Assembly: GCF_036178845.1 (NCBI RefSeq)
Contig: NZ_CP108070.1
Location: 682,001 to 746,000 of the forward strand
Direction: 5' to 3'
DNA: 64,000 nt
Source of the DNA: Streptomyces sp. NBC_00271
GTDB taxonomy: Bacteria > Actinomycetota > Actinomycetes > Streptomycetales > Streptomycetaceae
In this document: in pieces, positions 1-64,000 of the stretch
Layout of the letters: each line of letters opens with the position of its first letter
How positions within the stretch are numbered: the stretch's first letter is position 1
Made by a program: the position numbers and the translations under genes
Notes under the pieces: model-generated
What the model saw: the letters and a program-made list of their open reading frames with translations, nothing else
The model's database searches: none
What the model was told of the DNA's origin: nothing

Positions 1-1
1 G

Positions 2-313
2 CTGCAGCTGTGTGCGACCGAGGGCATCGCCTGGGTGCCGTTCTTCCCACTCGGCGGGGCCTTCCCGGGTCTGCCCAAGGTCACCGAGGAGCCGGTGGTG
101 CACGCCGTGGCCGAGTCCCTGGGCGTCGCACCCTCCCAGGTCGGCCTCGCCTGGCTACTGCACCACGCCCCGAACGTGCTGCTCATCCCCGGCACCGCCG
201 ACGCCGCCCACCTCGAGGCCAACCTGGCGGCCGGCAAGATCACCTTCGACGCCGCGACCCTCGCCACCCTCGATGCCATCGAGTCTCGTTCCAACGAGCT
301 CCCCATCGGCTGA
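2..313 (+). CDS. Aldo/keto reductase, C-terminal part (cut by window edge)
   Basis: About 103 residues are visible; the reading frame is open through the left edge, so the N-terminal part with the catalytic Tyr/Lys lies outside. The visible part has the late strands and helices of the (beta/alpha)8 barrel: a WVPFFPLGG segment, a helix SLGVAPSQVGLAWLL, and LLIPGTADAAHLEANL, which matches the family's NADP-phosphate-binding stretch (IPGT..HLEEN). Members reduce aldehydes or ketones with NADPH in the cytosol; the substrate cannot be told. The next gene, 115 bp downstream on the same strand, is another NAD(P)H oxidoreductase, so the two may share a transcript. Confidence 0.85.
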   Translation: MQLCATEGIAWVPFFPLGGAFPGLPKVTEEPVVHAVAESLGVAPSQVGLAWLLHHAPNVLLIPGTADAAHLEANLAAGKITFDAATLATLDAIESRSNELPIG

Positions 314-427
314 CCGGAACCAACGGGCCCCGGGTCGCGACCACACGCCGGACACCCTGACGCAACTCCCTGACGCAACCCCGGCCGCACCGGGAAAACC
401 TTCCTTGCCAGGCTCTGAGGACGGATC

Positions 428-1447
428 ATGAAGGCCATCATCTACCGCCACAACGGCGGCCCCGACGTGCTTCAACTCGTGGACCGTGACCTACCCACGC
501 CCGGCCCCGGCGAGGTTCGCGTCCGGGTTGCCGTGTCCGGGGTCAACCCGACCGACTGGCAGGCGCGCTCCGGCGCCGGCCACCCCAAGCACTTCCTGGA
601 GGTCACCCCGCACCTCGACGGCGCCGGCACGATCGACGCCGTCGGTGAGGGGATCGACCAGAGCCGGGTCGGTCAGCGGGTCTGGGTGTTCATGGCCGCT
701 GCCGGGCGGCCCACCGGTACCGCCGCCGAGTTCACCGTCGTGCCCGCCGAGCGGGCCGTGCCGCTGCCCGACGAGGCCGGTTTCGACGTCGGCGCCTCAC
801 TCGGCGTCCCCGCGCTCACCGCGCACCGCGCGCTCACCGTCGCCGAGGACGGGCCGCGCCGTCTGCGGCCCGGGGCGCTCGGCGGCAGGGTGGTGCTCGC
901 CGCGGGCGGGGCCGGGGCGGTCGGGCACGCGGTGATCCAGCTCGCCCGATGGGCCGGCGCCACCGTGATCAGCACGATCAGCGGCCCGGAGAAGGCCCGG
1001 CTGGCCACCGCCGCCGGGGCCCACCACGTGATCAACTATCGCGAGGGCGACCCGGCCGCCGAGATCCGCGAGCTCGCCCCGGACGGCGTCGACATCGTCG
1101 CCGAGGTGGCGCTGGGCGCGAACCTCGCACTGGACCTGGCCGTGCTGCGGACGCGCGGCACGATCTCGACCTACGCCAACGACGGTGGCAAGCCGGTCGA
1201 ACTGGACGTGTTGCAGAACATGGTGCTGAACACACACTTCCAGTTCCTGGTGCTCTACACGGCCGGTCCGGAGGCGCGCGCCGCGGCCGCCGAGGACGTC
1301 GCCGCCGCAGTCCGGGACGGCGCCCTGCCTGTCGGTGAGGAGCACGGACTGCCGCTGGTCCGCTTTCCGCTCGAGCACACCGCCGACGCACACCGTGCGC
1401 TGGAGAGCGGCGCGGTCGGCAAGGTCCTGGTGGACGTCACATCGTGA
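428..1447 (+). CDS. Zinc-independent MDR quinone oxidoreductase (QOR-like)
   Basis: This 339-residue protein is a medium-chain dehydrogenase/reductase. It has a GroES-like N-terminal half (about residues 1-125) and a Rossmann half with the NADPH loop AAGGAGAVG at about 158-166. No cysteine is visible, so neither the catalytic nor the structural zinc site of alcohol dehydrogenases is present; this fits the quinone/enone reductase subgroup that transfers hydride from NADPH to quinones or activated alkenes. The ATG at 428 has a GAGGA ribosome site about 8 bp upstream. The family assignment is firm; the physiological substrate is unknown. Confidence 0.9.
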   Translation: MKAIIYRHNGGPDVLQLVDRDLPTPGPGEVRVRVAVSGVNPTDWQARSGAGHPKHFLEVTPHLDGAGTIDAVGEGIDQSRVGQRVWVFMAAAGRPTGTAAEFTVVPAERAVPLPDEAGFDVGASLGVPALTAHRALTVAEDGPRRLRPGALGGRVVLAAGGAGAVGHAVIQLARWAGATVISTISGPEKARLATAAGAHHVINYREGDPAAEIRELAPDGVDIVAEVALGANLALDLAVLRTRGTISTYANDGGKPVELDVLQNMVLNTHFQFLVLYTAGPEARAAAAEDVAAAVRDGALPVGEEHGLPLVRFPLEHTADAHRALESGAVGKVLVDVTS

Positions 1448-1604
1448 CGTCCAGTCGGCCGCCGTGCGAACAAGGCGCCGGTCGCCAGCGGCACGGCGCG
1501 GCCGCAGGTATGTCGTGGAGCGGACGTGGTCGCTCACTCCCCTGCCACCCTGCGCCGCGTATCGGCCGTGTCGCCGGCCGGCGGTGAGGGCGCTGGGCCG
1601 GTGA

Positions 1605-1865
1605 AAGCACGCAGGGCCAGCTCGATCCTGATCTCCTCGCTGTCCAGGACCGCCTGCGGCCGACACAGGACGATGTCGTCGATGATGCGCTGGTCACGCA
1701 GGCGGATCAGGGCACTGCGTTTGACGCCGATCAGGGCGCGGCGCAGTTCACCCGGTGCGCACGCCGGGCCCCGTGTCAGGCGGTCCTGCGTCCTCGGCGG
1801 CGTACTGGCGCAGTTCGCCGCGGATGGCGTCGGTGGTCTCCACGGCGGCGAGCCAGCCATGTCAT
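1605..1865 (-). pseudogene. Remnant of CPA1-type Na+/H+ antiporter, C-terminal tail
   Basis: Read on the minus strand, one frame gives ETTDAIRGELRQYAAEDAG and then stops. A second frame continues with ELRRALIGVKRSALIRLRD, QRIIDD and LDSEEIRIEL. Together these resemble the cytoplasmic C-terminal helical tail of actinobacterial CPA1 Na+/H+ antiporters (ELRR.LL.AER.ALIRLRDEG.IDDEVL......LDLEE.RL). The membrane domain is absent and a frameshift splits the two halves, so this is a decayed 3' end. It fills most of the gap between the quinone reductase and the convergent SDR gene. Confidence 0.6.
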
Positions 1866-1962
1866 GGCCAGCACGGTCGCGAGAATTGCCGTGATGACTT
1901 CCGGGCCCCGCATTCGGCGGCACCGCCTTCCCGATGGGTCAGGCACCCCCTTGCCTGGTCGT

Positions 1963-2829
1963 TCAGCCCTGGGCGAGTTCCGCCAGGGCGTCGAGACGGG
2001 TGGGCGTCCAGCCGAGCTCGCGGCGCGCCCGGGCGCCGCTGAACTGCTGGTCGAGGGCGAACGCCTCGGCGATCGGGCCCATCCGCCGTACGGCCTCCTC
2101 GACGGTCAGCGACTCGATCCGGTCCGGGCATCCGGCGGCGTGGCTGAGGGCCCGGGTGACATCCGACAGCGGAAGGTTTTCGCCGCCGACCCCGGCGTAG
2201 ACGGAGCCGGCCGGGGCGTTCAGGGCCAGGACGTACAGCTCGGCGATGTCGTCGACGTGGACCAGCGCCCAGTGGTTGGAGCCGTCCCCGATGCAGGGCA
2301 CGGCACCCGCGGTGCGCCCCGGCTCGACGAAGAACGACTGCGCCAGTCCGCCGGAGCGGCCGTAGACCAGCCCTGGCATCACCACCACCGGGTGCGCGCC
2401 GGTGGCGGCCCGGGCGAGCACACGCTTCTCGTTCTCCAGTCGCCAGGCGGTGATGCGCGGCGGGCTCAGCGGAGCGTCCTCGTCGACGACCCCGTCGGTG
2501 TCGCCGTACACCCACACCCCGCCCGTGTGCACATAGGGTCCGCTTCCCACGCCGTCCTGCAGTGCCTCAGCCGCCGCGCGGTCGACGTCCGCGGTGCCCT
2601 CGGCGTAGTCCACCCCGAGGTGGATGACCCCGTCGGCCCTGCGGGCAGCCTCATGGAGGACATCGATGTCGCTGAGCGCCCCCGCGACCGGGGTGGCACC
2701 GAGGTCCGACACGGCGCGCGCCGCGTGCTCGCTCCGCGCCAGCGCCGTCACGCCGATGCCGTGCCGGGTCAGTGCCTGAATGGTGGAGCGGCCGATGTAG
2801 CCGGAGCCGCCTGTGATGAAGATCTGCAT
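1963..2829 (-). CDS. Atypical extended SDR (NAD-dependent epimerase/dehydratase family)
   Basis: This 288-residue protein starts at MQIFITGGSGYIG, whose glycine-rich loop (about residues 7-13) binds NAD(P). The HTGGVWVYGD and GLVYG segments are typical of extended SDRs. The usual catalytic YxxxK is not seen where expected: after the VYG strand the helix reads AWRLENEKRVL, with Trp rather than Tyr. This points to the atypical group (NmrA-like or sugar-epimerase-like, sometimes non-catalytic). Upstream in-frame codons exist, but the ATG at 2829 puts the Rossmann motif at the normal distance from the N-terminus. Substrate unknown. Confidence 0.85.
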   Translation of the reverse strand: MQIFITGGSGYIGRSTIQALTRHGIGVTALARSEHAARAVSDLGATPVAGALSDIDVLHEAARRADGVIHLGVDYAEGTADVDRAAAEALQDGVGSGPYVHTGGVWVYGDTDGVVDEDAPLSPPRITAWRLENEKRVLARAATGAHPVVVMPGLVYGRSGGLAQSFFVEPGRTAGAVPCIGDGSNHWALVHVDDIAELYVLALNAPAGSVYAGVGGENLPLSDVTRALSHAAGCPDRIESLTVEEAVRRMGPIAEAFALDQQFSGARARRELGWTPTRLDALAELAQG

Positions 2830-3081
2830 CGCTCTCACGGTCCTTGTGGTCGGCGGCGGGGGATTCCGCCGCTCCTCCACCCTGTCTCCGTGCCGCGGCC
2901 GACGTCCAAGACCTCTTCCGTCAGCGGCGATACCCCCAGGGCATCAGCGCTGGACAGTGGAAGGACGAGGAAGTCTCCGGACGTCACGACGTGTTCCAGC
3001 TTCTCCCCCGACACCGGCGACCGAGGGCCACGGCTCGGCCCCTCGCCACCCCCGCCCCCCGCCCTCCCGCCCTCCCGCCCT

Positions 3082-3240
3082 CCGCCCAGGGAGGTCACGC
3101 CACTCGGGGACGGCGCCGTGGTCCTGGCGGAGAGAACCGGCGAAGCCCCGCATCGGCTTTGGGGCATCCTGTTCCGCCTGGCGGATCCACTCCAGCAGCC
3201 GGGTCGCCGCGCCGGCGACGGACGAGATCGGCAGCGACAT
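3082..3240 (-). pseudogene. ISL3-like transposase fragment
   Basis: A minus-strand stretch reads LLEWIRQAEQDAPKPMRGFA followed by GSLRQDHGAVPEW. This resembles the part of ISL3-family transposases just before the last catalytic region (W-I-x2-A-x2-D-x-P-x4-FA-x2-L-x2-D-x2-AV). Nothing before or after it extends the similarity, and the flanking DNA (2830-3275) is low-complexity G/C-rich sequence without another recognisable gene. I read it as a short decayed insertion-sequence fragment; similarity by eye only. Confidence 0.45.
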
Positions 3241-3275
3241 CCAGTGAGCCGGGGGCGAGCTGCTGCTGCCGCTGC

Positions 3276-4415
3276 TCACCATGACCCCGCCATGCGCTCG
3301 ATCGCCACCATGGCGGCGTCGTCGTCCAGATGTCCGCCGGCATGGTGCAACAGGTCCGCGCACAGGTGGGCCAGGAGGACGTCGGGACCCTTGCCAAACT
3401 TGCCGACCACCCGTTCCTCAAGCGGGTAGAACGTGCCGTTCCGGTCGCGGGCCTCGATGACGCCGTCCGTGTAGAGAAGGACGATGTCGCCGGGCTCGAA
3501 GGCAAACGTCTCCGGGAAGAGTTGGGATTCCACGAATTCGGTGAGCCCCAGAGGAGGTGCCGGGTGGCGCACCTCGAGCAGGCCGACCTGGTCGCCGCGC
3601 AGCAGCAGGGGCGGTGGGTGCCCGCAGTTGATCATGTGAAGGGCCGACTCGTGGTCCGGAACGTCCAGCACGGCGGCGGTGATGAATGCCTCGCCACGAT
3701 CCTCGGCCTCGCCTTCGGGGGCCGCGGGGTCGTCCAGGTCCGAGGAGACGGTTCCCTCCAGGAAGGCGACCAGCACGGACAGGTCGGCCTGCCTGTGGGC
3801 CGCGGCCCGGAACGCGCCGAGAAGGAGGGCGGCATCCCCGACCGCCTCGAGGCCCTTGCCCCTGACATCGCCGATGACGATCCGGGTCCCTTTGGCCGTG
3901 CGGGCGGCGGCATACAGGTCGCCGCCGATCTGTGCCTCGGTCTCCGCGGCCAGGTAGACGGAGGCGATGCGCAACGGGCCGATCCGGTGGGGAATCGGCT
4001 TGAGCACCACTTCTTGTGCGGCCATCGCCACCGAGCGCAGCTGGCTCAGTTCCCTTTCATGGCGTCCTCGCAGGTGGGCGAAGAAGGTCACGAGCGCTGA
4101 CATCAGGATCAAGACGATGAGCTGGAAGATGTGGTTCAGATCAATGAGGCTGGTGCGCAGCACCGCGACCACACTCTGGGCCAGGACGGCGAGCGCGCCG
4201 ACCAGGCCGGTCTCCCAGGGCCCGGCGAACGACGCGGTGAGAGCGGGTGCGGCGACCAGGAAGGGCCCGAGGTGGACGCTGGGTGGAGCGAGTATGTCGA
4301 CCACCGTGACAGCCGCGATCAACGCGATCGGTACCGCCAGCAGGGCACGACGTGGCTCCCCTGACAAGCCGTGTTCTTTACCGAGTCGCCGAGAAGCCAT
4401 ATGTCCTGGATACAC
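3276..4415 (-). CDS. Membrane-anchored SpoIIE/RsbU-type PP2C serine phosphatase
   Basis: The 379-residue protein has about four hydrophobic segments in residues 24-115, a short linker, and a SpoIIE-type PP2C domain from about 140 to the end. Metal-binding acidic motifs are visible: GGDLYAA near 164-170, IGDVRGKGLEAVGDAALL near 181-198, TDGVIEAR, and DDDAAMV near the C-terminus. Such phosphatases dephosphorylate anti-anti-sigma (STAS) proteins or related targets, coupling a membrane signal to sigma-factor activity; Streptomyces encode many. No sensor domain besides the membrane part and no anti-sigma gene nearby are seen. Start is the GTG at 4415; an ATG at 4400 is an alternative. Confidence 0.9.
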   Translation of the reverse strand: MYPGHMASRRLGKEHGLSGEPRRALLAVPIALIAAVTVVDILAPPSVHLGPFLVAAPALTASFAGPWETGLVGALAVLAQSVVAVLRTSLIDLNHIFQLIVLILMSALVTFFAHLRGRHERELSQLRSVAMAAQEVVLKPIPHRIGPLRIASVYLAAETEAQIGGDLYAAARTAKGTRIVIGDVRGKGLEAVGDAALLLGAFRAAAHRQADLSVLVAFLEGTVSSDLDDPAAPEGEAEDRGEAFITAAVLDVPDHESALHMINCGHPPPLLLRGDQVGLLEVRHPAPPLGLTEFVESQLFPETFAFEPGDIVLLYTDGVIEARDRNGTFYPLEERVVGKFGKGPDVLLAHLCADLLHHAGGHLDDDAAMVAIERMAGSW

Positions 4416-4920
4416 CGCATCGCGCCCCGGCGCCCGCGCCGACAGGCGGCACTCCCACCGCGCCTACGGCACCCCACTACCGGGCGCGCCGATCACCAGG
4501 TCTGCCCGTGCCTCCGAAGGCGCTCTTGCCCTGGTCGGCACGGCCCGGACGCTGAACGAGCGGGCGGACTCCGGCGCAACGCTCGCCGGAATTCCCCACT
4601 CGCTTGATCCCCTCCCCACGCCGCAGACAGGCGCGGTTGTCGCGGCGCGGACACGATCCTGGCGGCGGCGCGGTCGGCCGGGTCCGCGCCGCTGGATCCG
4701 CAAGCTGCCGGGTGCTCTGGGCGAGGTCTTCCGGGGCAGCGGGCGGGCCCGGTCATCGGACGGCGGAGCGGAGATGGATCTTGCGTCCACCCCCCGCGGC
4801 CCGGGTGCCCGCACTCGCCCTGCCACGCATCGGGGCGATGAGGTCCTGGGCCGCTCGCATTCGTCATTACCCCGGCCAGCGAGGTGACACCCCTTACATG
4901 ATCGACGGCCTCCGCGTTCA

Positions 4921-5150
4921 CCTCTGCGGGCCACCTTCCGGACCCTGATCGACTCCTGCGAGGACATCGAGGTGGTCGCGGAGGCCACCGCCGGCCTCGC
5001 CGCGACCGATGCCCTCTGCGCCAACGCCAGGTCTTCAGGGCACCCGGGTCCTCATCCTCACCACGTTCCAGACCGACGAGCACGTCGCTCGGACGCTCCC
5101 CCGCGGCGACGCGCTCCCTCATCACGCGCACTTCGACAAGAGCGACTACA
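4921..5150 (+). pseudogene. Remnant of NarL-family response regulator receiver domain
   Basis: One plus-strand frame reads FRTLIDSCEDIEVVAEATAG from about 4936 on, and a second frame further on reads GTRVLILTTFQTDEHVARTL. In order these match the alpha1/beta2 region and the beta4 'VLILTTF.TDE.V..AL' strand of NarL/FixJ receivers. The phosphoacceptor region between them (DVVLMDIRMP) and the C-terminal LuxR helix-turn-helix are missing, and the halves are in different frames. The rest of 4416-5325 shows no other gene I recognise. Confidence 0.6.
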
Positions 5151-5325
5151 AGGAACGTCACGCAGGGCAGTGGCCACGAGGTGCGGCAAACTCGCCGTCC
5201 GCCATGAAACCACAGACACCATCACCGGCCTCAACGAGTGGCTCTGGCGACGTTGAACGCGAGTACCGCAACGTGGTCGGATACGCCCGTCGTACGCGCG
5301 AACCTGTCGCCCCGGGAGATCCGTC

Positions 5326-5766
5326 GTGCCCTACTACCTGCTCACCGTGGAGAGCTCACATCGCACCGGTTTCGGCCTCCAGGTCAAACCCACCGTGCGG
5401 ATCAAGGAGTTGGCGTCACGGGTGAAGGACCTGGACGTACCAATGCCGGGCGACAAGCTTCTGCTTCTCTTCCCGGGCGAAGGGACATGGCAGGCACCGC
5501 TGGCCGGGTTCGGCATCGAGGCATGGAGCCGGGGCGGCGTTTACTACAGCCGCAGCAGCCCGTCGGACCCGGAATTCACCCTCACCATAGGCGGCAACCG
5601 CGAGCCCGCAGATCTCCCCGTGGGTACGGAGATCTGGCTTGACGACGCAGCCCCTACGGGGGGCCACCACACGAAAGGCTGGCGGCAGATCATCGAGGCC
5701 ATCACATCGGCGCCGTGGTGGCAGGCAGACCCGGACACCATCGACCCGCCCGTCCCGGACCGCTGA
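5326..5766 (+). CDS. Hypothetical protein, 146 aa
   Basis: GTG start preceded by GGGAG about 8 bp upstream. The protein is soluble, without signal peptide, membrane segment or cysteine, and has alternating beta-like stretches (YLLTVESS, KLLLLFPGEG, GVYYSRSS, FTLTIGG) and a tryptophan-rich end (GWRQIIEAITSAPWWQADPD). Codon use is typical for the window, which supports a real gene although it stands alone between two remnants. I do not recognise the family. Confidence 0.6.
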   Translation: MPYYLLTVESSHRTGFGLQVKPTVRIKELASRVKDLDVPMPGDKLLLLFPGEGTWQAPLAGFGIEAWSRGGVYYSRSSPSDPEFTLTIGGNREPADLPVGTEIWLDDAAPTGGHHTKGWRQIIEAITSAPWWQADPDTIDPPVPDR

Positions 5767-5809
5767 GGCCTCGTCGCCTCGCTTGTACCCGCGATGCCCG
5801 GACAACCAA

Positions 5810-5935
5810 GTGAGCGCCCGGCCCGGTGACGTCGCCTCCCTGCCTGGCCTTGATCAGCACCGACAGTGGTTTCTGCCCTGTTCGGCGGCGAGGTGGGTCT
5901 TGGCGGTCAACTCGCCTCGTGACAGACGTCATTGA
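5810..5935 (-). pseudogene. IS5-family transposase fragment (frameshifted)
   Basis: On the minus strand one frame gives RGELTAKTHLAAEQG and the next continues GQKPLSVLIKARQGGDVTGP. Joined by a frameshift, they match the DDE segment of actinobacterial IS5 transposases (RGG.TTK.HLA.D..G.PL..VLT.GQ.GD). No other part of the element or its inverted repeats is evident. The fragment sits in the intergenic space upstream of the LAL regulator. Confidence 0.6.
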
Positions 5936-6104
5936 CAAGCCGAATCCGCCAAGGTTGTCATGACCACATGCTGCGATGCCTTGGGACCCGCTCCACTCGC
6001 CGAGCCGACGGCTCCGCCCTCGGCGCCGGTCGTAGCCCGTCACCGGGCGCAGCGTGCGCGACGACCGGGAGTGCCACCTCCAGGGTAAAGGGCGGGCGAC
6101 TGCC

Positions 6105-9014
6105 ATGGGAGTACGGTCATTGAGCGGGCGCCGCGAGCTGCTCGACACCGCCCGGACCGAGTTGACGGCCTGTCCCGGAGTGTTCTTCCACGGTCCCGCG
6201 GGGATCGGCAAGTCCGTGCTCGTGGCCGCGCTGTTGGCGTCCTTGGCCGCGCACGACGGGTCGGCCGGCACGGTGCTGCGCTGCTCGCCCGCGGAGGAGG
6301 ACACCCGGCTCCCGTTCGTCGGACTCATCGACCTGTTCGCGCGCGTGCCGGAGAGTTGCCTGGAGGCCCTGGCGCCCGCGCCCCGGGCAGCTCTGCGGGC
6401 GGCCCTGCTGCGCGGCCGGGAACCACTCGACGACCAGAGCCGTCTCGCGGTGCGCGTCGCCGTCCTCGACGTGCTGCGAAACCTCGCCGCCACCGGCCCC
6501 GTTCTGCTGGTCATCGACGACCTTCAGTGGCTCGACGGGCCCAGCGCCGAGGTGCTCGCCTTCGCCGTACGCCGCGTCGAGGGCCTCGACCTACGCGTGG
6601 TGGCCGCCGAGCGGGTGGCCGAGGGCGAGCAGCCCGAACGGCTGCGTTGCTGCCCGCCGGGCACCGTCGAACTTGCCGTGCCCCCGCTGACGGACGGCGA
6701 GGTGGCACACCTCGTGCGCACCGGCATCGGTGCCGACCTGCCACCGGCGGTGCTGCGGGCCATCCAGGACGCCGCTGCCGGGAACCCTTGGTACGCACTG
6801 GAGTTGGGGCGGGCGGCCACGCGCGAGCGAGGGCCCGCCGGCGTCGGCCGGACGCTGCCCGTACCTCGCAGGCTTCGTACCCTCCTGCTGAACCAGGCGC
6901 GTACGCTGCCGGAAACAGCGCGGCGCACCCTCCTCGTCACGAGCGCCGCCGCCCGCCCCAGCCTCACTCTGCTGCGTGCCGCCGGGCTCCTTGACCCCGC
7001 CGCGGACCTCGCGGAGGCCGAACGACTCGGTGTCGCGACGGCCGACGCCGACGGAACCATACGTTTCCGCCATCCGCTGATCCGGGCCGCTGTCTATGCC
7101 GACGCCCCGGAGTACAGCCGCCGGCAGGCACACGCCCTGCTGGCTCGTTCGGTCACCGAGCCCGTGGAGCAGGCCCGCCACCTCGCTCTCGCCCACCCGC
7201 ACGAGGACGAGACCACCGCCCGCACGCTGATGTCCGCGGCCGAGTCCGCCCGCCGCCACGGCGCACCCGACGCCGCCTTCGAACTGGCTGAACTCGCTGT
7301 CCGACGCACCCCAGGCGACCGCTCCGCGGATCGCGCCGACCGGCTGCTGGCCGCGGCCGAGTACGCATGCGACGCCGGGCAGCTGGAGGAGGCGGGCCAG
7401 GCGGCCGAGACCGTCCTCGCCGAGTCGGGCTCCGCTCGGCAGCGGGTGCGGGCCCGGCTGATCCTGCTGCGCAACGCCGGGCAGGCGCTGGAGGGCGCCC
7501 ATGACCTGATCGAGGAGGGCCTCAGGGACGCCGACGGCGACCCGGAGGCCGAGGCATGGCTGCACCACTGGGCGGCGGTACGCGGCCTGCTGTGCGGGGA
7601 GTTGGAGGAGGCCGCCCGGCATGCACGGCGCGCTGCCCGGCATGCGGCCCGGGCGGGCGACATCGGCACCCGGATCGGGGCGCTCGCCACCCTCGCCCGG
7701 GTGCGGTCCCTGGCCGGGGAACCGGTCGCCGCCGACGCCGCGCTCGAGGAGGCACTCACTCTGGTCGGCGGCGCCGACGCCGGCCCGGAGAGCTGGGGAC
7801 TGATCCGGATGCGGGCGATCCTCGCCCTGGACTCCGACAAGGTGACCGAGGCCCGGGACCAGGTCGCCGGACTCCTCGCGGAAATCGGCGAGTTCGCCGG
7901 GGTCGAGGAGGTCTTGGCGACCCTGGTGTCGCTGACGCGTATTCAGGTGCGCTCCGGGGACTGCCGGGAGGCGCTGCGCACCGCAGCCCGCTGCTCGCGT
8001 GCCATGGCCGAGACGGGCGTACAAGCGGCTCCGGCGCTGTATGCGGCGGCGCTCGCGGCGACCGCGGGCGGCACCGCCGACGAGGCCCGGCACCTCGCCG
8101 AGCAGGCGGTACGGGCCTCGGAGGTGGACGGCGACCGGTTGTTCCTGCTGCGCGCGCTGGCGGTGCTCGGGCAGGCCGAGCTGCTCGTCGGTGACCCACG
8201 GGGGGCTGCGGCCGCGGTCGAGGCGCTGCAACGCGTCAAGGAACTCGGCGAAGCCATGTCCGCCGCCGACCCGCCCGTGCTGCACTGGTACAGCGACTTG
8301 GCCGAGGCGCTGGTCGTCCTGGGTGAGACGGACGCGGCCGGGGCCGTGCTCCACGAGGCCCGCACGCGTGCGTCCGGCGATACGCCCGGGAGCGTATTGG
8401 CAGCTCTGGAGCGGGCGGAGGGGCTGCGTGAGGCGGGGCTCGGCCGGGCGAAGGAGGGGGCGGTACGACTGCATGCGGCCGTGGACCGCCTGCGTCAACT
8501 TCCGTTGCCCGTGGAGCTGGTACGCACCCTGATCGCGCTCGGCGCGGTCGAGCGCCGCGCCCGCCACAGGAACGCGGCGCGAGCGGCCCTCGGCGAGGCC
8601 CTGGAGACCGCGACGCTGATCGGCGCCGCTCCGCTGGCGGCGCGGGCCAGGGACGAACTGGCGCGGCTGGAAGCCGGGGAGCGGAGCGGTGAGGCAGGCG
8701 TGGGCGGGCCCGAACTCACCCCCACGGAAGCCAGGATCGCCGGACTGGTCGGCGGCGGGGCCACCAACCGGGAAGTCGCCGCGGAGCTGTTCATCAGCGT
8801 CAAGACGGTGGAAGGTGCCCTGTCGCGGGTCTACCGCAAGGTCGGGGTCCGCTCGCGCACCGCGCTGGCCCATGCCATGGCGGTCGCCGTCATCGCGTCC
8901 GGGGCTGCCGTGGATTCCGGCGACGACGACCAAGCCAGGCCCCCGGCCCAGGCGGTGATGACAAGTCAGCCCGGCCGCGTCCGGATTCCCCGTGCGCGCG
9001 GCACAGGTCGTTGA
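6105..9014 (+). CDS. LAL-family (large ATP-binding LuxR) transcriptional regulator
   Basis: A 969-residue regulator. The N-terminal AAA-type ATPase has Walker A GPAGIGKS (residues 30-37) and Walker B VLLVIDD (about 133-139). A long Ala/Leu/Glu-rich helical-repeat middle (about 330-860) probably senses ligands or partners, and a LuxR helix-turn-helix (about 870-925, ELTPTEARIAGLVGGG...ISVKTVEGALSRVYRKVGVRSR) binds DNA. LAL proteins typically activate transport, degradation or secondary-metabolism genes. The ATG at 6105 is chosen because MGVRSLSGRRELLD aligns with the usual LAL start just before Walker A; an in-frame upstream start at 6054 is less likely. The target is not evident; the S53 protease gene follows 139 bp downstream. 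Confidence 0.9.
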   Translation: MGVRSLSGRRELLDTARTELTACPGVFFHGPAGIGKSVLVAALLASLAAHDGSAGTVLRCSPAEEDTRLPFVGLIDLFARVPESCLEALAPAPRAALRAALLRGREPLDDQSRLAVRVAVLDVLRNLAATGPVLLVIDDLQWLDGPSAEVLAFAVRRVEGLDLRVVAAERVAEGEQPERLRCCPPGTVELAVPPLTDGEVAHLVRTGIGADLPPAVLRAIQDAAAGNPWYALELGRAATRERGPAGVGRTLPVPRRLRTLLLNQARTLPETARRTLLVTSAAARPSLTLLRAAGLLDPAADLAEAERLGVATADADGTIRFRHPLIRAAVYADAPEYSRRQAHALLARSVTEPVEQARHLALAHPHEDETTARTLMSAAESARRHGAPDAAFELAELAVRRTPGDRSADRADRLLAAAEYACDAGQLEEAGQAAETVLAESGSARQRVRARLILLRNAGQALEGAHDLIEEGLRDADGDPEAEAWLHHWAAVRGLLCGELEEAARHARRAARHAARAGDIGTRIGALATLARVRSLAGEPVAADAALEEALTLVGGADAGPESWGLIRMRAILALDSDKVTEARDQVAGLLAEIGEFAGVEEVLATLVSLTRIQVRSGDCREALRTAARCSRAMAETGVQAAPALYAAALAATAGGTADEARHLAEQAVRASEVDGDRLFLLRALAVLGQAELLVGDPRGAAAAVEALQRVKELGEAMSAADPPVLHWYSDLAEALVVLGETDAAGAVLHEARTRASGDTPGSVLAALERAEGLREAGLGRAKEGAVRLHAAVDRLRQLPLPVELVRTLIALGAVERRARHRNAARAALGEALETATLIGAAPLAARARDELARLEAGERSGEAGVGGPELTPTEARIAGLVGGGATNREVAAELFISVKTVEGALSRVYRKVGVRSRTALAHAMAVAVIASGAAVDSGDDDQARPPAQAVMTSQPGRVRIPRARGTGR

Positions 9015-9048
9015 CGTGACATCCGCAGTTCACGTGACATCCGCAGTT
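9014..9048. repeat. Two tandem 17-bp direct repeats upstream of the S53 protease gene
   Basis: The sequence ACGTGACATCCGCAGTT occurs at 9014-9030 and again at 9032-9048, a period of 18 bp. The pair lies in the promoter region between the LAL gene's stop codon and the protease gene and could be a tandem activator or repressor site. Confidence 0.7.
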
Positions 9049-9153
9049 AACACGTAACGCAAGGGTTCCCCCGCTTATGCGGGTGGGGCTGATGTTCCTA
9101 CGGTGAAGCCGTTCCGCTTCCGGGACACCACCCCCACTCTCCGGAGGACTTCA

Positions 9154-10782
9154 GTGAAGTCACGCCTGAAACTGCTCGGCCTGGTCGCCGTGCCGGCCCT
9201 GCTCGCCGCCGCCGTCCCCACCGCCTACGCCGCCGGCACCCCTCAGCCGCACTCAACCCGCGCGGCCATCACCGGAGATGTCCTGAAGGGCCTGAACCAG
9301 AACGCGACCCACACCGGCAACGTCGCCGCCGGGAAGCGGATATCGGTGGCGATCAGCCTGGCTCCCAGAAACGACAAGGCGCTCGACACCTTCGTCGCCA
9401 AGGTCAGCAACCCGCGGTCGAGTTCCTACGGGCATTACTTGACGAAGCGTCAGTTCGCGGCCCGCTTCGGGCGGACCGATGCCGAGATCAAGCAGCTCAA
9501 GGACTACCTGCGCGCGCAGGGGCTCACCGTCGGCACCGTCCACTCGGGGAACCTGCTGGTCGACGCCAGCGGCACCGCCGCCCAGCTGGAGAAGGCCTTC
9601 GGCACCAAGCTGTCGACCTGGAAGGACGCCGCGACGGGCCGTGCGTTCTACGCCAACGACACCGCGCCGACCCTGCCGTCCGCCATCGCCTCCCTCGTCA
9701 GCGACGTGGCCGGTCTCAACAACCGCGCCCAGCTGCACCACCAGGCGCCCTCCACCGTCACCCCGCACAACGGCCCGGGCGGCGGCTACACCCCGGCTCA
9801 GCTCAAGGGCGGCTACAACGTCTCCGGTACGTACACCGGCAGCGGCCAGAAGATCGCGCTGCTGGAGTTCGACGGCTTCCAGCAGTCGAACATCACCAAG
9901 TACGACACCAACTACAGCCTGGGCTCGCCCACTCCGACCGTGCAGAAGGTGGACGGCGGTTCCGGGTCGCTCGGCGACGGCCAGGTCGAGGTCGAGCTGG
10001 ACATCGAGGTCCTGCACGCGATCGCCCCCAAGGCGAACGTCACCGTCTTCGAGGGTCCCAACTCCGACGCCGGTGAGGTCGACACCTACCAGGCCATCGT
10101 CGACAGCGGCATTCCGACCACGTCGATCAGCTGGGGCGCCGCCGAGAGCGCGCGCACCACCTCCAACATCAACGCCGTGGACGCCGTCTTCAAGGCGGGC
10201 GCCGCCGAGGGCCTCGGCTTCTACGCGGCCTCAGGGGACGACGGCTCCGACGACGCGGGCGACGGCGGCACCTCCGTCGACTACCCGGCCAGCGACCCGT
10301 ACGTCACCGGTGTCGGCGGCACCAGGCTGACCGTCACCTCGTCCAACGCCTGGAGCAAGGAGGTGGCCTGGTCCGGGGGCGGCGGCGGCAAGTCCTCCGT
10401 CTTCAAGATCCCCAGCTGGCAGACCGCGGTGCAGAAGAGCGCCGGCGGCGGCTACCGCCAGGTACCGGACGTCTCGGCCCACGCCAACCCCAGCCCCGGC
10501 GTCTCGATCTACTCCCAGGGCAGCTGGAGCTCGGTCGGCGGCACCAGCGCCGCCGCGCCCGAGTGGGCGGCGTTCGCCGCGCTGTACAACCAGCAGGCCG
10601 CGGCCGCCGGCAAGGCCAACCTCGGCTTCGCCAACCCCGCCCTCTACACGGCGAGCGGCACCGGCTTCCACGACATCACCAGCGGCAGCAACGGCGACTA
10701 CTCCGCCGCCACCGGCTGGGACTTCACCACCGGATGGGGCTCGTACAACGCCGCGACCCTGGCGAGCAAGCTGCTCGGCTGA
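9154..10782 (+). CDS. Secreted S53 (sedolisin/kumamolisin-type) serine-carboxyl peptidase
   Basis: A 542-residue pre-pro-enzyme: signal peptide (residues 1 to about 27, ending TAYAAG), a pro-kumamolisin activation domain (about 40-200) and an S53 catalytic domain. The sedolisin triad can be placed: Glu279 and Asp283 in EVELD, and Ser465 in GGTSAAAPEWAA. The C-terminal HDIT...GWDFTTGWG part supplies the calcium site typical of the family. The enzyme is expected to cut proteins outside the cell at acidic pH. The GTG at 9154 is preferred over the upstream in-frame GTG at 9103 because GGAGG lies just before it and it leaves a normal signal peptide. A strong terminator follows. Confidence 0.93.
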   Translation: MKSRLKLLGLVAVPALLAAAVPTAYAAGTPQPHSTRAAITGDVLKGLNQNATHTGNVAAGKRISVAISLAPRNDKALDTFVAKVSNPRSSSYGHYLTKRQFAARFGRTDAEIKQLKDYLRAQGLTVGTVHSGNLLVDASGTAAQLEKAFGTKLSTWKDAATGRAFYANDTAPTLPSAIASLVSDVAGLNNRAQLHHQAPSTVTPHNGPGGGYTPAQLKGGYNVSGTYTGSGQKIALLEFDGFQQSNITKYDTNYSLGSPTPTVQKVDGGSGSLGDGQVEVELDIEVLHAIAPKANVTVFEGPNSDAGEVDTYQAIVDSGIPTTSISWGAAESARTTSNINAVDAVFKAGAAEGLGFYAASGDDGSDDAGDGGTSVDYPASDPYVTGVGGTRLTVTSSNAWSKEVAWSGGGGGKSSVFKIPSWQTAVQKSAGGGYRQVPDVSAHANPSPGVSIYSQGSWSSVGGTSAAAPEWAAFAALYNQQAAAAGKANLGFANPALYTASGTGFHDITSGSNGDYSAATGWDFTTGWGSYNAATLASKLLG

Positions 10783-10812
10783 TCCCCAGCGGCTGTGAGT
10801 GCCAACCAATAG

Positions 10813-10844
10813 AGCGCGGGTCGGGATCACTCCCGGCCCGCGCT
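10813..10844 (+). terminator. Terminator hairpin after the S53 protease
   Basis: A 14-bp stem with one G.U pair (AGCGCGGGTCGGGA / TCCCGGCCCGCGCT) and a 4-nt TCAC loop, 30 bp after the protease stop. No T-run follows, as is common in Streptomyces. Confidence 0.8.
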
Positions 10845-11118
10845 TCGGGTCTGTTCCCGTCCCCGCGTCCCGAATGCGTCGCACATGAGTCTGCTGGTGG
10901 GTTCGGCTCGCGGAGTGGACTGCTGGACCATCTCGCCACCAGCCGCCGCACCGATGCGAGCGGCAATCATGTGTGTCTGTCCGATGGCTTCCGGCCGGAT
11001 CAGTGCACACGCGTGCAGGTGCGCCCGCCATGTGTCCCGGCGGGTGAGGGCGCACGGTCGCCCGTCAACTCCCCACGTCACGCTGGTGCTTCATGACCAT
11101 CTGTGGTTACCTGGCTGT
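10845..11118. other. Intergenic, no gene recognised
   Basis: About 270 bp between the protease terminator and the metY leader peptide. Both strands were read; short open frames here lack convincing codon use or motifs. The right end must hold the promoter for the leader and metY. Confidence 0.5.
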
Positions 11119-11193
11119 ATGACCGTGCTCGTGACTCGCCGCCACGTCGACTACGTGCGTGTCACCACCACGGGTTGTTCCGCCGAGAGCTGA
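11119..11193 (+). CDS. RRHVD-type leader peptide upstream of metY (putative cysteine attenuator)
   Basis: A 24-codon ORF beginning ATG and containing RRHVDYVRVTTTGC before a TGA stop. Short peptides with an RRHVD core followed by a late Cys codon are a recurring class of leader peptides in Streptomyces, found before sulfur-assimilation genes and thought to act as cysteine-responsive attenuators. The peptide ends 142 bp before metY, leaving room for alternative RNA structures. No clear Shine-Dalgarno site precedes the ATG; translation from a leaderless transcript is possible (TTACCT ending 7 bp upstream could be a -10 element). The motif and position are seen; the regulatory role is inferred from family and context. 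Confidence 0.75.
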   Translation: MTVLVTRRHVDYVRVTTTGCSAES

Positions 11194-11335
11194 CGCCCCG
11201 CTCCGGCACCTGATCACTTTCCCCCCTCTCCGCAACGTGCTGTCCGCTGCCCTGCCGGGCGCGCCGCACAGCCCTGCGGTGTCTTCACCAACCCCCGCGC
11301 GCCTCCGCACTTCGCACGCCGCACAAGGGAGAAAC

Positions 11336-12697
11336 ATGAGCCAGCCCATCGACTCCGTCACCGCGGGTCACACCCCTGAGGACGAGCACGTCGGCCCCGA
11401 CACCTCGGCCTGGTCGTTCGAGACCAAGCAGATCCATGCCGGTGCCGTGCCGGACCCGACGACCGGGGCACGGGCGGTACCGATCTACCAGACCAGCTCG
11501 TTCGTCTTCCGCGACACCCAGCACGCCGCCGACCTGTTCGCGCTGGCCGAGCCCGGCAACATCTACACGCGCATCCACAACCCCACCCAGGACGTCTTCG
11601 AGCAGCGCGTCGCCGCGCTGGAAGGCGGAGTGGCCGCGGTGGCACTCGCCTCCGGTCAGGCCGCGGAAACGCTCGCCATCCTGACGCTGGCATCCGCCGG
11701 CGACCACCTCGTGTCCAGCACCTCCCTGTACGGCGGCACGTACAACCTCTTCCGCCACACCCTTCCCAAGTTCGGCATCGAGGTGTCGTTCGTCGACGAC
11801 CCGGACGACCTCGAGGCGTGGCGTGCCGCGATCCGACCGAACACGAAGGCCCTGTTCGCCGAGACACTCGGCAATCCGCGCGGCAACGTACTCGACGTAC
11901 GGGCGGTGGCGGACGTCGCGCACGAGGCGGGCGTTCCGCTGATCGTGGACAACACCGTGCCGACCCCGTTTCTGCTGCGGCCCATCGAGCACGGTGCCGA
12001 CATCGTCGTCCACTCCGCGACGAAGTTCCTCGGCGGCCATGGCACCACCATCGCCGGCGTCGTGGTCGACGGCGGCACCTTCGACTTCGGCGCGCACGCC
12101 GAGCGCTTCCCCGACTTCAGCGAACCGGACCCCAGCTACCACGGGCTGCGGTACTGGCCCGCGCTCGGCCCGGGCGCCTTCGCGATCAAGCTGCGGGTGC
12201 AGCTGTTGCGCGACATCGGTCCGGCCATCTCGCCGCACTCCGCCTTCCTGCTCCTGCAGGGCGTCGAGACGCTCAGTCTGCGCATCGAGCGGCACTCGGC
12301 CAACGCCCAGGCGCTGGCCGAGTGGCTGGAGCAGCGCGACGAGGTCGCCGCCGTCCATTATCCGGGACTCGAATCCAACCGGTGGTACGCGGCGGGGCAA
12401 CGCTACCTGCCGCGCGGCGCTGGGGCGGTGCTGGCCTTCGAGCTGCGGGACGGGGTCGAGGCCGGAAAGCGATTCGTGGACGCGGTCGAACTCTTCAGCC
12501 ACCTCGCCAACATCGGGGACGTACGCAGCCTCATCATCCATCCGGCGTCCACCACCCACAGCCAGCTGGACGAGGCGCAGTTGGCGGCGACCGGCACCTC
12601 ACCCGGACTGGTACGCCTGTCGGTCGGGATCGAGAACCTCGCCGACCTCAAGGCCGACCTGGAGGCCGGGTTCCGCGCGGCGAAGGGCGCGTCCTGA
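11336..12697 (+). CDS. metY: O-acetylhomoserine sulfhydrylase (MetY)
   Basis: A 453-residue PLP enzyme of the Cys/Met metabolism family. It joins O-acetylhomoserine and sulfide to give homocysteine, the direct-sulfhydrylation route to methionine. The PLP-binding lysine is Lys230 in [13 protein letters not shown]; other hallmarks are [40 protein letters not shown], the LYGGTYNLF loop and the [10 protein letters not shown] end. Start is the ATG at 11336 with GGGAGA 5 bp upstream. metX follows with overlapping stop/start codons, so substrate synthesis and use are coupled, and an RRHVD leader peptide precedes it. Confidence 0.95.
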
Positions 12698-13845
12698 ACA
12701 GCGTACCGACGCCGTCCACGGTTCCCCTTCCGCCGGCCTCCGGGGCCTGGCGGGAGGGGGACCCGCCCGGGCGCCGCCAGTGGCACTCCCGGGAGAAGCC
12801 TCTTGCGCTGGAGGCGGGCGGTGAACTGCCCGGCGTGCGGCTGGCGTTCGAGACCTGGGGACGGCTCGCACCGGACCGCTCCAACGCCGTACTGGTACTG
12901 CACGCGCTCACCGGCGACAGCCATGCCGCAGGACCCGCCGGACCCGGTCACCCCACCCCCGGCTGGTGGGACGCCCTCATCGGCGCCGGACAGGCCCTGG
13001 ACACGGACCGGTGGTTCGTCGTCGCACCGAACGTGCTCGGTGGTTGCCAGGGCAGCACCGGGCCGTCCTCGCTCCGCCCCGACGGGCGGCGCTGGGGCGG
13101 GGACTTCCCGTTCCTGACCCAGCGCGACCAGGTCGCCGTGGAGGCCGACCTGACGGATGAACTGGGCATCGAGCGCTGGGCGTTGGTGGTCGGCGGCTCC
13201 ATGGGCGGGATGCGCGCCCTGGAGTGGGCCGTGACATATCCGGAACGCACGGACGCGCTCCTGCTGCTCGCCACCACCGCGGCGGCGAGCGCCGAGCAGA
13301 TCGCCTGGGCGAACATCCAGCTCCACGCGATCCGCGCCGACCCGCACTGGCGCGGCGGCGATTACCACGACGCCGGTCCCGGCCGCGGACCGCACACCGG
13401 ACTCGGCCTGGCCCGTCGCCTCGCCCACGTGACCTACCGCAGCGAGCCGGAACTGACGGTCCGCTTCGGCCGGGCGCCCCAGGGCGCGGAGGACCCTTGG
13501 AACGGCGGCCGCTACCAGGTCGAGTCGTACCTCGACCACCACGCCGCCAAGTTGGTGCACCGTTTCGACGCGAGCAGCTACGTGACGCTGGCGGAGGCCA
13601 TGAACAGCCACGACATCGGCCGTGACCGCGGTGACACGCGCGCCGCCCTGCGCCGGGTGACCGCGAGGACCCTCGTCGCCGGAGTCGACTCCGACCGCCT
13701 CTACCCGCCGTCCCAGCAGGCGGAGCTGGCCGCCGCGATCCCTGCCGCGGACCACCTCCGCCTGATCGAATCCCCCTACGGCCACGACGGATTCCTGATC
13801 GAGACGGAGCAGGTCGCCGCGCTCGTCCGTGAACTCGTCGGCTAG
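12694..13845 (+). CDS. metX: Homoserine O-acetyltransferase (MetX)
   Basis: An alpha/beta-hydrolase-fold acyltransferase that acetylates homoserine with acetyl-CoA to give MetY's substrate. The triad is visible: Ser169 in GGSMGGMRALEWAV, Asp332 in VDSDRLYPP and His364 in YGHDGFLIE. AMNSHDIGR is also diagnostic. No ATG, GTG or TTG exists in frame near the expected N-terminus. The best candidate is the CTG at 12694, which overlaps the metY stop (CTGA) and has GAAGGG a few bases upstream; it gives 383 residues, the normal family length. The alternative is translation by re-initiation at another non-standard codon. Confidence 0.92.
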   Translation: MNSVPTPSTVPLPPASGAWREGDPPGRRQWHSREKPLALEAGGELPGVRLAFETWGRLAPDRSNAVLVLHALTGDSHAAGPAGPGHPTPGWWDALIGAGQALDTDRWFVVAPNVLGGCQGSTGPSSLRPDGRRWGGDFPFLTQRDQVAVEADLTDELGIERWALVVGGSMGGMRALEWAVTYPERTDALLLLATTAAASAEQIAWANIQLHAIRADPHWRGGDYHDAGPGRGPHTGLGLARRLAHVTYRSEPELTVRFGRAPQGAEDPWNGGRYQVESYLDHHAAKLVHRFDASSYVTLAEAMNSHDIGRDRGDTRAALRRVTARTLVAGVDSDRLYPPSQQAELAAAIPAADHLRLIESPYGHDGFLIETEQVAALVRELVG

Positions 13846-13880
13846 CCGCCCGACCGGAGAGGTGCTCGTGGGCCCCGGAC

Positions 13881-14825
13881 TCAGGTGCCCGTCGTGAGCG
13901 GCCTGGACGGATCCTGGGACCATTCCTCCAGCGAACCGTCGTACAGGGCGATGTCCTCACGGCCCAGCAGCGTGAGGGCGAGCGCGATGCCGGCGGCGGA
14001 GATGCCGCCGCCGCAGTAGAGGATCACCGGCGACTCCTCGCCCGTGAGGACCGCACACACGCGTTCGGCGAGTTCGGCGGCAGGCAGGAACCGGCCCGTG
14101 CCGTCGAGGAGGCCGCGCCCAGGCAGGCTGAGACTGCCGGGGATGTGGCCGCGTCGGCTGTAACGGGTGAAGGCGGAGCCGTCGAAGCCGCCGGGCGGCA
14201 GCGCACACACCAGCGTGCCGGGACGCTCGCCGCGGCTGACGGCCCCCACCGTCTCCATGCCGGTCCACATGCCGGGACGGGGTACGGGGGTGAGGGGGCC
14301 GATGACCGGAGTGGCACTCGCCTCGCCACCACCCGTCTCCTCGCCACCCGTCTCGTCACCGCGGGCAATCGGATGTCCGCCCGTCTCCCATGCCTGCCAT
14401 CCACCGTCCAGTACCGCCACCGGCACGGAGATCGACCGCAGCATCCACCACAGCCGGGCCGCCCAGATGCCACCGCCGCTGTCGTAGGCGACGACCTCCG
14501 AACCGTCGCGGACACCGAGCCGCTGCAATGCGGCGGCCAGCGCCTCCGGTGCCGGGACCGCGAAGTGGTACGGCGCCCCCTGGTCCGACAGTTCGCCCGT
14601 GAGGTCCGCGTGGCGAGAGCCGGGGATGTGGCGCTCGGCCCACTCGACGCGACCGCTGCCGGACCGGTATTCGCCGTCGTGGCGGGGTGACGGCAGCAGC
14701 GCGGTGGCATCGAGGACGATCAGCCGGGGGTCGCCGAGGCGGGCGGCGAGCCACACGTCGTCGACCAGCGGTCCGGGAAGCAGGGCTTCGGAGAGCAAGG
14801 GGTCGGGGCGCAGGGGGTCGGTCAT
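13881..14825 (-). CDS. sseA: Sulfurtransferase with tandem rhodanese domains (SseA-like)
   Basis: A 314-residue protein with two rhodanese domains: an inactive N-terminal one (about 20-155, VWLAARLGDPRLIVLDATALLPS) and a catalytic C-terminal one (about 185-305). The active-site loop is CGGGIS within VILYCGGGISAAGIALALTLLG; its Cys carries the persulfide. The family moves sulfane sulfur from thiosulfate or 3-mercaptopyruvate to cyanide or other thiols. The loop differs from both the classic CRKGVT and CGSGVTA forms, so the donor is uncertain. It converges on metX, 35 bp away, in a sulfur-metabolism neighbourhood. Start is the ATG at 14825. Confidence 0.88.
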   Translation of the reverse strand: MTDPLRPDPLLSEALLPGPLVDDVWLAARLGDPRLIVLDATALLPSPRHDGEYRSGSGRVEWAERHIPGSRHADLTGELSDQGAPYHFAVPAPEALAAALQRLGVRDGSEVVAYDSGGGIWAARLWWMLRSISVPVAVLDGGWQAWETGGHPIARGDETGGEETGGGEASATPVIGPLTPVPRPGMWTGMETVGAVSRGERPGTLVCALPPGGFDGSAFTRYSRRGHIPGSLSLPGRGLLDGTGRFLPAAELAERVCAVLTGEESPVILYCGGGISAAGIALALTLLGREDIALYDGSLEEWSQDPSRPLTTGT

Positions 14826-14960
14826 GGCGGGGATGCTAACCCAGCGGTGCCCGCCGGGAGCGAGCCTGATCTGCGCGTTCTCGTTGGCTGGGCAAGATCG
14901 TCCCATATCGTGGAACTCGCTTGCACAGCATCGGCTGCCCGGGGTTATGGTTTCGGCCAT

Positions 14961-15080
14961 CTACGCGGGAGCCCCTACCCGGTTGGGCTGAGAGGGCGTC
15001 TGGGAGCGGTGTCGGCATCTGTCGGCCCGGTCCCCATGGGAACGCCGACCGCATCACTTGAGCCTCAGTGCCCGCGTAGG
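14961..15080 (+). promoter_or_regulatory. TPP riboswitch (THI element)
   Basis: A closing stem P1 forms between CTACGCGGG (14961-14969) and CCCGCGTAG (15071-15079). Inside lie the diagnostic CTGAGA (14988-14993) after a CCC...GGG stem, a variable stem-loop around 15000-15045, and a GACCGCATCACTTGAGCCT...GCCCGCGTAGG segment corresponding to the usual GACC..UGAACCUGA...GCGUAGG half. Bound thiamine pyrophosphate should lower expression of the downstream ThiY-type transport operon. The ACTTGAGCCT part departs somewhat from the usual AACCTGAT. Confidence 0.88.
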
Positions 15081-15275
15081 AGTACCGCATGTCTTCAGCA
15101 GTCGAGCAGCAGTGTCCCCCGGCGTCCGCCGCGGCGGCCCGCTCCTGTTGTTGACCCGCCCGGTCTCCCCCCTCCCCTTTCTCCTTCCTTTTCGCACCAG
15201 GCAGCCAGGCCACGGGCCCGCACACCTGAGTGCGGTCCGCATTCTGCCGTCTGCCGTCCACGGAGCCGTCTGCCC

Positions 15276-16208
15276 ATGTCGCACGTCCGAGTCATGCTCG
15301 ACTACTTCCACCCCTGGCCGAATTCCGCCGGTTTGTACGTGGCCCGGGAGCGCGGCTGGTACCGCGAAGCGGGTCTGGACGTGGAACTCACCGTCCAGGA
15401 TCCGGGACGCGGCGACACTCTGGAGTACCTGGCCCGGGGCGAGGTGGACTTCGGCCTCTTCCCGCCCAACCGGCTGCTCGCCCGCCGCGCCGCCCCCGGC
15501 CGGCGGCTGCTCGCCGTGGCCGCCGTCAACCACCGCGCCCTGGAGGCGATCCAGACCGCCCGCCCCACCGGCATCACCCGCCCCCGCGACCTGGCCGGAC
15601 GCCGCCTCGCCTACAACCCCACCCCGCGTGGACGCGCCATGGTCCGGCACCTGGTCGCGGCCGACGGCGGCGATCCGGACGCCGTGATCACCGTCGACGC
15701 GGGCTACCGCGAGCTGACCGTGGACGACATAGCGGCCGGGGAGGCGGATGCCACCTTCGGCACCTACTGGTCCTGGGACGCCCTGCGCGGCGACCTTCCC
15801 GAAGAGCAGCGCCTGACCTGGCCGGTCGACGAGATCGGCGCCCCCCACTACCACAGCTACCTCCTCGGTACGAGCGAGAGCCTCGCCGACGCCCGCCCCG
15901 ACCTGGTACGCGCCTTCCTGGCCGCCACCGCCCGTGGCTACGCCTCCGCGGCGGCCGACCAGGTAGGCGCCCGCGCCCTGTTGGAACGGGTGATCCCCTA
16001 CTTCTCGCGCCCCCTGATCGCCCGTTCCCTCAGCCTGGTCGCCCCGACCTGGACCGACGCGAACGGAAACTGGGGTGTCATCGACGAGACCCGCATGGGC
16101 CCCTACGCCGACTGGCTCGCGCGGCACAAGGCCGTCCCGCACGCCCGCGACTGGCGGTCCTCGTACACGAACGACCTGCTGGCCACCGCCGCGGCAGGCG
16201 CCGAATGA
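15276..16208 (+). CDS. ThiY/NMT1 (THI5-like) domain protein without signal peptide
   Basis: This 310-residue protein is the first gene after the TPP riboswitch. It has the two-lobed NMT1/THI5-like fold (LDYFHPWPNSAGLYVARERG, GEVDFGLFPPNRLLARRA, DDIAAGEADATFGTYW) and a tryptophan-rich end. Unlike the neighbouring ThiY lipoprotein it begins MSHVRVMLDYF directly, with no signal peptide or lipobox, so it is probably cytosolic. No cysteine is visible, so the CCCFC motif of yeast THI5 HMP-phosphate synthase is absent. It may bind the imported pyrimidine inside the cell or act as an enzyme of unknown type. The start is set by the fold beginning almost at once. Confidence 0.85.
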   Translation: MSHVRVMLDYFHPWPNSAGLYVARERGWYREAGLDVELTVQDPGRGDTLEYLARGEVDFGLFPPNRLLARRAAPGRRLLAVAAVNHRALEAIQTARPTGITRPRDLAGRRLAYNPTPRGRAMVRHLVAADGGDPDAVITVDAGYRELTVDDIAAGEADATFGTYWSWDALRGDLPEEQRLTWPVDEIGAPHYHSYLLGTSESLADARPDLVRAFLAATARGYASAAADQVGARALLERVIPYFSRPLIARSLSLVAPTWTDANGNWGVIDETRMGPYADWLARHKAVPHARDWRSSYTNDLLATAAAGAE

Positions 16209-16336
16209 CCTGCCAGGCAAGGGAACTGACGAGACGTATGGCCATCGACCTCATGCGGGTCGACAGCGCGCTGTGTCGGGCGTGAAGAGCACTTCTCCAC
16301 GCCCCCAGCACCGCCGCGCCCATCCGAGGAAACCCC

Positions 16337-17374
16337 ATGAGATCCCGTACGACCGCCCTGTTCGCCGTGACCACCGCCGCCGTCCTCGCCGCGACGGGCT
16401 GTGCCGCGCAGGACTCCACGTCCGCCGCCGCGAAGAACGGCACCACCCAGGTCACCCTCGCCCTGGACTGGACGCCCAACACCAACCACACCGGCATCTA
16501 CGTCGCCCAGCAGAAGGGCTGGTTCAAGGACGCCGGAATCGACCTGAAGATCGTGCCGTACGGCTCGACCGCGCCCGAGACCCTGATCGCCGGCCACAAG
16601 GCGGACTTCGGGATCTCGTACCAGGAGGGCGTCACCACGGCGCGCGCCGCGGGCCAGGACATCACCTCCGTGTACGCCGTGACGCAGAAGACGAACGTCA
16701 CGGTCTCCGTGCGCGCCGACCGCGACGACATCACTTCCCCCAAGGACCTGGCCGGCAAGACGTACGCGGGCTTCGGCGCCCCGTATGAGAAGGCCCTGCT
16801 CCAGAAGGTCATCCAGGAGGACGGCGGGAAGGGCACGTTCAAGCAGATCACGCTCAACACCTCGGCCTACGCGGCCCTTTACGCGGGCAAGGCGGACTTC
16901 GCGATGCCCATGCCCACCTGGGAGGGCCTGGAGGCGAAACTCACGAGCAAGCCCCTCAAGGACTTCCAGCTCGCCGACTACGGCTTCCCGGCCATCTACT
17001 CGACCCTCATCGCCTCCTCCGGTCAGTACCTCAAGCAGAACCCCGAGGTCGCCAAGAAGTTCCTGACCGTGGTCGACAAGGGTTACGCCTACGCCGCCGA
17101 CCACCCCGACCAGGCCGCCGATCTCCTCATCGCGGCCAACAAGAGCACGCTCACCAACACGGAACTGGTCAAGAAGAGCGAGGCGTTGCTCGCCAAGGAG
17201 TACTACCGCACCACCGACGGCACGCTCGGCACCCAGACGGCGAAGCGCTGGCAGGACTTCGCCGACTTCGAGTACAGGTCCGGCCTGCTGGTGGACAAGA
17301 ACGGCAAGAAGCTCACCAAGGCGCCGGACGCCTCGACGTTCTTCACCGACGCCTACCTCCCGGACACCAAGTGA
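16337..17374 (+). CDS. thiY: ThiY-like ABC transporter substrate-binding lipoprotein
   Basis: A 345-residue lipoprotein: n-region RSR, hydrophobic core, and lipobox LAATGC with the lipidated Cys at residue 22. The mature part is an NMT1/THI5-like binding protein (LALDWTPNTNHTGIYVAQQKGWF, KADFGISYQEGVTTARAAG, YAGFGAPYEKALL). Its position under a TPP riboswitch with a permease and ATPase identifies a ThiXYZ-type importer for a thiamine pyrimidine precursor such as HMP or the formylated aminopyrimidine. Whether it carries the precursor or thiamine itself cannot be read from the sequence. An ATG at 16337 follows a GAGGAAA ribosome site. Confidence 0.9.
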   Translation: MRSRTTALFAVTTAAVLAATGCAAQDSTSAAAKNGTTQVTLALDWTPNTNHTGIYVAQQKGWFKDAGIDLKIVPYGSTAPETLIAGHKADFGISYQEGVTTARAAGQDITSVYAVTQKTNVTVSVRADRDDITSPKDLAGKTYAGFGAPYEKALLQKVIQEDGGKGTFKQITLNTSAYAALYAGKADFAMPMPTWEGLEAKLTSKPLKDFQLADYGFPAIYSTLIASSGQYLKQNPEVAKKFLTVVDKGYAYAADHPDQAADLLIAANKSTLTNTELVKKSEALLAKEYYRTTDGTLGTQTAKRWQDFADFEYRSGLLVDKNGKKLTKAPDASTFFTDAYLPDTK

Positions 17375-18144
17375 GGACGGCCCTGCGGGCGGTCTGGCCG
17401 CCACTGCTCGTCCTCGCCGTGCTGGTGACCGGCTGGCAGGCGTACGTGACTGCCGCCGGCGTCGACCCGACGGTGCTGCCCAGCCCCGGCCGCGTCCTGT
17501 CGCAGGGCTGGGCGAACCGTGGCGACCTGTGGGACCAGACGCTGCCCACCCTCCAGGAGACCCTGCTCGGCTTCGCGCTGTCCTTCACCGCCGCCTGGCT
17601 GGTTGCCGTGGTGCTGGACTTCTCGGCTGCGGCCCGCCGGGGGCTGTACCCGCTCCTGGTGGCCTCGCAGACCATCCCGATCGTGGCCGTCGCACCACTG
17701 CTGATCATCTGGTTCGGCTTCGGTCTGCTGCCGAAGATGCTGGTGGTGACCCTGACGACGTTCTTCCCGCTCGCGGCGAACCTGGCGGCGGGCTTCGCGG
17801 CCACCGACCGCGACGCGATGCGGCTGCTGCGCTCCCTGGGCACGGGCCGGATACGCGCCTTCCGGCTGGTCCGGGTGCCGAGCGCACTCCCCCACTTCTT
17901 CACCGGGCTGCGGGTGAGCATCACGTACGCCGTGGTGGGCGCGGTCTTCGCGGAGTACGCCGGCGCCGAGAAGGGCCTCGGGATCTATATGCAGGCGCAG
18001 AAGAGCGCGTTCCGCACAGACCTGGTGTTGGCGGCGGTCGCGGTGACCGCCGCGCTGAGCATCGCCCTGTTCGGGGCGACCTGTCTGCTGCAACGACTCG
18101 TCCTGCCGTGGGAGCAGGCGCTGGTGAAGGAGGGCCGGTCATGA
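17371..18144 (+). CDS. thiX: ThiX-like ABC transporter permease
   Basis: A 257-residue inner-membrane permease of the BPD (SsuC/TauC/ThiX) group with about six hydrophobic segments. The EAA-type cytoplasmic loop that docks to the ATPase is seen around AATDRDAMRLLRSLGTGRIRAFRLVRVPSALP. The GTG start overlaps the thiY stop by 4 bp (GTGA) and the downstream ATPase start overlaps its own stop (ATGA), so translation is coupled. With thiY and thiZ it forms the importer. Confidence 0.9.
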   Translation: MRTALRAVWPPLLVLAVLVTGWQAYVTAAGVDPTVLPSPGRVLSQGWANRGDLWDQTLPTLQETLLGFALSFTAAWLVAVVLDFSAAARRGLYPLLVASQTIPIVAVAPLLIIWFGFGLLPKMLVVTLTTFFPLAANLAAGFAATDRDAMRLLRSLGTGRIRAFRLVRVPSALPHFFTGLRVSITYAVVGAVFAEYAGAEKGLGIYMQAQKSAFRTDLVLAAVAVTAALSIALFGATCLLQRLVLPWEQALVKEGRS

Positions 18145-18911
18145 GTCTCGAAGTGCGGGGCGCGACAAAGGCGTTCGGGTCGCTGGCAGTGCTGCGCGAC
18201 CTCAACCTCAGCGTAGAACCGGGTGAGTTCGCGGCCGTCATCGGTCCGAGCGGCAGCGGCAAGAGCACACTGTTCAACCTGATCTCCGGTCTGGACAGGC
18301 CTACTTCGGGCGAGATCCTGGTCCAGGGAGCCCCTGCGTCCGCGGCCTCGGGCAAGGTCGCCTACATGCCCCAGAAGGATCTGCTGTTCCCGTGGCGCAC
18401 GGTGCTCGACAACACGGCGCTGGGACTTGAGGCCCAGGGAGTGCGGAAGAAGGAGGCGCGGCGCAGGGCCGGGGAACTCTTCGAGGCCTTCGGACTCGAC
18501 GGCTTCCAGTCCCGCTATCCCTTCCAGCTCAGCGGCGGCATGCGGCAGCGCGCTGCCCTGCTGCGCACCGTCGTTCTGGAGCGCCCCGTGCTGCTGCTCG
18601 ACGAGCCGTTCGGCGCGCTCGACTCGCTCACCCGGACGGAGATGCAACTGTGGCTGGCCGACATGTGGCAGCGCTACCGCTGGACCGTCGTCCTGGTCAC
18701 GCACGACATTCGTGAGGCCGTCCTGCTCGCCGACACCGTGCATGTCCTTTCGCCCCGCCCCGCCACGGTCGTGGAGCGCATCGAGGTGCCGCGTTCGGGC
18801 CCGCGCGGTCTCGACGCCCTCTCCGAGCCGGAGTTCGCGGCGACCGAGCGCCGGCTGCTGGACTCCCTCAGCGGCCGGGCGAGCCGGGTGAACGAGGTGA
18901 CGGCCGGATGA
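18141..18911 (+). CDS. thiZ: ThiZ-like ABC transporter ATP-binding protein
   Basis: A 256-residue ABC ATPase: Walker A GPSGSGKST (residues 35-43), Q-loop YMPQKDLLFPW, signature LSGGMRQRAAL, Walker B VLLLDEPFGALD and switch His in LVTHDIREAVLLAD. The PQKDLLFPWRTV Q-loop is characteristic of the nitrate/sulfonate/thiamine-precursor importer ATPases. It overlaps its neighbours by 4 bp on both sides. Confidence 0.92.
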   Translation: MSLEVRGATKAFGSLAVLRDLNLSVEPGEFAAVIGPSGSGKSTLFNLISGLDRPTSGEILVQGAPASAASGKVAYMPQKDLLFPWRTVLDNTALGLEAQGVRKKEARRRAGELFEAFGLDGFQSRYPFQLSGGMRQRAALLRTVVLERPVLLLDEPFGALDSLTRTEMQLWLADMWQRYRWTVVLVTHDIREAVLLADTVHVLSPRPATVVERIEVPRSGPRGLDALSEPEFAATERRLLDSLSGRASRVNEVTAG

Positions 18912-19990
18912 GCGGGCTCCTGGCCCACGGCATGGGTACGGAACCGGTGGCCCCCGACTGGCCGCCGCTCACCGAGGCAGAGGTCGAGGCCGTCCTCGGT
19001 CCCGTACGTGTGCTGTGGCGCAGCCCGCGCCCGCTGTCGGCGGCCGCCCTGGTCGAGCGGGGCGGGCGGCGGCTCTTCGTGAAGCGGCACCACAGCGACG
19101 TACGCACCTTGGAAGGTCTCGCCGAGGAGCACTCCTTCCTGCGGTATCTGCGAGAGCGGGGTGCGCCGGTCGTGGAGGTGCTGGGGGCCGAGGCGCGCGG
19201 GGAGTGGGTGTACGAGGTCCATACGGCCGGAACGGGAACGGATCTCTACCGGGACGCGCTGTCGTGGTCGCCGTTCGTGTCCGTGGCCCATGCCCGGGCC
19301 GCCGGTGCCGCACTGGCCCAACTCCATCTGGCGGCGGAGGGGTTCGGCGCCCCGCGCCGGCGCCCGCAGCCCCTCGTCTCCTCCTTCAGCATCTTCGCGG
19401 CGGTCGACCCCGAGGCCGCGCTGGAGGCGTATGTGGCCGAGCGGCCGGCAGTGGTAGCGGCGTTGGCGGGCCGTCCCTGGCGGGAGGACCTGCGCGCGGT
19501 CCATCTTCCCTTCCACCGGAGTCTGCTGCCCCACCTCGGCCGCCTGGCACCGCTGTGGACGCACAACGACTGGCATGCCTCGAACCTGCTGTGGGACCCG
19601 GCGACCGGCACGGTCTCGACCGTCCTGGACTTCGGCCTGAGCGACCGCACGACCGCCGTCCACGACCTCGCGACCGCCATCGAGCGCAACACCGTCCAGT
19701 GGCTCGACCCGTCCCGCCCCGTCCGCCCGGACGACGTGGACGCGCTCCTCGACGGGTACACCTCGGTGCGCCCGCTGAGCCCCGCCGAGTCGGCCGCCCT
19801 GCCCGAGCTGCTGCCGCTCGTGCACGCGGAGTTCGCCCTGTCCGAGCTGGGCTACTTCCACAGCGTCACCGGATCGCGGGCCAACGCCGATCTGGCGTAC
19901 CGATATCTGGTGGACCACACCCGGTGGTTCACCACCGACGACGGGCTCCGGCTCCTCGATCGAGTACGGCTGCGGACACGTCGTTCCTAG
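18908..19990 (+). CDS. APH-fold phosphotransferase, last gene of the TPP-riboswitch operon
   Basis: A 360-residue kinase of the aminoglycoside phosphotransferase/choline kinase fold. The N-lobe has a VERGGRRLFVKRHH strand with the ATP-binding lysine. The catalytic loop is HNDWHASN (His219-Asn226), with Asp221 as the likely base, followed by the metal motif VLDFGLSD. Since thiamine kinases (YcfN/ThiK) have this fold and the gene is translationally coupled to thiXYZ, it may phosphorylate the imported thiamine, HMP or a related alcohol. That function is an inference; the fold and operon position are seen. Confidence 0.85.
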   Translation: MSGLLAHGMGTEPVAPDWPPLTEAEVEAVLGPVRVLWRSPRPLSAAALVERGGRRLFVKRHHSDVRTLEGLAEEHSFLRYLRERGAPVVEVLGAEARGEWVYEVHTAGTGTDLYRDALSWSPFVSVAHARAAGAALAQLHLAAEGFGAPRRRPQPLVSSFSIFAAVDPEAALEAYVAERPAVVAALAGRPWREDLRAVHLPFHRSLLPHLGRLAPLWTHNDWHASNLLWDPATGTVSTVLDFGLSDRTTAVHDLATAIERNTVQWLDPSRPVRPDDVDALLDGYTSVRPLSPAESAALPELLPLVHAEFALSELGYFHSVTGSRANADLAYRYLVDHTRWFTTDDGLRLLDRVRLRTRRS

Positions 19991-20373
19991 TACCGCACGG
20001 GCTGTGAGGGCGGTGCTCCTGCGGCCAGATACTCCTGGGCCTTCGTCACGTTCGAGGCCAGGTCTGCGGTCGAATCGAGCACGAGCCGGTGATCCGTCCA
20101 AGGCTCGTACTCGAACCGTCGCTGCTGAACCGCTTCCCAGGTCGGCTCCTCGAAACCCACGATGCCCCGCGACCGGTGCTCCAATCGCCGGCGATGCACC
20201 CGCCAGTCCGAACACACCACTTCGATGAACGCCACTGACACCCGGTGGCGGTCGGCCAGCGCCAGCACACCGTCGGCGACTGCCTCGGCAACGAGGTAGG
20301 CAGCCAGGCCCGTGCGCTGAGCGCGGTTCACGCCGGCCCGCCACATCACGAGACCGTGGGCGTACGGGATCAC
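19987..20373 (-). pseudogene. Truncated P-loop kinase-like (AAA/zeta-type) protein, N-terminus lost
   Basis: The minus-strand frame gives VAFIEVVCSDWRVHRRRLE, then GIVGFEEPTWEAVQQRRFEY and EPWTDHRLVLDSTADLASNV. This matches the C-terminal half of small actinobacterial P-loop kinases (IEVVCSD...HR.R.E.R...I.GF.E.TW..V..RRFE.WT..RLV.D). The Walker A half is missing, and the preceding AAYLVAEAVADGVLAL runs directly into ADRHRVSVAF, with the usual VVVDAVNP segment deleted. It overlaps the kinase stop codon tail-to-tail. Confidence 0.65.
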
Positions 20374-20479
20374 GGCAGAGCGTTCCCGGCGCTGTCACGT
20401 CTTGCGGGGCCCGCAGGTGCCGTCGGGGACGCCGTGTCCCGTCCACGCGCACGCGTTGCCGTATGCGCCGGTCCCGGTC

Positions 20480-20700
20480 GTGTCCGTGGTGCGTGAGCAT
20501 GGCGATCCGGGCCGCCTCGGCGTCCTGGGCCCGGATCACCTCGGTGACTGCGCGGGATCGTCCAACGACTGGGCGTGGTCGAGCAGGGCGTCCAGCCGGG
20601 CCAGGTCGACCGGGCCGCGGCGCAGCGCCGCCGACGCGGCGGCCGCGGCGTCCAACACCGCCTGAATCTCGAACAGTTCGAGCGCAACAACCGGCGGCGA
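20480..20700 (-). pseudogene. Remnant of GntR/FadR-type regulator (FCD ligand-binding domain)
   Basis: One minus-strand frame reads LELFEIQAVLDAAAAASAAL then LARLDALLDHAQSLDDP; another continues AVTEVIRAQDAEAARIAMLTHH. These match the start (LFE.R..LE..AA.LAA) and end (I..AIRA.DPEAAR.AM..H) of an FCD domain. The helix-turn-helix and the metal-binding middle are absent. It sits directly beside the truncated kinase, so 20.0-20.7 kb is a patch of gene decay. Confidence 0.6.
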
Positions 20701-20951
20701 CCGACTGGCGACCGAGGAACTCGACGAATTTGAGTGACAGCGAGCGGTGGCCCTGTACACATACCTGACAAGAAGCTGTCACACGCGGACCGGAATGCCT
20801 GGTCGGGCGGAGGGGGTTGGCACTGGCATGACTGGAGGAGTGGCGCTCCACGCGTCCAAGGCGGCCGCTGCCACCTCGGGCCGGCCCTCGACCTCAGCCG
20901 AAGACCCTCACACCATTCCGAGGCCGAGCCTCGCGAGACGAAGGAGTGCCC

Positions 20952-21776
20952 ATGACCGTTCAGCTCCCTACAACGGACCTTCAGGCGTTCACCCAGGACT
21001 GGCTTGAGTGGTATCGCGGGCAGGAGGAACGGCTCGCCGCTCCGCACGGATTCCTGGCGCTCACCGGCCTGCACTGGCTGGACGACCGGCCGCAGCGATT
21101 CCCTGACGCACCGGGCGCCTGGTGGACCGACGCCGCCGGGGTCACCGTCGTCCTCGACGACGGTGAGGAACTCATCGTGGAGGGAACGCCGGTGAGGGGT
21201 GAACACCGCTTCGGAGTGCTGCCCGAACGTGGTGGCGTCGACGCGGTCTGGGGCGATGCCGTGATCGAGGTGGCCAAGCGTGGCGGGCACGACATCGTCC
21301 GGCCCCGGCACCCGGACGCACCGTTGCGCACCGCCTTCTCCGGTACACCCGCCTACGCCCCGGATCCGCGCTGGGTGGTGACCGGTCGTTACCGCGCGTT
21401 CGACGAGCCGCGTCCGACGACCGTGGGCGCCGCGGTCGAGGGGCTGGAGCACGTGTACGACGCCCCGGGCCGGGTCGAGTTCGAACTGGACGGACGCCCC
21501 CTGGCCCTGACCGCGTTCCCCGGACACGGCCCGGGCCGACTGCTGGTGCTGTTCACCGACGCCACCTCCGGGGTGACCACCTATGCCGCCAACCGGGCCC
21601 TGTCTCTCGACCCCCCGGCCGCCGACGGCACGGTCGTGCTCGATTTCAATCGCGCGTCGAACCTGCCGTGCGCCTACACCGACCTGGCCACCTGCCCACT
21701 GCCCCCGGTGGAGAACCGACTGCCGGTGGCCATCGAGGCCGGGCAGAAGACGCCCCTTGAGCGTGGCCGAGCCTGA
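20952..21776 (+). CDS. DUF1684 domain protein
   Basis: A 274-residue soluble protein of the DUF1684 family: WYRGQEERLAAPHGFLALTGLHWL at the N-terminus, a beta-rich middle, and the conserved C-terminal cluster DFNRASNLPCAYTDLATCPLPPVENRLPVAIEAGQK. No enzymatic activity is established for the family. The ATG at 20952 is chosen over the in-frame GTG at 20946 because AAGGAG lies at 20941-20946, the proper distance. It converges on the regulator at 21846; no operon partner. Confidence 0.88.
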   Translation: MTVQLPTTDLQAFTQDWLEWYRGQEERLAAPHGFLALTGLHWLDDRPQRFPDAPGAWWTDAAGVTVVLDDGEELIVEGTPVRGEHRFGVLPERGGVDAVWGDAVIEVAKRGGHDIVRPRHPDAPLRTAFSGTPAYAPDPRWVVTGRYRAFDEPRPTTVGAAVEGLEHVYDAPGRVEFELDGRPLALTAFPGHGPGRLLVLFTDATSGVTTYAANRALSLDPPAADGTVVLDFNRASNLPCAYTDLATCPLPPVENRLPVAIEAGQKTPLERGRA

Positions 21777-21845
21777 TCGGCGGAACCATCTCCGGTCGGG
21801 TTGGGGCATGAGCCCAGCTGCGGCTGTGCAGCCACTCACCCTGCA

Positions 21846-22874
21846 CTACGCCGCCCTCCGCTCGCCGGTTCGCACACGTTGTCCGAGCACGTAGCCGGCC
21901 TGGAGGCGTGTCCTGGCTCCCAGGGCGTCCATGAGATCCGCGATGCGCCGCTGGCAGGTGCGTAGCGAGATGTCGAGCCGCCGGGCGATCACCTTGTCTT
22001 CGAGGCCGTTCAGCAGCAGGCGCAGAATGGCCTCGTCGATCAGGGCGGAGGTGGAGCGCGCGCTGTCGTGGTCGTAGCTGCCGTCGAAGGGCCGCGCCTC
22101 GTCCCACGCACCGCTGAGCGTGCGCCACAGCGCTGCGACCACGGACTCTTCGCGTACGAGGCTGAGCCCCTGCCCCTCCCCGACGGGGACCACGGCGACT
22201 TCGGCGTCGACGACCAACAGCCATGCCGGAGGGGAGACGGCCGTGCGCACCTGCCCTCCGTCGCGCAACAGTGCCTCCGCCTGCTCCCGCACCCGCACGT
22301 CGAACCTGGCGGCCTCCGGCAGCAGCACCCGAAGGAGATCAGAACGCGTCCCCGCGTACCCCGGCCACGCCCCGCCGCCCAGGTCCGCGAGTTCCTCCCA
22401 CGGATCCTGGGTCGGCAGCGACAGCAGGATCTCTCGCTCCGCCTCGACGGTGATCGTGGTGAGGATCCCCCGGGCCGCTCGGGGGTCCTCGACGCGTTGC
22501 ACGTGCGGATGTTGTGGCTCACCCGCGAAATTGGCCCGGTACAGCGGCAGCAGGCTGTGCATCTGCTGCCTCAGCCGCTCCAGTTCGTTCTGACGTCGGC
22601 GAAGAGCCTCGTCCTGCACCGCCAGCAGTTGCAGGGAGGCGGACATCGGGCTGACGGCAACGTAGGCGTAGGTGCAGCCGTGCACCAGGTGCAGGAGCCG
22701 CAGCCGGACGAGATCCTCGATGGCCGCGGCGGCTTCCGCCTCGGAGATGCCGAGATCTCGTACACACCGCTGGATGTCGACGTACTCGCTGCGTAAGGCG
22801 AGCGTGTACACCTCGCTTGCCGCGGTGCCCGCCTGCGGGATGTCCGGCAGATCCGCTATGCCGTCGATGTTCAC
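21846..22874 (-). CDS. TrmB/LuxR-type HTH transcriptional regulator
   Basis: A 342-residue regulator. The N-terminal part (residues about 10-75, SEVYTLALRSEYVDIQRCVRDLGISEAEAAAAIEDLVRLRLL) looks like a winged-helix TrmB-type domain. A coiled region (EALRRRQNELERLRQQM) follows, then a central alpha/beta sensor part and a C-terminal LuxR-like HTH (ILRLLLNGLEDKVIARRLDISLRTCQRRIADLMDALGARTR). GTG start at 22874 with GGGGAGA upstream. It is divergent from the chorismatase operon 207 bp away and is the obvious candidate to control it. Confidence 0.82.
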   Translation of the reverse strand: MNIDGIADLPDIPQAGTAASEVYTLALRSEYVDIQRCVRDLGISEAEAAAAIEDLVRLRLLHLVHGCTYAYVAVSPMSASLQLLAVQDEALRRRQNELERLRQQMHSLLPLYRANFAGEPQHPHVQRVEDPRAARGILTTITVEAEREILLSLPTQDPWEELADLGGGAWPGYAGTRSDLLRVLLPEAARFDVRVREQAEALLRDGGQVRTAVSPPAWLLVVDAEVAVVPVGEGQGLSLVREESVVAALWRTLSGAWDEARPFDGSYDHDSARSTSALIDEAILRLLLNGLEDKVIARRLDISLRTCQRRIADLMDALGARTRLQAGYVLGQRVRTGERRAA

Positions 22875-23081
22875 GGTTCGTCTCCCCCTCGTAATCGTGC
22901 CTGACGCAAGTCGGCGGGTGCCCGGCGAGGGCGCCTGCCAGTGATTCTTCAACGGAGACAGGCCACGGACCCGACCCCGGGGCGCTTTGTTCACGCTCCC
23001 GCAACACCCCCCCCGGGCAGCGCATGTCGGCCGACCGCGTCCATCACGCTGCGGACAACTGCGGCAGAGACAAGGAGATTC

Positions 23082-24122
23082 ATGAGTAACCGTCAGCCCG
23101 AGGCGCGCTTACAGGGCCTCTGGTCCGACCTGGTTCCGGTCGCCGTTCCGTCGGAAGCGCCCTCGGCCCCGCAGGGCAACGTGCTGGGGCGGATCCGTTT
23201 CACGGACGCCCCCACCGAGCCCGATCTCGTCGACGCCACTCCCCTTCTGACCACCCACATGACGAACGATCACGTCACTCCGGTCGAGGAGATCTGGCGA
23301 ACCGGCCGGCCCGTACGGGCCGGCGTCGCCGGAGACGCCGTCTTCGCCGAGGACGGCGAGCACCTCTTCTACGCGGTGCGCCTCGGCCCCCAGCCCGTGT
23401 ACCGCCGACCGGTACGCGAACTGTACGAGAACGCCCTGCGCTTCACCTGGGAGCGCGGCTACACCGACCTGGTCCGCATGTGGAACCTCATCGGCGGAAT
23501 CACCAGCCCGAACGCGGACGGCCTGGAGACCTACCGCGACTTCTGCATAGGCCGGGCGGAGGCGTTCGCCGCCTTCGCCGACCGCTTTCCCCAACTGTCG
23601 GCCGCCACCGGGATCGGCACGCTCAGCCCGGGCGTCGACGTCTGCTTCCTCGCGGCGAAGCCGGGTCGCGCCGTACACCTGGAGAATCCCCGGCAGACGC
23701 CCGCCTACAAGTACCCGTCCAGCTACGGGCCGAAGTCTCCGAGCTTCGCCCGGGCGACGTTCCTGAGGGACGTCGACGCGCCGGGCCGGGAGGCGGGGAG
23801 CCTCTTCGTCTCGGGCACGGCCAGCATCCTGGGCGACGACACGGTGCACGTGGACGACGTCGCGCGGCAGACCGAGGAGACACTCCGCAACATCGAGGCG
23901 CTCGTCGGCGGCGGCAACCTCCGGCGGCACGGCGTGGCGGGTGCCGGGTACGACGTCAAGGACCTCGACCAGGTCAAGGTCTACGTACGCGACGCCGAGC
24001 ACCTTCCCGTCGTACGGAGCATCTGCGCGTCGACGCTCCCCGGCGACACGGACATCTCGTACTTCAACGTCGCGGTCTGCCGGCCCGACCTGCTGGTGGA
24101 GATCGAGGGAGTGTGCAGGTGA
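23082..24122 (+). CDS. Chorismatase (FkbO/Hyg5 family)
   Basis: A 346-residue enzyme of the chorismatase family, which removes pyruvate from chorismate to give either a dihydroxycyclohexadiene carboxylate (FkbO/RapK type) or 3-/4-hydroxybenzoate (Hyg5/XanB2 type). Family landmarks are RMWNLIGGI, ENPRQTPAYKYPSSYGP, FARA, LFVSGTASILGDDTVH, RQTEETLRNIEALV, and the C-terminal CRPDLLVEIEGVC with the conserved glutamate. I cannot assign the product subtype by eye. ATG at 23082 with AAGGAG 7 bp upstream. Its stop overlaps the CoA-ligase start, so the product is very probably the ligase's substrate. Confidence 0.92.
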   Translation: MSNRQPEARLQGLWSDLVPVAVPSEAPSAPQGNVLGRIRFTDAPTEPDLVDATPLLTTHMTNDHVTPVEEIWRTGRPVRAGVAGDAVFAEDGEHLFYAVRLGPQPVYRRPVRELYENALRFTWERGYTDLVRMWNLIGGITSPNADGLETYRDFCIGRAEAFAAFADRFPQLSAATGIGTLSPGVDVCFLAAKPGRAVHLENPRQTPAYKYPSSYGPKSPSFARATFLRDVDAPGREAGSLFVSGTASILGDDTVHVDDVARQTEETLRNIEALVGGGNLRRHGVAGAGYDVKDLDQVKVYVRDAEHLPVVRSICASTLPGDTDISYFNVAVCRPDLLVEIEGVCR

Positions 24123-25696
24123 CGGACATCCTCACGGACATACCCGCCGTTCCGACCGAGTCCGTTCCGACCGAGTCCGTCCCGGCCGACGGCAACCTGT
24201 CCGTACGACTGGAACAGCTCGCGCGGCACAAAGGCTGGCTCGACCGCACCGCGTACCTCCAGGGAACGCACCGCTACTCCTACGGCGAGGTCTACGACCG
24301 GGTGCGCCGGACCGCGGGGGCCCTGCGGCGGCTGGGTGTTCGGCGCGAGGACCGGGTGCTGCTGGCGCTTCCCGACAGCGTCGCCTTCGTGGTGACGTTT
24401 CTGGCCGTTCTGCGGATCGGCGCGGTGGCCGTGCCGGTGAACACGTTCTTCCACGCCGACGAACTGCGCTCCAGCGAGGAGATCGCCGAGGCCTCGCTGA
24501 TCGTCTCCGACGCGTCGCTCCAAAAGGAGTTCCGCGGCCGCAGCGTGACGCCGAGGGAACTGACGGAGAGCTACGGTCCCTCGGACGACGACGTCGACAC
24601 CGGCGGCGCCCCGGAGCCGCTGACGTCCGACGCTCCCGCCTTCGCCGTGTTCACGTCCGGCACCACGGGGGCACCTCGCCTGTGCTTCCACGACCACGGC
24701 GACGCCCTCCACTTCGACCGGGCGATCGGCGATGTCCTCGCGCTCCGCCAGGGCGAGGTCTGCTATTCCGTGTCGCGGATGTACTTCGCCTACGGGCTGG
24801 GCAACTCGGTCCTCCTGCCTCTGCAGCGCGGTGCCGTGGTCGTACTGACGCCGCAGCGGGCGGACGAGACGAGCGTCCCGCTGGTCCTGCGACGCCACGG
24901 GGTGAGCGTCTTCTACGCCCAACCCAGCTTCTACGCCAGGCTGCTCGCCCGCCCCGAGGCCGTCGACCTGCTGGGCCGACTGCGTCTGGCGCTCGTGGCC
25001 GGCGAGACGCTGCCCCGGCCCCTGGAGGACAGGCTGCGCCGCGTCCTTGGACCACGTCTGCTGAACATCTGCGGCACCAGCGAGATCGGTCACGCCGTCC
25101 TGGCCAACGGCCCTGACGAGACCCACCCGTACAGCCTCGGCCGCATCCTTCCTCCGTACCAGGTGCGGGTGGTCGACGACGCGGGCGAACCCGTCCCGGA
25201 CGGCGAGGTCGGACGGCTGCAGATCTCCGGCCCCACCATCGGCCCCGGTGTGACGCGGGGCGGCCTGCCGCCGCACCGGCTCGGCCCGGACGAGTGGTTC
25301 ACGACCGGAGACGCCGCACGCGTGGACGACAAGGGTCTGGTGTGGTTGCTCGGGCGCGTGGACGACATCGAGATCGTCGCCGGAGCCAACGTCCATCCCA
25401 CCGAGGTGGAGGACCTGATCACCGGGATCGCCGGAGTACGTGAGGCCGCTGTGTGCTCGGTGCGGCGGGCCGACGGTGTGACGAGCCTGCGCGCCTACGT
25501 CGTCGCCGAGCCCGGAGTGGACCGGCTCGCCACGTTGGCGACCACGATCCGCTCGACCACCGGGGCCAAGTTGACCTCGTACAAGGTCCCCGAGGACGTC
25601 GAGTTCATCGACGCGCTGCCCCGCAACAGCACAGGAAAGATTCTCCGCCGCGTCCTGCGCGGAGCGAACAGGGAGTTGCCCGATGGCACAGCATGA
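24119..25696 (+). CDS. AMP-forming (hydroxy)benzoate-CoA ligase-like enzyme
   Basis: A 525-residue ANL-superfamily adenylating enzyme starting at a GTG that overlaps the chorismatase stop (GTGA). Motifs: A3 FTSGTTGAPRLCFHD (Arg instead of the usual Lys after Pro), A5 NICGTSEIGHAV, A7 FTTGDAARVDDKGLVWLLGRVDD and the A10 lysine in LPRNSTGKILRRVLR. The overall pattern resembles benzoate/hydroxybenzoate-CoA ligases. It should activate the chorismatase product to acyl-AMP and then CoA thioester. No carrier protein or PKS is in the window, so transfer to a carrier elsewhere is also possible. Confidence 0.88.
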   Translation: MTDILTDIPAVPTESVPTESVPADGNLSVRLEQLARHKGWLDRTAYLQGTHRYSYGEVYDRVRRTAGALRRLGVRREDRVLLALPDSVAFVVTFLAVLRIGAVAVPVNTFFHADELRSSEEIAEASLIVSDASLQKEFRGRSVTPRELTESYGPSDDDVDTGGAPEPLTSDAPAFAVFTSGTTGAPRLCFHDHGDALHFDRAIGDVLALRQGEVCYSVSRMYFAYGLGNSVLLPLQRGAVVVLTPQRADETSVPLVLRRHGVSVFYAQPSFYARLLARPEAVDLLGRLRLALVAGETLPRPLEDRLRRVLGPRLLNICGTSEIGHAVLANGPDETHPYSLGRILPPYQVRVVDDAGEPVPDGEVGRLQISGPTIGPGVTRGGLPPHRLGPDEWFTTGDAARVDDKGLVWLLGRVDDIEIVAGANVHPTEVEDLITGIAGVREAAVCSVRRADGVTSLRAYVVAEPGVDRLATLATTIRSTTGAKLTSYKVPEDVEFIDALPRNSTGKILRRVLRGANRELPDGTA

Positions 25697-26717
25697 GACG
25701 TCCCCCGTCGCCGCGAAGACCCCGGTCACCGCGTTGGCAGCCGCACTGCTCACCATGGTGTTGTGGGCCTCGGCGTTCGTGGCGATCCGGCACATCGGCG
25801 AAAGCGTGCGCCCCGGCTCCCTGGCGTTGGGCCGCCTTCTCGTCGGAGCTCTCGCGCTCCTCGCCGTCGTGACGATCCGACGCGAAGGGCTGCCACCGCG
25901 CGCGGCCTGGCCCGGGATCGCCGGCATGGGCGTCTTCTGGTTCGGGCTGTACATGGTGGCACTGAACTGGGGCGAGCGGCACACGGAGGCGGGGACTGCG
26001 GCCCTCCTCGTCGGCGCCGGCCCGCTCCTGGTGGCGCTGCTCGCCGGGTTCCTGCTGCACGAGGGCTTCCCGCGCCCCCTGCTCGTGGGTCTCGCGGTGG
26101 CGTTCGCGGGTGCGGCGCTGGCAGGGGCGTCCAGCGGTGGTGGCGACACCGCTGTGGTCGGCGTGCTGCTCTGCCTGGCAGCGGCGGCCGGTCACGCCGT
26201 CGGCGTCATCTTCCAGAAGCCCGCGCTCTCCCACGCGTCGCCGTTGCAGGTCACCGCCTACGCCAGCACGATCGGTGCCATCGCCTGCCTGCCCTTCGCG
26301 GGACAGCTCGTCACGGATCTGGGCAACGCGTCGGCCGGGAGCTGGGCGGGAGTGGTGTACCTGGGACTGCTTCCGACGGCACTGGCCTTCTGGACCTGGT
26401 CGTACGCTCTGGCGCACATGCCCGCGGGTCGCCTGGGAGCAGTGACGTACATCGTGCCTGCCATCACCGTGGTGCTGGCCTGGCCCACGCTGGGAGAGTT
26501 CCCGTCGGGCCTGGCGCTCGCCGGGGGTGCGCTGTGCCTCCTCGGCGTAGGGATCTCGCGCCGTACGCCGCGGACCGCGCCCGGACCTGCCCCATCGCCG
26601 ACCACATCACCTACCGCAACACCGGCCCCTGAGCCGGCCTTTGCCGAGTCCGGATCGGTGGGCGATGTGCGGGGGGAGACGGCCGACGTCTCAGGACCGG
26701 CGCGGGCACAGGACTGA
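25683..26717 (+). CDS. EamA/DMT-superfamily transporter
   Basis: A 344-residue membrane protein with about ten hydrophobic segments in two EamA repeats (ALLTMVLWASAFVAIRHIGE... and VGVLLCLAAAAGHAVGVIFQKPALSH...), followed by a Pro/Thr-rich cytoplasmic tail. EamA proteins usually export metabolites or amino acids. It starts 14 bp inside the ligase gene, so it is translated from the same message, and probably exports the aromatic or cyclohexadiene product or a derivative. Substrate inferred from context only. Confidence 0.88.
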   Translation: MAQHETSPVAAKTPVTALAAALLTMVLWASAFVAIRHIGESVRPGSLALGRLLVGALALLAVVTIRREGLPPRAAWPGIAGMGVFWFGLYMVALNWGERHTEAGTAALLVGAGPLLVALLAGFLLHEGFPRPLLVGLAVAFAGAALAGASSGGGDTAVVGVLLCLAAAAGHAVGVIFQKPALSHASPLQVTAYASTIGAIACLPFAGQLVTDLGNASAGSWAGVVYLGLLPTALAFWTWSYALAHMPAGRLGAVTYIVPAITVVLAWPTLGEFPSGLALAGGALCLLGVGISRRTPRTAPGPAPSPTTSPTATPAPEPAFAESGSVGDVRGETADVSGPARAQD

Positions 26718-26762
26718 CCGCCCTCAAGAAGAGAGGTCGCAGGAAGAGAGAGGTTGACTGAG

Positions 26763-26796
26763 TCGGGCGCCGCGAGGACGTGCTCGCGGCGCCCGA
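26763..26796. terminator. Bidirectional terminator between EamA and LLM genes
   Basis: A perfect 14-bp stem (TCGGGCGCCGCGAG / CTCGCGGCGCCCGA) with a 6-nt GACGTG loop between two convergent genes. No T-run on either side. Confidence 0.85.
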
Positions 26797-26844
26797 GGGA
26801 CCTCGTCCTGATGAGGTGGACCACCGCCGCCGAGGCGGAGCGGG

Positions 26845-28245
26845 TCAGCCGGCCTGCCGCCGGTCAGTCGTGGAGCGGTGGGTGAGTGGTTCCCGCAGGC
26901 CCAGGTGCTCGCGCAGCGTCGTACCCGTGTACTCGGTGCGATAGACGCCGCGTTCCTGCAGTGCGGGGACGAGCAGGTCGACGATGTCGTCGAGGCCGTC
27001 GGGGATCAGATACGGCGTGACGTTGAAGCCGTCGACGGCGCCGTGCCGGACGAAGTGGGCGAACTTGTCCGCCAGCCCCGCCGGAGTGCCCACGTGGCCG
27101 CGCTGGGGACCGAGCGCGATGACGGTCTCGCGCAGCGACCACCGGTGTGCCTCGGCCTTCTCCCGCCACTCGGCGACCACCTTGCGCGGGTCGGTGATAC
27201 GCCGGGCGCCGAAGGAACCGTCGTTCTCGGCGACGACCGGGTCCTCCTTGGGCAGCGGACCGTCGGCGTCACGATCGGAGAGGTCCAGGCCCCACAGGAG
27301 TCCGGCGATGCCCAACGCGGTGGCCGGAGTGACCTGTTGGAGGCGGATCCAGCGCTTCTTCTCCAGGGCCTCCTCCTCCGTGGCCCCGATGATGATCTCC
27401 GTGCCCGGGAGGATGCGCAGGTCGTCGTCAGGCCGGCCCACGGCCCGCAGGCGGCGCCGGAGGTCGTCGGCGAAGGCGAGCGCGTCGTCGAAGTCGTTGC
27501 CGTGCGCGGAGAAGATGACGTCGGCGTTGCGGGCGGCGAAGTCCCGGCCCTCACCGGAGTCGCCGGCCTGGAAGATCACGGGGTGCCCCTGGGCGCTGCG
27601 CGGCAGCGTGGGCGCGAGGTCGACGTCGAACTGCGGCCCCCTGTGGCGGACTTGATGTACGGCGCCGGGTGCCGCCCAGGCGGGGGCGCCCGGGGAGCCG
27701 GAGACGGCCCCGTTCTCCCAGCCGTCCCAGAGCGCGCGGGCGACGGTGAGGAACTCCTCGGCGCGCCGGTAGCGGTCGGCGTGGTCGAGGTAGCCGCCGC
27801 GGCGGAAGTTGGCGCCGGTCCAGGCGTTGTCGGTCGTCACCACGTTCCAGCCGGCGCGGCCCTCCGAGAGCAGGTCGAGGCCGGACAGGCGGCGGGCGAG
27901 GTCGGCAGGCTCGTTGAAGGTGGTGTTGGAGGTGCTGACCAGGCCGATCCGGTCGGTGACGGCGGCCAGTGCGGCGAGCTGGGTGATGGCGTCCGGCCGT
28001 CCGGTGATGTCGAGGTCGTGGATCTGTCCGTCGACCTCGCGCAGCCGCAGCCCCTCCCCCAGGAAGAACGCGTCGAACAGGCCCCGTTCGGCGGTCTGGG
28101 CGACGCGCCGAAAGTTGGCAGGGTCGATCTGGGAGCCGCTGGCCGGGTCGGACCAGATGGTCCAGTGGTTGACGCCCTGGAAGAAGACACCGAAGTGGAG
28201 CTGTGCGTCCGGGCGGGGTACGTCGAGGGGGTCGGTGCGGGTCAT
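26845..28245 (-). CDS. LLM-class FMN-dependent monooxygenase (NtaA/SnaA/DszA type)
   Basis: A 466-residue flavin-dependent monooxygenase of the bacterial luciferase fold. Typical segments: HFGVFFQGVNHWTIWSDPASGSQID, FDAFFLGEGL, RIGLVSTSNTTFNEPADLARRLSGLDLLSEGRAGWNVVTT, HPVIFQAGDSGEGRDFAARNADVIFS and a C-terminal ...VPALQERGVYRTEYTGTTLREHLGL. Enzymes of this group use reduced FMN and O2 to cleave chelators, sulfones or other C-S or C-N bonds. It is the second gene of a pair (ATGA overlap), behind an RRHVD leader peptide. That makes organosulfur breakdown under sulfur limitation the likeliest role. Confidence 0.9.
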   Translation of the reverse strand: MTRTDPLDVPRPDAQLHFGVFFQGVNHWTIWSDPASGSQIDPANFRRVAQTAERGLFDAFFLGEGLRLREVDGQIHDLDITGRPDAITQLAALAAVTDRIGLVSTSNTTFNEPADLARRLSGLDLLSEGRAGWNVVTTDNAWTGANFRRGGYLDHADRYRRAEEFLTVARALWDGWENGAVSGSPGAPAWAAPGAVHQVRHRGPQFDVDLAPTLPRSAQGHPVIFQAGDSGEGRDFAARNADVIFSAHGNDFDDALAFADDLRRRLRAVGRPDDDLRILPGTEIIIGATEEEALEKKRWIRLQQVTPATALGIAGLLWGLDLSDRDADGPLPKEDPVVAENDGSFGARRITDPRKVVAEWREKAEAHRWSLRETVIALGPQRGHVGTPAGLADKFAHFVRHGAVDGFNVTPYLIPDGLDDIVDLLVPALQERGVYRTEYTGTTLREHLGLREPLTHRSTTDRRQAG

Positions 28246-29351
28246 CGGGTCTCCTCAAGGGCCTCGAACGCCGCACCGGCGGCGTAGCGGTTGGCGGGCC
28301 GTTCGAGGCCCAAGTGGATGCGTAGGGACGCGCCGGGCAGCGGGCGGACGGCGTGCCGCCGCTCGAAGAGGTGGGGCAGGACGAGCCGGGACAGCTCCGG
28401 CAGGTCCTCGTCCAGCACCAGCGGGTGCAGGCGTACGCCGTCCACGATGCCTCTCAACTGCTCCAGCAGGGTGGCGAGTCCGGCGGCGGATCCGATGTGG
28501 CGCAGCCGTCCGCCGGTGGTCCAGGGCGCATGCCGCTCGAGGTCGGCGACGCGCTCCTCGGCCGTGGCGTCCACGCTGTCGAGGGCGACCTCGACCTCGG
28601 CGAAGGTGCGCGGTGTTCCGGCGGCAGCCGCGGCCGCGGTCACCGCGGCGATGTCGCGGCCCTCGACGAGGGCGACGTCGAGTTGTTCGGCGGGCACGAG
28701 ATCGGGCCGGCCGAGGACGACGAGTTGGCCCTGGGGCGGACGAGGGACGATCGCCGGGCCCTTCACGGCGTAGGTGTCGCCGGTGAAGTCGACGTAGTGG
28801 AGCCGGTCGCGGTCGAGGTAGCGGCTGGTGGCCACGGAGCGGATGACCGCGTCGTCCTCCCAGGAGTCCCACAGGGCGCGGACGACCTCGATGCCGTCGC
28901 GGGACTCGCGGGCGCGGGCGGCGGCGCCGTCGACGAGGGGGCGGTCCCAGGCGCGGGCCGCCTCAGGACGTGCCTCCTCGCTCACCACCCACCCGGCACG
29001 CCCGATCGAGATGTGGTCCAGGGACGCCAACTGGCTGGAGACGTGGAACGGTTCGGCATAGGTGACCGGAACGACCGGCGCGATGCCGATGACACTCGTC
29101 GACGCGGCGAGGAACGCGGCCCGCTCCACCGCACCGATGCGGCCGACCGCGTCGGGCGTGGCGCCGGGCGGGAGTGCGCCGTCCTCCAGGGTGAGCAGGG
29201 TGAACCCGGCGTTCTCCGCGGCGGCGGCGACGCGCGCCACGCGGCGTGGGGTCAGCAGGTGGTCGGGTGAGTGGGCGGCGCGGCGCCAGGCCGCGGGGTG
29301 AGCGCCGTCACCGTCGAGTTCGACGGCGAGCCGCAGGGCAGGGCCGGACAT
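28242..29351 (-). CDS. LLM-class FMN-dependent monooxygenase
   Basis: A 369-residue relative of the downstream LLM enzyme, shorter and more divergent. RVARVAAAAENAGFTLLTLEDGAL, RAAFLAASTSVIGIAPVVPV, EPFHVSSQLASLDHISIGRAGWVVS and a C-terminal VLPHLFERRHAVRPLPGASLRIHLGLERP place it in the luciferase-like fold. The pair may oxidise one substrate in sequence. The reduced flavin must come from elsewhere, since no flavin reductase lies in this operon. The start ATG at 29351 lies 52 bp after the leader peptide's stop codon. Confidence 0.88.
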   Translation of the reverse strand: MSGPALRLAVELDGDGAHPAAWRRAAHSPDHLLTPRRVARVAAAAENAGFTLLTLEDGALPPGATPDAVGRIGAVERAAFLAASTSVIGIAPVVPVTYAEPFHVSSQLASLDHISIGRAGWVVSEEARPEAARAWDRPLVDGAAARARESRDGIEVVRALWDSWEDDAVIRSVATSRYLDRDRLHYVDFTGDTYAVKGPAIVPRPPQGQLVVLGRPDLVPAEQLDVALVEGRDIAAVTAAAAAAGTPRTFAEVEVALDSVDATAEERVADLERHAPWTTGGRLRHIGSAAGLATLLEQLRGIVDGVRLHPLVLDEDLPELSRLVLPHLFERRHAVRPLPGASLRIHLGLERPANRYAAGAAFEALEETR

Positions 29352-29382
29352 GGGGTTCCTTCCGAGGGCACGACAAGACGGC

Positions 29383-29397
29383 CGGCCCGACGGGCCG
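29383..29397 (-). terminator. Hairpin between leader peptide and LLM genes (possible attenuator)
   Basis: CGGCCC-GTC-GGGCCG on the transcribed strand, a 6-bp perfect stem with a 3-nt loop, starting 6 nt after the leader stop codon. It could be the terminator-like half of an attenuator; no antiterminator was modelled. Confidence 0.45.
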
Positions 29398-29403
29398 ACG
29401 GGG

Positions 29404-29520
29404 TCAAGGGCGTGCGGAAGGACAGACGGCGGAGGCGGTGCGGCAGTAGTCGACGTGCCGCCGGATGATCAGCCGCGTCCCCGTGCCGGCACCGTGTGGT
29501 GCGGCGCCACGTACGCGCAT
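29404..29520 (-). CDS. RRHVD-type leader peptide upstream of the LLM monooxygenases (putative cysteine attenuator)
   Basis: A 38-codon minus-strand ORF with an ATG at 29520, GGAGG 7 nt upstream, and a C-terminal half RRHVDYCRTASAVCPSARP. The RRHVD core followed by spaced Cys codons (two here) matches the cysteine leader-peptide class of Streptomyces and the copy before metY (RRHVDYVRVTTTGC). When cysteine is scarce, ribosome stalling at the Cys codons would change folding of the downstream RNA and allow expression of the monooxygenases. The motif, ribosome site and position are seen; the mechanism is inferred. Confidence 0.82.
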   Translation of the reverse strand: MRVRGAAPHGAGTGTRLIIRRHVDYCRTASAVCPSARP

Positions 29521-29553
29521 CGGGGCCTCCACCCGTCCGGGAGCGATCGCTTC

Positions 29554-29584
29554 AACCTACGTCGTCGCCCCCGGAAGGTGTCAA
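29554..29584 (-). promoter_or_regulatory. Candidate promoter of the leader/LLM operon
   Basis: On the minus strand TTGACA (29584-29579), a 19-bp spacer, and TAGGTT (29559-29554), ending 33 bp upstream of the leader ATG. Spacing is slightly longer than the usual 17-18 bp. Confidence 0.5.
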
Positions 29585-30320
29585 GAACATTAGATGTACG
29601 CGCATACAGCAGCACCACGGTCGGCAGACCGGCTCGCCGGCTCCTCGCCCTGGACACCATCCAGCATGCCGAACTGTCCCCAGCGCTTTGGACGATGCAT
29701 GCGTGCGGCGTGGACGCTCCTCTCCGGCACACGGCTGGGCGCACTGGACGGCTGGGGGTACGGAAGCGGCGCGGAGGAGCAGTGCGGAGCACCGACGGCC
29801 ACGTTTGTGCCGTTTGTTCTTCCACGCTCCTCTTGCGACCGTCCGGAGCAAGGCGCCGTCCACCCGACGCGTTTGCGAAGGAGTGAAGCGCGGGAGGGCG
29901 GACGTACGCCGAGTAGGGCAGGCCGGGACGGGCTGTGGATGATGCCCGTCGCAACGGGAACAGCCCTGCCTCGCCCATGTCTTTGGTGGCGGGCGCTCGT
30001 GGCTGCGGGCGCAAGGAGTCTTCACCGAGAGACGTCAACTCCCCCAAGGTTCGGCCCGGCTCCCGGCTGGTCGGGCGAAGGGAGCAGGTCTGCATCCTCG
30101 ACTGCGCGGACCCGCGCGTGAGGGCCTGTTGTGACTGACCGCCAGACATGCCAGACCCGCCGGGGGTCCGGGGCCGCTCGCCGGTCCAGGGAGGCGTGAC
30201 CACTCGCCGGCCTCGGGATCACGACACTCAGAGCACCCGGCTGTGAACTTCGCGCTCAGAAAGTTCTGTTGGCCTCGTTGACATGCCGCAAGCACTCGCG
30301 TTTCACTCAACACTCGTGCA
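29585..30320. other. Long intergenic region, no gene recognised
   Basis: About 735 bp between the LLM operon promoter and the GH92 operator. Open frames exist on both strands but are the unconstrained frames expected of GC-rich DNA, with Arg/Pro/Ser-rich translations and no motif or ribosome site. I see no tRNA, transposase remnant or repeat array. Confidence 0.5.
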
Positions 30321-30334
30321 TGGCAACGTTGTCA
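30321..30334. promoter_or_regulatory. LacI-family operator upstream of GH92
   Basis: TGGCAACGTTGTCA, a near-perfect palindrome centred on CG, differs at one position from TGACAACGTTGTCA, the typical site of actinobacterial LacI-family sugar repressors. It lies 104 bp upstream of the mannosidase start. No lacI gene is in the window, so a regulator elsewhere is implied. Confidence 0.6.
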
Positions 30335-30437
30335 GGCTGTCGGAGCGACCCGGCACCGTTGCCCGCCGCTGACGTTCCCCGTTCCCCGAGGACGTCAGCA
30401 CCGATGTGCGAATCGTGAACCGCTGCGGAGGCAACCG

Positions 30438-33400
30438 ATGGTCAGACCTCGACGTTCTACGGCGCCACGTGACCGAATGAGATTCCGCCAACGCCTGGCG
30501 GTGGTGTCCGTCCTGGGCATCGCCGTACTCCCACTCCCGGCGATCGGGAGCGCCCATGCCGCGGGCGCCGCGACGCCTGCCTTGGTGAAGGACCCCGCGT
30601 CCCTCGTCAACCCCCTCATCGGCACCTCCGGCGCGGTGGACACCTTTCCCGGCCCCGACATGCCGGCCGGCATGGTGCAGTGGGGTCCCGACACGACGCC
30701 CGACCGCCCCTCGGGCGGCGGCTACGAGTACAACGACAACAAGATCTCCGGCTTCAGCCTCACCCATGTCTCGGGACCCGGCTGCGGCGTCGCGGGCGAC
30801 CTGCCCATCCTGCCGGTGACCGGCGCGCTGTCGGGCAACCTCGGCGATGCGTCCGTCGGCTTCAGCCACGACGACGAACAGGCGGGCATCGGGTACTACA
30901 AAGTCACGGACGCGAACGGCGTCAAGACCCAGCTGAGCGACACCACCCGCGCCGGCCTGGGCACCTTCACCTTCCCCACGGGCCGGCAGGCGAACCTGCT
31001 GTTCAAGCTCAGCGGGGGCGCCACACAGGTGGACGGGACCCGCGTCCAGGTGGTGAACGACAAGGAGATCCGCGGCTCGATCGACAGCGGTCACTTCTGC
31101 GGCGCGAGCAACAGGTACACGCTGCACTTCGACATCAAGTTCGACCAGCCGTTCACCGCGAGCGGCACCTGGGTCGGCAGCACCATCAACTCCGGCGCGA
31201 CGTCGCTGAAGGCGGGCAAGGCCCAGCAGACCCTGCGGGCGCACCCGTCGAAACCGCTCAAGGAGAAGCACTTCACCGTTCCTGCGGCGCCCTCCCCGAC
31301 CGTGCACGGGAACGGCCCCACGTCCACGAGCACCCCGTCCCCGGCGCCCAGCGCCGACGCCGCGCCCCGGACGTCCGCCACGAGCAAGTCCGTCCAGCCC
31401 CCCACCACGGGTGCGAACGGCATGTACCTGACCTTCGACACCTCCTCGACCCCGACGGTGAGCGCGAAGGTCGGTATCTCGTACACGAATGACGCCAACG
31501 CCGCGGACAACCTCACCACCGAGATCAAGAATTGGAACCTCGGCGCCGTCGAACAGGCGAACCACGACGCCTGGAACGCGGTGCTGAACAAGATCCAGAC
31601 CGGCGGCGGATCCTCGGATCAGCAGGTGCAGTTCTACACCGCGCTCTACCACGCGCTGCTGCACCCCAACGTCTTCTCCGACGACAACGGCCAGTACATG
31701 GGCATGGACAACCAGGTCCACAAGCTGGCCAAGGGCCAGCAGGCCCAGTACGCCAACTACTCGGGCTGGGACACCTACCGCTCCCAGACCCAGCTGATGG
31801 CGATGGTCGAGCCCAAGGTCACCAGCGACGTCGTCACCTCGATGCTCAACGGCTACGACCAGACGGGCCTGCTGCCCAAGTGGGCCTCGAACAACGGCGA
31901 GAGCTATGTGATGGTCGGCGACCCCGCCGCCGGAATCATCGCCGACGCATACGCCTTCGGCGCCCGGAGCTTCGACGCCGACAAGGCGCTCGCCGCCCTG
32001 CAGCACGAGGCCACCGCCCCGAACAACGACCGCCCCGGCGAGTCGGTGCGGGACGCGAAGGGCTACCTCCCACTGGACGAGAACGACTACGGCTGCTGCA
32101 ACTTCTACGGCCCGGTCTCCACGCAGCTGGAGTACGACTCCGCCGACTACGCCATCGCCGCCTTCGCGAAGTCGCTGGGCAAGACGGCCGTCTACGACAA
32201 GTTCGCCACTCGCGCCCAGGACTGGATGAACGTCTTCAACCCGCAGACCGGCTACATCCAGGGCAAGAACAAGGACGGCCAGTTCGCGACCGGTTTCACC
32301 CCCGGCACCTCCAACGGCTTCGTGGAGGGCACCTCGGCCCAGTACACGCCGATGGTCCCGTTCAACCTGCGGCAGCTCATCCAGGCGCAGGGCGGTGCCA
32401 AGGCGTACTCGTCCTTCCTGGACGGCCTGCTCGACAACATCACGCACCCCGGCAACACCGACGCCGACCTGAGCAACGAGCCCAGCGTGGAGATCCCCTG
32501 GGAGTACGACTACACCGGCCAGCCGTGGAAGACCCAGGCGGCCGTCCGCAAGGCCCAGCAGAACCTGTACTTCAACGCTCCGGTCGGCTCGTTCGGCAAC
32601 GACGACCTCGGCGCGATGAGCTCCTGGTACGTCTGGTCCGAGCTCGGCATGTACCCGGAGACCCCGGGCACGGACACCCTGGCGCTCGGCAGCCCGGCGT
32701 TCCCGGTGGCCAAGGTGACCTTCGGCAACGGCAAGACGGTGCGGATCAACGCTCCGCAGGCCGCGCCCGACGCGCCGTACGTGCAGTCGCTCGACGTCAA
32801 GGGCAAGGAGTGGAACACCTCCTGGCTGACGTACCAGCAATTCGCGGGTGCGGGCACGGTCGACTTCACCCTCGGCACCGAACCCGACAAGTCCTGGGCG
32901 TCCGACCCATCGGCGGCACCGCCGTCCGACGCCACGGGCGGCGACCGGGTCCTGGCGGCGACCGGCCCCTCCAGCGACGGCCTGGTGCTCCAGCCGGGCG
33001 CGTCCGATGACGGCACGCTCGACCTGACCAACCTCGGCGGCAAGGCCGTCACGGTCGACTGGAAGGCGACGGCGCCCTCCGGCATCACGCTGGACACGAC
33101 ATCCGGCTCGGTGGCGGTGCCCGCCTCGGGCAGCGCCGAGGCGAAGGTCCATGTGACGGCGGGCACGAGCGAGGGAACCTTCCCTGTCACCTTCGCGCTG
33201 ACCGACCACAGCACCGGCGCGGCGCTCAGCGGGGCCACCCTCCGCGTGGCCGTGGCCAAGGCCGGTGCGCTGTGGCCGTACGACACCAACGAGGGCATCT
33301 ACCCCGACGGCACCGGCTACTCGGGCGGCTTCGACGGCGGCGGTTGGGCGTTCTCGCACAACGCGCTGTCGGCGGCGGGAGTCACCAGCGGCTCCACCCT

Positions 33401-33851
33401 CACGGTCGACGGCATCTCCTACACCTGGCCGACGGTGACATCCGGTCAGCTCGACAACCTGGAGATGGCCGGTCAGACCATCCCGATGCCGGCCGGTACG
33501 TCGGGTGCGTCGCTGGGCCTGCTGGGCTCGGCGGCCAACGCGCCGACCGACGGCAGCGGGGTCTCGGGCACGGTGACCGTCACCTACACCGACGGCACCA
33601 CCTCCCAGGCGACCGTCGGCTTCTCGGACTGGACACTCAACGGCGGGTCGAGCAAGCCGCTCGCGAGTGACACGACGGCCGTCACGACGGCCTACCGCAA
33701 CACCGGAAGCGGAGGTCGGGACAACGTGAAGACCTACGTCTTCGCCACGAAGGTCCCGCTCGACGCGTCCAAGCAGGTGGCGTCGATCACGCTGCCGGTG
33801 ACGGGCTCGACGGGCACCGACCACCTGTTCGCCTACGGCTTCGGCCAGTAA
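30438..33851 (+). CDS. Secreted GH92 alpha-mannosidase with C-terminal accessory domains
   Basis: A 1137-residue secreted glycoside hydrolase. The start ATG (GGAGG 7 bp upstream) leads into a signal peptide ending near GSAHAAG. The GH92 N-terminal beta domain follows (VNPLIGTSG...FPGPDMPAGMVQWGPDT, FSLTHVSGPGC), then the (alpha/alpha)6 domain. Expected catalytic features are present: GFVEGTSAQY (general acid Glu) and GNDDLGAMSSWYVWSELGMYP (calcium-assisted base Asp). A Pro/Ser/Thr-rich linker of about 60 residues (near 280-325) interrupts the N-terminal domain. After about residue 825 come a NEW3-like beta domain and a terminal beta-sandwich (GYSGGFDGGGWAFS...) that may bind carbohydrate. GH92 enzymes trim alpha-mannosides from glycans or mannoproteins. 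Confidence 0.93.
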   Translation: MVRPRRSTAPRDRMRFRQRLAVVSVLGIAVLPLPAIGSAHAAGAATPALVKDPASLVNPLIGTSGAVDTFPGPDMPAGMVQWGPDTTPDRPSGGGYEYNDNKISGFSLTHVSGPGCGVAGDLPILPVTGALSGNLGDASVGFSHDDEQAGIGYYKVTDANGVKTQLSDTTRAGLGTFTFPTGRQANLLFKLSGGATQVDGTRVQVVNDKEIRGSIDSGHFCGASNRYTLHFDIKFDQPFTASGTWVGSTINSGATSLKAGKAQQTLRAHPSKPLKEKHFTVPAAPSPTVHGNGPTSTSTPSPAPSADAAPRTSATSKSVQPPTTGANGMYLTFDTSSTPTVSAKVGISYTNDANAADNLTTEIKNWNLGAVEQANHDAWNAVLNKIQTGGGSSDQQVQFYTALYHALLHPNVFSDDNGQYMGMDNQVHKLAKGQQAQYANYSGWDTYRSQTQLMAMVEPKVTSDVVTSMLNGYDQTGLLPKWASNNGESYVMVGDPAAGIIADAYAFGARSFDADKALAALQHEATAPNNDRPGESVRDAKGYLPLDENDYGCCNFYGPVSTQLEYDSADYAIAAFAKSLGKTAVYDKFATRAQDWMNVFNPQTGYIQGKNKDGQFATGFTPGTSNGFVEGTSAQYTPMVPFNLRQLIQAQGGAKAYSSFLDGLLDNITHPGNTDADLSNEPSVEIPWEYDYTGQPWKTQAAVRKAQQNLYFNAPVGSFGNDDLGAMSSWYVWSELGMYPETPGTDTLALGSPAFPVAKVTFGNGKTVRINAPQAAPDAPYVQSLDVKGKEWNTSWLTYQQFAGAGTVDFTLGTEPDKSWASDPSAAPPSDATGGDRVLAATGPSSDGLVLQPGASDDGTLDLTNLGGKAVTVDWKATAPSGITLDTTSGSVAVPASGSAEAKVHVTAGTSEGTFPVTFALTDHSTGAALSGATLRVAVAKAGALWPYDTNEGIYPDGTGYSGGFDGGGWAFSHNALSAAGVTSGSTLTVDGISYTWPTVTSGQLDNLEMAGQTIPMPAGTSGASLGLLGSAANAPTDGSGVSGTVTVTYTDGTTSQATVGFSDWTLNGGSSKPLASDTTAVTTAYRNTGSGGRDNVKTYVFATKVPLDASKQVASITLPVTGSTGTDHLFAYGFGQ

Positions 33852-33876
33852 GAGCCCGGCACGCGCCGACGAATGC

Positions 33877-33912
33877 GGGCCGGTTCCCAGGCACAAGCCC
33901 AGGAACCGGCCC
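33877..33912 (+). terminator. Terminator hairpin after GH92
   Basis: GGGCCGGTTCC / GGAACCGGCCC, an 11-bp perfect stem with a 14-nt loop, 25 bp after the mannosidase stop. No T-run. Confidence 0.75.
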
Positions 33913-34133
33913 CACGCGGGCGCAGGGCCGCCCGGCCATCCCCTACCTGGAACCGTTCGTGGCCGCGTTCCTGCTACCGGGCAGGCCGCGGAAGCGTCCA
34001 CCTCGACATCGGCGAAGTCCCAACTCCAGGGGAACGCAGCCTGGTGGCGCAGCGTGAGTCCGGTGTCGACAAGGCAGCCGTCGATCGGATCAGGGTGGAC
34101 CCGAATGGGCGCAGTCTCCGTCGAAGGGTGCGT

Positions 34134-34364
34134 TCAAGATGCTCGTCGTCGGTAAAGGCGGTGTTGGCCGACGGGCCACGCCGTAATAGCGAGCAGTCTG
34201 CCCTGCGGTGTGTTCCACCAGTCGCCCGCGGTGTCGCCGGTGGTTCCCATCAGCCGACGGGTCGTGGTGACCACGACGAACGACATGACTGTGGTCATGG
34301 TGAGTTCGAGTACGGCTGCCCGGAAGGTGCGCCGCCATGCGAAGGACGCGGGCACCGGACACAC
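34134..34364 (-). CDS. Possible small membrane protein or gene remnant
   Basis: A 76-codon minus-strand frame starting 26 bp after the DUF1275 stop. It has one hydrophobic stretch (AVLELTMTTVMSFVVVTTTRRLMG) and then GDWWNTPQGRLLAITAWPVG. Its third codon positions are strongly G/C, unlike the neighbouring frames, so it looks coding or recently so. I do not recognise it. It could be a real short gene co-transcribed with DUF1275 or the tail of a lost membrane protein. Confidence 0.35.
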   Translation of the reverse strand: MCPVPASFAWRRTFRAAVLELTMTTVMSFVVVTTTRRLMGTTGDTAGDWWNTPQGRLLAITAWPVGQHRLYRRRAS

Positions 34365-34389
34365 GCGGTGTCCTGGCGCTCGAGGTCGG

Positions 34390-35124
34390 TCACAGCGGGT
34401 CGGTCCAGGCGGCGTCGGAGCGGGTCAGCGTGAACGCGGCGATGGTTGTGGCCGCGAGGAGTATCGCGGCGAACAGCAGGGGCTGGGCCGGGCCCCCGTG
34501 CAGGATGGTGACGGCGCCGACGAGGCCGCCGGAGAACATCGCCGCCGCTGAGAGCAGACGTCGGCCGGCCTTGCTGCCTCGGCCTCCGGCGGCACGACTG
34601 TCGGAGGCGATGCCGGTGATGGTGAGCGTCAGGACGGTCGTGGTCAGATCGGGTACGGCCAGCGCGCGTGCGGCGGCGTTCTGCACGCCCATGGCGAGGC
34701 CGAGCAGCGCGATCAGCGCGTACTGGCTGGTGCCCGCGTAGGGGGTGGCGGCGGCCCGGGCGACGACGTACGCCGCCAGGACCAGAACCGTCTCCACGAC
34801 AAGGGCCAGGTGCAGTACACGTCCGCGGTGCGCACGCGCCCCATGGGCCACGCGGCCGCCCAGCAGGGCGCCCACCGCGAACGCGGCGAGCGCGGCGAGC
34901 GACGCGGCCAGGGAGAAGCCCGCGGCACCGGCGATCGCGAAGCCGGAGAAGACCACGTTGCCGGTCATGTTGGCGACGAAGACATGCCCCAGGCCGAGGT
35001 AGCTGAAGGCATCCACGAGGCCGGTCACCACCGTCAGCGCGAGCATCAGCGGCGGGAGTGGGCCGTGCCGGTCTTTTCCGTCGGGGACGACGGTGGCCCA
35101 TGCGTCGCGCAGTACGACCAGCAT
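34390..35124 (-). CDS. DUF1275 (YoaK-type) membrane protein
   Basis: A 244-residue integral membrane protein with about six hydrophobic segments and the family's early motif LTVVTGLVDAFSYLGLGHVFVANMTGNVVFSGF, plus AMGVQNAAARALAVPDLTTTVLTLTITG in the middle. The function of DUF1275/YoaK proteins is not settled. The gene follows the lysR gene on the same strand with a 103-bp gap, so LysR could regulate it or share a transcript. Confidence 0.88.
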   Translation of the reverse strand: MLVVLRDAWATVVPDGKDRHGPLPPLMLALTVVTGLVDAFSYLGLGHVFVANMTGNVVFSGFAIAGAAGFSLAASLAALAAFAVGALLGGRVAHGARAHRGRVLHLALVVETVLVLAAYVVARAAATPYAGTSQYALIALLGLAMGVQNAAARALAVPDLTTTVLTLTITGIASDSRAAGGRGSKAGRRLLSAAAMFSGGLVGAVTILHGGPAQPLLFAAILLAATTIAAFTLTRSDAAWTDPL

Positions 35125-35227
35125 GACAACGCTCCGATTCGTGAGGCGGGCGGTTCCCGTTCAGCCTCTGGCGCGACGAGCGTTTCGTCCAACATATGGA
35201 TGCGGGCGCAGCAATCGGTCACGCCGA

Positions 35228-36172
35228 TCAATAGACCTCCCCCTGGCCCTTTGCGGCGTGCCGTTCCATCACGTCGAGGAACGCGGCGGCAGCCGGTGCC
35301 AGCCGCTTGCTGTCGTAGACCGCGCAGACGTGGTGCACCGCCGCGTCGTCCGCGAGACGGAGCGCGCGGGCGCCGTACGGCAGTACGTCGTCGGGGTTGG
35401 AGCCCAGAAGCGAGCCGACCCCGAAGACCGTCGAGCGGGGTACGACCGTCACACCGATGCCTCGCGCTGCCAGCCGGATCATGTCGTGGATCTGGCCGAC
35501 CTGGAAGTGCTGGCCGGGTTCCACCCCGGCGCGCGCGAAGGCGGCCTCGACCTGGCGGCGCAACCCGGTGCCCGTCGTGAACTGGATGAGCTGGTGACTC
35601 TCCGGCAGGTCGGCCAGGTGCACCACGTCACGGTCGGCCAGGGCATGGTCGGCTGGAACGATCAGGACGAGCGGGTCGTCGGCCAGGATTCGACGGTCGA
35701 GCCCTTCCGGTACCTGCTGGGGGCCGAGGCCCACCACGGCGAGGTCGAGTGCGCCGGACAGGACTGCGGCGGCCATCTCGGAACTCGGCGCGTTGACCAC
35801 GTGGAAGTCAATTCCCGGGTGCCGGGAGTGGTACTCGGCCATCACCTCGACCAGGTCGAACGAGGAGGCGCGCGTCTGCATGAGTCCCAGGCGCAGCCGC
35901 CCGCGTCGCAGACCCGCCAGCGCGTCGAGTGCCGCCTGGGCGTTGTCCACGTCGGCCAGGATGCGCCGGGCCAATGGTTCGAGCAGTTCACCGGCGGCGG
36001 TCAGCCGTACCGAACGGCTGGTACGGCTGAACAGTTGGGCGCCGACCTCCTTCTCCAGTCGGGCGATCTGCTGGCTCAGCGCGGACTGCGCGACGTAGGA
36101 GTTCGCCGCGGCCTGGGTGAAGTTGCGCGTCTCGGCAACGGCGAGGAAGTACTTCAGATGCCTCAGATCCAT
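35228..36172 (-). CDS. LysR-family transcriptional regulator
   Basis: A 314-residue LysR protein: winged HTH in residues 1-60 (MDLRHLKYFLAVAETRNFTQAAANSYVAQSALSQQIARLEKEVGAQLF) and a periplasmic-binding-type effector domain from about 90. The start ATG at 36172 is set by the invariant MDLRHLKYF opening; the longer frame to 36298 is not needed. A palindrome ATCGATCGAT at 36191-36200 lies just upstream. Effector and targets are unknown; the co-oriented DUF1275 gene is the nearest candidate. Confidence 0.92.
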   Translation of the reverse strand: MDLRHLKYFLAVAETRNFTQAAANSYVAQSALSQQIARLEKEVGAQLFSRTSRSVRLTAAGELLEPLARRILADVDNAQAALDALAGLRRGRLRLGLMQTRASSFDLVEVMAEYHSRHPGIDFHVVNAPSSEMAAAVLSGALDLAVVGLGPQQVPEGLDRRILADDPLVLIVPADHALADRDVVHLADLPESHQLIQFTTGTGLRRQVEAAFARAGVEPGQHFQVGQIHDMIRLAARGIGVTVVPRSTVFGVGSLLGSNPDDVLPYGARALRLADDAAVHHVCAVYDSKRLAPAAAAFLDVMERHAAKGQGEVY

Positions 36173-36200
36173 CCCACGCCCATCTCCTACATCGATCGAT

Positions 36201-36781
36201 ACATGAAGAACCATGCATGGGGCCGCTTGATTGTTCCAGACCAGGCGTCGTACTGCCGTTGGACGCCCCCCAAGGAGCCCCGTCATTTCGAGGAGCACGC
36301 CCGGGCACTGCTCCTCCCCGGCACCCGCGCCGCGATGCGCGATTCCGTCAGCTTCGGGCCGAGGCGGAACTGGTGGTGCTCCTCTCCAACGGGCGAGTCC
36401 GGGGCGGCGTTCGCCGTCCGTAGCGGACGGTCAATCCCTCGGTCAGTTCAACCAAGTTGGAGCGGGGGCAAGTTGGCCGGTCGCAACGCGGTGTCCAGAG
36501 TCTCGTCACACGTGGGTGACGACGCCAGATATCTGACGTTCTGTCAGGGCGCCTCCGGCTCGACGTGCGCCCCTCGGTACGGGACCGAGGTGAGGGGCGC
36601 CGCTCGCGGCTTCCCAGAGGCGTTCCGACACTCCTCGCGCCGCCGCCCCGCCCCGGCCGCCGCAAGAGATTCCCGCGGCCGCTCTTGGCGCGAACTGGCG
36701 CTAAATCATGGCAACATTCCGGGACATGCAAGTACATTTCCGAGCACTGCTTCGCGAGGGCACCGGCAGACAGGCCAACGG
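36201..36781. other. Intergenic region upstream of namZ, no gene recognised
   Basis: About 580 bp between the divergent lysR and namZ genes. No frame shows a recognisable protein. Near namZ, TGGCGC is repeated at 36686-36691 and 36696-36701 (one helical turn apart) and a slightly AT-richer stretch (TAAATCATGGCAACATTCC) follows; these may be promoter or regulator sites. Confidence 0.45.
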
Positions 36782-37978
36782 ATGAGCACGGCCGACCGCG
36801 TCGCGGTGACGCCCGGAATCGCACGACTGCACGCGTCGCCCGGACTGGCCGGGCCCGGACGGCTCGGGCTGGTGACCAACCACACCGGTGTCCTCCCCGA
36901 CCTGCGCCCGGCCGCGCCCGCGCTGCTCCAGGCCGGCGCGCGACTGGTCGCCCTGTTCGGTCCCGAGCACGGGCTGCACGGGACCGGACAGGCCGGCGAG
37001 AGCGAGGCCGCGCAGGCGGACCCCATCACCGGCCTGCCGGTCCACGACACATACCGGTGCGGCGGCGAGCGCCTCGACAAACTGCTGGTCGACAGCGGCG
37101 TCGACGCCCTCGTGTACGACCTGCAGGACATCGGGGCCAGGTTCTACACCTACGTGTGGACCATGTTCGACCTGATGGTCTCGGCGGCTCGTACGGGCGT
37201 ACGGTTCGTGGTCGCCGACCGGCCGAATCCCCTCGGCGGGCTCGTCAGCGAGGGCCCGCTGCTCGACCCGGCGTGGGCCAGCTTCGTCGGGCGCGCGGCG
37301 GTACCCGTCCGCCACGGCCTCACCTGCGGCGAACTCGCCCGATATCTCAACGCCTCGGCCGTGCCCCAAGTGGCGGGCAATGCCGCTGACTTGACGGTGA
37401 TCGAAGCGGCCGGCTGGCAGCGCGCCATGGACGCGCAGGCCACCGGCCTGCCGTGGGTCGCGCCCTCGCCGAACGTCCCGACGCCGGCCACTGCCACGTT
37501 CTACCCCGGCACCTGTCTGTTCGAGGGGACGAATCTCTCGGAGGGCCGTGGTACCACGCAGCCCTTCGAGATCGTCGGGGCCCCGTACATCGACGCGCGG
37601 TTCGCGCCCTCGCTCGCCGAGCTCGCCCTGCCTGGAGTGCACTTCCGTGATCTGCGGTACGTACCGACCTTCCACAAACACGCCGGACGGCCGCTGCGCG
37701 GGGTCCAGCTCCACATCACCGATCGCGAGGTGTTCGCGCCCGTGCGTACGGCCGTCGCGATGCTCGCCACGCTACGGCGGCTGTACCCGGACGACTTCGG
37801 CTGGCGCACCTCGGACGGCGGCGTGGAGGGGACCGGCCACCGTCACTTCATCGATCTGCTGTGGGGGTCCGACCGGTTGCGGCGCGCCGTCGACGCGGGC
37901 GACGACCCGCTGCCGCTGTGCGATCCACCGGCGCCGCCCGGCCGGTGGGCCGGCGACGACGTGCTGCTCTACTCCTGA
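36782..37978 (+). CDS. namZ: Exo-beta-N-acetylmuramidase NamZ-like (DUF1343, GH171)
   Basis: A 398-residue DUF1343 protein. The characterised member, Bacillus NamZ, releases MurNAc from the non-reducing end of peptidoglycan fragments. Family landmarks: GLVTNHTGV, FGPEHGLHG, GLPVHDTY, DALVYDLQDIGARFYTYVWTM, DRPNPLGG, PTPATATFYPGTCLFEGTNLSEGRGTTQPFEIVGAPYID and FHKHAGRPLRGVQLHITD. No signal peptide is visible (MSTADRVAVTPGIARL), so it may act on imported disaccharides in the cytosol. It heads an operon with an acetyltransferase and a carbohydrate ABC importer, which fits cell-wall sugar recycling. Confidence 0.9.
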   Translation: MSTADRVAVTPGIARLHASPGLAGPGRLGLVTNHTGVLPDLRPAAPALLQAGARLVALFGPEHGLHGTGQAGESEAAQADPITGLPVHDTYRCGGERLDKLLVDSGVDALVYDLQDIGARFYTYVWTMFDLMVSAARTGVRFVVADRPNPLGGLVSEGPLLDPAWASFVGRAAVPVRHGLTCGELARYLNASAVPQVAGNAADLTVIEAAGWQRAMDAQATGLPWVAPSPNVPTPATATFYPGTCLFEGTNLSEGRGTTQPFEIVGAPYIDARFAPSLAELALPGVHFRDLRYVPTFHKHAGRPLRGVQLHITDREVFAPVRTAVAMLATLRRLYPDDFGWRTSDGGVEGTGHRHFIDLLWGSDRLRRAVDAGDDPLPLCDPPAPPGRWAGDDVLLYS

Positions 37979-38110
37979 GACCTCCTGGCCCGCCGCCGCG
38001 ACGCGTTGCCCGCTGTCATCACCAACGCCACGCCCAGCCCCGTCGCCGACGCCGTCGCTGCGGGCGTCGTTCGACGCCGTCCGTGATCCGCGTATGGAAG
38101 GACAACCCCA

Positions 38111-39112
38111 TTGATGATGACAACCCCGTCGACGACCGATCGCACGACGACATCCCGGGTCGAGATTCGTGGCTTCGGCGCGGGCGACGGCCCGGGGTTG
38201 GTGGAGGCGTGGCGCCGGAGTGCGCCGGCCGACTCCATCACCCCGGACCGCTTCCGCTCCCTGGTGCTGCTCGACGCCAACTTCGATCCGGAGGGACTTC
38301 GGGTCGCCGTCGACGGCGACCGTGTCGTCGGCGCGGCCTACGCGGTGCGCCGGCTGACGCCGATGACCGGCACCAACCTGGAGCCGGAGCAGGGCTGGAT
38401 CCCGTTCTTCTTCGTCGACCCGGCCACCCGGGGGCGCGGCCTTGGCCGTCGACTGCTGACCGACGCCCTCGACTGGCTGGAGAGCCACGGCCGCACACGG
38501 GTGGACTTCTCCTCGTACACCCCGGACTACGTCCTCCCCGGCCTGGACGCCGAGGCGTACCCGGAAGCGGCCGGGCTGCTTGAGTCCCTGGGCTTTCGCA
38601 CGCTGTACGAGGCGGCGGCGATGGACCGCGGCCTGGTCGGCTATCGCATCCCGGAGGATGTCGCGTGCCGCCTGGACGAACTGACGGCGCAGGGCTACCG
38701 GTTCGCCACGCCGTGCGACGACGACCTGGTGGACCTGTTCGCACTCGCCGGGAACCACTTCGGCCCGGACTGGGCGTGCACGATCCGGCAGTGTCTGGCC
38801 GCGGGCACACCGCTCGACCGGATCGTCGTCGCCCGGGACCCTTCGGGCCGCCTGGTCGGCTGGGCGATGCACGGCACGTTCGATTCGGTGGACGAGCGGT
38901 TCGGGCCGTTCGGCGTGCTGGAGGAGATGCGCGGCACCGGAATCGGCAAGGTCCTGCTCCACCTGGTCCTGGAGCGGATGCGGGCGCGCCGCGCGCACTC
39001 CGCGTGGTTCCTGTGGACCGGCGAGCAGTCCCCGGCGGGCCACCTGTACCGCAAGAGCGGTTTCACCACGACCCGGGTGTTTCGCGTGATGCGCCGGGAG
39101 GCCGCCCGATGA
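38111..39112 (+). CDS. Protein with two tandem GNAT acetyltransferase domains
   Basis: A 333-residue protein with two GNAT folds: the first (about 18-180) has the acetyl-CoA loop RGRGLG after FFFVDPAT, and the second (about 195-330) has RGTGIG. In tandem GNATs one domain is often catalytic and the other structural; both pyrophosphate loops look intact here. The position between namZ and the ABC importer suggests acetylation of an amino sugar or peptide released from peptidoglycan, an inference from context. Its stop overlaps the next start (ATGA). Confidence 0.85.
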   Translation: MMMTTPSTTDRTTTSRVEIRGFGAGDGPGLVEAWRRSAPADSITPDRFRSLVLLDANFDPEGLRVAVDGDRVVGAAYAVRRLTPMTGTNLEPEQGWIPFFFVDPATRGRGLGRRLLTDALDWLESHGRTRVDFSSYTPDYVLPGLDAEAYPEAAGLLESLGFRTLYEAAAMDRGLVGYRIPEDVACRLDELTAQGYRFATPCDDDLVDLFALAGNHFGPDWACTIRQCLAAGTPLDRIVVARDPSGRLVGWAMHGTFDSVDERFGPFGVLEEMRGTGIGKVLLHLVLERMRARRAHSAWFLWTGEQSPAGHLYRKSGFTTTRVFRVMRREAAR

Positions 39113-40458
39113 CGCCGTCACACCGCACCGGCGGCCTGAGCCGCCGTCACTTCGCGCTTGTGCTCCCCTCGGCGCTGCTCGTCTCCGGAGCTTCTGGATG
39201 CGCCGCGCCGCACCAGGGCACCGGGCGGCCCGGGGATCCGATCGTCCTCACCCTGCTCTCCCACTACGCGAGCGGTACGCTCAAGGAGGCCCTGCAGCGC
39301 CCGGTCGACGAGTGGAACGCCACTCATGACCGGGTCAAGGTGCGGACGAAGGCCGTCGAGTTCACGGACCTCCTGACCACGTTCATGGTCCGGCAGGCCG
39401 CGGGCCAGGGCGCCGACATCCTCCATCCGTACTGTCTGTGGAACGGCCAGCTCGTCCAGGCCGGCGTCCTGCGGCCCGCTCCGTCCGAGCACACCGAGGA
39501 GATCAGGCGCGGCTACGGCGGGGCCGCGGTCGGCGCCTCGTCGGTGGGGGGCAAGATCTACGGCTACCCCACCGAGGTGCAGACGTACGCCCTCTACTAC
39601 AACAAACGGCTGCTGCGCGAGGCCGGTATCGCGCGCCCTCCGCGCACCTGGCGTGAGTTGGAGGACGCGGCCTACCGCACCGCCAGGCGGGACGGGTACG
39701 GCAACACGCTGGTCCAGGGGTTCGGGCTGTCGACCTACGACGACTCCACCACCGTCGGCCAGACGCTCGCCCTGCTCAACGCCGCCGGCGGAACGTTCGT
39801 CTCCGCGGACGGCAGGAGCACCGCCATCGACTCGCCGGCCGGCCGGGCCGTGTTCGATCTGGAGCACCGCCTCGTCGTCAAAGGTGCGAGCGCCCCCGGC
39901 GTCAACGTCTACAAGGCGTTCCAGTCCGGACAGGTGGCCATGGTGGTCAGCGCCGGCTGGTGGACCGGAAGCCTGAAGACCGAGATGGGCAAGGACTACC
40001 GCGATGTCGGCGTCGCGCCGCTGCCCGTCCCTGAGGCGGACGACAGACGCGCCACGCTCTCCACCGGCTTCATGCTGGGGGTCAACACGGCCAGTGAACA
40101 CCCGCGCGAGGCCTGGGAGTTCCTGCGCTGGCTCAACACCGAGAAGGTGAGCGTCAAGAGCGCCAAGAAGGGTGCGACAGCGACCCGGATGAGCTCCCTG
40201 CAGGTGTCGGTCGGCTCCCTGACCGGCCGCGCCGAGGACATGCGGACACTCCTGAGCGAAGGCAGCGATCCGAACCTGCGCCCGTTCCTGGACGCGCTGG
40301 CGTACGCGGTGCCGGAGCCGAACGTAGTGGGCGCGCAGCAGGCCAAGTCGCTGCTGCGCAAGAACATCGAGGCGTTGTGGACCGGTCAGCAGTCGGTCGA
40401 CGAGTCACTGCGCACCATCCGCCGTCAGGTCGATGAGGAGGTGTCGCGCTCATGGTGA
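39109..40458 (+). CDS. Carbohydrate ABC transporter substrate-binding lipoprotein
   Basis: A 449-residue family-1 solute-binding protein. The N-terminus combines a twin-arginine-like SRRHFALVLPSALL with a lipobox VSGASGC, so it is probably a Tat-exported lipoprotein. The mature part has the usual features (LTLLSHYASGTLKEALQRPVDEWN, GKIYGYPTEVQTYALYYNKRLLREAG, FQSGQVAMVVSAGWWTG, EAWEFLRWLNTEK). The operon context suggests MurNAc-containing or other amino-sugar ligands; the sequence alone shows only a sugar/oligosaccharide binder. Confidence 0.92.
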   Translation: MTPSHRTGGLSRRHFALVLPSALLVSGASGCAAPHQGTGRPGDPIVLTLLSHYASGTLKEALQRPVDEWNATHDRVKVRTKAVEFTDLLTTFMVRQAAGQGADILHPYCLWNGQLVQAGVLRPAPSEHTEEIRRGYGGAAVGASSVGGKIYGYPTEVQTYALYYNKRLLREAGIARPPRTWRELEDAAYRTARRDGYGNTLVQGFGLSTYDDSTTVGQTLALLNAAGGTFVSADGRSTAIDSPAGRAVFDLEHRLVVKGASAPGVNVYKAFQSGQVAMVVSAGWWTGSLKTEMGKDYRDVGVAPLPVPEADDRRATLSTGFMLGVNTASEHPREAWEFLRWLNTEKVSVKSAKKGATATRMSSLQVSVGSLTGRAEDMRTLLSEGSDPNLRPFLDALAYAVPEPNVVGAQQAKSLLRKNIEALWTGQQSVDESLRTIRRQVDEEVSRSW

Positions 40459-41426
40459 ACGCCTTGGCACCGGAGACGACCGAGCGGGTGCACAGCCCGC
40501 GGGACGCCGGGTCCACCGGGTCCGCCGTCGACGGCCGCCGCCGGACCCGGCTCCGACGCCGCCAGGCTGTCGTCGGCTATCTCTTCCTGGCCCCGACGTT
40601 GCTGTTCTTCGCGGTCTTCCTGATCCTGCCGCTCGGCTTCGCGCTGCTGCTGTCGATGTCTCGCTGGGCCGGGTTCGACCTAGGCGACATCGATCCGGTC
40701 GGCCTGGACAACTTCGCCGACCTCTTCGTGGACGGATCGACGTTCCTGGCGCCGATCCTCACCAATACGCTTCTGTTCGCCCTGGGCACCGTGGCCCTCG
40801 CGCTCGCCGGCTCCGTGCTCGTCGCCAACTGCATCGACAAGCTGCGGCTCCAAGGGCTGTGGCGCACCCTGTACTTCCTGCCGATCGTCACGACCGTCGT
40901 AGCCATCGGCAACGTATGGAAGTACATGTACGAGCCGGGCGGCCTCGTCAATGGCGTCCTCAACGCACTCGGGCTCGGCTCGGTGGCGTTCCTCCAGGAC
41001 CCGGACACCGCGCTGCCCGCGGTCGTGGTCGTACAGGCATGGGCTTCGGTCGGCACAGCGATCCTCATCCTGACCGCCGGGCTGAAGTCCATTCCGGACT
41101 CGTACTACGAGGCCGCCGCGCTGGACGGTGCCGGGCCCGTCACCGTCTTCTGGAAGATCACACTGCCGCTGCTGCGGCCGTCCCTGCTGTTCGTGTGCAT
41201 CACGCAGTTCATCACCGGCCTGCAGTCGTTCGCGCTGATCATCGTGATGACCAAGGGCGGACCGGGTGACGCGACCAATGTCGCCGCGTTGGAGATGTAC
41301 CGCCAGGCCTTCTCGTACGGCGACTGGGGCACTGCGAGCGCCGCCGCCTTCGTGCTGTTCGCGGTGGTCCTCGTGGTCACCCTCGTGCAGTTGTGGATCT
41401 TCCGACTCAAGGGAGAGGACACATGA
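40452..41426 (+). CDS. Carbohydrate ABC transporter permease (MalF type)
   Basis: A 324-residue permease with about six membrane segments after a charged cytoplasmic N-terminus (RRRTRLRRRQAVVGYLFLAPTLLFF). The EAA loop is YYEAAALDGAGPVTVFWKITLPLLRPSL. It overlaps the binding-protein gene by 7 bp and the next permease by 4 bp. No ATPase gene is present; such importers usually share MsiK, as is common in Streptomyces. Confidence 0.92.
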   Translation: MVNALAPETTERVHSPRDAGSTGSAVDGRRRTRLRRRQAVVGYLFLAPTLLFFAVFLILPLGFALLLSMSRWAGFDLGDIDPVGLDNFADLFVDGSTFLAPILTNTLLFALGTVALALAGSVLVANCIDKLRLQGLWRTLYFLPIVTTVVAIGNVWKYMYEPGGLVNGVLNALGLGSVAFLQDPDTALPAVVVVQAWASVGTAILILTAGLKSIPDSYYEAAALDGAGPVTVFWKITLPLLRPSLLFVCITQFITGLQSFALIIVMTKGGPGDATNVAALEMYRQAFSYGDWGTASAAAFVLFAVVLVVTLVQLWIFRLKGEDT

Positions 41427-42292
41427 TCCGCCGCCGCTTCCCGTGGTTCTCGTATCTGGTGGTCGTGACCGGCGCCGTGCTCACGGTGGTGCCGTTCCTC
41501 GACATGGTGATGACGTCGTTCAAGGGGCCCGGCGAGTCCGGCACGCTGCCGTACCGGTTCCTGCCCGAGGCGTTCGACCTGTCCAACTACCGGGCGGCGA
41601 TCGACCAGCTCGATCTGCCGGTGCTCTTCCGCAACAGTGTCATCGCCACCGCCTTGATCACCGGATCGGTGCTGCTCACGTCGTCGCTCGCCGGCTACGC
41701 GCTCGCCAAACTCCGCTTCCCCGGCCGGAACTTCATCTTCCGCCTTGTGCTGTCGACGATGATGTTCCCCCCGTTCCTCTTCTTCATCCCGCACTTCCTG
41801 ATCCTGGTGCACTGGCCGCTCGTGGGCGGCAACGACCTGTTCGGGCGTGGCGGCGCCGGCCTGACCGTCAGCATCACGGCGCTCGCCATGCCGTTCCTCG
41901 TCAACGGCTTCGGAATCTTCCTGATGCGTCAGTTCATGGTCTCGATCCCGGACGAGGTCCTCGAGGCCGCGCGCATCGACGGGGCAGGCGAGTTCGCCGT
42001 GTGGTGGCGGATCGTGGTGCCGCAGACCAAGCCGGTCATGGTGACGCTCGGGCTGCTGACGTTCGTCGACGCCTGGAACGAGTACATCTGGGCGCTGCTC
42101 GTCTCGACCGCCAACCCGGACGTGATGACCCTGCCCGTCGGCATCCAGCTCCTGCAGGACTACGTCGACCCGACCCGCACGATGCCCATCGTCATGGCCG
42201 GCCTCGTCCTGAGCATCCTGCCGGTCCTGATCCTCTTCCTGCTGCTCCAGAAGTACTACATCCGAGGCGTCATGCTCAGCGGCCTGAAGTGA
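41423..42292 (+). CDS. Carbohydrate ABC transporter permease (MalG type)
   Basis: A 289-residue permease with about six membrane segments. The EAA loop reads VLEAARIDGAGEFAVWWRIVVPQTKPVM and the protein ends YYIRGVMLSGLK, both typical of MalG-type sugar permeases. The ATG at 41423 overlaps the upstream stop (ATGA); a longer frame to 41393 exists but lacks a ribosome site. Last gene of the namZ operon. Confidence 0.92.
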   Translation: MIRRRFPWFSYLVVVTGAVLTVVPFLDMVMTSFKGPGESGTLPYRFLPEAFDLSNYRAAIDQLDLPVLFRNSVIATALITGSVLLTSSLAGYALAKLRFPGRNFIFRLVLSTMMFPPFLFFIPHFLILVHWPLVGGNDLFGRGGAGLTVSITALAMPFLVNGFGIFLMRQFMVSIPDEVLEAARIDGAGEFAVWWRIVVPQTKPVMVTLGLLTFVDAWNEYIWALLVSTANPDVMTLPVGIQLLQDYVDPTRTMPIVMAGLVLSILPVLILFLLLQKYYIRGVMLSGLK

Positions 42293-42408
42293 AGAACGCA
42301 GCCGCCAGCAGGCCGCCTCAGACCGCCACACCTATCGTGGATGGGAGGAAGGGGCGACTGCACATCGTCGATGTGTACGCCCAGGGCTGCAACGTCAAGG
42401 AGCGCGTC

Positions 42409-42816
42409 ATGTCGCGCAGCAGCAACGCCGCCGTCCTGGAGGCCTTCGGATCAGCGGTGAACACTGACCACCTCGGCGAGCTCGAGGAATACGTGGCGCC
42501 CGACTCTGTGGACCATGACCCGGCCCCAGGACAGGTTCCGGGACCGGAGGGTTATGAGGAGATGTTCGGCACGATGAGGCGGGCCTTCCCCGATCTGCAC
42601 ATCGAGGTCGAGCACGTCATGGCCACCGACGACGAAGTCGCGTTCGCCTACACCATCACGGGCACACATCTCGGTGAACTGATGGGGCACAGTCCGACGG
42701 GAAAGACGGTGAGTTACCGAGGCATGCAGATCAGCCGCTTCGCCGACGGGAAGATGGTCGAGCGCTGGGGTAGCAGCGATGAGCTCGGCATGCTCCGTCA
42801 GCTCGGTCTCGCCTGA
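42409..42816 (+). CDS. SnoaL-like (NTF2-fold) polyketide cyclase-family protein
   Basis: A 135-residue protein with the SnoaL-like pattern: LEAFGSAVNTDHLGELEEYVAPDSVDHDP at the start, MFGTMRRAFPDLHIEVEHVMATDDEVAFAYTITGTHLGELMG in the middle, and GMQISRFADGKMVERWGSSDELGMLRQLG at the end. AAGGAG lies 7 bp before the ATG. Members range from true cyclases to small hydrolases or binding proteins; no polyketide genes are nearby. It is 116 bp after the permease and may have its own promoter. Confidence 0.85.
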   Translation: MSRSSNAAVLEAFGSAVNTDHLGELEEYVAPDSVDHDPAPGQVPGPEGYEEMFGTMRRAFPDLHIEVEHVMATDDEVAFAYTITGTHLGELMGHSPTGKTVSYRGMQISRFADGKMVERWGSSDELGMLRQLGLA

Positions 42817-42959
42817 TCAAGTACCGGTCGACAGCTCCCGGGGTGGGGGCGCATCGCGGAGGGGGTCCCTTCCGAGGGGCCCTTGCCGTCGTGGCGGTGC
42901 GTTGGTCATAGGCGGCGCGTGCGGTGTGGACCTGCGCGGCGCAGTTGTGGGTCCAGGCG

Positions 42960-43145
42960 CGGAGGACCGGGCAGCCCGCGCCGTGGATCGCCGTCGACTT
43001 CGTCCGCATCGAGGGCGGCATCCTGGTGGAGCACTGGGACGTGATCGAGGCGGAAGCCTCGCGGAAGGAATCCCTGAGCGGCCTGCCGATGTACGGCGAC
43101 GACTTCCCCGAGGAGTGGTTCGGTCCCGCTTCACCCTTCCAGTAG
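42960..43145 (+). pseudogene. Truncated SnoaL-like protein, C-terminal part
   Basis: The frame reads PWIAVDFVRIEGGILVEHWD, then VIEAEASRKESLSGLPMYGD and DFPEEWFG. This is the last strand and tail of another SnoaL-like protein (the IAVDF.RIE.G.IVEHWDV motif). The first half of the domain is missing and the upstream sequence has no matching frame, so this is a fragment. It converges on the OYE gene. Confidence 0.6.
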
Positions 43146-44237
43146 TGGGTAATCGGTGTATCCGGCGGCATCCGGGCCGTAGAAGAGGTCCTTCTTCGGT
43201 TCGGCGAGCGGGGCGTGGGAGGCGATCCGAGCCGGCAGATCCGGATTGGCGACGAACGGCTGCCCGTAGGCGACCAGATCCGCCAGGCCGTCGCTCAAAA
43301 TCGCGTTCCCTCGGTGCTGGTCGAACCCGACGTTCGCCATGATGGTGCCTTGATAGACCTTCCGGAAGTGCCGGAACATGCCATCGCCGGCCAGTTCCTC
43401 CAACGGTCCTCCGGTGGGGTCGACCATCATCCCCATGAGCAGGAGATGGGACAGTCCATAGTCGTTGAGCCGTCCGAGCACGTACTCGCTGTCGGCCAGC
43501 GCCTCGTCCCCGGAGACGAATTCTCCTGTCTCGGACCAGGCGGGTCCGGCTTTCACACCGACACGCCGCAGGTCGACGAACTCACCGACGGCCTCGATGA
43601 TCTCGAAGAGGAAGCGGGCGCGGTTCTCGATCGAGCCGCCGTAGTGGTCCGTGCGCAGATTGGTGCGGGGGTTCAGGAACTGACTGATCAGGTAGTTGAA
43701 GCCTGCCTGCAGCTGCACCCCGTCGAATCCCGCCGCCATGGCGTTGCGAGCCGCCACCGCATAGTCGGCGATCGTCTGCCGGAGGTCGTACGCCGAGATG
43801 GCCCGGGGCTCCACGGTGGGCTGGCGGCCAGCCGATGTCGGGGACAGTAGCCCCGGGTTGACGGCCGACGGCGCAAGAGGCGGGCGGCCGTCGAAGAAGT
43901 CGGGGTGAGAAGCGGACCCGGTGTGCCACAGCTGAGCGAAGATGACACCACCTGCGAGGTGGACCGCATCTGTCACCCGCTTCCAGTGGGCGACTTGCTC
44001 ATCGGTGAACAGCCCCGGAACGTCATGCCATCCGACCGCGTCACGGCTGATCCACACGCCCTCGGAGATGATCAGGCCGGCTGATGCCCGCTGAGCGTAG
44101 TACTCGACGTGGAGATCAGTGGGCAGGAGATCGTGATTGCGTGCACGACTCCGCGTCAACGGGGCCATGACCACGCGGTTCGTCAGAGAGACGTCGCGCA
44201 TCTGGTACGGCAGAAGCAAGGACTGTGTCGAGCTCAT
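43131..44237 (-). CDS. Old Yellow Enzyme-family oxidoreductase with altered active site
   Basis: A 368-residue FMN barrel of the NemA/OYE family (LTNRVVMAPLTRSRA, FAQLWHTGSASHPDF, LAPSAV, TDHYGGSIENRARF, GRPFV-type end). The strand that normally reads VEIHGANGYLLDQFL reads VQLQAGFNYLISQFL: Gln177 replaces the ligand-binding His and Phe180 replaces its Asn/His partner. That pair holds the substrate carbonyl or nitro group in OYEs, so the substrate or activity is probably different. ATG at 44237 with GGAG upstream. Confidence 0.88.
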   Translation of the reverse strand: MSSTQSLLLPYQMRDVSLTNRVVMAPLTRSRARNHDLLPTDLHVEYYAQRASAGLIISEGVWISRDAVGWHDVPGLFTDEQVAHWKRVTDAVHLAGGVIFAQLWHTGSASHPDFFDGRPPLAPSAVNPGLLSPTSAGRQPTVEPRAISAYDLRQTIADYAVAARNAMAAGFDGVQLQAGFNYLISQFLNPRTNLRTDHYGGSIENRARFLFEIIEAVGEFVDLRRVGVKAGPAWSETGEFVSGDEALADSEYVLGRLNDYGLSHLLLMGMMVDPTGGPLEELAGDGMFRHFRKVYQGTIMANVGFDQHRGNAILSDGLADLVAYGQPFVANPDLPARIASHAPLAEPKKDLFYGPDAAGYTDYPLLEG

Positions 44238-44647
44238 ATGTGACTCCTGATGTGAGAACGGGGCCAGGAAGATCCCGGGAGGCGATGGGCGGCATCTCGT
44301 GCGGCACCGCACCGCCCCTTAAGGCACGGGATTGTGCTTTATCTCGACCGTAGCACTCATCCACACTAAAGCCAATATCTGTGCTCCAAGACGACCCCCG
44401 CCGTCGACGGGAACATACGCTTCGACGCCGTGGACTCCGAGGCCGAGTCTCGCGATCGACATCGAAGACGCATACTTCACCTGACAGGCAGGACTCGTCC
44501 GGGCGGTCCCGGCTCCGCCACAAGCCGGTCGGCTGAGTCGCAGAGCCTTCGGCATCAAAGAACTTCGGGCCCTTCCAAGAACTCCGGCCCTTCAAGGCTC
44601 CGTGAGGCGCGAGCCGAGCACCCGGCTCGCCGGCCGTTGGAGGAGAT
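44238..44647. promoter_or_regulatory. Divergent intergenic region, OYE gene / 44648 gene
   Basis: About 410 bp holding the back-to-back promoters of the OYE gene (minus) and the 240-aa gene (plus). An AT-richer core lies around 44325-44385 (GATTGTGCTTTATCTCGACC and following). No operator palindrome stood out and no further gene is recognised. Confidence 0.4.
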
Positions 44648-45370
44648 GTGACCAACCTGCTCTCAGCAGTTCTCAAGGCTCATGGCGGCACGGAGCGATG
44701 GAACCAGCTCGCAACCGTGACTGCCACCATCGTCAGTGACGGAGAGCTCTTCGCGGCCAAGGGCCTGTCCCAGGACCTCCAGCCACGCCGGATGACTGTC
44801 GACATGCACAAGGAACACGCTTCAGTGCGCCCCTTCGGGGCTCCCGAACAGCGCTCAAACTTCACACCCGACCGCATCGCGATCGAACGCGCCGACGGCA
44901 CCGTCGTAGCCGAACGTTTCACTCCACGAGCGTCATTCCGTGGACACACCCTGGAAACGCCCTGGGATCCGCTGGACCGCGCCTACTTCAACGGCTACGC
45001 CCTATGGACGTACCTCACCACGCCGTTCTTCGCGACCATGAACGGCATGGGCGTAGAGGAGGCGGAACCGTGGAACGAGTCGTCGACTGAGCGATGGCGT
45101 CATCTGCGGGTCACCTTCCCGGACGACATCGCAAGCCACAGCACCGTGCAGGACTTCTACTTCGGGGACGACTATCTGCTCAGGCGCCACGACTACCACG
45201 TTGACATCGCCGGCGGCTTCGCGGCCGCGCAGTACGTCTACGACATCGATGAAGCAGACGGAATCAAGTTCCCGACCAAGCGTCGCGCGTACCTCCGCCG
45301 GTCCGACGGGCGTCCCGACCACGATCACCTCATGGTCAGTATCGACCTGCGCGACGTCCACTACTCCTGA
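44648..45370 (+). CDS. Conserved hypothetical protein, 240 aa
   Basis: GTG start 5 bp after GGAGG. The soluble protein has no signal peptide or membrane segment. It opens LLSAVLKAHGGTERWNQLATVTATIVSDGELF, then alternates beta strands (RMTVDMHKEHASVRPFG, RIAIERADGTVVAERF, VQDFYFGDDYLLRRHDYHVDIAGG, IKFPTKRRAYLRRSDG), which suggests a half-barrel like LolA/LppX-type folds. The 'AHGG..RW..L.....' opening recurs in actinobacterial proteins of unknown function. Its place opposite the OYE gene hints at a shared pathway or regulator. Confidence 0.7.
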   Translation: MTNLLSAVLKAHGGTERWNQLATVTATIVSDGELFAAKGLSQDLQPRRMTVDMHKEHASVRPFGAPEQRSNFTPDRIAIERADGTVVAERFTPRASFRGHTLETPWDPLDRAYFNGYALWTYLTTPFFATMNGMGVEEAEPWNESSTERWRHLRVTFPDDIASHSTVQDFYFGDDYLLRRHDYHVDIAGGFAAAQYVYDIDEADGIKFPTKRRAYLRRSDGRPDHDHLMVSIDLRDVHYS

Positions 45371-45454
45371 CAGCACCAGCCAAGCGGAGCCCTGGCTCCT
45401 CGCCGAGGAGCGCATCCGAGTGACGGCAAGCCCTGCTCACCGGAGGGCCGGCTG

Positions 45455-46060
45455 TCAGACCTGATCGGCTCCGGCCCGCTTGCGCGCACGATAGTTGCGC
45501 AGGTTGGCCGCGTTGCCGCAGACGTGGACGTCGTGCCAGACGCCGCTGTTGTTGCGGGAGCGGTCGTAGAAGGCAACCAGGCAGCGCGTGTTTCGGCACG
45601 ACTTCAGGCGGCGCAGGGTGTCGGTGCACTGCGCCTGGTAGACCTCGATGAGGGCGAGTGACGCCACCTGCCGCCATCCCGTACCGCGGGGCTCGGCATG
45701 GATGGCTCCGTGCTCATCGAGCCGCAGTGCGGTGGGCAAGGTCATCAGTGAAGCCGCTGGGCCGGGTTCCGTCGCCGAGTCACCGAGCTGCGCGTGGAGG
45801 CTCTGACCCAGGTCATGACGGAAGTCGCGCAGGCCCTGCACGTCCTCGGCTGTCAGTTCGATGCCGGGTGCGGGCCGGTGGGACACGCCACTCCAGCTCT
45901 TCAATGCCTGGTCGAGCCAAGCACGGGCGCCCTCAACGGTCTGCAGAAGGTCGGGCTCCCGGGGCTTGCCGGCGGACAGCGTGTTGAGCAGGTCCTGCAC
46001 GAAGGCCAGCCCGCCCGTGGCGGGCTCCAGGCCGTATCGGGCTGTCGCAGTCCAGGACAT
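45455..46060 (-). CDS. CGNR zinc-finger (ABATE-type) regulator
   Basis: A 201-residue protein with an N-terminal ABATE-like helical domain (GLAFVQDLLNTL...) and a C-terminal zinc-finger part (about 152-196): LKSCRNTRCLVAFYDRSRNNSGVWHDVHVCGNAANLRNYRARKR. The two CxxxxC-spaced cysteines, the SRN stretch and the later CGN fit the CGNR family, thought to be DNA-binding stress or antibiotic-related regulators. Two deviations are seen: WHDVHVCGNA where most have WCSM..CGNR, and Asn in place of Arg in SRN(R). It may regulate the adjacent MBL gene. Confidence 0.85.
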   Translation of the reverse strand: MSWTATARYGLEPATGGLAFVQDLLNTLSAGKPREPDLLQTVEGARAWLDQALKSWSGVSHRPAPGIELTAEDVQGLRDFRHDLGQSLHAQLGDSATEPGPAASLMTLPTALRLDEHGAIHAEPRGTGWRQVASLALIEVYQAQCTDTLRRLKSCRNTRCLVAFYDRSRNNSGVWHDVHVCGNAANLRNYRARKRAGADQV

Positions 46061-46212
46061 TCGCGGATCTCTTTCGGTGACGGCAGCTACAGCAACATGT
46101 CCATAGCCTATTTACTTATTACGTCTGAAAGTGTAACTCTCCGAATGACGAGTGTCGGCTTCCCGAAGTCCCGCGCAGGGCCCGATGGGTTCGCCCATGC
46201 AGGCTGTGCCGC

Positions 46213-47061
46213 TCAGCCCTTGGCGGACCTCGCCGAGCCCCACAGTGCGCCCTGGTTGACTCGGCCAGGATGCAGTTCCAACATGCCGCGATAAAGGTCG
46301 AGAGTGGTCGTGGTGCGCTCTGCGACCGCCTCGAAGTCGTGGATGTAGCGCCGGGTCTCGGCGATTGCCCTCGGGTCGTCCGGACGATCGGGGTTCTTGT
46401 GTCCCGCGACCACCGCTTCCGGCTCCAATGCGGCGATGGTGTCGAGCGCGTCCAACCAGGCTCGGCGGCCCTCGGCGGGCGATTCCGCGAGGTAGAGGTG
46501 AACATCGTTGTAGACGGCGTCTCCGGCCACGACCAGGCCGATCGACGGCACGTGCAGACAGGTGGTGTCATCGGTGTCCGTGTGCCCGAGTCCCACGACG
46601 ACGAGATCGTGGCCCTCCAGCTCCAGCCGATCGCCGGCCAGCGGCTCCGCGGCCACGAGCCTGTCCGGGATCTGGCCGGGGAAGCGCTTGTCCCAGAACG
46701 ACGCGACGAACTCCGGCGCCATCTGCTTCTTCATCTGCTCCACCACCGCCGGCGTCGCCACCGCACGCGCTCCCGGGAAGCGTTCAAGAAGGGTGCCCAG
46801 CCCGAACCAGTGGTCACCGTGCCCGTGGGTCACGAAGACCGTGGTGAGGTTCATGCCGCTCGCCGCAACCCACTCGGCCAGCCGGTCGGCCTGCTCGGCG
46901 GTCATCAGCGCGTCAACCAGCACCGCGTCGCGCTCGCCCTTGATCAGTGTGGCCGTGATGGGCGACCACATGCGCCGGGGTGTGTCGGGCGGCAGGTCCG
47001 CGATCTCGGTGGGGATCGACGGCGCCACGTGGACACTCCAGCTCAGTTGCGCTCCGGGCAT
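46213..47061 (-). CDS. MBL-fold metallo-hydrolase (paralogue 1)
   Basis: A 282-residue metallo-beta-lactamase-fold hydrolase. Metal ligands are visible: HGHGDHWFG (HxHxDH), the later His in VGLGHTDTDDT, Asp in VVAGDAVYND and His in VVAGHKNPDRP. It is highly similar throughout to the divergently transcribed gene at 47325 (shared WDKRFPG.IPD, LHVPSIGL.VAGD, AGHKN..PDDP). Single-domain MBL proteins of this sort hydrolyse lactones, thioesters or esters; the substrate is unknown. The CGNR gene follows on the same strand. Confidence 0.9.
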   Translation of the reverse strand: MPGAQLSWSVHVAPSIPTEIADLPPDTPRRMWSPITATLIKGERDAVLVDALMTAEQADRLAEWVAASGMNLTTVFVTHGHGDHWFGLGTLLERFPGARAVATPAVVEQMKKQMAPEFVASFWDKRFPGQIPDRLVAAEPLAGDRLELEGHDLVVVGLGHTDTDDTTCLHVPSIGLVVAGDAVYNDVHLYLAESPAEGRRAWLDALDTIAALEPEAVVAGHKNPDRPDDPRAIAETRRYIHDFEAVAERTTTTLDLYRGMLELHPGRVNQGALWGSARSAKG

Positions 47062-47324
47062 GATCGCTTCCTTGGGACTCAGAGGCAGCCACGAGAGAGC
47101 TGTAACCGATCAGCCATGTCGATACCCGTACATACTGCCTGGCTTGTCGTACTTCTTCAGCCGAAACTAACTCGACTAAACGACAGATGCAATGCGTGTA
47201 TGATTATGTCGAATGGTCGTCATCGTGTGGGGCATTGAGTTTCGCTGCGCAAGCAGTCCGCCGCGGCAGGTACGTGGCCAGACGACCGCGCGGGCCGCAC
47301 GTTGCCCCTCAGAGAGGAGTCATC
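47062..47324. promoter_or_regulatory. Divergent promoter region between the two MBL genes
   Basis: 263 bp with an unusually AT-rich centre around 47140-47215 (TTCTTCAGCCGAAACTAACT, then CGACTAAACGACAG and TGTATGATTATGTCG). The short motif CGACTAA/CGACAG and its surroundings could hold shared operators; no perfect palindrome was found. Confidence 0.5.
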
Positions 47325-48182
47325 ATGACCGCATCCGCGCCCAGCTCTCTGGAGTACGAGACCTTCGTTTCGGACGGCACACCCCGGGCCGGCGAGGAAC
47401 GTCTGCCGAACGGCGACCGGCTCGTTTCCTCACCCCTGACCTCGACGCTGATCTTCGGGGAAGAGGACGCCGTCCTGGTCGATCCGCCTTTCACCCGTGA
47501 ACAGACCGAACAGGTCGGTGACTGGGTCGAGCGGTCCGGCAGGCGCCTGACCCACATCTACTCCACCCACGGGCACGGCGATCACTGGTTCGGTACCGCG
47601 GAACTCGTGAAGCGATTCCCCGGCGTCACTGCCTACGCGACCCGCGGCACCATCGAGGTCATGCACCAGCAGGCCACCGACGGGCGCGAACAGATGTGGG
47701 ACAAGCGCTTCCCCGGCCTGATCCCCGACAGCCCGGTTCTGGCCCAGCCCATTCCCGCCGACGGCTTCCAGCTGGAGCGCAACCTCATCCAAGCCGTCGA
47801 GGTCGGACACACGGACACCGACGAGACGTCCGTCCTGCACGTGCCGTCCATCGGCCTCATAGTGGCCGGCGATGTCGCCTACAACGGGGTGCACCAGTAC
47901 ATCCTCGAAGGCGGCAATGGCGGCCTGCAGGAATGGCTTGCGGCCATCGATCGCGTCGCCACGCTCGAGCCGCGCACGGTTGTGGCCGGCCACAAGAACA
48001 AAGATCTACCGGACGATCCCGCCATTCTCGACAGAACCCGGCAGTACCTGCTGGACGCCATTCGGCTGCTCGACGAAAACCCGACGGCCCGCGAGTTCTT
48101 CGACCGGATGACAGGGCTCTACCCGGATCGGCTCAACCCCGGTCCGGTGTGGTACGGAGCGGTCGGGCTACTGGGAAAGTGA
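47325..48182 (+). CDS. MBL-fold metallo-hydrolase (paralogue 2)
   Basis: A 285-residue MBL hydrolase with HGHGDHWFG, GHTDTDET, VAGDVAYN and VVAGHKNKDLPDDP, the full metal-ligand set. Roughly half of the residues match the divergent paralogue at 46213, so the pair arose by duplication. ATG at 47325 with GAGGAG 6 bp upstream. Its N-terminus (ASAPSSLEYETFVSDGTPRAGEERLPNGDRLVSSPLTSTLI) is longer than in the partner. Substrate unknown. Confidence 0.9.
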   Translation: MTASAPSSLEYETFVSDGTPRAGEERLPNGDRLVSSPLTSTLIFGEEDAVLVDPPFTREQTEQVGDWVERSGRRLTHIYSTHGHGDHWFGTAELVKRFPGVTAYATRGTIEVMHQQATDGREQMWDKRFPGLIPDSPVLAQPIPADGFQLERNLIQAVEVGHTDTDETSVLHVPSIGLIVAGDVAYNGVHQYILEGGNGGLQEWLAAIDRVATLEPRTVVAGHKNKDLPDDPAILDRTRQYLLDAIRLLDENPTAREFFDRMTGLYPDRLNPGPVWYGAVGLLGK

Positions 48183-48448
48183 CTAGGAAGAGCCGTCGTG
48201 GCGCCAGCGCAGCGGCTGACACGAACGGTGCCGGCAGGACATCGCCGGTCACCTGAGTAACTTCACGCTACGCAATCCGGGTGGCCCACCAGGCCAGGAA
48301 GTCGAAGGTCGAGAACACGTCACCGCAGCTTCGTGGCCGCGCCAGGCCACGCGGCGGGCTGCGAACCTCGAGACATGGAAGGCGGCGTTCGAATTTTCCC
48401 CGCCCCGCTCTGCAGGAGCCCGATTGCCTTTTCCCGGAGGAATTTCAG

Positions 48449-48961
48449 ATGACCACGCGTACCGACGTCATCGACCACGCCGCCCGGCGGCTTGTCGTGG
48501 GGCTCGCCACTCCCTACGACGCGGCCCGCGAGCACTACGAAACCCTCGTCCCGGAGGCCGATCTCGGCCGCTTCTCCGACATGACCTCCTGGCAGGCCAC
48601 GCTCGAACTGGCCGAGATCAACGCTCCGCACGGCTTCATGCGCTATTACCGCAGCGACATCACCGCTGTGATGAACGGATCGGCGTCCTGTTGGAAGGCC
48701 ACCCAGTACCTCATGGGCAACCACACCATCGCCGAACGCATGTACAGCCACGACCCATCGGTCATGCTCCACGCCCCCCTGCGGACCCTCCTGTACAGCG
48801 ACCTCGACGTCAACACGAAACTGGCCATCGACCAGCCGAGCCTGCTGTTCGCCAGCTACGGAGACCCGAGCATCACCGACGTCGGCCGTGAACTCGACGC
48901 CCTCCTCGCCCGGCTGGTCACCCTGCTCGGCGGCGAGGTGCCCCCACAACTGACCCTGTGA
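48449..48961 (+). CDS. DUF302 domain protein
   Basis: A 170-residue soluble protein with a C-terminal DUF302 domain (MLHAPLRTLLYSDLDVNTKLAIDQPSLLFASYGDPSITDVGRELDALLARLV). A helical N-terminal extension of about 60 residues precedes it (DAAREHYETLVPEADLGRFSDMTSW). ATG with CGGAGG upstream. The family's role is not established. It follows the MBL gene by 266 bp, a gap in which I see no gene, and may be independently expressed. Confidence 0.82.
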   Translation: MTTRTDVIDHAARRLVVGLATPYDAAREHYETLVPEADLGRFSDMTSWQATLELAEINAPHGFMRYYRSDITAVMNGSASCWKATQYLMGNHTIAERMYSHDPSVMLHAPLRTLLYSDLDVNTKLAIDQPSLLFASYGDPSITDVGRELDALLARLVTLLGGEVPPQLTL

Positions 48962-48980
48962 CTGTTCCGGACGGTCCTGC

Positions 48981-49100
48981 TCAAAGGGCTGACTGAGGCC
49001 GTCCTCGGTACGGCCGGAGCGGTGTCCGACGCGCGTCAGGGTTGGCCACCGTGGGTGTGGACAGTTGATCCTCGGTGCCGCAGGCGCATCCGGTGCCCAT
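48981..49100 (-). other. Possible short Cys-containing ORF, uncertain
   Basis: A minus-strand frame from an ATG at 49100 gives 39 residues starting MGTGCACGTEDQLSTPTVAN. The frame stays open further upstream (LLPPLHCRLYGLFVFES), with largely G/C third positions. No ribosome site is convincing and the family is not recognised. The remaining 49101-49368 shows no other gene. Confidence 0.2.
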
Positions 49101-49368
49101 GCTCTCGAAGACGAAGAGGCCGTACAAACGGCAGTGCAGCGGTGGCAGGAGAACCGTTCCGTAGATGGTCAGAAATGATGCCGGCGCGCGCTCGGGTTCA
49201 CGGTCGCGCGCCGGCCTCAGTCAACGCCTGCTCAAGCAGGGACAACTTCGCCGGCCAGGGGGACGGAGAAGCGATTCCGTATTCCCCGGCCTCATTCCCC
49301 GGCCTCGTCCCGGGCCATGAGAACGCGATTGAGAACCGTCTTTCGGGTGGCGTCAGTTGGCGACGTTC

Positions 49369-49773
49369 TCAACCCAGCGTGAGCCATCGGATGCCCAGGC
49401 GGCTGACGTCCGATGCTTCCTCCCTGGTGATCGGCTCGCGCCCCGTCGCCTTGCGCAGAAAGCGAAGCTGACCCCAGCCCAGCTTCTCCAGTGCCGCTGC
49501 CCAGCGATCAGCCGCGTTGATGCCCGGAGCGAAACGGTCGTCGGGCCGGTAGTACTCCGCTGCCGAGACCTCGGCACAGGTCGGCGCCGGCGCGGCCTGC
49601 ATGCCCGGCAGCCAGGCAATCACCACCCGAACATGAGCCAGCAAGTCGCTCACCTTCCACGGTGCACACCGAGTCGGCAGACCCCACTCGGCCGCCGAAA
49701 CCTCAGTCATCGCCTGGGCGAGCTGCCCCGCCTCAAGCCGAAACGCTTCAACTACCAGCCAGCGCAGGTCGGA
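49369..49773 (-). pseudogene. Truncated mycothiol-dependent maleylpyruvate isomerase-like (MDMPI/DinB) protein
   Basis: The minus-strand frame contains VEAFRLEAGQLAQAMTEVSA, TRCAPWKVSDLLAHVRVVIAWL and DRWAAALEKLG. This is the N-terminal half of the MDMPI_N four-helix fold (...W..PT.C.GW.V.DL.AH.). The last helix with the conserved E..(H)..D metal residues is not reached before the stop. A proper start for the first helix is lacking (a stop lies just before it, and the only ATG, 49710, is inside the domain), so I call it a fragment. Confidence 0.6.
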
Positions 49774-50199
49774 TGAACTTCACTGGCCAGAGTGGATACG
49801 TCGGATTCCGGCCGTAGCTGCGCGCGCCCGGCCCGCACCAGGAAGGTCACCCGGCCCGCGCGAGACGGGCCCCGAAGCATCCGCCCTTCGCGCCTGCACC
49901 CACCACCAGGGTCCTCATCAGCCAACCCCGCTCTGGGCGTCGCCACAGCGGGCGCTGCCGCGCTATCGCCAGAGGCAACTGCGACACAGCTATGTTCGTA
50001 CGCTCTCCCATTGCGGCAACCAGGTACCGTAATGTCCGACTTGCGCGACATAGTCAAAAGGCATACGCTTGTTTCCAACGGGAGCTCGAGGTGCAGCGCC
50101 CCCTCTCTCCGGCGCCACCCATGAGCCGCTCTCCCGGCAGTGGTCGTACGGCGTGCAGCGCTGTCCCCCTGCCGCGCTCCCACCGATGGAGGTCTGACG
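49774..50199. other. Intergenic region upstream of the flavin reductase operon
   Basis: About 425 bp. Left half: no gene recognised. The right half around 49990-50080 is AT-richer (GACACAGCTATGTTCGTACG; ATAGTCAAAAGGCATACGC) with a small inverted repeat ATGTC-N10-GACAT near 50032-50051, and probably holds the promoter of the downstream four-gene group. Confidence 0.4.
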
Positions 50200-50928
50200 A
50201 TGATCATTGACGCTGCGGAACTCGACGCCACCCACGCGTACAAACTGCTGATCGGAAGCATCATTCCGCGCGCCGTGGCCTGGGTCAGCACGGTGTCGAC
50301 CGAGGGCGTGGCCAATCTCGCGCCCATCTCCTTCTTCACCGCCGTCGGCAGGAAGCCGCCCATGGTCTCGATCACCCTGCAGCCACAGGCGGACGGCGTC
50401 ACACTGAAGGACACCTTCATCAACATCCGTGACACCGGCGAGTTCGTCACCAACCTGGTGACGCTCCCGCAGGCGGACGCCATGCACGGTTCGGCGTACG
50501 GGTTCGAGCCGCACGTGGACGAGTTCGAGGCGCTCGACCTGGGCAAGGAGCCGTCCGAGGTCGTGCGTGCACCCCGGGTCAAGGACGCGCCGATCTCCTT
50601 CGAGTGCGTCGTCGACCGGATCATCCCCGTCGGGGACGACATGGTCGACCACGTGGTGTGGGGCCGGGTGGTGCGCTTCCACGTCCGGGACGACCTCTAC
50701 CTGGAGCGGGGCCGGATCGACACCGCCGCCCTCCCGGCCGTGGGACGCCTGGCCGCCGAGTACACGCTGGTCGAGAACGTCTTCACCACCCCCCTGGACA
50801 AGGAACTGCTCGAAGCCCGTCACGACCAGCGGATGCAGCGCCTGGACGGACGGCCCGCCGGCTGGTCCCCGATCAACACTGCGGAATGGTCGCCCTCGGG
50901 CGAGGTCAGGGTCGCTCCCGGAAAGTGA
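50200..50928 (+). CDS. Flavin reductase-family (FMN-binding split-barrel) protein
   Basis: A 242-residue protein of the FMN-binding split barrel (flavin reductase-like) family: YKLLIGSIIPRAVAWVSTVSTEGVANLAPISFFTAVGRKPPMVSITLQ, INIRDTGEFVTNLV, and a C-terminal extension ending EVRVAPGK. Such proteins bind FMN and either reduce it for a partner monooxygenase or act alone. ATG with GGAGG 9 bp upstream; the next gene starts 9 bp after its stop, so they are co-transcribed. The LLM enzymes at 27-29 kb could use its reduced flavin, but the distance makes that speculative. Confidence 0.88.
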   Translation: MIIDAAELDATHAYKLLIGSIIPRAVAWVSTVSTEGVANLAPISFFTAVGRKPPMVSITLQPQADGVTLKDTFINIRDTGEFVTNLVTLPQADAMHGSAYGFEPHVDEFEALDLGKEPSEVVRAPRVKDAPISFECVVDRIIPVGDDMVDHVVWGRVVRFHVRDDLYLERGRIDTAALPAVGRLAAEYTLVENVFTTPLDKELLEARHDQRMQRLDGRPAGWSPINTAEWSPSGEVRVAPGK

Positions 50929-50936
50929 GCGCGGCA

Positions 50937-52121
50937 ATGAGGACAGAGCGGGTCGGAACGAGCGATGTGCGGTTCCGGCGGCAGGGCGAGGGAGACTTCG
51001 CTGTGGTGTTCGTCCACGGCTTCCTGGACGACCAGTACGTCTGGGACGACCTGATCGGCGAACTCACCACCCCCGGCATCGAATGCGTCACCCTCGACCT
51101 GGCCGGGAGCGGGGACCGCACGCAGGCGAGCGGGCCGTTCACCTACGACCGGTTCGCCGCCGAGGTGGGCGCCGTGGCCGACGCCCTCGGCAAGCCCTTC
51201 GTGATCGTCGGGCAGAGCCTGGGATCGGGGGTGGCCGAGCTGGTGGCCGCACAGCGCCCCGACCGGGCTCTCGGTCTGGTCCTGGTGACCCCGGTCCCGC
51301 TGGCCGGCACCCGGCAGCCCGACGAGGTGATGGACACCTTCCGTTCCCTGGGCGGTGACGGCGACGCGCAGCGCGCGGTCAGGACGCAGCTGTCGGCCGC
51401 GCTGGCGGAGGCGGACCTCGACCGGCTGGTGGTGAGCGGCACGCGGATGCGTCCCGAGACCGTGCGGGAAGCCGCCGACTGCTGGAACAACGGGCACCCG
51501 GCGGGCGAGCAGCCCAGCCAGTACTCGGGGCCCGTGCTCATCGTGCGCGGCGAGGCCGACGGCTTCGTCACCGACGAGTCGGTCGCCCGGGGAGTCGCGC
51601 CGCGGTTCGCCGCGTCCGAGACCGTGGCGGTCGGCCAGGCCGGGCACTGGGCCCACCTGGAGCAGCCGACCCGCGTCGCGGACCACCTCGATCGCTTCCT
51701 GGCCCGCGCGCTGCCCGCTGGGCAGGCGTCTGGCTGGACCAACGCCTTCGAGGAGAAGTCGGCCGACGTGTTCGGCGACGCGTTCGCCGCCGACGTGACG
51801 CTGGAGGCGAGCGCCCTCACCCGCACGGTCGAGGGCCGCGACCAGGTCAAGAAAGTGATGGCGGCGGCGAGCACGATCTACGACTCGCTCGTCTTCACCC
51901 AGGAGACCGTCAACGGGGAGCGCAGCTACCTGGAGTGGCAGGCCACCGCGTTCGGCGGCACGCAGATCGACGGCGTGACGATCCTGACGAAGAACGCGGA
52001 CGGGCAGATCGTCCGGGCCGCCATCCACCACCGGCCGCTCGGTGCCGTCCACCGGTTCTCCGCCGAACTGGGCCGCAGGCTGAACGGCGTGCTCGACGCC
52101 GAGTACTTCCACCGGGGCTGA
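50937..52121 (+). CDS. Alpha/beta-hydrolase fused to a SnoaL-like (NTF2-fold) domain
   Basis: A 394-residue fusion. Residues about 1-262 form an alpha/beta hydrolase with HGFLDD oxyanion loop, nucleophile Ser in VGQSLGSG, Asp in RGEADGF and His in AGHWAHLE. Residues about 275-385 form an NTF2-like domain (FGDAFAADVTLEASALTRTVEGRDQVKKVMAAAS...YLEWQATAFGG...DGVTILTKNADGQIVRAAIHHRP). The first part is complete; the second may bind the substrate or act on the released product. It is an unusual combination within a four-gene catabolic-looking group. Confidence 0.88.
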   Translation: MRTERVGTSDVRFRRQGEGDFAVVFVHGFLDDQYVWDDLIGELTTPGIECVTLDLAGSGDRTQASGPFTYDRFAAEVGAVADALGKPFVIVGQSLGSGVAELVAAQRPDRALGLVLVTPVPLAGTRQPDEVMDTFRSLGGDGDAQRAVRTQLSAALAEADLDRLVVSGTRMRPETVREAADCWNNGHPAGEQPSQYSGPVLIVRGEADGFVTDESVARGVAPRFAASETVAVGQAGHWAHLEQPTRVADHLDRFLARALPAGQASGWTNAFEEKSADVFGDAFAADVTLEASALTRTVEGRDQVKKVMAAASTIYDSLVFTQETVNGERSYLEWQATAFGGTQIDGVTILTKNADGQIVRAAIHHRPLGAVHRFSAELGRRLNGVLDAEYFHRG

Positions 52122-52180
52122 GCCCCCGTTTCCACCATTCCGGCCAGGGCCCGGCCCTGGTCCACCGAGGAGGTTGTTCA

Positions 52181-53074
52181 ATGGTCCAGCGCGAGGATGT
52201 CGCATTCGACGCCGACGGCGGGGTCACGCTACGCGGCTGGCTCTTCCTGCCGGACGGTCCCGGCCCCCACCCGGCGATCACCATGGCCCACGGCTACGCC
52301 GGGGTCAGGGACCACGGCCTGGAGCCCTTCGCGCGGGCCTTCGCCGAGGCGGGCTTCGTCGTCCTGCTGCACGACCACCGCAACTTCGGCGCCAGCGACG
52401 GCCTTCCCCGGCAGGACATCGACCCCTGGCGGCAGATCGCCGACTGGCGCCGCGCCATCTCCTACCTGGAGAGCCGGCCCGAGGTCGACGCCGGCCGGAT
52501 CGGCCTGTGGGGTACCAGCTACGCCGGCGGCCACGCGATCGTGCTGGGCGCCACCGACCGCCGGCTGCGCGCCGTGGTCTCCCAGGTGCCCACCATCAGC
52601 GGCTTCGAGCAGGGGCGGCGCCGCATCGCGCCGGAAGCGGTCACGAAGCTGGAGGCGGCCTTCGACGAGGACGAGCGCGCCCAGGCCCGCGGCGAGGCTC
52701 CCCGGACCCAGGCCGTCGTCGGCGACGACCCGGCCGTGCCCGCCTCCTACCGCACGCAGGAAGCCATCGACTTCTACCTCCAGCCCGTACCGGAGGGTGT
52801 GTGGAGCAACGAGGTCACGGTCCGCTCCAACCGGCTGGCCCGCATGTACGAGCCCGGGACCTGGGTCACCCGGGTCTCCCCCACGCCGCTGCTCATGGTG
52901 ATCGCCGCGAACGACACCGTGACCCTCACCGACACGGGGCTCGCGGCCTTCGAGCAGGCCCTGGAGCCCAAGCGACTGCAGTTGATCCCCGGCGGCCACT
53001 TCGACCCGTACACCACCGAGTTCGACCAGGCGAGCACCGGCGCCCTCGACTGGTTCCGCCGGCACCTCTCCTGA
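52181..53074 (+). CDS. Alpha/beta-hydrolase (dienelactone hydrolase/DUF1100-like)
   Basis: A 297-residue hydrolase with HGYAG, the nucleophile elbow GTSYAGG, Asp in AANDTVT and His in GGHFDPY. The opening VTLRGWLFLPDGPGPHPAITMAHGYAG and the TISGFEQGRR cap region are typical of bacterial esterases, C-C hydrolases or polyketide-type hydrolases of this group. ATG with GAGGAGG 7 bp upstream. It lies between two metabolic enzymes on the same strand. Confidence 0.88.
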   Translation: MVQREDVAFDADGGVTLRGWLFLPDGPGPHPAITMAHGYAGVRDHGLEPFARAFAEAGFVVLLHDHRNFGASDGLPRQDIDPWRQIADWRRAISYLESRPEVDAGRIGLWGTSYAGGHAIVLGATDRRLRAVVSQVPTISGFEQGRRRIAPEAVTKLEAAFDEDERAQARGEAPRTQAVVGDDPAVPASYRTQEAIDFYLQPVPEGVWSNEVTVRSNRLARMYEPGTWVTRVSPTPLLMVIAANDTVTLTDTGLAAFEQALEPKRLQLIPGGHFDPYTTEFDQASTGALDWFRRHLS

Positions 53075-53106
53075 CGAGCGCCCCCGACAGAGTGCAAGGA
53101 CGAACC

Positions 53107-53895
53107 ATGCCCCATCTGACCTACTCCATCGACGACGGCCTCGCCACGCTGGTCCTGACCAACCCGCCGCAGAACCGCATCGACCCGCAGATGGCCACCG
53201 ACCTCGCCGAAGCGCTGGAGGCGATCGGCCACAGCGACGCCCGCGCGGTCCTGGTGCGCGCCGAGGGCCCGGACTTCAGCTTCGGCGGCGACATCGTCGA
53301 ATGGCCGGATACGGACATACGCGAACTGCGGACGCTCTTCGAGCGCTACATGCAGGTCTTCAACCAGCTCGAGCGGCTCCCGCTGCCGGTGATCGCCGCC
53401 GTCCACGGGCTGTGCTTCGGCGGCGGTCTGGAACTCGCGCTCCGCGCCGACGTGATCTTCGCCGGCGAGACGGCCCGCTTCGGCCACCCCGAACAGACCC
53501 TGGGCATCGTCACCCTGCTCGGCGGGATCTACCGGGTCGCCGAGCGTGCGGGCCGGGCACGCGCCGCGGAGTGGGCGCTCACCTCAGAGCAGGTGCCCGC
53601 CAGGGTCATGGCCGACGCGGGTGTCGTCAACCGGGTCGTCGCCGACGACACCCTGCTGGCCGAGGCCACCGCCTTCGCTCGCAAGACGGCCAAGGGACCC
53701 ACACGCGCCTACGCCGCACACAAGGCCCTGCTGCGCGCCTGGGCCGTCGGAGGCGTCTCCGCCGCGGACGAGGCGATGTTCGACATCGCCATGCCGCTGT
53801 TCGAAACCGACGACGTCAACAAGGGCCTCGCCTCCGCCGTCAAGGCCTTCAAGGCAAAGCAGCCCCGGCCCGCCGTCGACTTCCAGGGCCGCTGA
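53107..53895 (+). CDS. Enoyl-CoA hydratase/isomerase (crotonase) family protein
   Basis: A 262-residue crotonase: LTNPPQNRIDPQMATDLAEAL, the oxyanion loop FSFGGDIVEW, GLCFGGGLELALRADVIFA (first acidic residue) and FGHPEQTLGIVTLLGGIYRVAERAG (second Glu). Both family glutamates appear to be present. It likely hydrates, isomerises or hydrolyses an acyl-CoA formed from the pathway served by the preceding hydrolases. Starts 32 bp after the hydrolase stop. Confidence 0.9.
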   Translation: MPHLTYSIDDGLATLVLTNPPQNRIDPQMATDLAEALEAIGHSDARAVLVRAEGPDFSFGGDIVEWPDTDIRELRTLFERYMQVFNQLERLPLPVIAAVHGLCFGGGLELALRADVIFAGETARFGHPEQTLGIVTLLGGIYRVAERAGRARAAEWALTSEQVPARVMADAGVVNRVVADDTLLAEATAFARKTAKGPTRAYAAHKALLRAWAVGGVSAADEAMFDIAMPLFETDDVNKGLASAVKAFKAKQPRPAVDFQGR

Positions 53896-54141
53896 CCGGC
53901 CCCGGCCCACCCTCACCACCACAGAAGATCGCAGGCCCCCTCCCCCAGGCACCGCGCCGCCTGCCGCCGACAGCCCCGGCACCGAGGCCCGGCAGGGCGA
54001 CCGCGCCACGGCATGGGCCGGACCGGCCGCAAGGCCCCCGGCAGCACGTCAGCACGGCACCGGTACGACAGTGCACGGCGCCGACACGCCGCCCTGAGCG
54101 CCTGCCCGTCCCGGCCAGCCGGCCGCGAGCCACCACCAGTC

Positions 54142-55356
54142 ATGGAGAAACCCGGAGTGCATCCCCAGCCCCACCCCCCGCATCACAGGCGCCGCCAGCC
54201 CATCCGTATCTGGCTGCAGCCGTTCGTGATCGGCCTGGTCATCGTCTCGGCGTTCGTCAGCTGCTACGTCGGACTCATGCGCGACCCCCAGCCCCACCGG
54301 ATCCCGGTGGCGGTCACGGGACCGCAGCTGGCGAACAAGGTCCAGCAGGCTCTGGGCGACTCGATCGACGTCCGGCGCGCCGACTCCACCACCGAGGCAC
54401 TCGATGCGCTGCGCCACCGCGACATCGTGGCCGTGCTCGGCACCAGCCCCCACGGCAAGGACCTGAAACTCGACGTCGCAAGCGCGAACGGCCTCTCCAC
54501 GACCACCGCGGTCACCAAACTCGTCACCGCCTACGCACACGGTGCCGACCAGCACCTCAGCGTCTCCGACATCGTGCCGCTCGACCGGTATGACGCCCGC
54601 GGCCTGGCCGGGTTCTATGTGTCCTTCGGGGTGACCCTCTCCGGCTTCGCCCTCGCCCAGAACGTCGTGGGACTCAGCAGCCTGCTCCACCTGCGGCACC
54701 GTTTCACCCTGATGGCCGTGTTCGCCGCAGCGTCGGGCCTTGTCGCGGCCGCCATCGCCGGCCCCGTCCTCGGCGCCATCCCCGCACCGTATCTCCCCCT
54801 CGCCTTCGTCCTCGCCCTGCTGGCCGCCGCCGCAGCTTTCACCACGAAAATGCTGGCCACCTACGTCGGCCCCCTCGGTATCCCCCTCGCCACCCTGCTG
54901 CTGCTGACCGTCGGCAACTCCACCAGCGGCGCGACCATCGGCACCGACCTGATGCCCAGCGGAGCCCGGACCGTGTCGGCACTGCTGCCCCCCGGCGCCG
55001 CCGTCCGCGCCATCGCCGACCTCAGCTATTTCCAGAGCTCCCACCTCCTCGCCCCGCTCGCGACACTCATCCTGTGGGCCGCGGGTTCCGCAGTCCTGCT
55101 GGCCTTCCGCACCACCAAACAACGCCCGGCGGCCCCCGCATCGCCCCAGCCCCAGACCGCTCCGACCCCGCACCGGTCCGGAGAAGACCGCCCCACACCA
55201 CACCGGGCCACCACCGACCACACCCCCACAACCCACTGGGCCGACACCGACGAAAGACACTCCGCACCAGGCATCAGCACCACACGGCACCCGGCGTTCA
55301 CCGTGCCGCCGAAAGAGCCCGACACGATGCTGAAAGCTTCGTCCGATTGCGTCTGA
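54142..55356 (+). CDS. Multi-pass membrane protein (DUF3533/ABC-2-permease-like)
   Basis: A 404-residue membrane protein. One N-terminal segment (about 22-46, WLQPFVIGLVIVSAFVSCYVGLM) precedes an extracytoplasmic domain (about 50-150, RIPVAVTGPQLANKVQQALGDSIDVRRADSTTEALDALRHRDIVAVL). About five further segments and a long Pro/Thr/His-rich tail follow. The arrangement resembles DUF3533/YhgE/ABC-2-type export proteins. ATG at 54142 follows a weak ribosome site; an in-frame start at 54013 is possible. It is 246 bp after the crotonase gene. Confidence 0.75.
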   Translation: MEKPGVHPQPHPPHHRRRQPIRIWLQPFVIGLVIVSAFVSCYVGLMRDPQPHRIPVAVTGPQLANKVQQALGDSIDVRRADSTTEALDALRHRDIVAVLGTSPHGKDLKLDVASANGLSTTTAVTKLVTAYAHGADQHLSVSDIVPLDRYDARGLAGFYVSFGVTLSGFALAQNVVGLSSLLHLRHRFTLMAVFAAASGLVAAAIAGPVLGAIPAPYLPLAFVLALLAAAAAFTTKMLATYVGPLGIPLATLLLLTVGNSTSGATIGTDLMPSGARTVSALLPPGAAVRAIADLSYFQSSHLLAPLATLILWAAGSAVLLAFRTTKQRPAAPASPQPQTAPTPHRSGEDRPTPHRATTDHTPTTHWADTDERHSAPGISTTRHPAFTVPPKEPDTMLKASSDCV

Positions 55357-55756
55357 CCGATGTGACGACAACGAGGAGTACGCCACGGCACCACCAGCAC
55401 GCCCACCCGCCCCGGTCAGGTGCGGACATCTGCCGAGGAGCCGATCTCGGTGCACGCGTCGACGTTGCGCACAAGTCGCTGACGCTGCGCCGTGGAGCAC
55501 GCACCGTTCTCGTTCGCCCTTGGTAACTGCCACGACCCGGACGGAACTACGGATGACGTCAGCGCGGCTGACTGCCGCTCACGCTCCGGCCGCGATGGTC
55601 CGTAGCGTGCGAACCTGGAATGCGTCGAAACGTCTGACCCCTGTGCCGTCACAACACACTCTTGCTACCGGATCGGTCTTCTCCGGACGCCCGTTCGCCT
55701 CCTTCCCCCGCGGGCGGCTGGACACGGCCGCGTGGCAAAAAATGGGAGGATTCCGC
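55357..55756. other. Intergenic region, no gene recognised
   Basis: About 400 bp between the membrane protein and the 2-hydroxyacid dehydrogenase. Open frames are short and without motifs. The right end has the dehydrogenase ribosome site (GGGAGGA). Confidence 0.45.
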
Positions 55757-56698
55757 ATGAGAATCGCGATTCTGGACGACTATCAAGGCGTTGCGCTGCG
55801 CCTGGCCGACTGGGATTCGCTCCACGCCGAGGTGCGCGTCTTCACTGAAGCCTTCGAAAACGAGGAGGCGGTTGTGACGGCGCTCGCCGAGTATGAGGTA
55901 GTCGTAGCCATGCGAGAGCGGACCCCCTTTCCGCCCTCAACCCTGAATAGGTTGCCAAGTCTGAAGTTGCTCGTCACCACCGGGCCGGTCAACGCGGCAA
56001 TCGATCTGGATGCCGCACACCGTTTGGGTATCACCGTGTGCGGTACGGGGTATTTCTCGTACCCGACGGTTGAGCTCACCTGGGGGCTCATTCTTTCCGC
56101 GGCACGCTTGATCCCACAACAGGTGGACTCCGTTCGTCGAGGTGGATGGCAAGAGGGGCTGGGGTCGAGCCTCAGGGGAGCCACTCTGGGAGTTCTGGGC
56201 CTCGGACGATTGGGGACTGCGGTAGCGGAGATTGGGCGCGCTTTCGGCATGCGGACCATTGCCTGGAGCAAGAACCTGACACCCGCGGACGCGCAGGCGA
56301 AAGGAACGACATACGTATCGCGAGACGAATTGTTCACACGCTCCGATGTATTGAGTATTCACGTAGTACTCAGTGAGCGCACTCGAGGCCTCGTCGGTGA
56401 GCGCGAACTGGGCCTCATGAAGTCGACGGCGATCTTGGTGAACACCTCGCGCGGGCCCGTGGTGGACGAGGCGGCGCTGCTCAGGGCGTTGGTCGAGAAG
56501 AGGATCGGGTCAGCGGCGCTGGATGTCTTCGATCGCGAACCCCTTCCGGCCGATCATCCTCTGCGTTCACTGAGCAATGCTGTGGTGACACCTCATATCG
56601 GCTACGTAAGTCGGGATCTGTACGAGGTCTTCTATCGGGACGCGGTCGAGGACATCGCCGCATGGAATGCCGGGACGCCTGTTCGCACGCTGTCTTGA
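55757..56698 (+). CDS. D-isomer-specific 2-hydroxyacid dehydrogenase
   Basis: A 313-residue NAD-dependent dehydrogenase. The catalytic trio is visible: Arg in NTSRGPVVDEAALL, Glu in DVFDREPLP and His in TPHIGYVS. The NAD loop reads LGVLGLGRLGTAVAEIG. It should interconvert a 2-keto acid and a D-2-hydroxy acid. Codon use is visibly less G/C at third positions than its neighbours (GTAGTCGTAGCC, GTATTGAGTATTCACGTAGT), which suggests a different origin or recent transfer. ATG at 55757, GGGAGGA upstream. Confidence 0.92.
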   Translation: MRIAILDDYQGVALRLADWDSLHAEVRVFTEAFENEEAVVTALAEYEVVVAMRERTPFPPSTLNRLPSLKLLVTTGPVNAAIDLDAAHRLGITVCGTGYFSYPTVELTWGLILSAARLIPQQVDSVRRGGWQEGLGSSLRGATLGVLGLGRLGTAVAEIGRAFGMRTIAWSKNLTPADAQAKGTTYVSRDELFTRSDVLSIHVVLSERTRGLVGERELGLMKSTAILVNTSRGPVVDEAALLRALVEKRIGSAALDVFDREPLPADHPLRSLSNAVVTPHIGYVSRDLYEVFYRDAVEDIAAWNAGTPVRTLS

Positions 56699-57233
56699 CG
56701 GTGCGCATGGCCGCAGCTGGAGTGTTGCAGCACTACCGGCGGGCCCGGTTGGTACCGACGACGTCCTGGGCCGGCCACCCCGCAAGTCATGGCAGTTTTC
56801 ATTTCCTCCGTTGGGCTGGCCTGCGCCCCACCTTGCAAGCGACGTGATCCGCAGACGGATGGCGTGCATCGGCTCATGAGGACGCACCACGCAAGCCAGC
56901 CGGCATAGGTGGCCGCCCCCGCGTACTGCTCGCCTGGCCAGTCCGGTTACTCGTGGTCACCAAGGCGCCGGAACCACGTGCCCCACATGATGCGGTGCCG
57001 TTTCTGATGCGAAACCCTGGGTTGAGTCCCCGGTTGCTCGTCAGACGGCGAGCGGCGCCGGTGTTCGGGCTGTGTCGGTCGCGCGGCTGCTTCCTGGGAA
57101 GGGGCGCCATGGGCTTGCAGAGTTCGGAGTCAAGCTGCAGACCGCCTCTCCCTCTACTGGCTGGAGGTCTCCAGATACGGGGCCCGCGGTTCCTTCGGCA
57201 CGGCGGAAACTTACGAAAGCGAGGTGTCCGGCC
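56699..57233. other. Intergenic region, no gene recognised
   Basis: About 530 bp with only short frames and no motif. It separates the less GC-rich dehydrogenase gene from the SDR/lipoamide dehydrogenase pair. Confidence 0.45.
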
Positions 57234-57932
57234 ATGGAGGTCAAAGGATCGGTCGCGCTGGTGACCGGCGCGAACAGGGGGATCGGACTGGCGTTCACCC
57301 GTGCTCTGCTCGCCGAGGGCGCAGCCAAGGTGTATGCGGGCGTCCGCGACCCCGAGAGCGTCCGGGAGCCGGGGGTCGAGGCACTGCGTCTCGATGTCAC
57401 CGACGAGGACCAGATCGCGGCTGCGGCGGTGGCGGCGTCCGACGCGACCATCGTGATCAACAACGCCGGCATCCAGGCCGGGCCTAGCCTGCTGGAGGGA
57501 TCTCTGGAGGGCGCGCGGCGCGAGCTGGAGGTGAACTACCTGGGCACCTGGGCGGTCTCGCGGGCCTTCGCTCCGGTGCTCGCGGCCAACGGCGGCGGAG
57601 CTCTGGTGAACATGCTGTCGGTGGCGTCGTGGCGGGTGAACAAGCGGTGGCCCAGCTATGCGGCGTCGAAGGCTGCCGAGTGGTCGCTGACCAATGCATT
57701 GCGCGTTGGTCTGCGACAGCAGGGGACGCTGGTCGTCGGGGTGCATGTGGGCTTTGTGGACACCGACGCCACCGTGGGTCTCGACGTGCCGAAGGTGCCG
57801 GCTGCGGAGGTGGCGTCGCAGACCATGGACGCGATCAGCCGCGATGTGCCCGAGGTGTTGGTCGACGAGGTCTCCCGCCGGGTGCGCGCGGCGTTGTCCG
57901 GCCCAGTGGAGCTCCTGGATCCAGAGCCGTGA
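57234..57932 (+). CDS. Short-chain dehydrogenase (SDR), paralogue of the gene at 60833
   Basis: A 232-residue classical SDR: cofactor loop VTGANRGIG, NNAG, catalytic Ser in MLSVASW and YAASK (Tyr/Lys). It resembles the SDR at 60833 over its whole length (RGIG...L..GA.KVYA..RDP..V, A..VTDP/E, VINNAG, ASY/GPSLL, VHVGFVDTDATV / LHVGYVDTDLAA, EVL.DEV.R.V.A.LSG). It is followed 51 bp later by a lipoamide dehydrogenase gene. Substrate unknown. Confidence 0.9.
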   Translation: MEVKGSVALVTGANRGIGLAFTRALLAEGAAKVYAGVRDPESVREPGVEALRLDVTDEDQIAAAAVAASDATIVINNAGIQAGPSLLEGSLEGARRELEVNYLGTWAVSRAFAPVLAANGGGALVNMLSVASWRVNKRWPSYAASKAAEWSLTNALRVGLRQQGTLVVGVHVGFVDTDATVGLDVPKVPAAEVASQTMDAISRDVPEVLVDEVSRRVRAALSGPVELLDPEP

Positions 57933-57983
57933 ACAGCGACGGCGGGATTGCCCAAGGCCATCCGACGCCAATGGAGAGGTGGA

Positions 57984-59381
57984 ATGGACACTGACTTCGA
58001 TGTCGTCGTCCTGGGTGCGGGCCCCGGCGGATATGTGGCTGCCATCCGCGCCGCGCAGCTGGGGCTTCGTACGGCCATCGTGGAGGGCCGCTTCTGGGGC
58101 GGGGTGTGCCTGAACATCGGCTGCATTCCCGCCAAGGCGCTGCTGCGCAACGCCGAGGTCGCACAGTTGATCCTGCACGACGCGGAGAAGTTCGGCGTAA
58201 GGATCAACGGGGACGTGAGCCTGGACTATCACAGCGCCTACGAGCGGAGCCGGGTGGTGGCCGACGGCCGCGCCAAGGGCGTCGGCTATCTCATGCGCAA
58301 GAACAAGATCGCCCAGTTCGAGGGCAAAGGCACCTTCATCGACCCGCACACGATGCAAGTGCGCCTGCGCGACGGCGAGGCGACGCTCTCCTTCGGCTCC
58401 TGCGTCATCGCCACCGGCGCGACCGTGAAGCTGCTTCCCGGCACGACATTGGGCAAGCGCGTCGTGACGTTCGAAGAGCAGATCCTCTCCGACAGCCTTC
58501 CATCGAGCCTGATCATCGCCGGAGCAGGCGCCATCGGCGTCGAGTTCGCTTACCTGCTGCGGTCCTACGGTGTCGAGGTGACGCTGGTCGAATACCTCAG
58601 TCGGATCGCACCGCTGGAGGACGAGGAGGTGTCGGCTGAGCTCACCAAGCGGTTCAAGCGACAGGGAATCCGCGTCTTGACCTCCGCCCGCGTTGAGTCC
58701 ATCGAAGAGGCCGCGGAGCGTGTCCGTGTAGTGGTCCGGCAGGGCGACGAACAACAGGTCCTGGAGGCCGAGAGGGTCCTGCAAGCCACGGGATTCCAGC
58801 CGCGTACGGCCGGTTATGGGCTGGCCTCCGCGGGGGTACGGCTGACCGACCGCGGTGCGATCGACGTGGACGGCCATTGCCGCACCAGCCGACCGCACAT
58901 CTACGCCATCGGCGATGTCACCGCGAAGTTGATGCTCGCCCACGCCGCCGAGGCGATGGGTGTCATCGCCGCGGAGAGCATCGCCGGTGTGGAGACGATG
59001 GAGCTCGACTACCGGATGGTTCCCCGCGCGACCTTCTGTCAGCCCCAGATCGCCAGCTTCGGTTGGACGGAGAGCGAGGCCCGTGACGAGGGATTCGACG
59101 TCCGGGTGGCGAAGTTCCCGTTCACGGCCAACGCCAAGGCACACGGGTTCGGCGACACGGTCGGTTTCGTGAAACTGGTGAGTGACGCGCGCTACGGGGA
59201 ACTGCTCGGCGCCCATCTGATCGGCCCGGACGTGACCGAGCTGCTCCCGGAGCTGACCCTCGCTCAGAAATGGGACCTCACGGTGACCGAGCTCATCAGG
59301 AACGTCCACGCACATCCGACTCTGAGTGAGGCGGTCCAGGACGCCCTCCACGGCCTCGCCGGCCACATGATCAACCTGTGA
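57984..59381 (+). CDS. lpdA: Dihydrolipoyl dehydrogenase (E3)
   Basis: A 465-residue FAD disulfide reductase: FAD loop [17 protein letters not shown], redox-active pair [19 protein letters not shown] loop [17 protein letters not shown] and dimer-interface His/Glu in [13 protein letters not shown] at 57984 with GGAGAGG upstream. E3 reoxidises lipoyl groups of 2-oxoacid dehydrogenases or the glycine cleavage system, but no E1/E2 or lipoyl-protein gene is nearby, so it is an orphan copy beside an SDR. Might serve a mercuric-reductase-like or other disulfide role; family assignment firm. Confidence 0.92.
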
Positions 59382-59465
59382 ACTTACGGTACTTGCCTGG
59401 TCTCAGCTGGAGACCGCCGGCGCTTCGCCACGCGGCTCAGCCCGGCGAGCAGTGAAGGGCGATCC

Positions 59466-60530
59466 TCACCCGCTTCCCGGGACGACTTCGCATCCGCCTT
59501 CACCGACGACGTCGAACTCACGCTGTTGACCACCGGCAGTGCCTTCGTGGGGCTGAAGGCGGTTCAGGTGGCTGTGAGCCTCGTGGACGGCGGCGCGCCC
59601 GGCTTCCAGTGCGGTTTCGAGGAGGTCGCCCTGGCGAGCCAGGCGGCCGACCGGCGGTGTGCCCGGGGCGGGGCGGATCGAGACGATCGTCGGGTGGCGG
59701 GCCAGGGAGGCGTCGTCTTCGGCCAGGCGTGCCTCGCGGTCGAGGAACACCCTGCGCAAGGCCGCGGGCTCACGGCGCAGCAAAGTCCTGGCGATGACCG
59801 GGGCGGAGCGCGAGGGGCGCGCCGCGTCGATCGCACGCCGGGATCGCAGCACCATGACATGGGTCGCGCCCTGGGCCAGTGCGGTTCGGTAGGGCACGGA
59901 TTCGGAGATGCCCGCGTCGTAGAACCGGCGCCCGCGCAGCATCACGGGGTCGCCCGCCAGGAGCGGCAGGGCGGCGCTGGCCCGCAATGCGAGGCGCAAC
60001 TCCGCGGCGTCGCCGATGAAGGGCCGCAGGTCGGTGGACTGCCCGGTGGCGGCGTCGGTGGCCAGCGGGTGGTACTCGATATCGCCGGCCAGGATCGAGG
60101 CGAAGTCCATCGGCGCGAAGTCCTGGTCGCCGTAGCGGTAGAGCACCTCGTAGAAGGCGTGGAGGTCTACGAGTGGCCGCCCGCGCAGAGGGTTCGAGTG
60201 CCGGATCGCCGTTCTGGCGTAGCGGGGATGCGCCCAGAAGCGCAGCGACTGCGGGCTGCTGCTCAGCAGCCACGCTCCGGACGCGGCGCCGGCGGAGGCG
60301 CCGTAGACGGCGTCGAAGCCATTGGTCAGCCCGAGTTCGTGCAGCGCCAGGGCCATCCCGCCGGCGATGATGCCGCGCATCCCGCCGCCCTCGATGGCCA
60401 GTGCGACGCGGTACCCGTCGGCGCGTGCCCCGGGCCGGCTGTCGGCCTGTGCGCGCTCGGTGAGCACGCGCCAGACCGGGTGCGGCCCCTCGGGCTCTGT
60501 CTCCACAGCAGGTGTGGCAGTCGTCGTCAT
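59466..60530 (-). CDS. Patatin-like phospholipase
   Basis: A 354-residue patatin-fold serine hydrolase: oxyanion glycines GGGMRG (48-53), nucleophile Ser79 in GASAG, and catalytic Asp in FYDAGISE. It has the RssA/bacterial patatin arrangement (VALAIEGGGMRGIIAGGMALALHELG...FDAVYGASAGA). Patatins cleave acyl chains from membrane or storage lipids; no signal peptide is seen. The start is placed at ATG 60530; GTG 60539 is an alternative. It is the last of three minus-strand genes (SDR, small ORF, patatin). Confidence 0.88.
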   Translation of the reverse strand: MTTTATPAVETEPEGPHPVWRVLTERAQADSRPGARADGYRVALAIEGGGMRGIIAGGMALALHELGLTNGFDAVYGASAGAASGAWLLSSSPQSLRFWAHPRYARTAIRHSNPLRGRPLVDLHAFYEVLYRYGDQDFAPMDFASILAGDIEYHPLATDAATGQSTDLRPFIGDAAELRLALRASAALPLLAGDPVMLRGRRFYDAGISESVPYRTALAQGATHVMVLRSRRAIDAARPSRSAPVIARTLLRREPAALRRVFLDREARLAEDDASLARHPTIVSIRPAPGTPPVGRLARQGDLLETALEAGRAAVHEAHSHLNRLQPHEGTAGGQQREFDVVGEGGCEVVPGSG

Positions 60531-60625
60531 CGTGGTCACGGCTCCAGGGGACGGCTCGGGGTCGGGATCTGCGCACAGGATCGGGAACGGCGCGGCGTGC
60601 GCGCCGCCACGGTGTTGCGCGGCTG

Positions 60626-60778
60626 CTACTGGCCGATCTTGGGGGTGATGACGGCCGTGGCCAAGTGCCACAGCGTGCGGCGGTTCTCCCAGCCGGGGTA
60701 GAGATGGACCATCCGAGCGACGATGTCGGCGGTGGTGGTTTCCTCGGCGAACGTCTGTGTGCTGGTTGCGGAGTTCAT
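60626..60778 (-). CDS. Small protein, 50 aa, between SDR and patatin genes
   Basis: A minus-strand ORF, ATG at 60778 to TAG at 60626. It starts 55 bp after the SDR stop and ends 95 bp before the patatin start. A GAGAAGG stretch lies upstream. The protein has a Thr-rich N-terminus (NSATSTQTFAEETTTADIV) and a basic/aromatic C-terminal half (RMVHLYPGWENRRTLWHLA). Codon use is typical for the window. The family is unknown; conserved length and operon position would argue for a real gene. Confidence 0.55.
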   Translation of the reverse strand: MNSATSTQTFAEETTTADIVARMVHLYPGWENRRTLWHLATAVITPKIGQ

Positions 60779-60832
60779 GGCTTGCGTCCTTCTCCGCAGT
60801 GGCTTTCGAGGCCCGACTTGGGCTCAGAGTGA

Positions 60833-61534
60833 TCAGTGCGCAAGCTGCGGGTAGAGCGCACCGAGGTCGCCGGACAAGCCGGCCTTGACCTGGCGGGTCA
60901 CCTCGTCGGCCAGCACCTCATAAGCGTCGGCTTCGACGCCGTCCAGGGCCAGCGCGGCGACGCTTGCGGGGGACGACTTGGGGGCATCGACGCGTGCGGC
61001 CAGGTCGGTGTCGACGTAGCCGACGTGCAGTCCGGTGACGTTGATGCCGCGGGGCTTGAGGTCCAGGCGCAGGGAGTTGGTCTGGGACCAGAACGCGGCC
61101 TTGGACGCGCTGTAGGAGCCGCCGAGGGCGATCCAGGACACAACCGAGTGCACATTGAGCAGGTGGCCGCCGCCGTTGGCCTCGATGATCGGGACAAAGG
61201 CCCTGGTGGTGAGCAGCGGTCCGTAGAAGTTGGTCTCGAACTCGCGGCGTACGTCCTCGATCGGCGACGTCAAGTAGGAGGCGGCGACGGCCGCACCCGC
61301 GTTGTTGATCAGGATCGTGACGTCCGGCGCGGCCGCCGCGGCGGCGGCCACCGAGGCCGGGTCGGTGACCTCGAGGGCCAGCGCGACGGCATCGGGGTGG
61401 GTGACGGTCCTGGGGTCGCGGGCGGTGGCGTACACCTTCTTGGCGCCCCGCGTGTACAAGTCTTCGACCAGGGCCTTGCCGATGCCCCTGCTGCCCCCGG
61501 TGACCAGGACGGTCGAGCCCGCGATTGCGGTCAT
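60833..61534 (-). CDS. Short-chain dehydrogenase (SDR)
   Basis: A 233-residue classical SDR: VTGGSRGIG, NNAG, Ser in VHSVVSW and YSASK. ATG at 61534. The promoter region just upstream carries two near-identical AAAC(C/T)GATCGGTT palindromes, so a TetR-family repressor probably controls this gene and those downstream (small ORF, patatin). It is a paralogue of the SDR at 57234. Confidence 0.92.
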   Translation of the reverse strand: MTAIAGSTVLVTGGSRGIGKALVEDLYTRGAKKVYATARDPRTVTHPDAVALALEVTDPASVAAAAAAAPDVTILINNAGAAVAASYLTSPIEDVRREFETNFYGPLLTTRAFVPIIEANGGGHLLNVHSVVSWIALGGSYSASKAAFWSQTNSLRLDLKPRGINVTGLHVGYVDTDLAARVDAPKSSPASVAALALDGVEADAYEVLADEVTRQVKAGLSGDLGALYPQLAH

Positions 61535-61557
61535 GCGCCTTCTCCCCAAACAATGGA

Positions 61558-61595
61558 AACCGATCGGTTCCAGATCACCGTAAACTGATCGGTTT
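61558..61595. promoter_or_regulatory. Two TetR-type operator palindromes upstream of the SDR
   Basis: AACCGATCGGTT (61558-61569, perfect) and AAACTGATCGGTTT (61582-61595, one mismatch). Their centres are 25 bp apart, within 65 bp of the SDR start. Such sites are typical of TetR-family repressor pairs. Confidence 0.75.
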
Positions 61596-61784
61596 CCACG
61601 GGCAAGTCGACGACGTTCCCTGGCCGGCATGTACGTGAGGTCCCCCACTGACGCCCCACGACCCACGCCCCACGACCCACAAGGCATGCGTTTGACCCGG
61701 CACTTGTGACGCGGTGCCGGCCCATCCGTCCTTGATGGCCGACGTCGCACTGAGGCGGCCGCGCTGTCGAAGGCGTTAGGCGCG

Positions 61785-61990
61785 GCCTTCCCGCGGGCTG
61801 ATCCAGCCGCTGGTCAGCGGGCCTGGCACTTGCCACTGGGATTCAGGGCATGACCGCCTGTAGCTGCGCTTCAACCCGGCCTGCTCGTTGGGGAACGGCC
61901 CGCGTGCCTTGTCGACGGAGGTCAGACCTCCCGGCGGATGCGCGCGTTGACCGACTCGATCACGTGTGCCGTGCAGACAATGCGGCGGTC
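61785..61990 (-). pseudogene. IS256/Mutator-type transposase remnant
   Basis: On the minus strand VIESVNARIRRE and, after a short insertion and a frame change, ARGPFPNEQAGLKR are read. They match the C-terminal (AVESVNARIRRAV.ARGHFPNEQAALK) region of IS256-family transposases, in the right order. The catalytic DDE part is missing. The remainder of 61600-62072 has no recognisable gene. Confidence 0.7.
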
Positions 61991-62078
61991 GCGGTCACGG
62001 GGCCTGGTTCACGCGGTCGACCATCGAGGTGCGCGGACGCAGTCGGCGGCGGGCCGGGCGCTTCGACGGAGGTCAGAC
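61912..62078. repeat. 16-bp direct repeat across the IS256 remnant flank and tetR 3' end
   Basis: TCGACGGAGGTCAGAC at 61912-61927 and again at 62063-62078. The second copy overlaps the TetR stop codon and its last codons. The repeat is 151 bp apart and looks like a short duplication accompanying insertion or deletion. Confidence 0.7.
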
Positions 62079-62696
62079 GTCCGCACGAGGCGACTCTGCC
62101 CTCGGGATCAGGGCCACGCCGGATCGCGCCGCCTGCTCGAGCCTAGTGGCGTCGACATCCGCCTTGGCAATGGAATCGATGCCCCTGATGACGCTCAGCA
62201 GCAGATACCCCAGAGCCGAGGAGTCGACATGGTCGGCCACTTCCCCTGCGTCCTGGGCGTCGCGGATCGCGCCCGCGAGGGCGCCGGCGAGATCGTCGAA
62301 CGCGCGGCGGGCCGTCTGCGCCACCTCCTCGTCCTCACCGGCACGGTCCGCGGTGACCTTGGTGAGGAAGCACCCACGGTGGGGCGACTCGCCGGCGAAG
62401 GCGCCAGCGAGGGAGACGAGGTAGTGCTCGAGTCGCGCCATCGGCGAGGGAAGCACCGCTTTCGGGCCGCCCTGCAGCTGCTCACGGGCTTGGGCGACGA
62501 GGTCCCGGCAGTAGTCGGAGAAGACACGCACGTACAGGTCGTGCTTGTTGCCGAACGCCTTGTAGATGCTGCCCTTGCCCAGCCCAGTTGCTTCCATGAG
62601 GTCATAGGTGGACGTGCCTACAAATCCAGTCGTCCAGAACTGGTCGCGCACGACATTCAGTACAGCGTCCTCGTCGAAGCCTCGCCTTCTTCCCAT
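62073..62696 (-). CDS. TetR-family transcriptional regulator
   Basis: A 207-residue TetR: N-terminal HTH (FDEDAVLNVVRDQFWTTGFVGTSTYDLMEATGLGKGSIYKAFGNKHDLYVRVF, about 5-60) and a helical ligand-binding C-terminal part. ATG at 62696. A large palindrome lies just upstream of its start (62711-62738) and a related one upstream of the divergent flavodoxin gene, both with GTGGTC(C/T)A arms. This suggests repression of itself and the flavodoxin-like operon. Its last codons overlap a 16-bp repeat shared with the adjacent IS remnant. Confidence 0.92.
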   Translation of the reverse strand: MGRRRGFDEDAVLNVVRDQFWTTGFVGTSTYDLMEATGLGKGSIYKAFGNKHDLYVRVFSDYCRDLVAQAREQLQGGPKAVLPSPMARLEHYLVSLAGAFAGESPHRGCFLTKVTADRAGEDEEVAQTARRAFDDLAGALAGAIRDAQDAGEVADHVDSSALGYLLLSVIRGIDSIAKADVDATRLEQAARSGVALIPRAESPRADV

Positions 62697-62710
62697 GCCG
62701 TCAGGGTACG

Positions 62711-62738
62711 CCGTTGTGGTCCACCTGGACCACAACGG
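62711..62738. promoter_or_regulatory. Operator palindrome of the TetR gene
   Basis: A 28-bp palindrome with 13-bp arms (CCGTTGTGGTCCA and its complement) around a CC centre, 14 bp upstream of the tetR ATG. Likely autoregulatory operator. Confidence 0.8.
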
Positions 62739-62920
62739 CTGCTGACCCGCTCACGACACACGGAACACCTCTCGGCTCGGACCGACCCCATCAGGCCCTC
62801 GGCGACCGGCTCCGCCGCGGCCCGGCACACGACTGCTCCCGCCTCGACACACCCGACGCCACCTCAATGAACTTCACTGGATACCTAGACTCAATTTTTC
62901 ATTTGAACACTAATAGAGGT

Positions 62921-62941
62921 GTGGTCTACTTTAGAGACCAC
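62921..62941. promoter_or_regulatory. Operator-like palindrome upstream of the flavodoxin gene
   Basis: GTGGTCT and AGACCAC arms separated by 7 bp (62921-62941), in an AT-rich promoter (62880-62940). The GTGGTC half-site is shared with the tetR operator, though the arm spacing differs. Confidence 0.65.
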
Positions 62942-62979
62942 TAGGAGACCGCTTCGTTCGACTTACCAAGGAGTCACAG

Positions 62980-63594
62980 ATGCCCCATGTTGTCGCCCCC
63001 CAGCCGCGCGTAGTTGTTGCCTTCCACTCCGGATACGGACACACCGCCGTCCTCGCCGAGGCCGTCCAACACGGTGCCGAGAAGGCCGGCGCACACGTGA
63101 CGTTCGTGGCGGTGGACGCCATCACCGACGAGCAGTGGCACGAGCTGGACACGGCTGACGCAGTGATCTTCGGGGCGCCGACCTACATGGGCGGCGCATC
63201 CGCGGGTTTCCACGCGTTCGCCGAGGCCAGTAGCGGCAGGTACCTCAACGGCACCTGGGCGGACAAGATCGCTGCCGGCTTCACCAACTCCGCCTCCAAG
63301 AGTGGGGACAAGCTCAACACCCTGAACTTCCTGGCCGCCTTCGCCGCCCAGCACCACATGATCTGGGTGGGCCTGGGACTGGCCCCGGGCTGGAACGCCC
63401 TCCAGGCCAGCGAAAACGACCTCAACCGGCTCGGCTTCTGGGTCGGTGCGGGCGCCCAGACTCCTCAGGACGGTGGCATCGAGACGGTGCACGAAGCCGA
63501 CATCGCCACCGCAGAGCATCTCGGGGCGCGGGTCACCGCACAGGCCGCAGCCCTCACCGTCGGCCGGGCCGCCCTGGCCGAAGTCACTGTCTGA
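62980..63594 (+). CDS. Flavodoxin-like (WrbA/NADPH-dependent FMN reductase) protein
   Basis: A 204-residue flavodoxin-fold protein: FMN phosphate loop VVVAFHSGYGHTAVLAEAV, then VIFGAPTYMGGASAGFHAFAE and ADKIAAGFTNSAS, and a C-terminal AEHLGARV helix. This pattern matches WrbA-type quinone reductases and related FMN reductases. ATG at 62980 with AAGGAG 7 bp upstream. It is divergent from tetR, with a GTGGTC palindrome in its promoter, and is followed by a nitroreductase gene, so the three probably form a quinone or nitro/electrophile stress module. Confidence 0.9.
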   Translation: MPHVVAPQPRVVVAFHSGYGHTAVLAEAVQHGAEKAGAHVTFVAVDAITDEQWHELDTADAVIFGAPTYMGGASAGFHAFAEASSGRYLNGTWADKIAAGFTNSASKSGDKLNTLNFLAAFAAQHHMIWVGLGLAPGWNALQASENDLNRLGFWVGAGAQTPQDGGIETVHEADIATAEHLGARVTAQAAALTVGRAALAEVTV

Positions 63595-63625
63595 CCCATC
63601 CCGGTACCCCAATTCCCGGCATTCC

Positions 63626-63650
63626 AGAGGCCTTCTGGTGAAAAGCCTCT
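63626..63650 (+). terminator. Weak hairpin between flavodoxin and nitroreductase genes
   Basis: AGAGGC and GCCTCT arms (6 bp) with a 13-nt loop in the 120-bp gap. Too weak to be called a definite terminator; may only reduce readthrough. Confidence 0.3.
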
Positions 63651-63714
63651 CCCTTACCAGGACCACGAGGATCCTCACGGTCCGTGCCATGAAGAACGAC
63701 TAGGAGCACGAGCA

Positions 63715-64000
63715 ATGCCTCTGCACGGTGAGTACAAGCCGAGCGCCACCTCGTGGGTGCGCGACCAGGTCGCCCAGTACGAGGCCAACGACGGCGCGGA
63801 AGGCGGGACCTTCCTGGACCTGCCGGTCATCATCCTGACCACCAAGGGCGTGAAGTCCGGAAAGATCCGCAAGATGCCCCTGATGCGCGTCGAGCACAAC
63901 GGCTCCTACGCGGTGGCCGCCTCCAACGGAGGCGCCGACACACACCCTTCCTGGTACCAGAACGTCGTCGCCCATCCCCTTGTCGAGGTGCAGGACCGAG
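63715..64000 (+). CDS. Nitroreductase-family deazaflavin-dependent (Ddn-like) oxidoreductase, 3' part outside the window
   Basis: About 95 codons are present; the gene runs off the right edge. PLHGEYKPSATSWVRDQVAQYEANDG, VIILTTKGVKSGKIRKMPLMRVEHNGSYAVAASNGGADTHPSWYQNVVAHP is the signature of the F420-dependent nitroreductase (Ddn) family, whose members reduce quinones or nitro compounds with F420H2. F420 is an actinobacterial cofactor, consistent with the host. It follows the WrbA-like gene and may share its TetR control. Confidence 0.88.
   Translation, partial: MPLHGEYKPSATSWVRDQVAQYEANDGAEGGTFLDLPVIILTTKGVKSGKIRKMPLMRVEHNGSYAVAASNGGADTHPSWYQNVVAHPLVEVQDR

Follow-up and report, generated by a model that had tools for sequence, protein, structure and literature searches.

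A putative cysteine-responsive leader peptide with a conserved UGU codon precedes a luciferase-like monooxygenase operon in Streptomyces

The 64,000-nt stretch of Streptomyces DNA analysed here (the window) carries two adjacent genes encoding luciferase-like monooxygenases, LLM1 and LLM2, preceded by a short ORF that the original prediction regarded as an unannotated cysteine leader peptide. Is this ORF genuine, and how might it act on the genes behind it? The ORF occupies 29404..29520, has 38 codons followed by TGA, and ends 52 nt ahead of the ATG of LLM1 (29351); its coordinates are as predicted. Its strand, left unstated in the prediction, is the minus strand, on which 29520-29404 reads MRVRGAAPHGAGTGTRLIIRRHVDYCRTASAVCPSARP followed by the stop; the plus strand of the same interval translates into unrelated residues. 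The predicted ATG and the Shine-Dalgarno (SD) sequence GGAGG (29526..29530, minus strand) were both found, and GGAGG was also seen by inspection ahead of the leader start in the orthologues, except that it is not visible for L027. The candidate promoter was also located on the minus strand, as a -35-like TTGACA (29579..29584) followed after 19 nt by a -10-like TAGGTT (29554..29559). This promoter-like TTGACA-N19-TAGGTT (29584-29554) can be compared with the -10 TAnnnT and -35 nTGACn given for S. lividans TK24 (PMC8079986). TTGACA was present in 27 of 29 orthologue upstream windows; L022 has CTGGCA, and the L027 window ends too far downstream to show the site. A TAnnnT-like hexamer was seen by inspection in the same region of most orthologues (AAGGTT in L013). 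A consensus scan of 29300-29700 reported no promoter because it allowed spacers of 16-18 nt only. The same scan found no GC hairpin followed by a U run in this interval, and the leader thus lacks the mark of a classical terminator attenuator. No Rfam family matched at gathering scores anywhere in the window. A TPP riboswitch suspected by eye at 14940-15100 (plus strand), before a probable transporter gene, was rejected, as the Rfam search of 14850-15300 was matchless at E up to 1.

LLM1 (28242..29351, minus strand; 369 aa) scored 154.8 bits against TIGR03860, below the cut-off of 279.7, and is a short relative of the NtaA/DmoA family outside the model's membership. LLM2 (26845..28245, minus strand; 466 aa) scored 386.7 bits and is an NtaA/DmoA-family FMN monooxygenase by the same cut-off. 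The LLM2 start overlaps the LLM1 stop, and homologues of the two genes were adjacent in all 40 loci examined.

Conservation was assessed at loci picked by LLM homology, without using the leader. A search for LLM1 (E up to 1e-30) gave matches in 203 of 295 genomes of the genus, mostly to a more distant paralogue, and the 30 best loci were examined. Twenty-nine of them hold LLM1 orthologues of at least 68% identity (L037 over part of the protein only), and all 29 encode RRH[VA]D[YFL]C[RL]T.SA[VIA]C at the same position, the leader stop lying 52-226 nt ahead of the start of the LLM1 match. The motif was absent from the 30th locus (L038, 52% identity). In the window the conserved motif is RRHVDYCRTASAVC (29422..29463, minus strand). 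Its residues are kept despite synonymous changes: the first Arg is encoded by four codons, His by two, Ser by two and Ala by three among the 29 orthologues. The Asp (GAC) and Thr (ACC) codons never vary, so an additional constraint on the RNA is possible there. The N-terminal part of the leader diverges, apart from a Leu-[Ile/Val] just before the motif. On this evidence from sequence comparison, the leader ORF at 29520-29404 is genuine and not a chance ORF. Loss of the peptide or of its position, the outcome named in the original prediction as speaking against it, did not occur among the 29 genus orthologues.

The paralogous LLM pair has a related leader (x-R-P/A/V-H-I-D-L-x-R-V...L-C) in 16 of 20 loci, hand-chosen from among the matches listed; at the other four (L089, L093, L099 and L106) no leader was found within 560 nt. 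At one locus (L088, genome G117), the LLM1 homology falls into two pieces and the LLM2 match covers residues 1-240 only; the LLM2 homologue looks interrupted there although the leader is retained. Outside the genus set, the expectation that RRHVD-type ORFs stand upstream of LLM genes held less widely, with the strict motif found upstream in only 23 of the best 80 named-genome LLM1 relatives, as against 29 of 30 genus loci. These 23 comprise 18 Streptomyces, two Saccharopolyspora, and one each of Kitasatospora, Protofrankia and an actinobacterium; the Protofrankia leader lies 437 nt away and is doubtful. Five Streptomyces loci among the 80 lacked the strict motif, one of which (L241) has a degenerate motif with TGT. 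No leader was found in the Rhodococcus, Nocardia, Arthrobacter and Mycobacterium relatives among the 80, nor within 1000 nt at L216 (a contig labelled Melainabacteria; 72% identity over residues 1-257). This distribution indicates that the leader is an addition to the LLM operon mainly in Streptomyces and close kin. In three named Streptomyces (L230, L239 and L242), leaderless LLM pairs closely trail an ORF resembling, by eye, the binding protein of a transporter, so the pair may be part of a longer operon there.

The leader could be related to a known family by profile searches. Residues 17-33 of the window peptide align to positions 3-19 of the 19-position NCBIfam model NF042934 (cis_reg_atten, 'putative leader peptide'), with Cys at the end. 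The resemblance lies in the C-terminal motif of R-R-x-V-D-x-x-R...C type, the short tail and the siting before sulfur genes, whereas the score of 24.8 bits falls under the cut-off of 27. Three of ten orthologue leaders submitted passed the cut-off. The window leader thus belongs to this broad motif family on the strength of its alignment, although it misses the curated cut-off. Because it and seven of the ten orthologue leaders score just under the cut-off or lower, such leaders can escape annotation based on the model. The mycobacterial Cys leader models Ms5788A and Ms4527A match the window leader more weakly than NF042934 does (Ms5788A: 16 bits, cut-off 45). At E up to 0.01, NF042934 matched in 116 of 148 genomes of the class (63 of 81 genera), in 101 of 101 genus genomes and in none of 14 control genomes; it exceeded its cut-off in 96 of the 148. 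At E up to 10 it rang in 10 of the 14 controls, never over the cut-off.

Within the same genome, the search at E up to 10 gave 31 matches, of which the best 15 were studied (eight over the cut-off) and the 16 weaker ones ignored. Fourteen were accepted as leaders, and one (L044), which ends in SSAY and has no Cys, was excluded. Eight of the 14 precede a gene whose best family match is a sulfur gene, in agreement with the predicted link between motif and sulfur genes. Four of these targets exceed curated cut-offs, namely cysteine dioxygenase (Pfam CDO_I), cysteine synthase (behind a short ORF), SfnG and MetY; four remain under them (NirA/sulfite-reductase-like, SsuC-like, sulfurtransferase-like and SsuA-like). 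Three leaders precede LLM or flavin partners (both LLM pairs and a flavin reductase), and three precede genes without an evident sulfur role, encoding a 2OG-Fe(II) oxygenase, a ribose-type binding protein (Peripla_BP_4) and a ROK protein. The leaders before the last two (L050 and L053) carry UGU and score under the NF042934 cut-off; given these targets, the family may reach beyond sulfur genes. The LLM pair would thereby join SfnG, Ssu-like, MetY and sulfite-reductase-like genes as part of a single sulfur regulon, probably read by ribosomes, in a Streptomyces-type genome.

Three of the 14 leaders are in the window: besides that of LLM1-LLM2, MTVLVTRRHVDYVRVTTTGCSAES (11119..11193, plus strand; 17.5 bits, below the cut-off) precedes metY, and MTCQARELTRRMAIDLMRVDSALCRA (16205..16285, plus strand; 22 bits, cut-off 27) precedes an SsuA-like ABC transporter operon. 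metY starts at 11336, 142 nt past its leader, and the spacer is very C-rich. The leader at 16205-16285 overlaps the end of the preceding ORF and is followed by an SsuA/NMT1-like binding protein gene and apparent ABC transporter genes. The excluded L044 (9529967-9530011, minus strand) is a motif-like ORF ending in TRRLHIDLQRVSSAY without Cys; it lies 4.4 kb from the leader of the paralogous LLM pair, the next ORF was unmatched in two libraries at the thresholds used, and it is possibly a decayed leader. Class-wide, sulfur genes were again found as targets. The first ORFs after 69 leaders, picked mechanically and perhaps wrongly in places, encode rhodanese (18), DUF4395 (13), NIR_SIR sulfite/nitrite reductase (9), LLM (4) and PAPS reductase (4) proteins, the remaining families being singles or pairs and some not sulfur families. 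Forty class loci had been chosen by hand from the NF042934 matches of the class search for family diversity, their DNA unseen at the choice.

How the leader could act on LLM1 was addressed by RNA folding. The small hairpin placed between leader and LLM1 in the original prediction is present (CGGCCC-GTC-GGGCCG, 29383..29397, minus strand, by inspection; 6 bp with a 3-nt loop), but the best-supported structure is a long-range pairing of the leader end with the LLM1 SD, within which the hairpin (29397-29383) can nest. The anti-SD UCCUUCCG (29415..29422, minus strand) lies inside the leader ORF, its first base being the last of the second Cys codon, and complements the ribosome-binding site of LLM1, being the exact complement of 29364-29357; in the window, TCCTTCCG is the exact complement of CGGAAGGA, the LLM1 SD region (29357..29364, minus strand). 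GGAAGG occurs near the LLM1 start in every one of the 29 orthologues. In most of them, TGTCCTTCC makes up the second Cys codon and the two that follow, and CCT comes directly after TGT in 25 of 29; among Pro codons in long ORFs at these loci, CCT accounts for 50 of 983.

Partition-function folding was used to obtain the probability of pairing between the SD and a 15-nt segment starting at UGU. In 19 of 29 orthologues this probability reached at least 0.9, with the partners 58-124 nt apart, and for the window sequence (L009) it was 1.00. On refolding, at least 0.9 was reached by 11 of 15 natural orthologues but by only one of 225 shuffles; among synonymous variants, of which 24-32 were tried, 3-16% matched the natural sequence in pairing. 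The shuffle test covered 15 of the 29 orthologues and used the synonymous codons of Ser and Thr in part. Ranked by duplex energy among the windows of the same RNA, the leader end came within the top 5% in 15 of 29 orthologues. In L027, a leader CCCTCC faces an SD GGAAGGG, which by inspection amounts to one compensating pair. Ten orthologues fell below 0.5, seven of them to 0.05 or less, and all four with more than 130 nt from UGU to the SD are among the ten; given these values, the output step may be different in the low-pairing orthologues. The value also varies with the folded flank (0.05 or 0.70 for L031).

When a ribosome was modelled as a block at UGU, mean SD openness rose from 0.12 to 0.30, whereas a block at the first Cys codon left it unchanged (0.12). 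For the window sequence, stalling raised the openness of the SD core from 0.12 to 0.27 (0.03 to 0.49 in another set-up), with no gain over a wider ribosome-binding-site window (0.41 to 0.39). As expected of a translation attenuator, the SD-complementary segment lies inside the footprint that a ribosome stalled at UGU would have (UCCUUCCG with CGGAAGGA). Two other leaders of the same genome, those of SfnG and cysteine dioxygenase, also show predicted pairing of the leader end with the ribosome-binding site of their own gene (0.83 and 0.71). SD masking as a rule for the whole family was rejected: for 12 other leaders of this genome, 64 of 200 permutations were equally good, and since the pairing with their own ribosome-binding sites is no better than with others, masking is not the general output of the family. 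For the paralogous pair the permutation test was weak (10 of 200; 11 loci scored, five more missed by the SD pattern). For the 29 orthologues it gave 59 of 200 and is uninformative because their SD is common to all; the position test (15 of 29) bears on them instead.

Taken together, the leader is probably a cysteine-responsive, ribosome-mediated attenuator of the LLM1-LLM2 operon, a model held with good confidence. It builds directly on the ORF, its conservation, the codon bias, the complementarity and the predicted pairing; from these we infer that the ribosome stalls, that cysteine is the signal and which way the response runs. The leader would be translated from its own SD. With ample Cys-tRNA, the ribosome would clear the motif-final UGU, terminate six codons on and depart; the freed UCCUUCCG could then pair with CGGAAGGA, and LLM1 would be poorly translated, as would LLM2 if coupled to it by the overlapping stop and start. 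With scarce Cys-tRNA, the ribosome would wait at UGU and mask the anti-SD, and the LLM1 site would stay open. The model is supported by the recurrence of the leader at LLM1-homology (29/30) and paralogue (16/20) loci, the NF042934 match together with the sulfur genes behind 8 of 14 leaders, the strong SD pairing in 19 of 29 orthologues, the CCT bias, the opening of the SD at UGU, and the reported cysteine response of mycobacterial leaders of like type. Against it stand the weak pairing in 10 of 29 orthologues, the missing gain over the wider window, the three targets without evident sulfur role and the leaderless relative L216, as well as differences from the tested mycobacterial cases, to which we now turn.

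In mycobacteria and others, cys operons were predicted to be preceded by leaders with Cys codons (PMC1262725), some mycobacterial ones were seen by ribosome profiling (PMC4633059), and cysteine-responsive leaders are reported there (PMC9031893, PMC13236596, PMC4633059). Mycobacterial short ORFs were described as cysteine-responsive attenuators by Canestrari et al. (2020), with translation attenuation reported, according to papers that cite this work. The window leader shares with the Ms5788A and Ms4527A short ORFs the Cys codons at the ORF end and the position upstream of sulfur genes, but those leaders are described as leaderless and poly-Cys, whereas the window leader has two separated Cys codons and no poly-Cys run of the Ms5788A type. 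The GGAGG before its ATG and the -10 ending about 33 nt upstream both argue against a leaderless mRNA. By analogy, we propose a cysteine leader that resembles the known mycobacterial type in mode. Among the class leaders, family f4 (L109, L111 and L112) combines an RRAVDLCR motif with a Cys run, and our guess is that f4 is the mycobacterial leader family. In Rhodobacterales, the uORFC-8-2 motif before cysS contains a Cys-codon uORF for which ribosome-mediated attenuation was likewise proposed (PMC8632094); it is described with tandem Cys codons, UGC dominant, and an intrinsic terminator, unlike the window leader, where UGU is final and a terminator is unreported. The S. lividans reannotation counts, in its account of leader peptides, eight of them and none for cysteine (PMC8079986).

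The motif-final Cys codon (29422..29424, minus strand), the proposed sensor codon, is TGT in 29 of 29 orthologues and in 157 of 157 distinct leaders across all sets. The 157 (class 64, LLM orthologues 25, genus 21, named-genome LLM loci 20, own genome 14, paralogues 13) remained from 181 leaders after 24 identical 42-mers were dropped; doubtful members are included, for example L279, whose leader lies 437 nt from LLM1, and L053 (17 bits). Other Cys codons within the motif are TGT in 12 of 113 cases (TGC 101), those behind it in 20 of 55 (TGC 35), and the TGT share in genes is 17-33% (200/1178 in long ORFs, 64/373, 32/148, and 15/46 in the small set of orthologue loci). A codon-blind six-frame scan of all loci for Arg-Cys spacing gave a TGT:TGC ratio of 164:2 for five residues from Arg to Cys with a stop within 10 codons, 12:26 for the same spacing without a near stop, and 46:87 for seven other spacings pooled. 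None of the 157 leaders has a codon starting with G after UGU, whereas such codons follow 484 of the 1178 Cys codons in long ORFs; in 132 leaders the codon after UGU encodes Arg, Pro or Cys. No invariant RNA partner for UGUC was found: GACA was not enriched downstream (51, the same as GAAC). Upstream, GACA was the commonest of 12 permutations (70, the next 56), which may be explained by the -35 TTGACA. The UGU rule would reflect a decoding constraint, with the signal read at a single codon whose distance from a conserved nascent peptide is fixed. Neither Streptomyces cysteine leaders nor a UGU rule turned up in our literature search, confined to open-licence papers.

An invariant UGU next to a fixed non-Cys motif suggests that the nascent peptide participates. 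RRxVDLxR in the exit tunnel could pause the ribosome with UGU in or next to the A site, as a hybrid of starvation attenuator and arrest peptide; this reading is compatible with the output proposed above. The fixed register, the near-exclusive TGT only at the family spacing near a stop, the missing G-initial codons after UGU, and the retention of Arg, His, Asp, Ser and Ala, although the first Arg, His, Ser and Ala vary in their codons, all point in this direction. Yet the motif searches themselves favour conserved residues, the invariant GAC and ACC are open to a constraint on the RNA, and UGU could reflect a pure decoding-speed effect without the nascent peptide, so we regard arrest as possible but somewhat doubtful. 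We would extend it to the class with the same reserve: actinomycete cysteine sensors might read one fixed UGU, nine codons after the Asp of RRxVDLxR, with nascent peptide and slow wobble codon jointly setting the pause, and with outputs that differ by gene (SD masking for LLM, perhaps Rho elsewhere). If true, these sensors would combine amino-acid attenuation with peptide-induced arrest. The near-invariant UGU predicts altered regulation from one synonymous change, UGU to UGC; if this change alters regulation, leader sensitivity can be set by codon identity together with nascent-chain context.

The same sensor could instead act through Rho-dependent termination, the ribosome at UGU shielding a C-rich, G-poor stretch and its departure letting Rho stop transcription before LLM1; E. 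coli tnaC is an example of such an output. Measured in the 121 leaders (of 157) whose flanks were long enough, the excess of C over G was +0.171 in the 60 nt behind the leader stop but 0.004 upstream of the leader, it was larger behind the stop in 107 of 121, and it was only 0.060 behind 393 long ORFs. The position of UGU 2-5 codons ahead of the stop in 138 of 157 leaders also counts for this mechanism, which was proposed for mycobacterial cys leaders in PMC1262725, where its own authors called it rather weak. The window spacer, however, is short (52 nt) and holds a GC hairpin, and termination by Rho leaves the anti-SD complementarity of the LLM leaders unexplained. We therefore consider it unlikely at LLM1, while a Rho-type output is possible for other leaders because the post-leader region of the family is C-rich and G-poor.

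Alternatively, the leader might respond to tRNA-Cys modification, redox state or some other influence that slows the reading of UGU, and not to the charging of Cys-tRNA. UGU is a wobble codon if the tRNA-Cys anticodon is GCA, and its near-exclusive use could tie decoding to tRNA modification. As mycobacterial relatives are reported to respond to cysteine limitation and sulfur genes are the commonest targets, this appears improbable. A small protein acting in trans, placed before the LLM genes incidentally, would agree with a motif conserved at the peptide level, but its N-terminal half diverges, many different targets each have their own leader, and the UGU and CCT constraints operate on RNA or decoding, which makes this very improbable. 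Although spurious ORFs, short and long, are frequent in GC-rich DNA, a chance ORF is refuted by the motif and position kept in 29 of 30 loci with TGT in 29 of 29, and its probability is practically negligible.

With attenuation by cysteine as the preferred reading, the leader also provides a regulatory and metabolic clue for LLM1 and LLM2. The best PDB relatives of LLM2 are YtnJ/MoxC (244.5 bits), nitrilotriacetate (NTA) monooxygenase (232) and DszA (213.7); YtnJ, the closest, we take to be CmoJ. LLM1 matches to solved structures span only about the first 240 of its 369 residues. The paralogous operon of the same genome adds another LLM and then an MsnO8-family LLM (310.1 bits, cut-off 166.95). 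As judged from these family matches, LLM1 and LLM2 probably recover sulfur from organosulfur compounds, and such a salvage role fits a cysteine leader. A CmoJ-like route, in which cysteine would be freed from S-alkylcysteines, is a more specific guess, based on YtnJ as the closest solved relative and on the MsnO8-family LLM of the paralogous operon; close scores to other members of the LLM2 family make this substrate assignment tentative. In Bacillus subtilis, CmoO and CmoJ release cysteine from S-alkylcysteines (PMC10863075). The expected product, cysteine, and the proximity of LLM2 to YtnJ agree with this salvage pathway, whereas the two-gene LLM operon shows no acetyltransferase or deacetylase. 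On the opposite strand, an FkbO/Hyg5-family chorismatase gene (23085-24119, plus strand; 392.6 bits, cut-off 325) adjoins the LLM operon, and its neighbours are an ORF that is acyl-CoA ligase-like by eye and a weakly matched drug/metabolite-type transporter gene.
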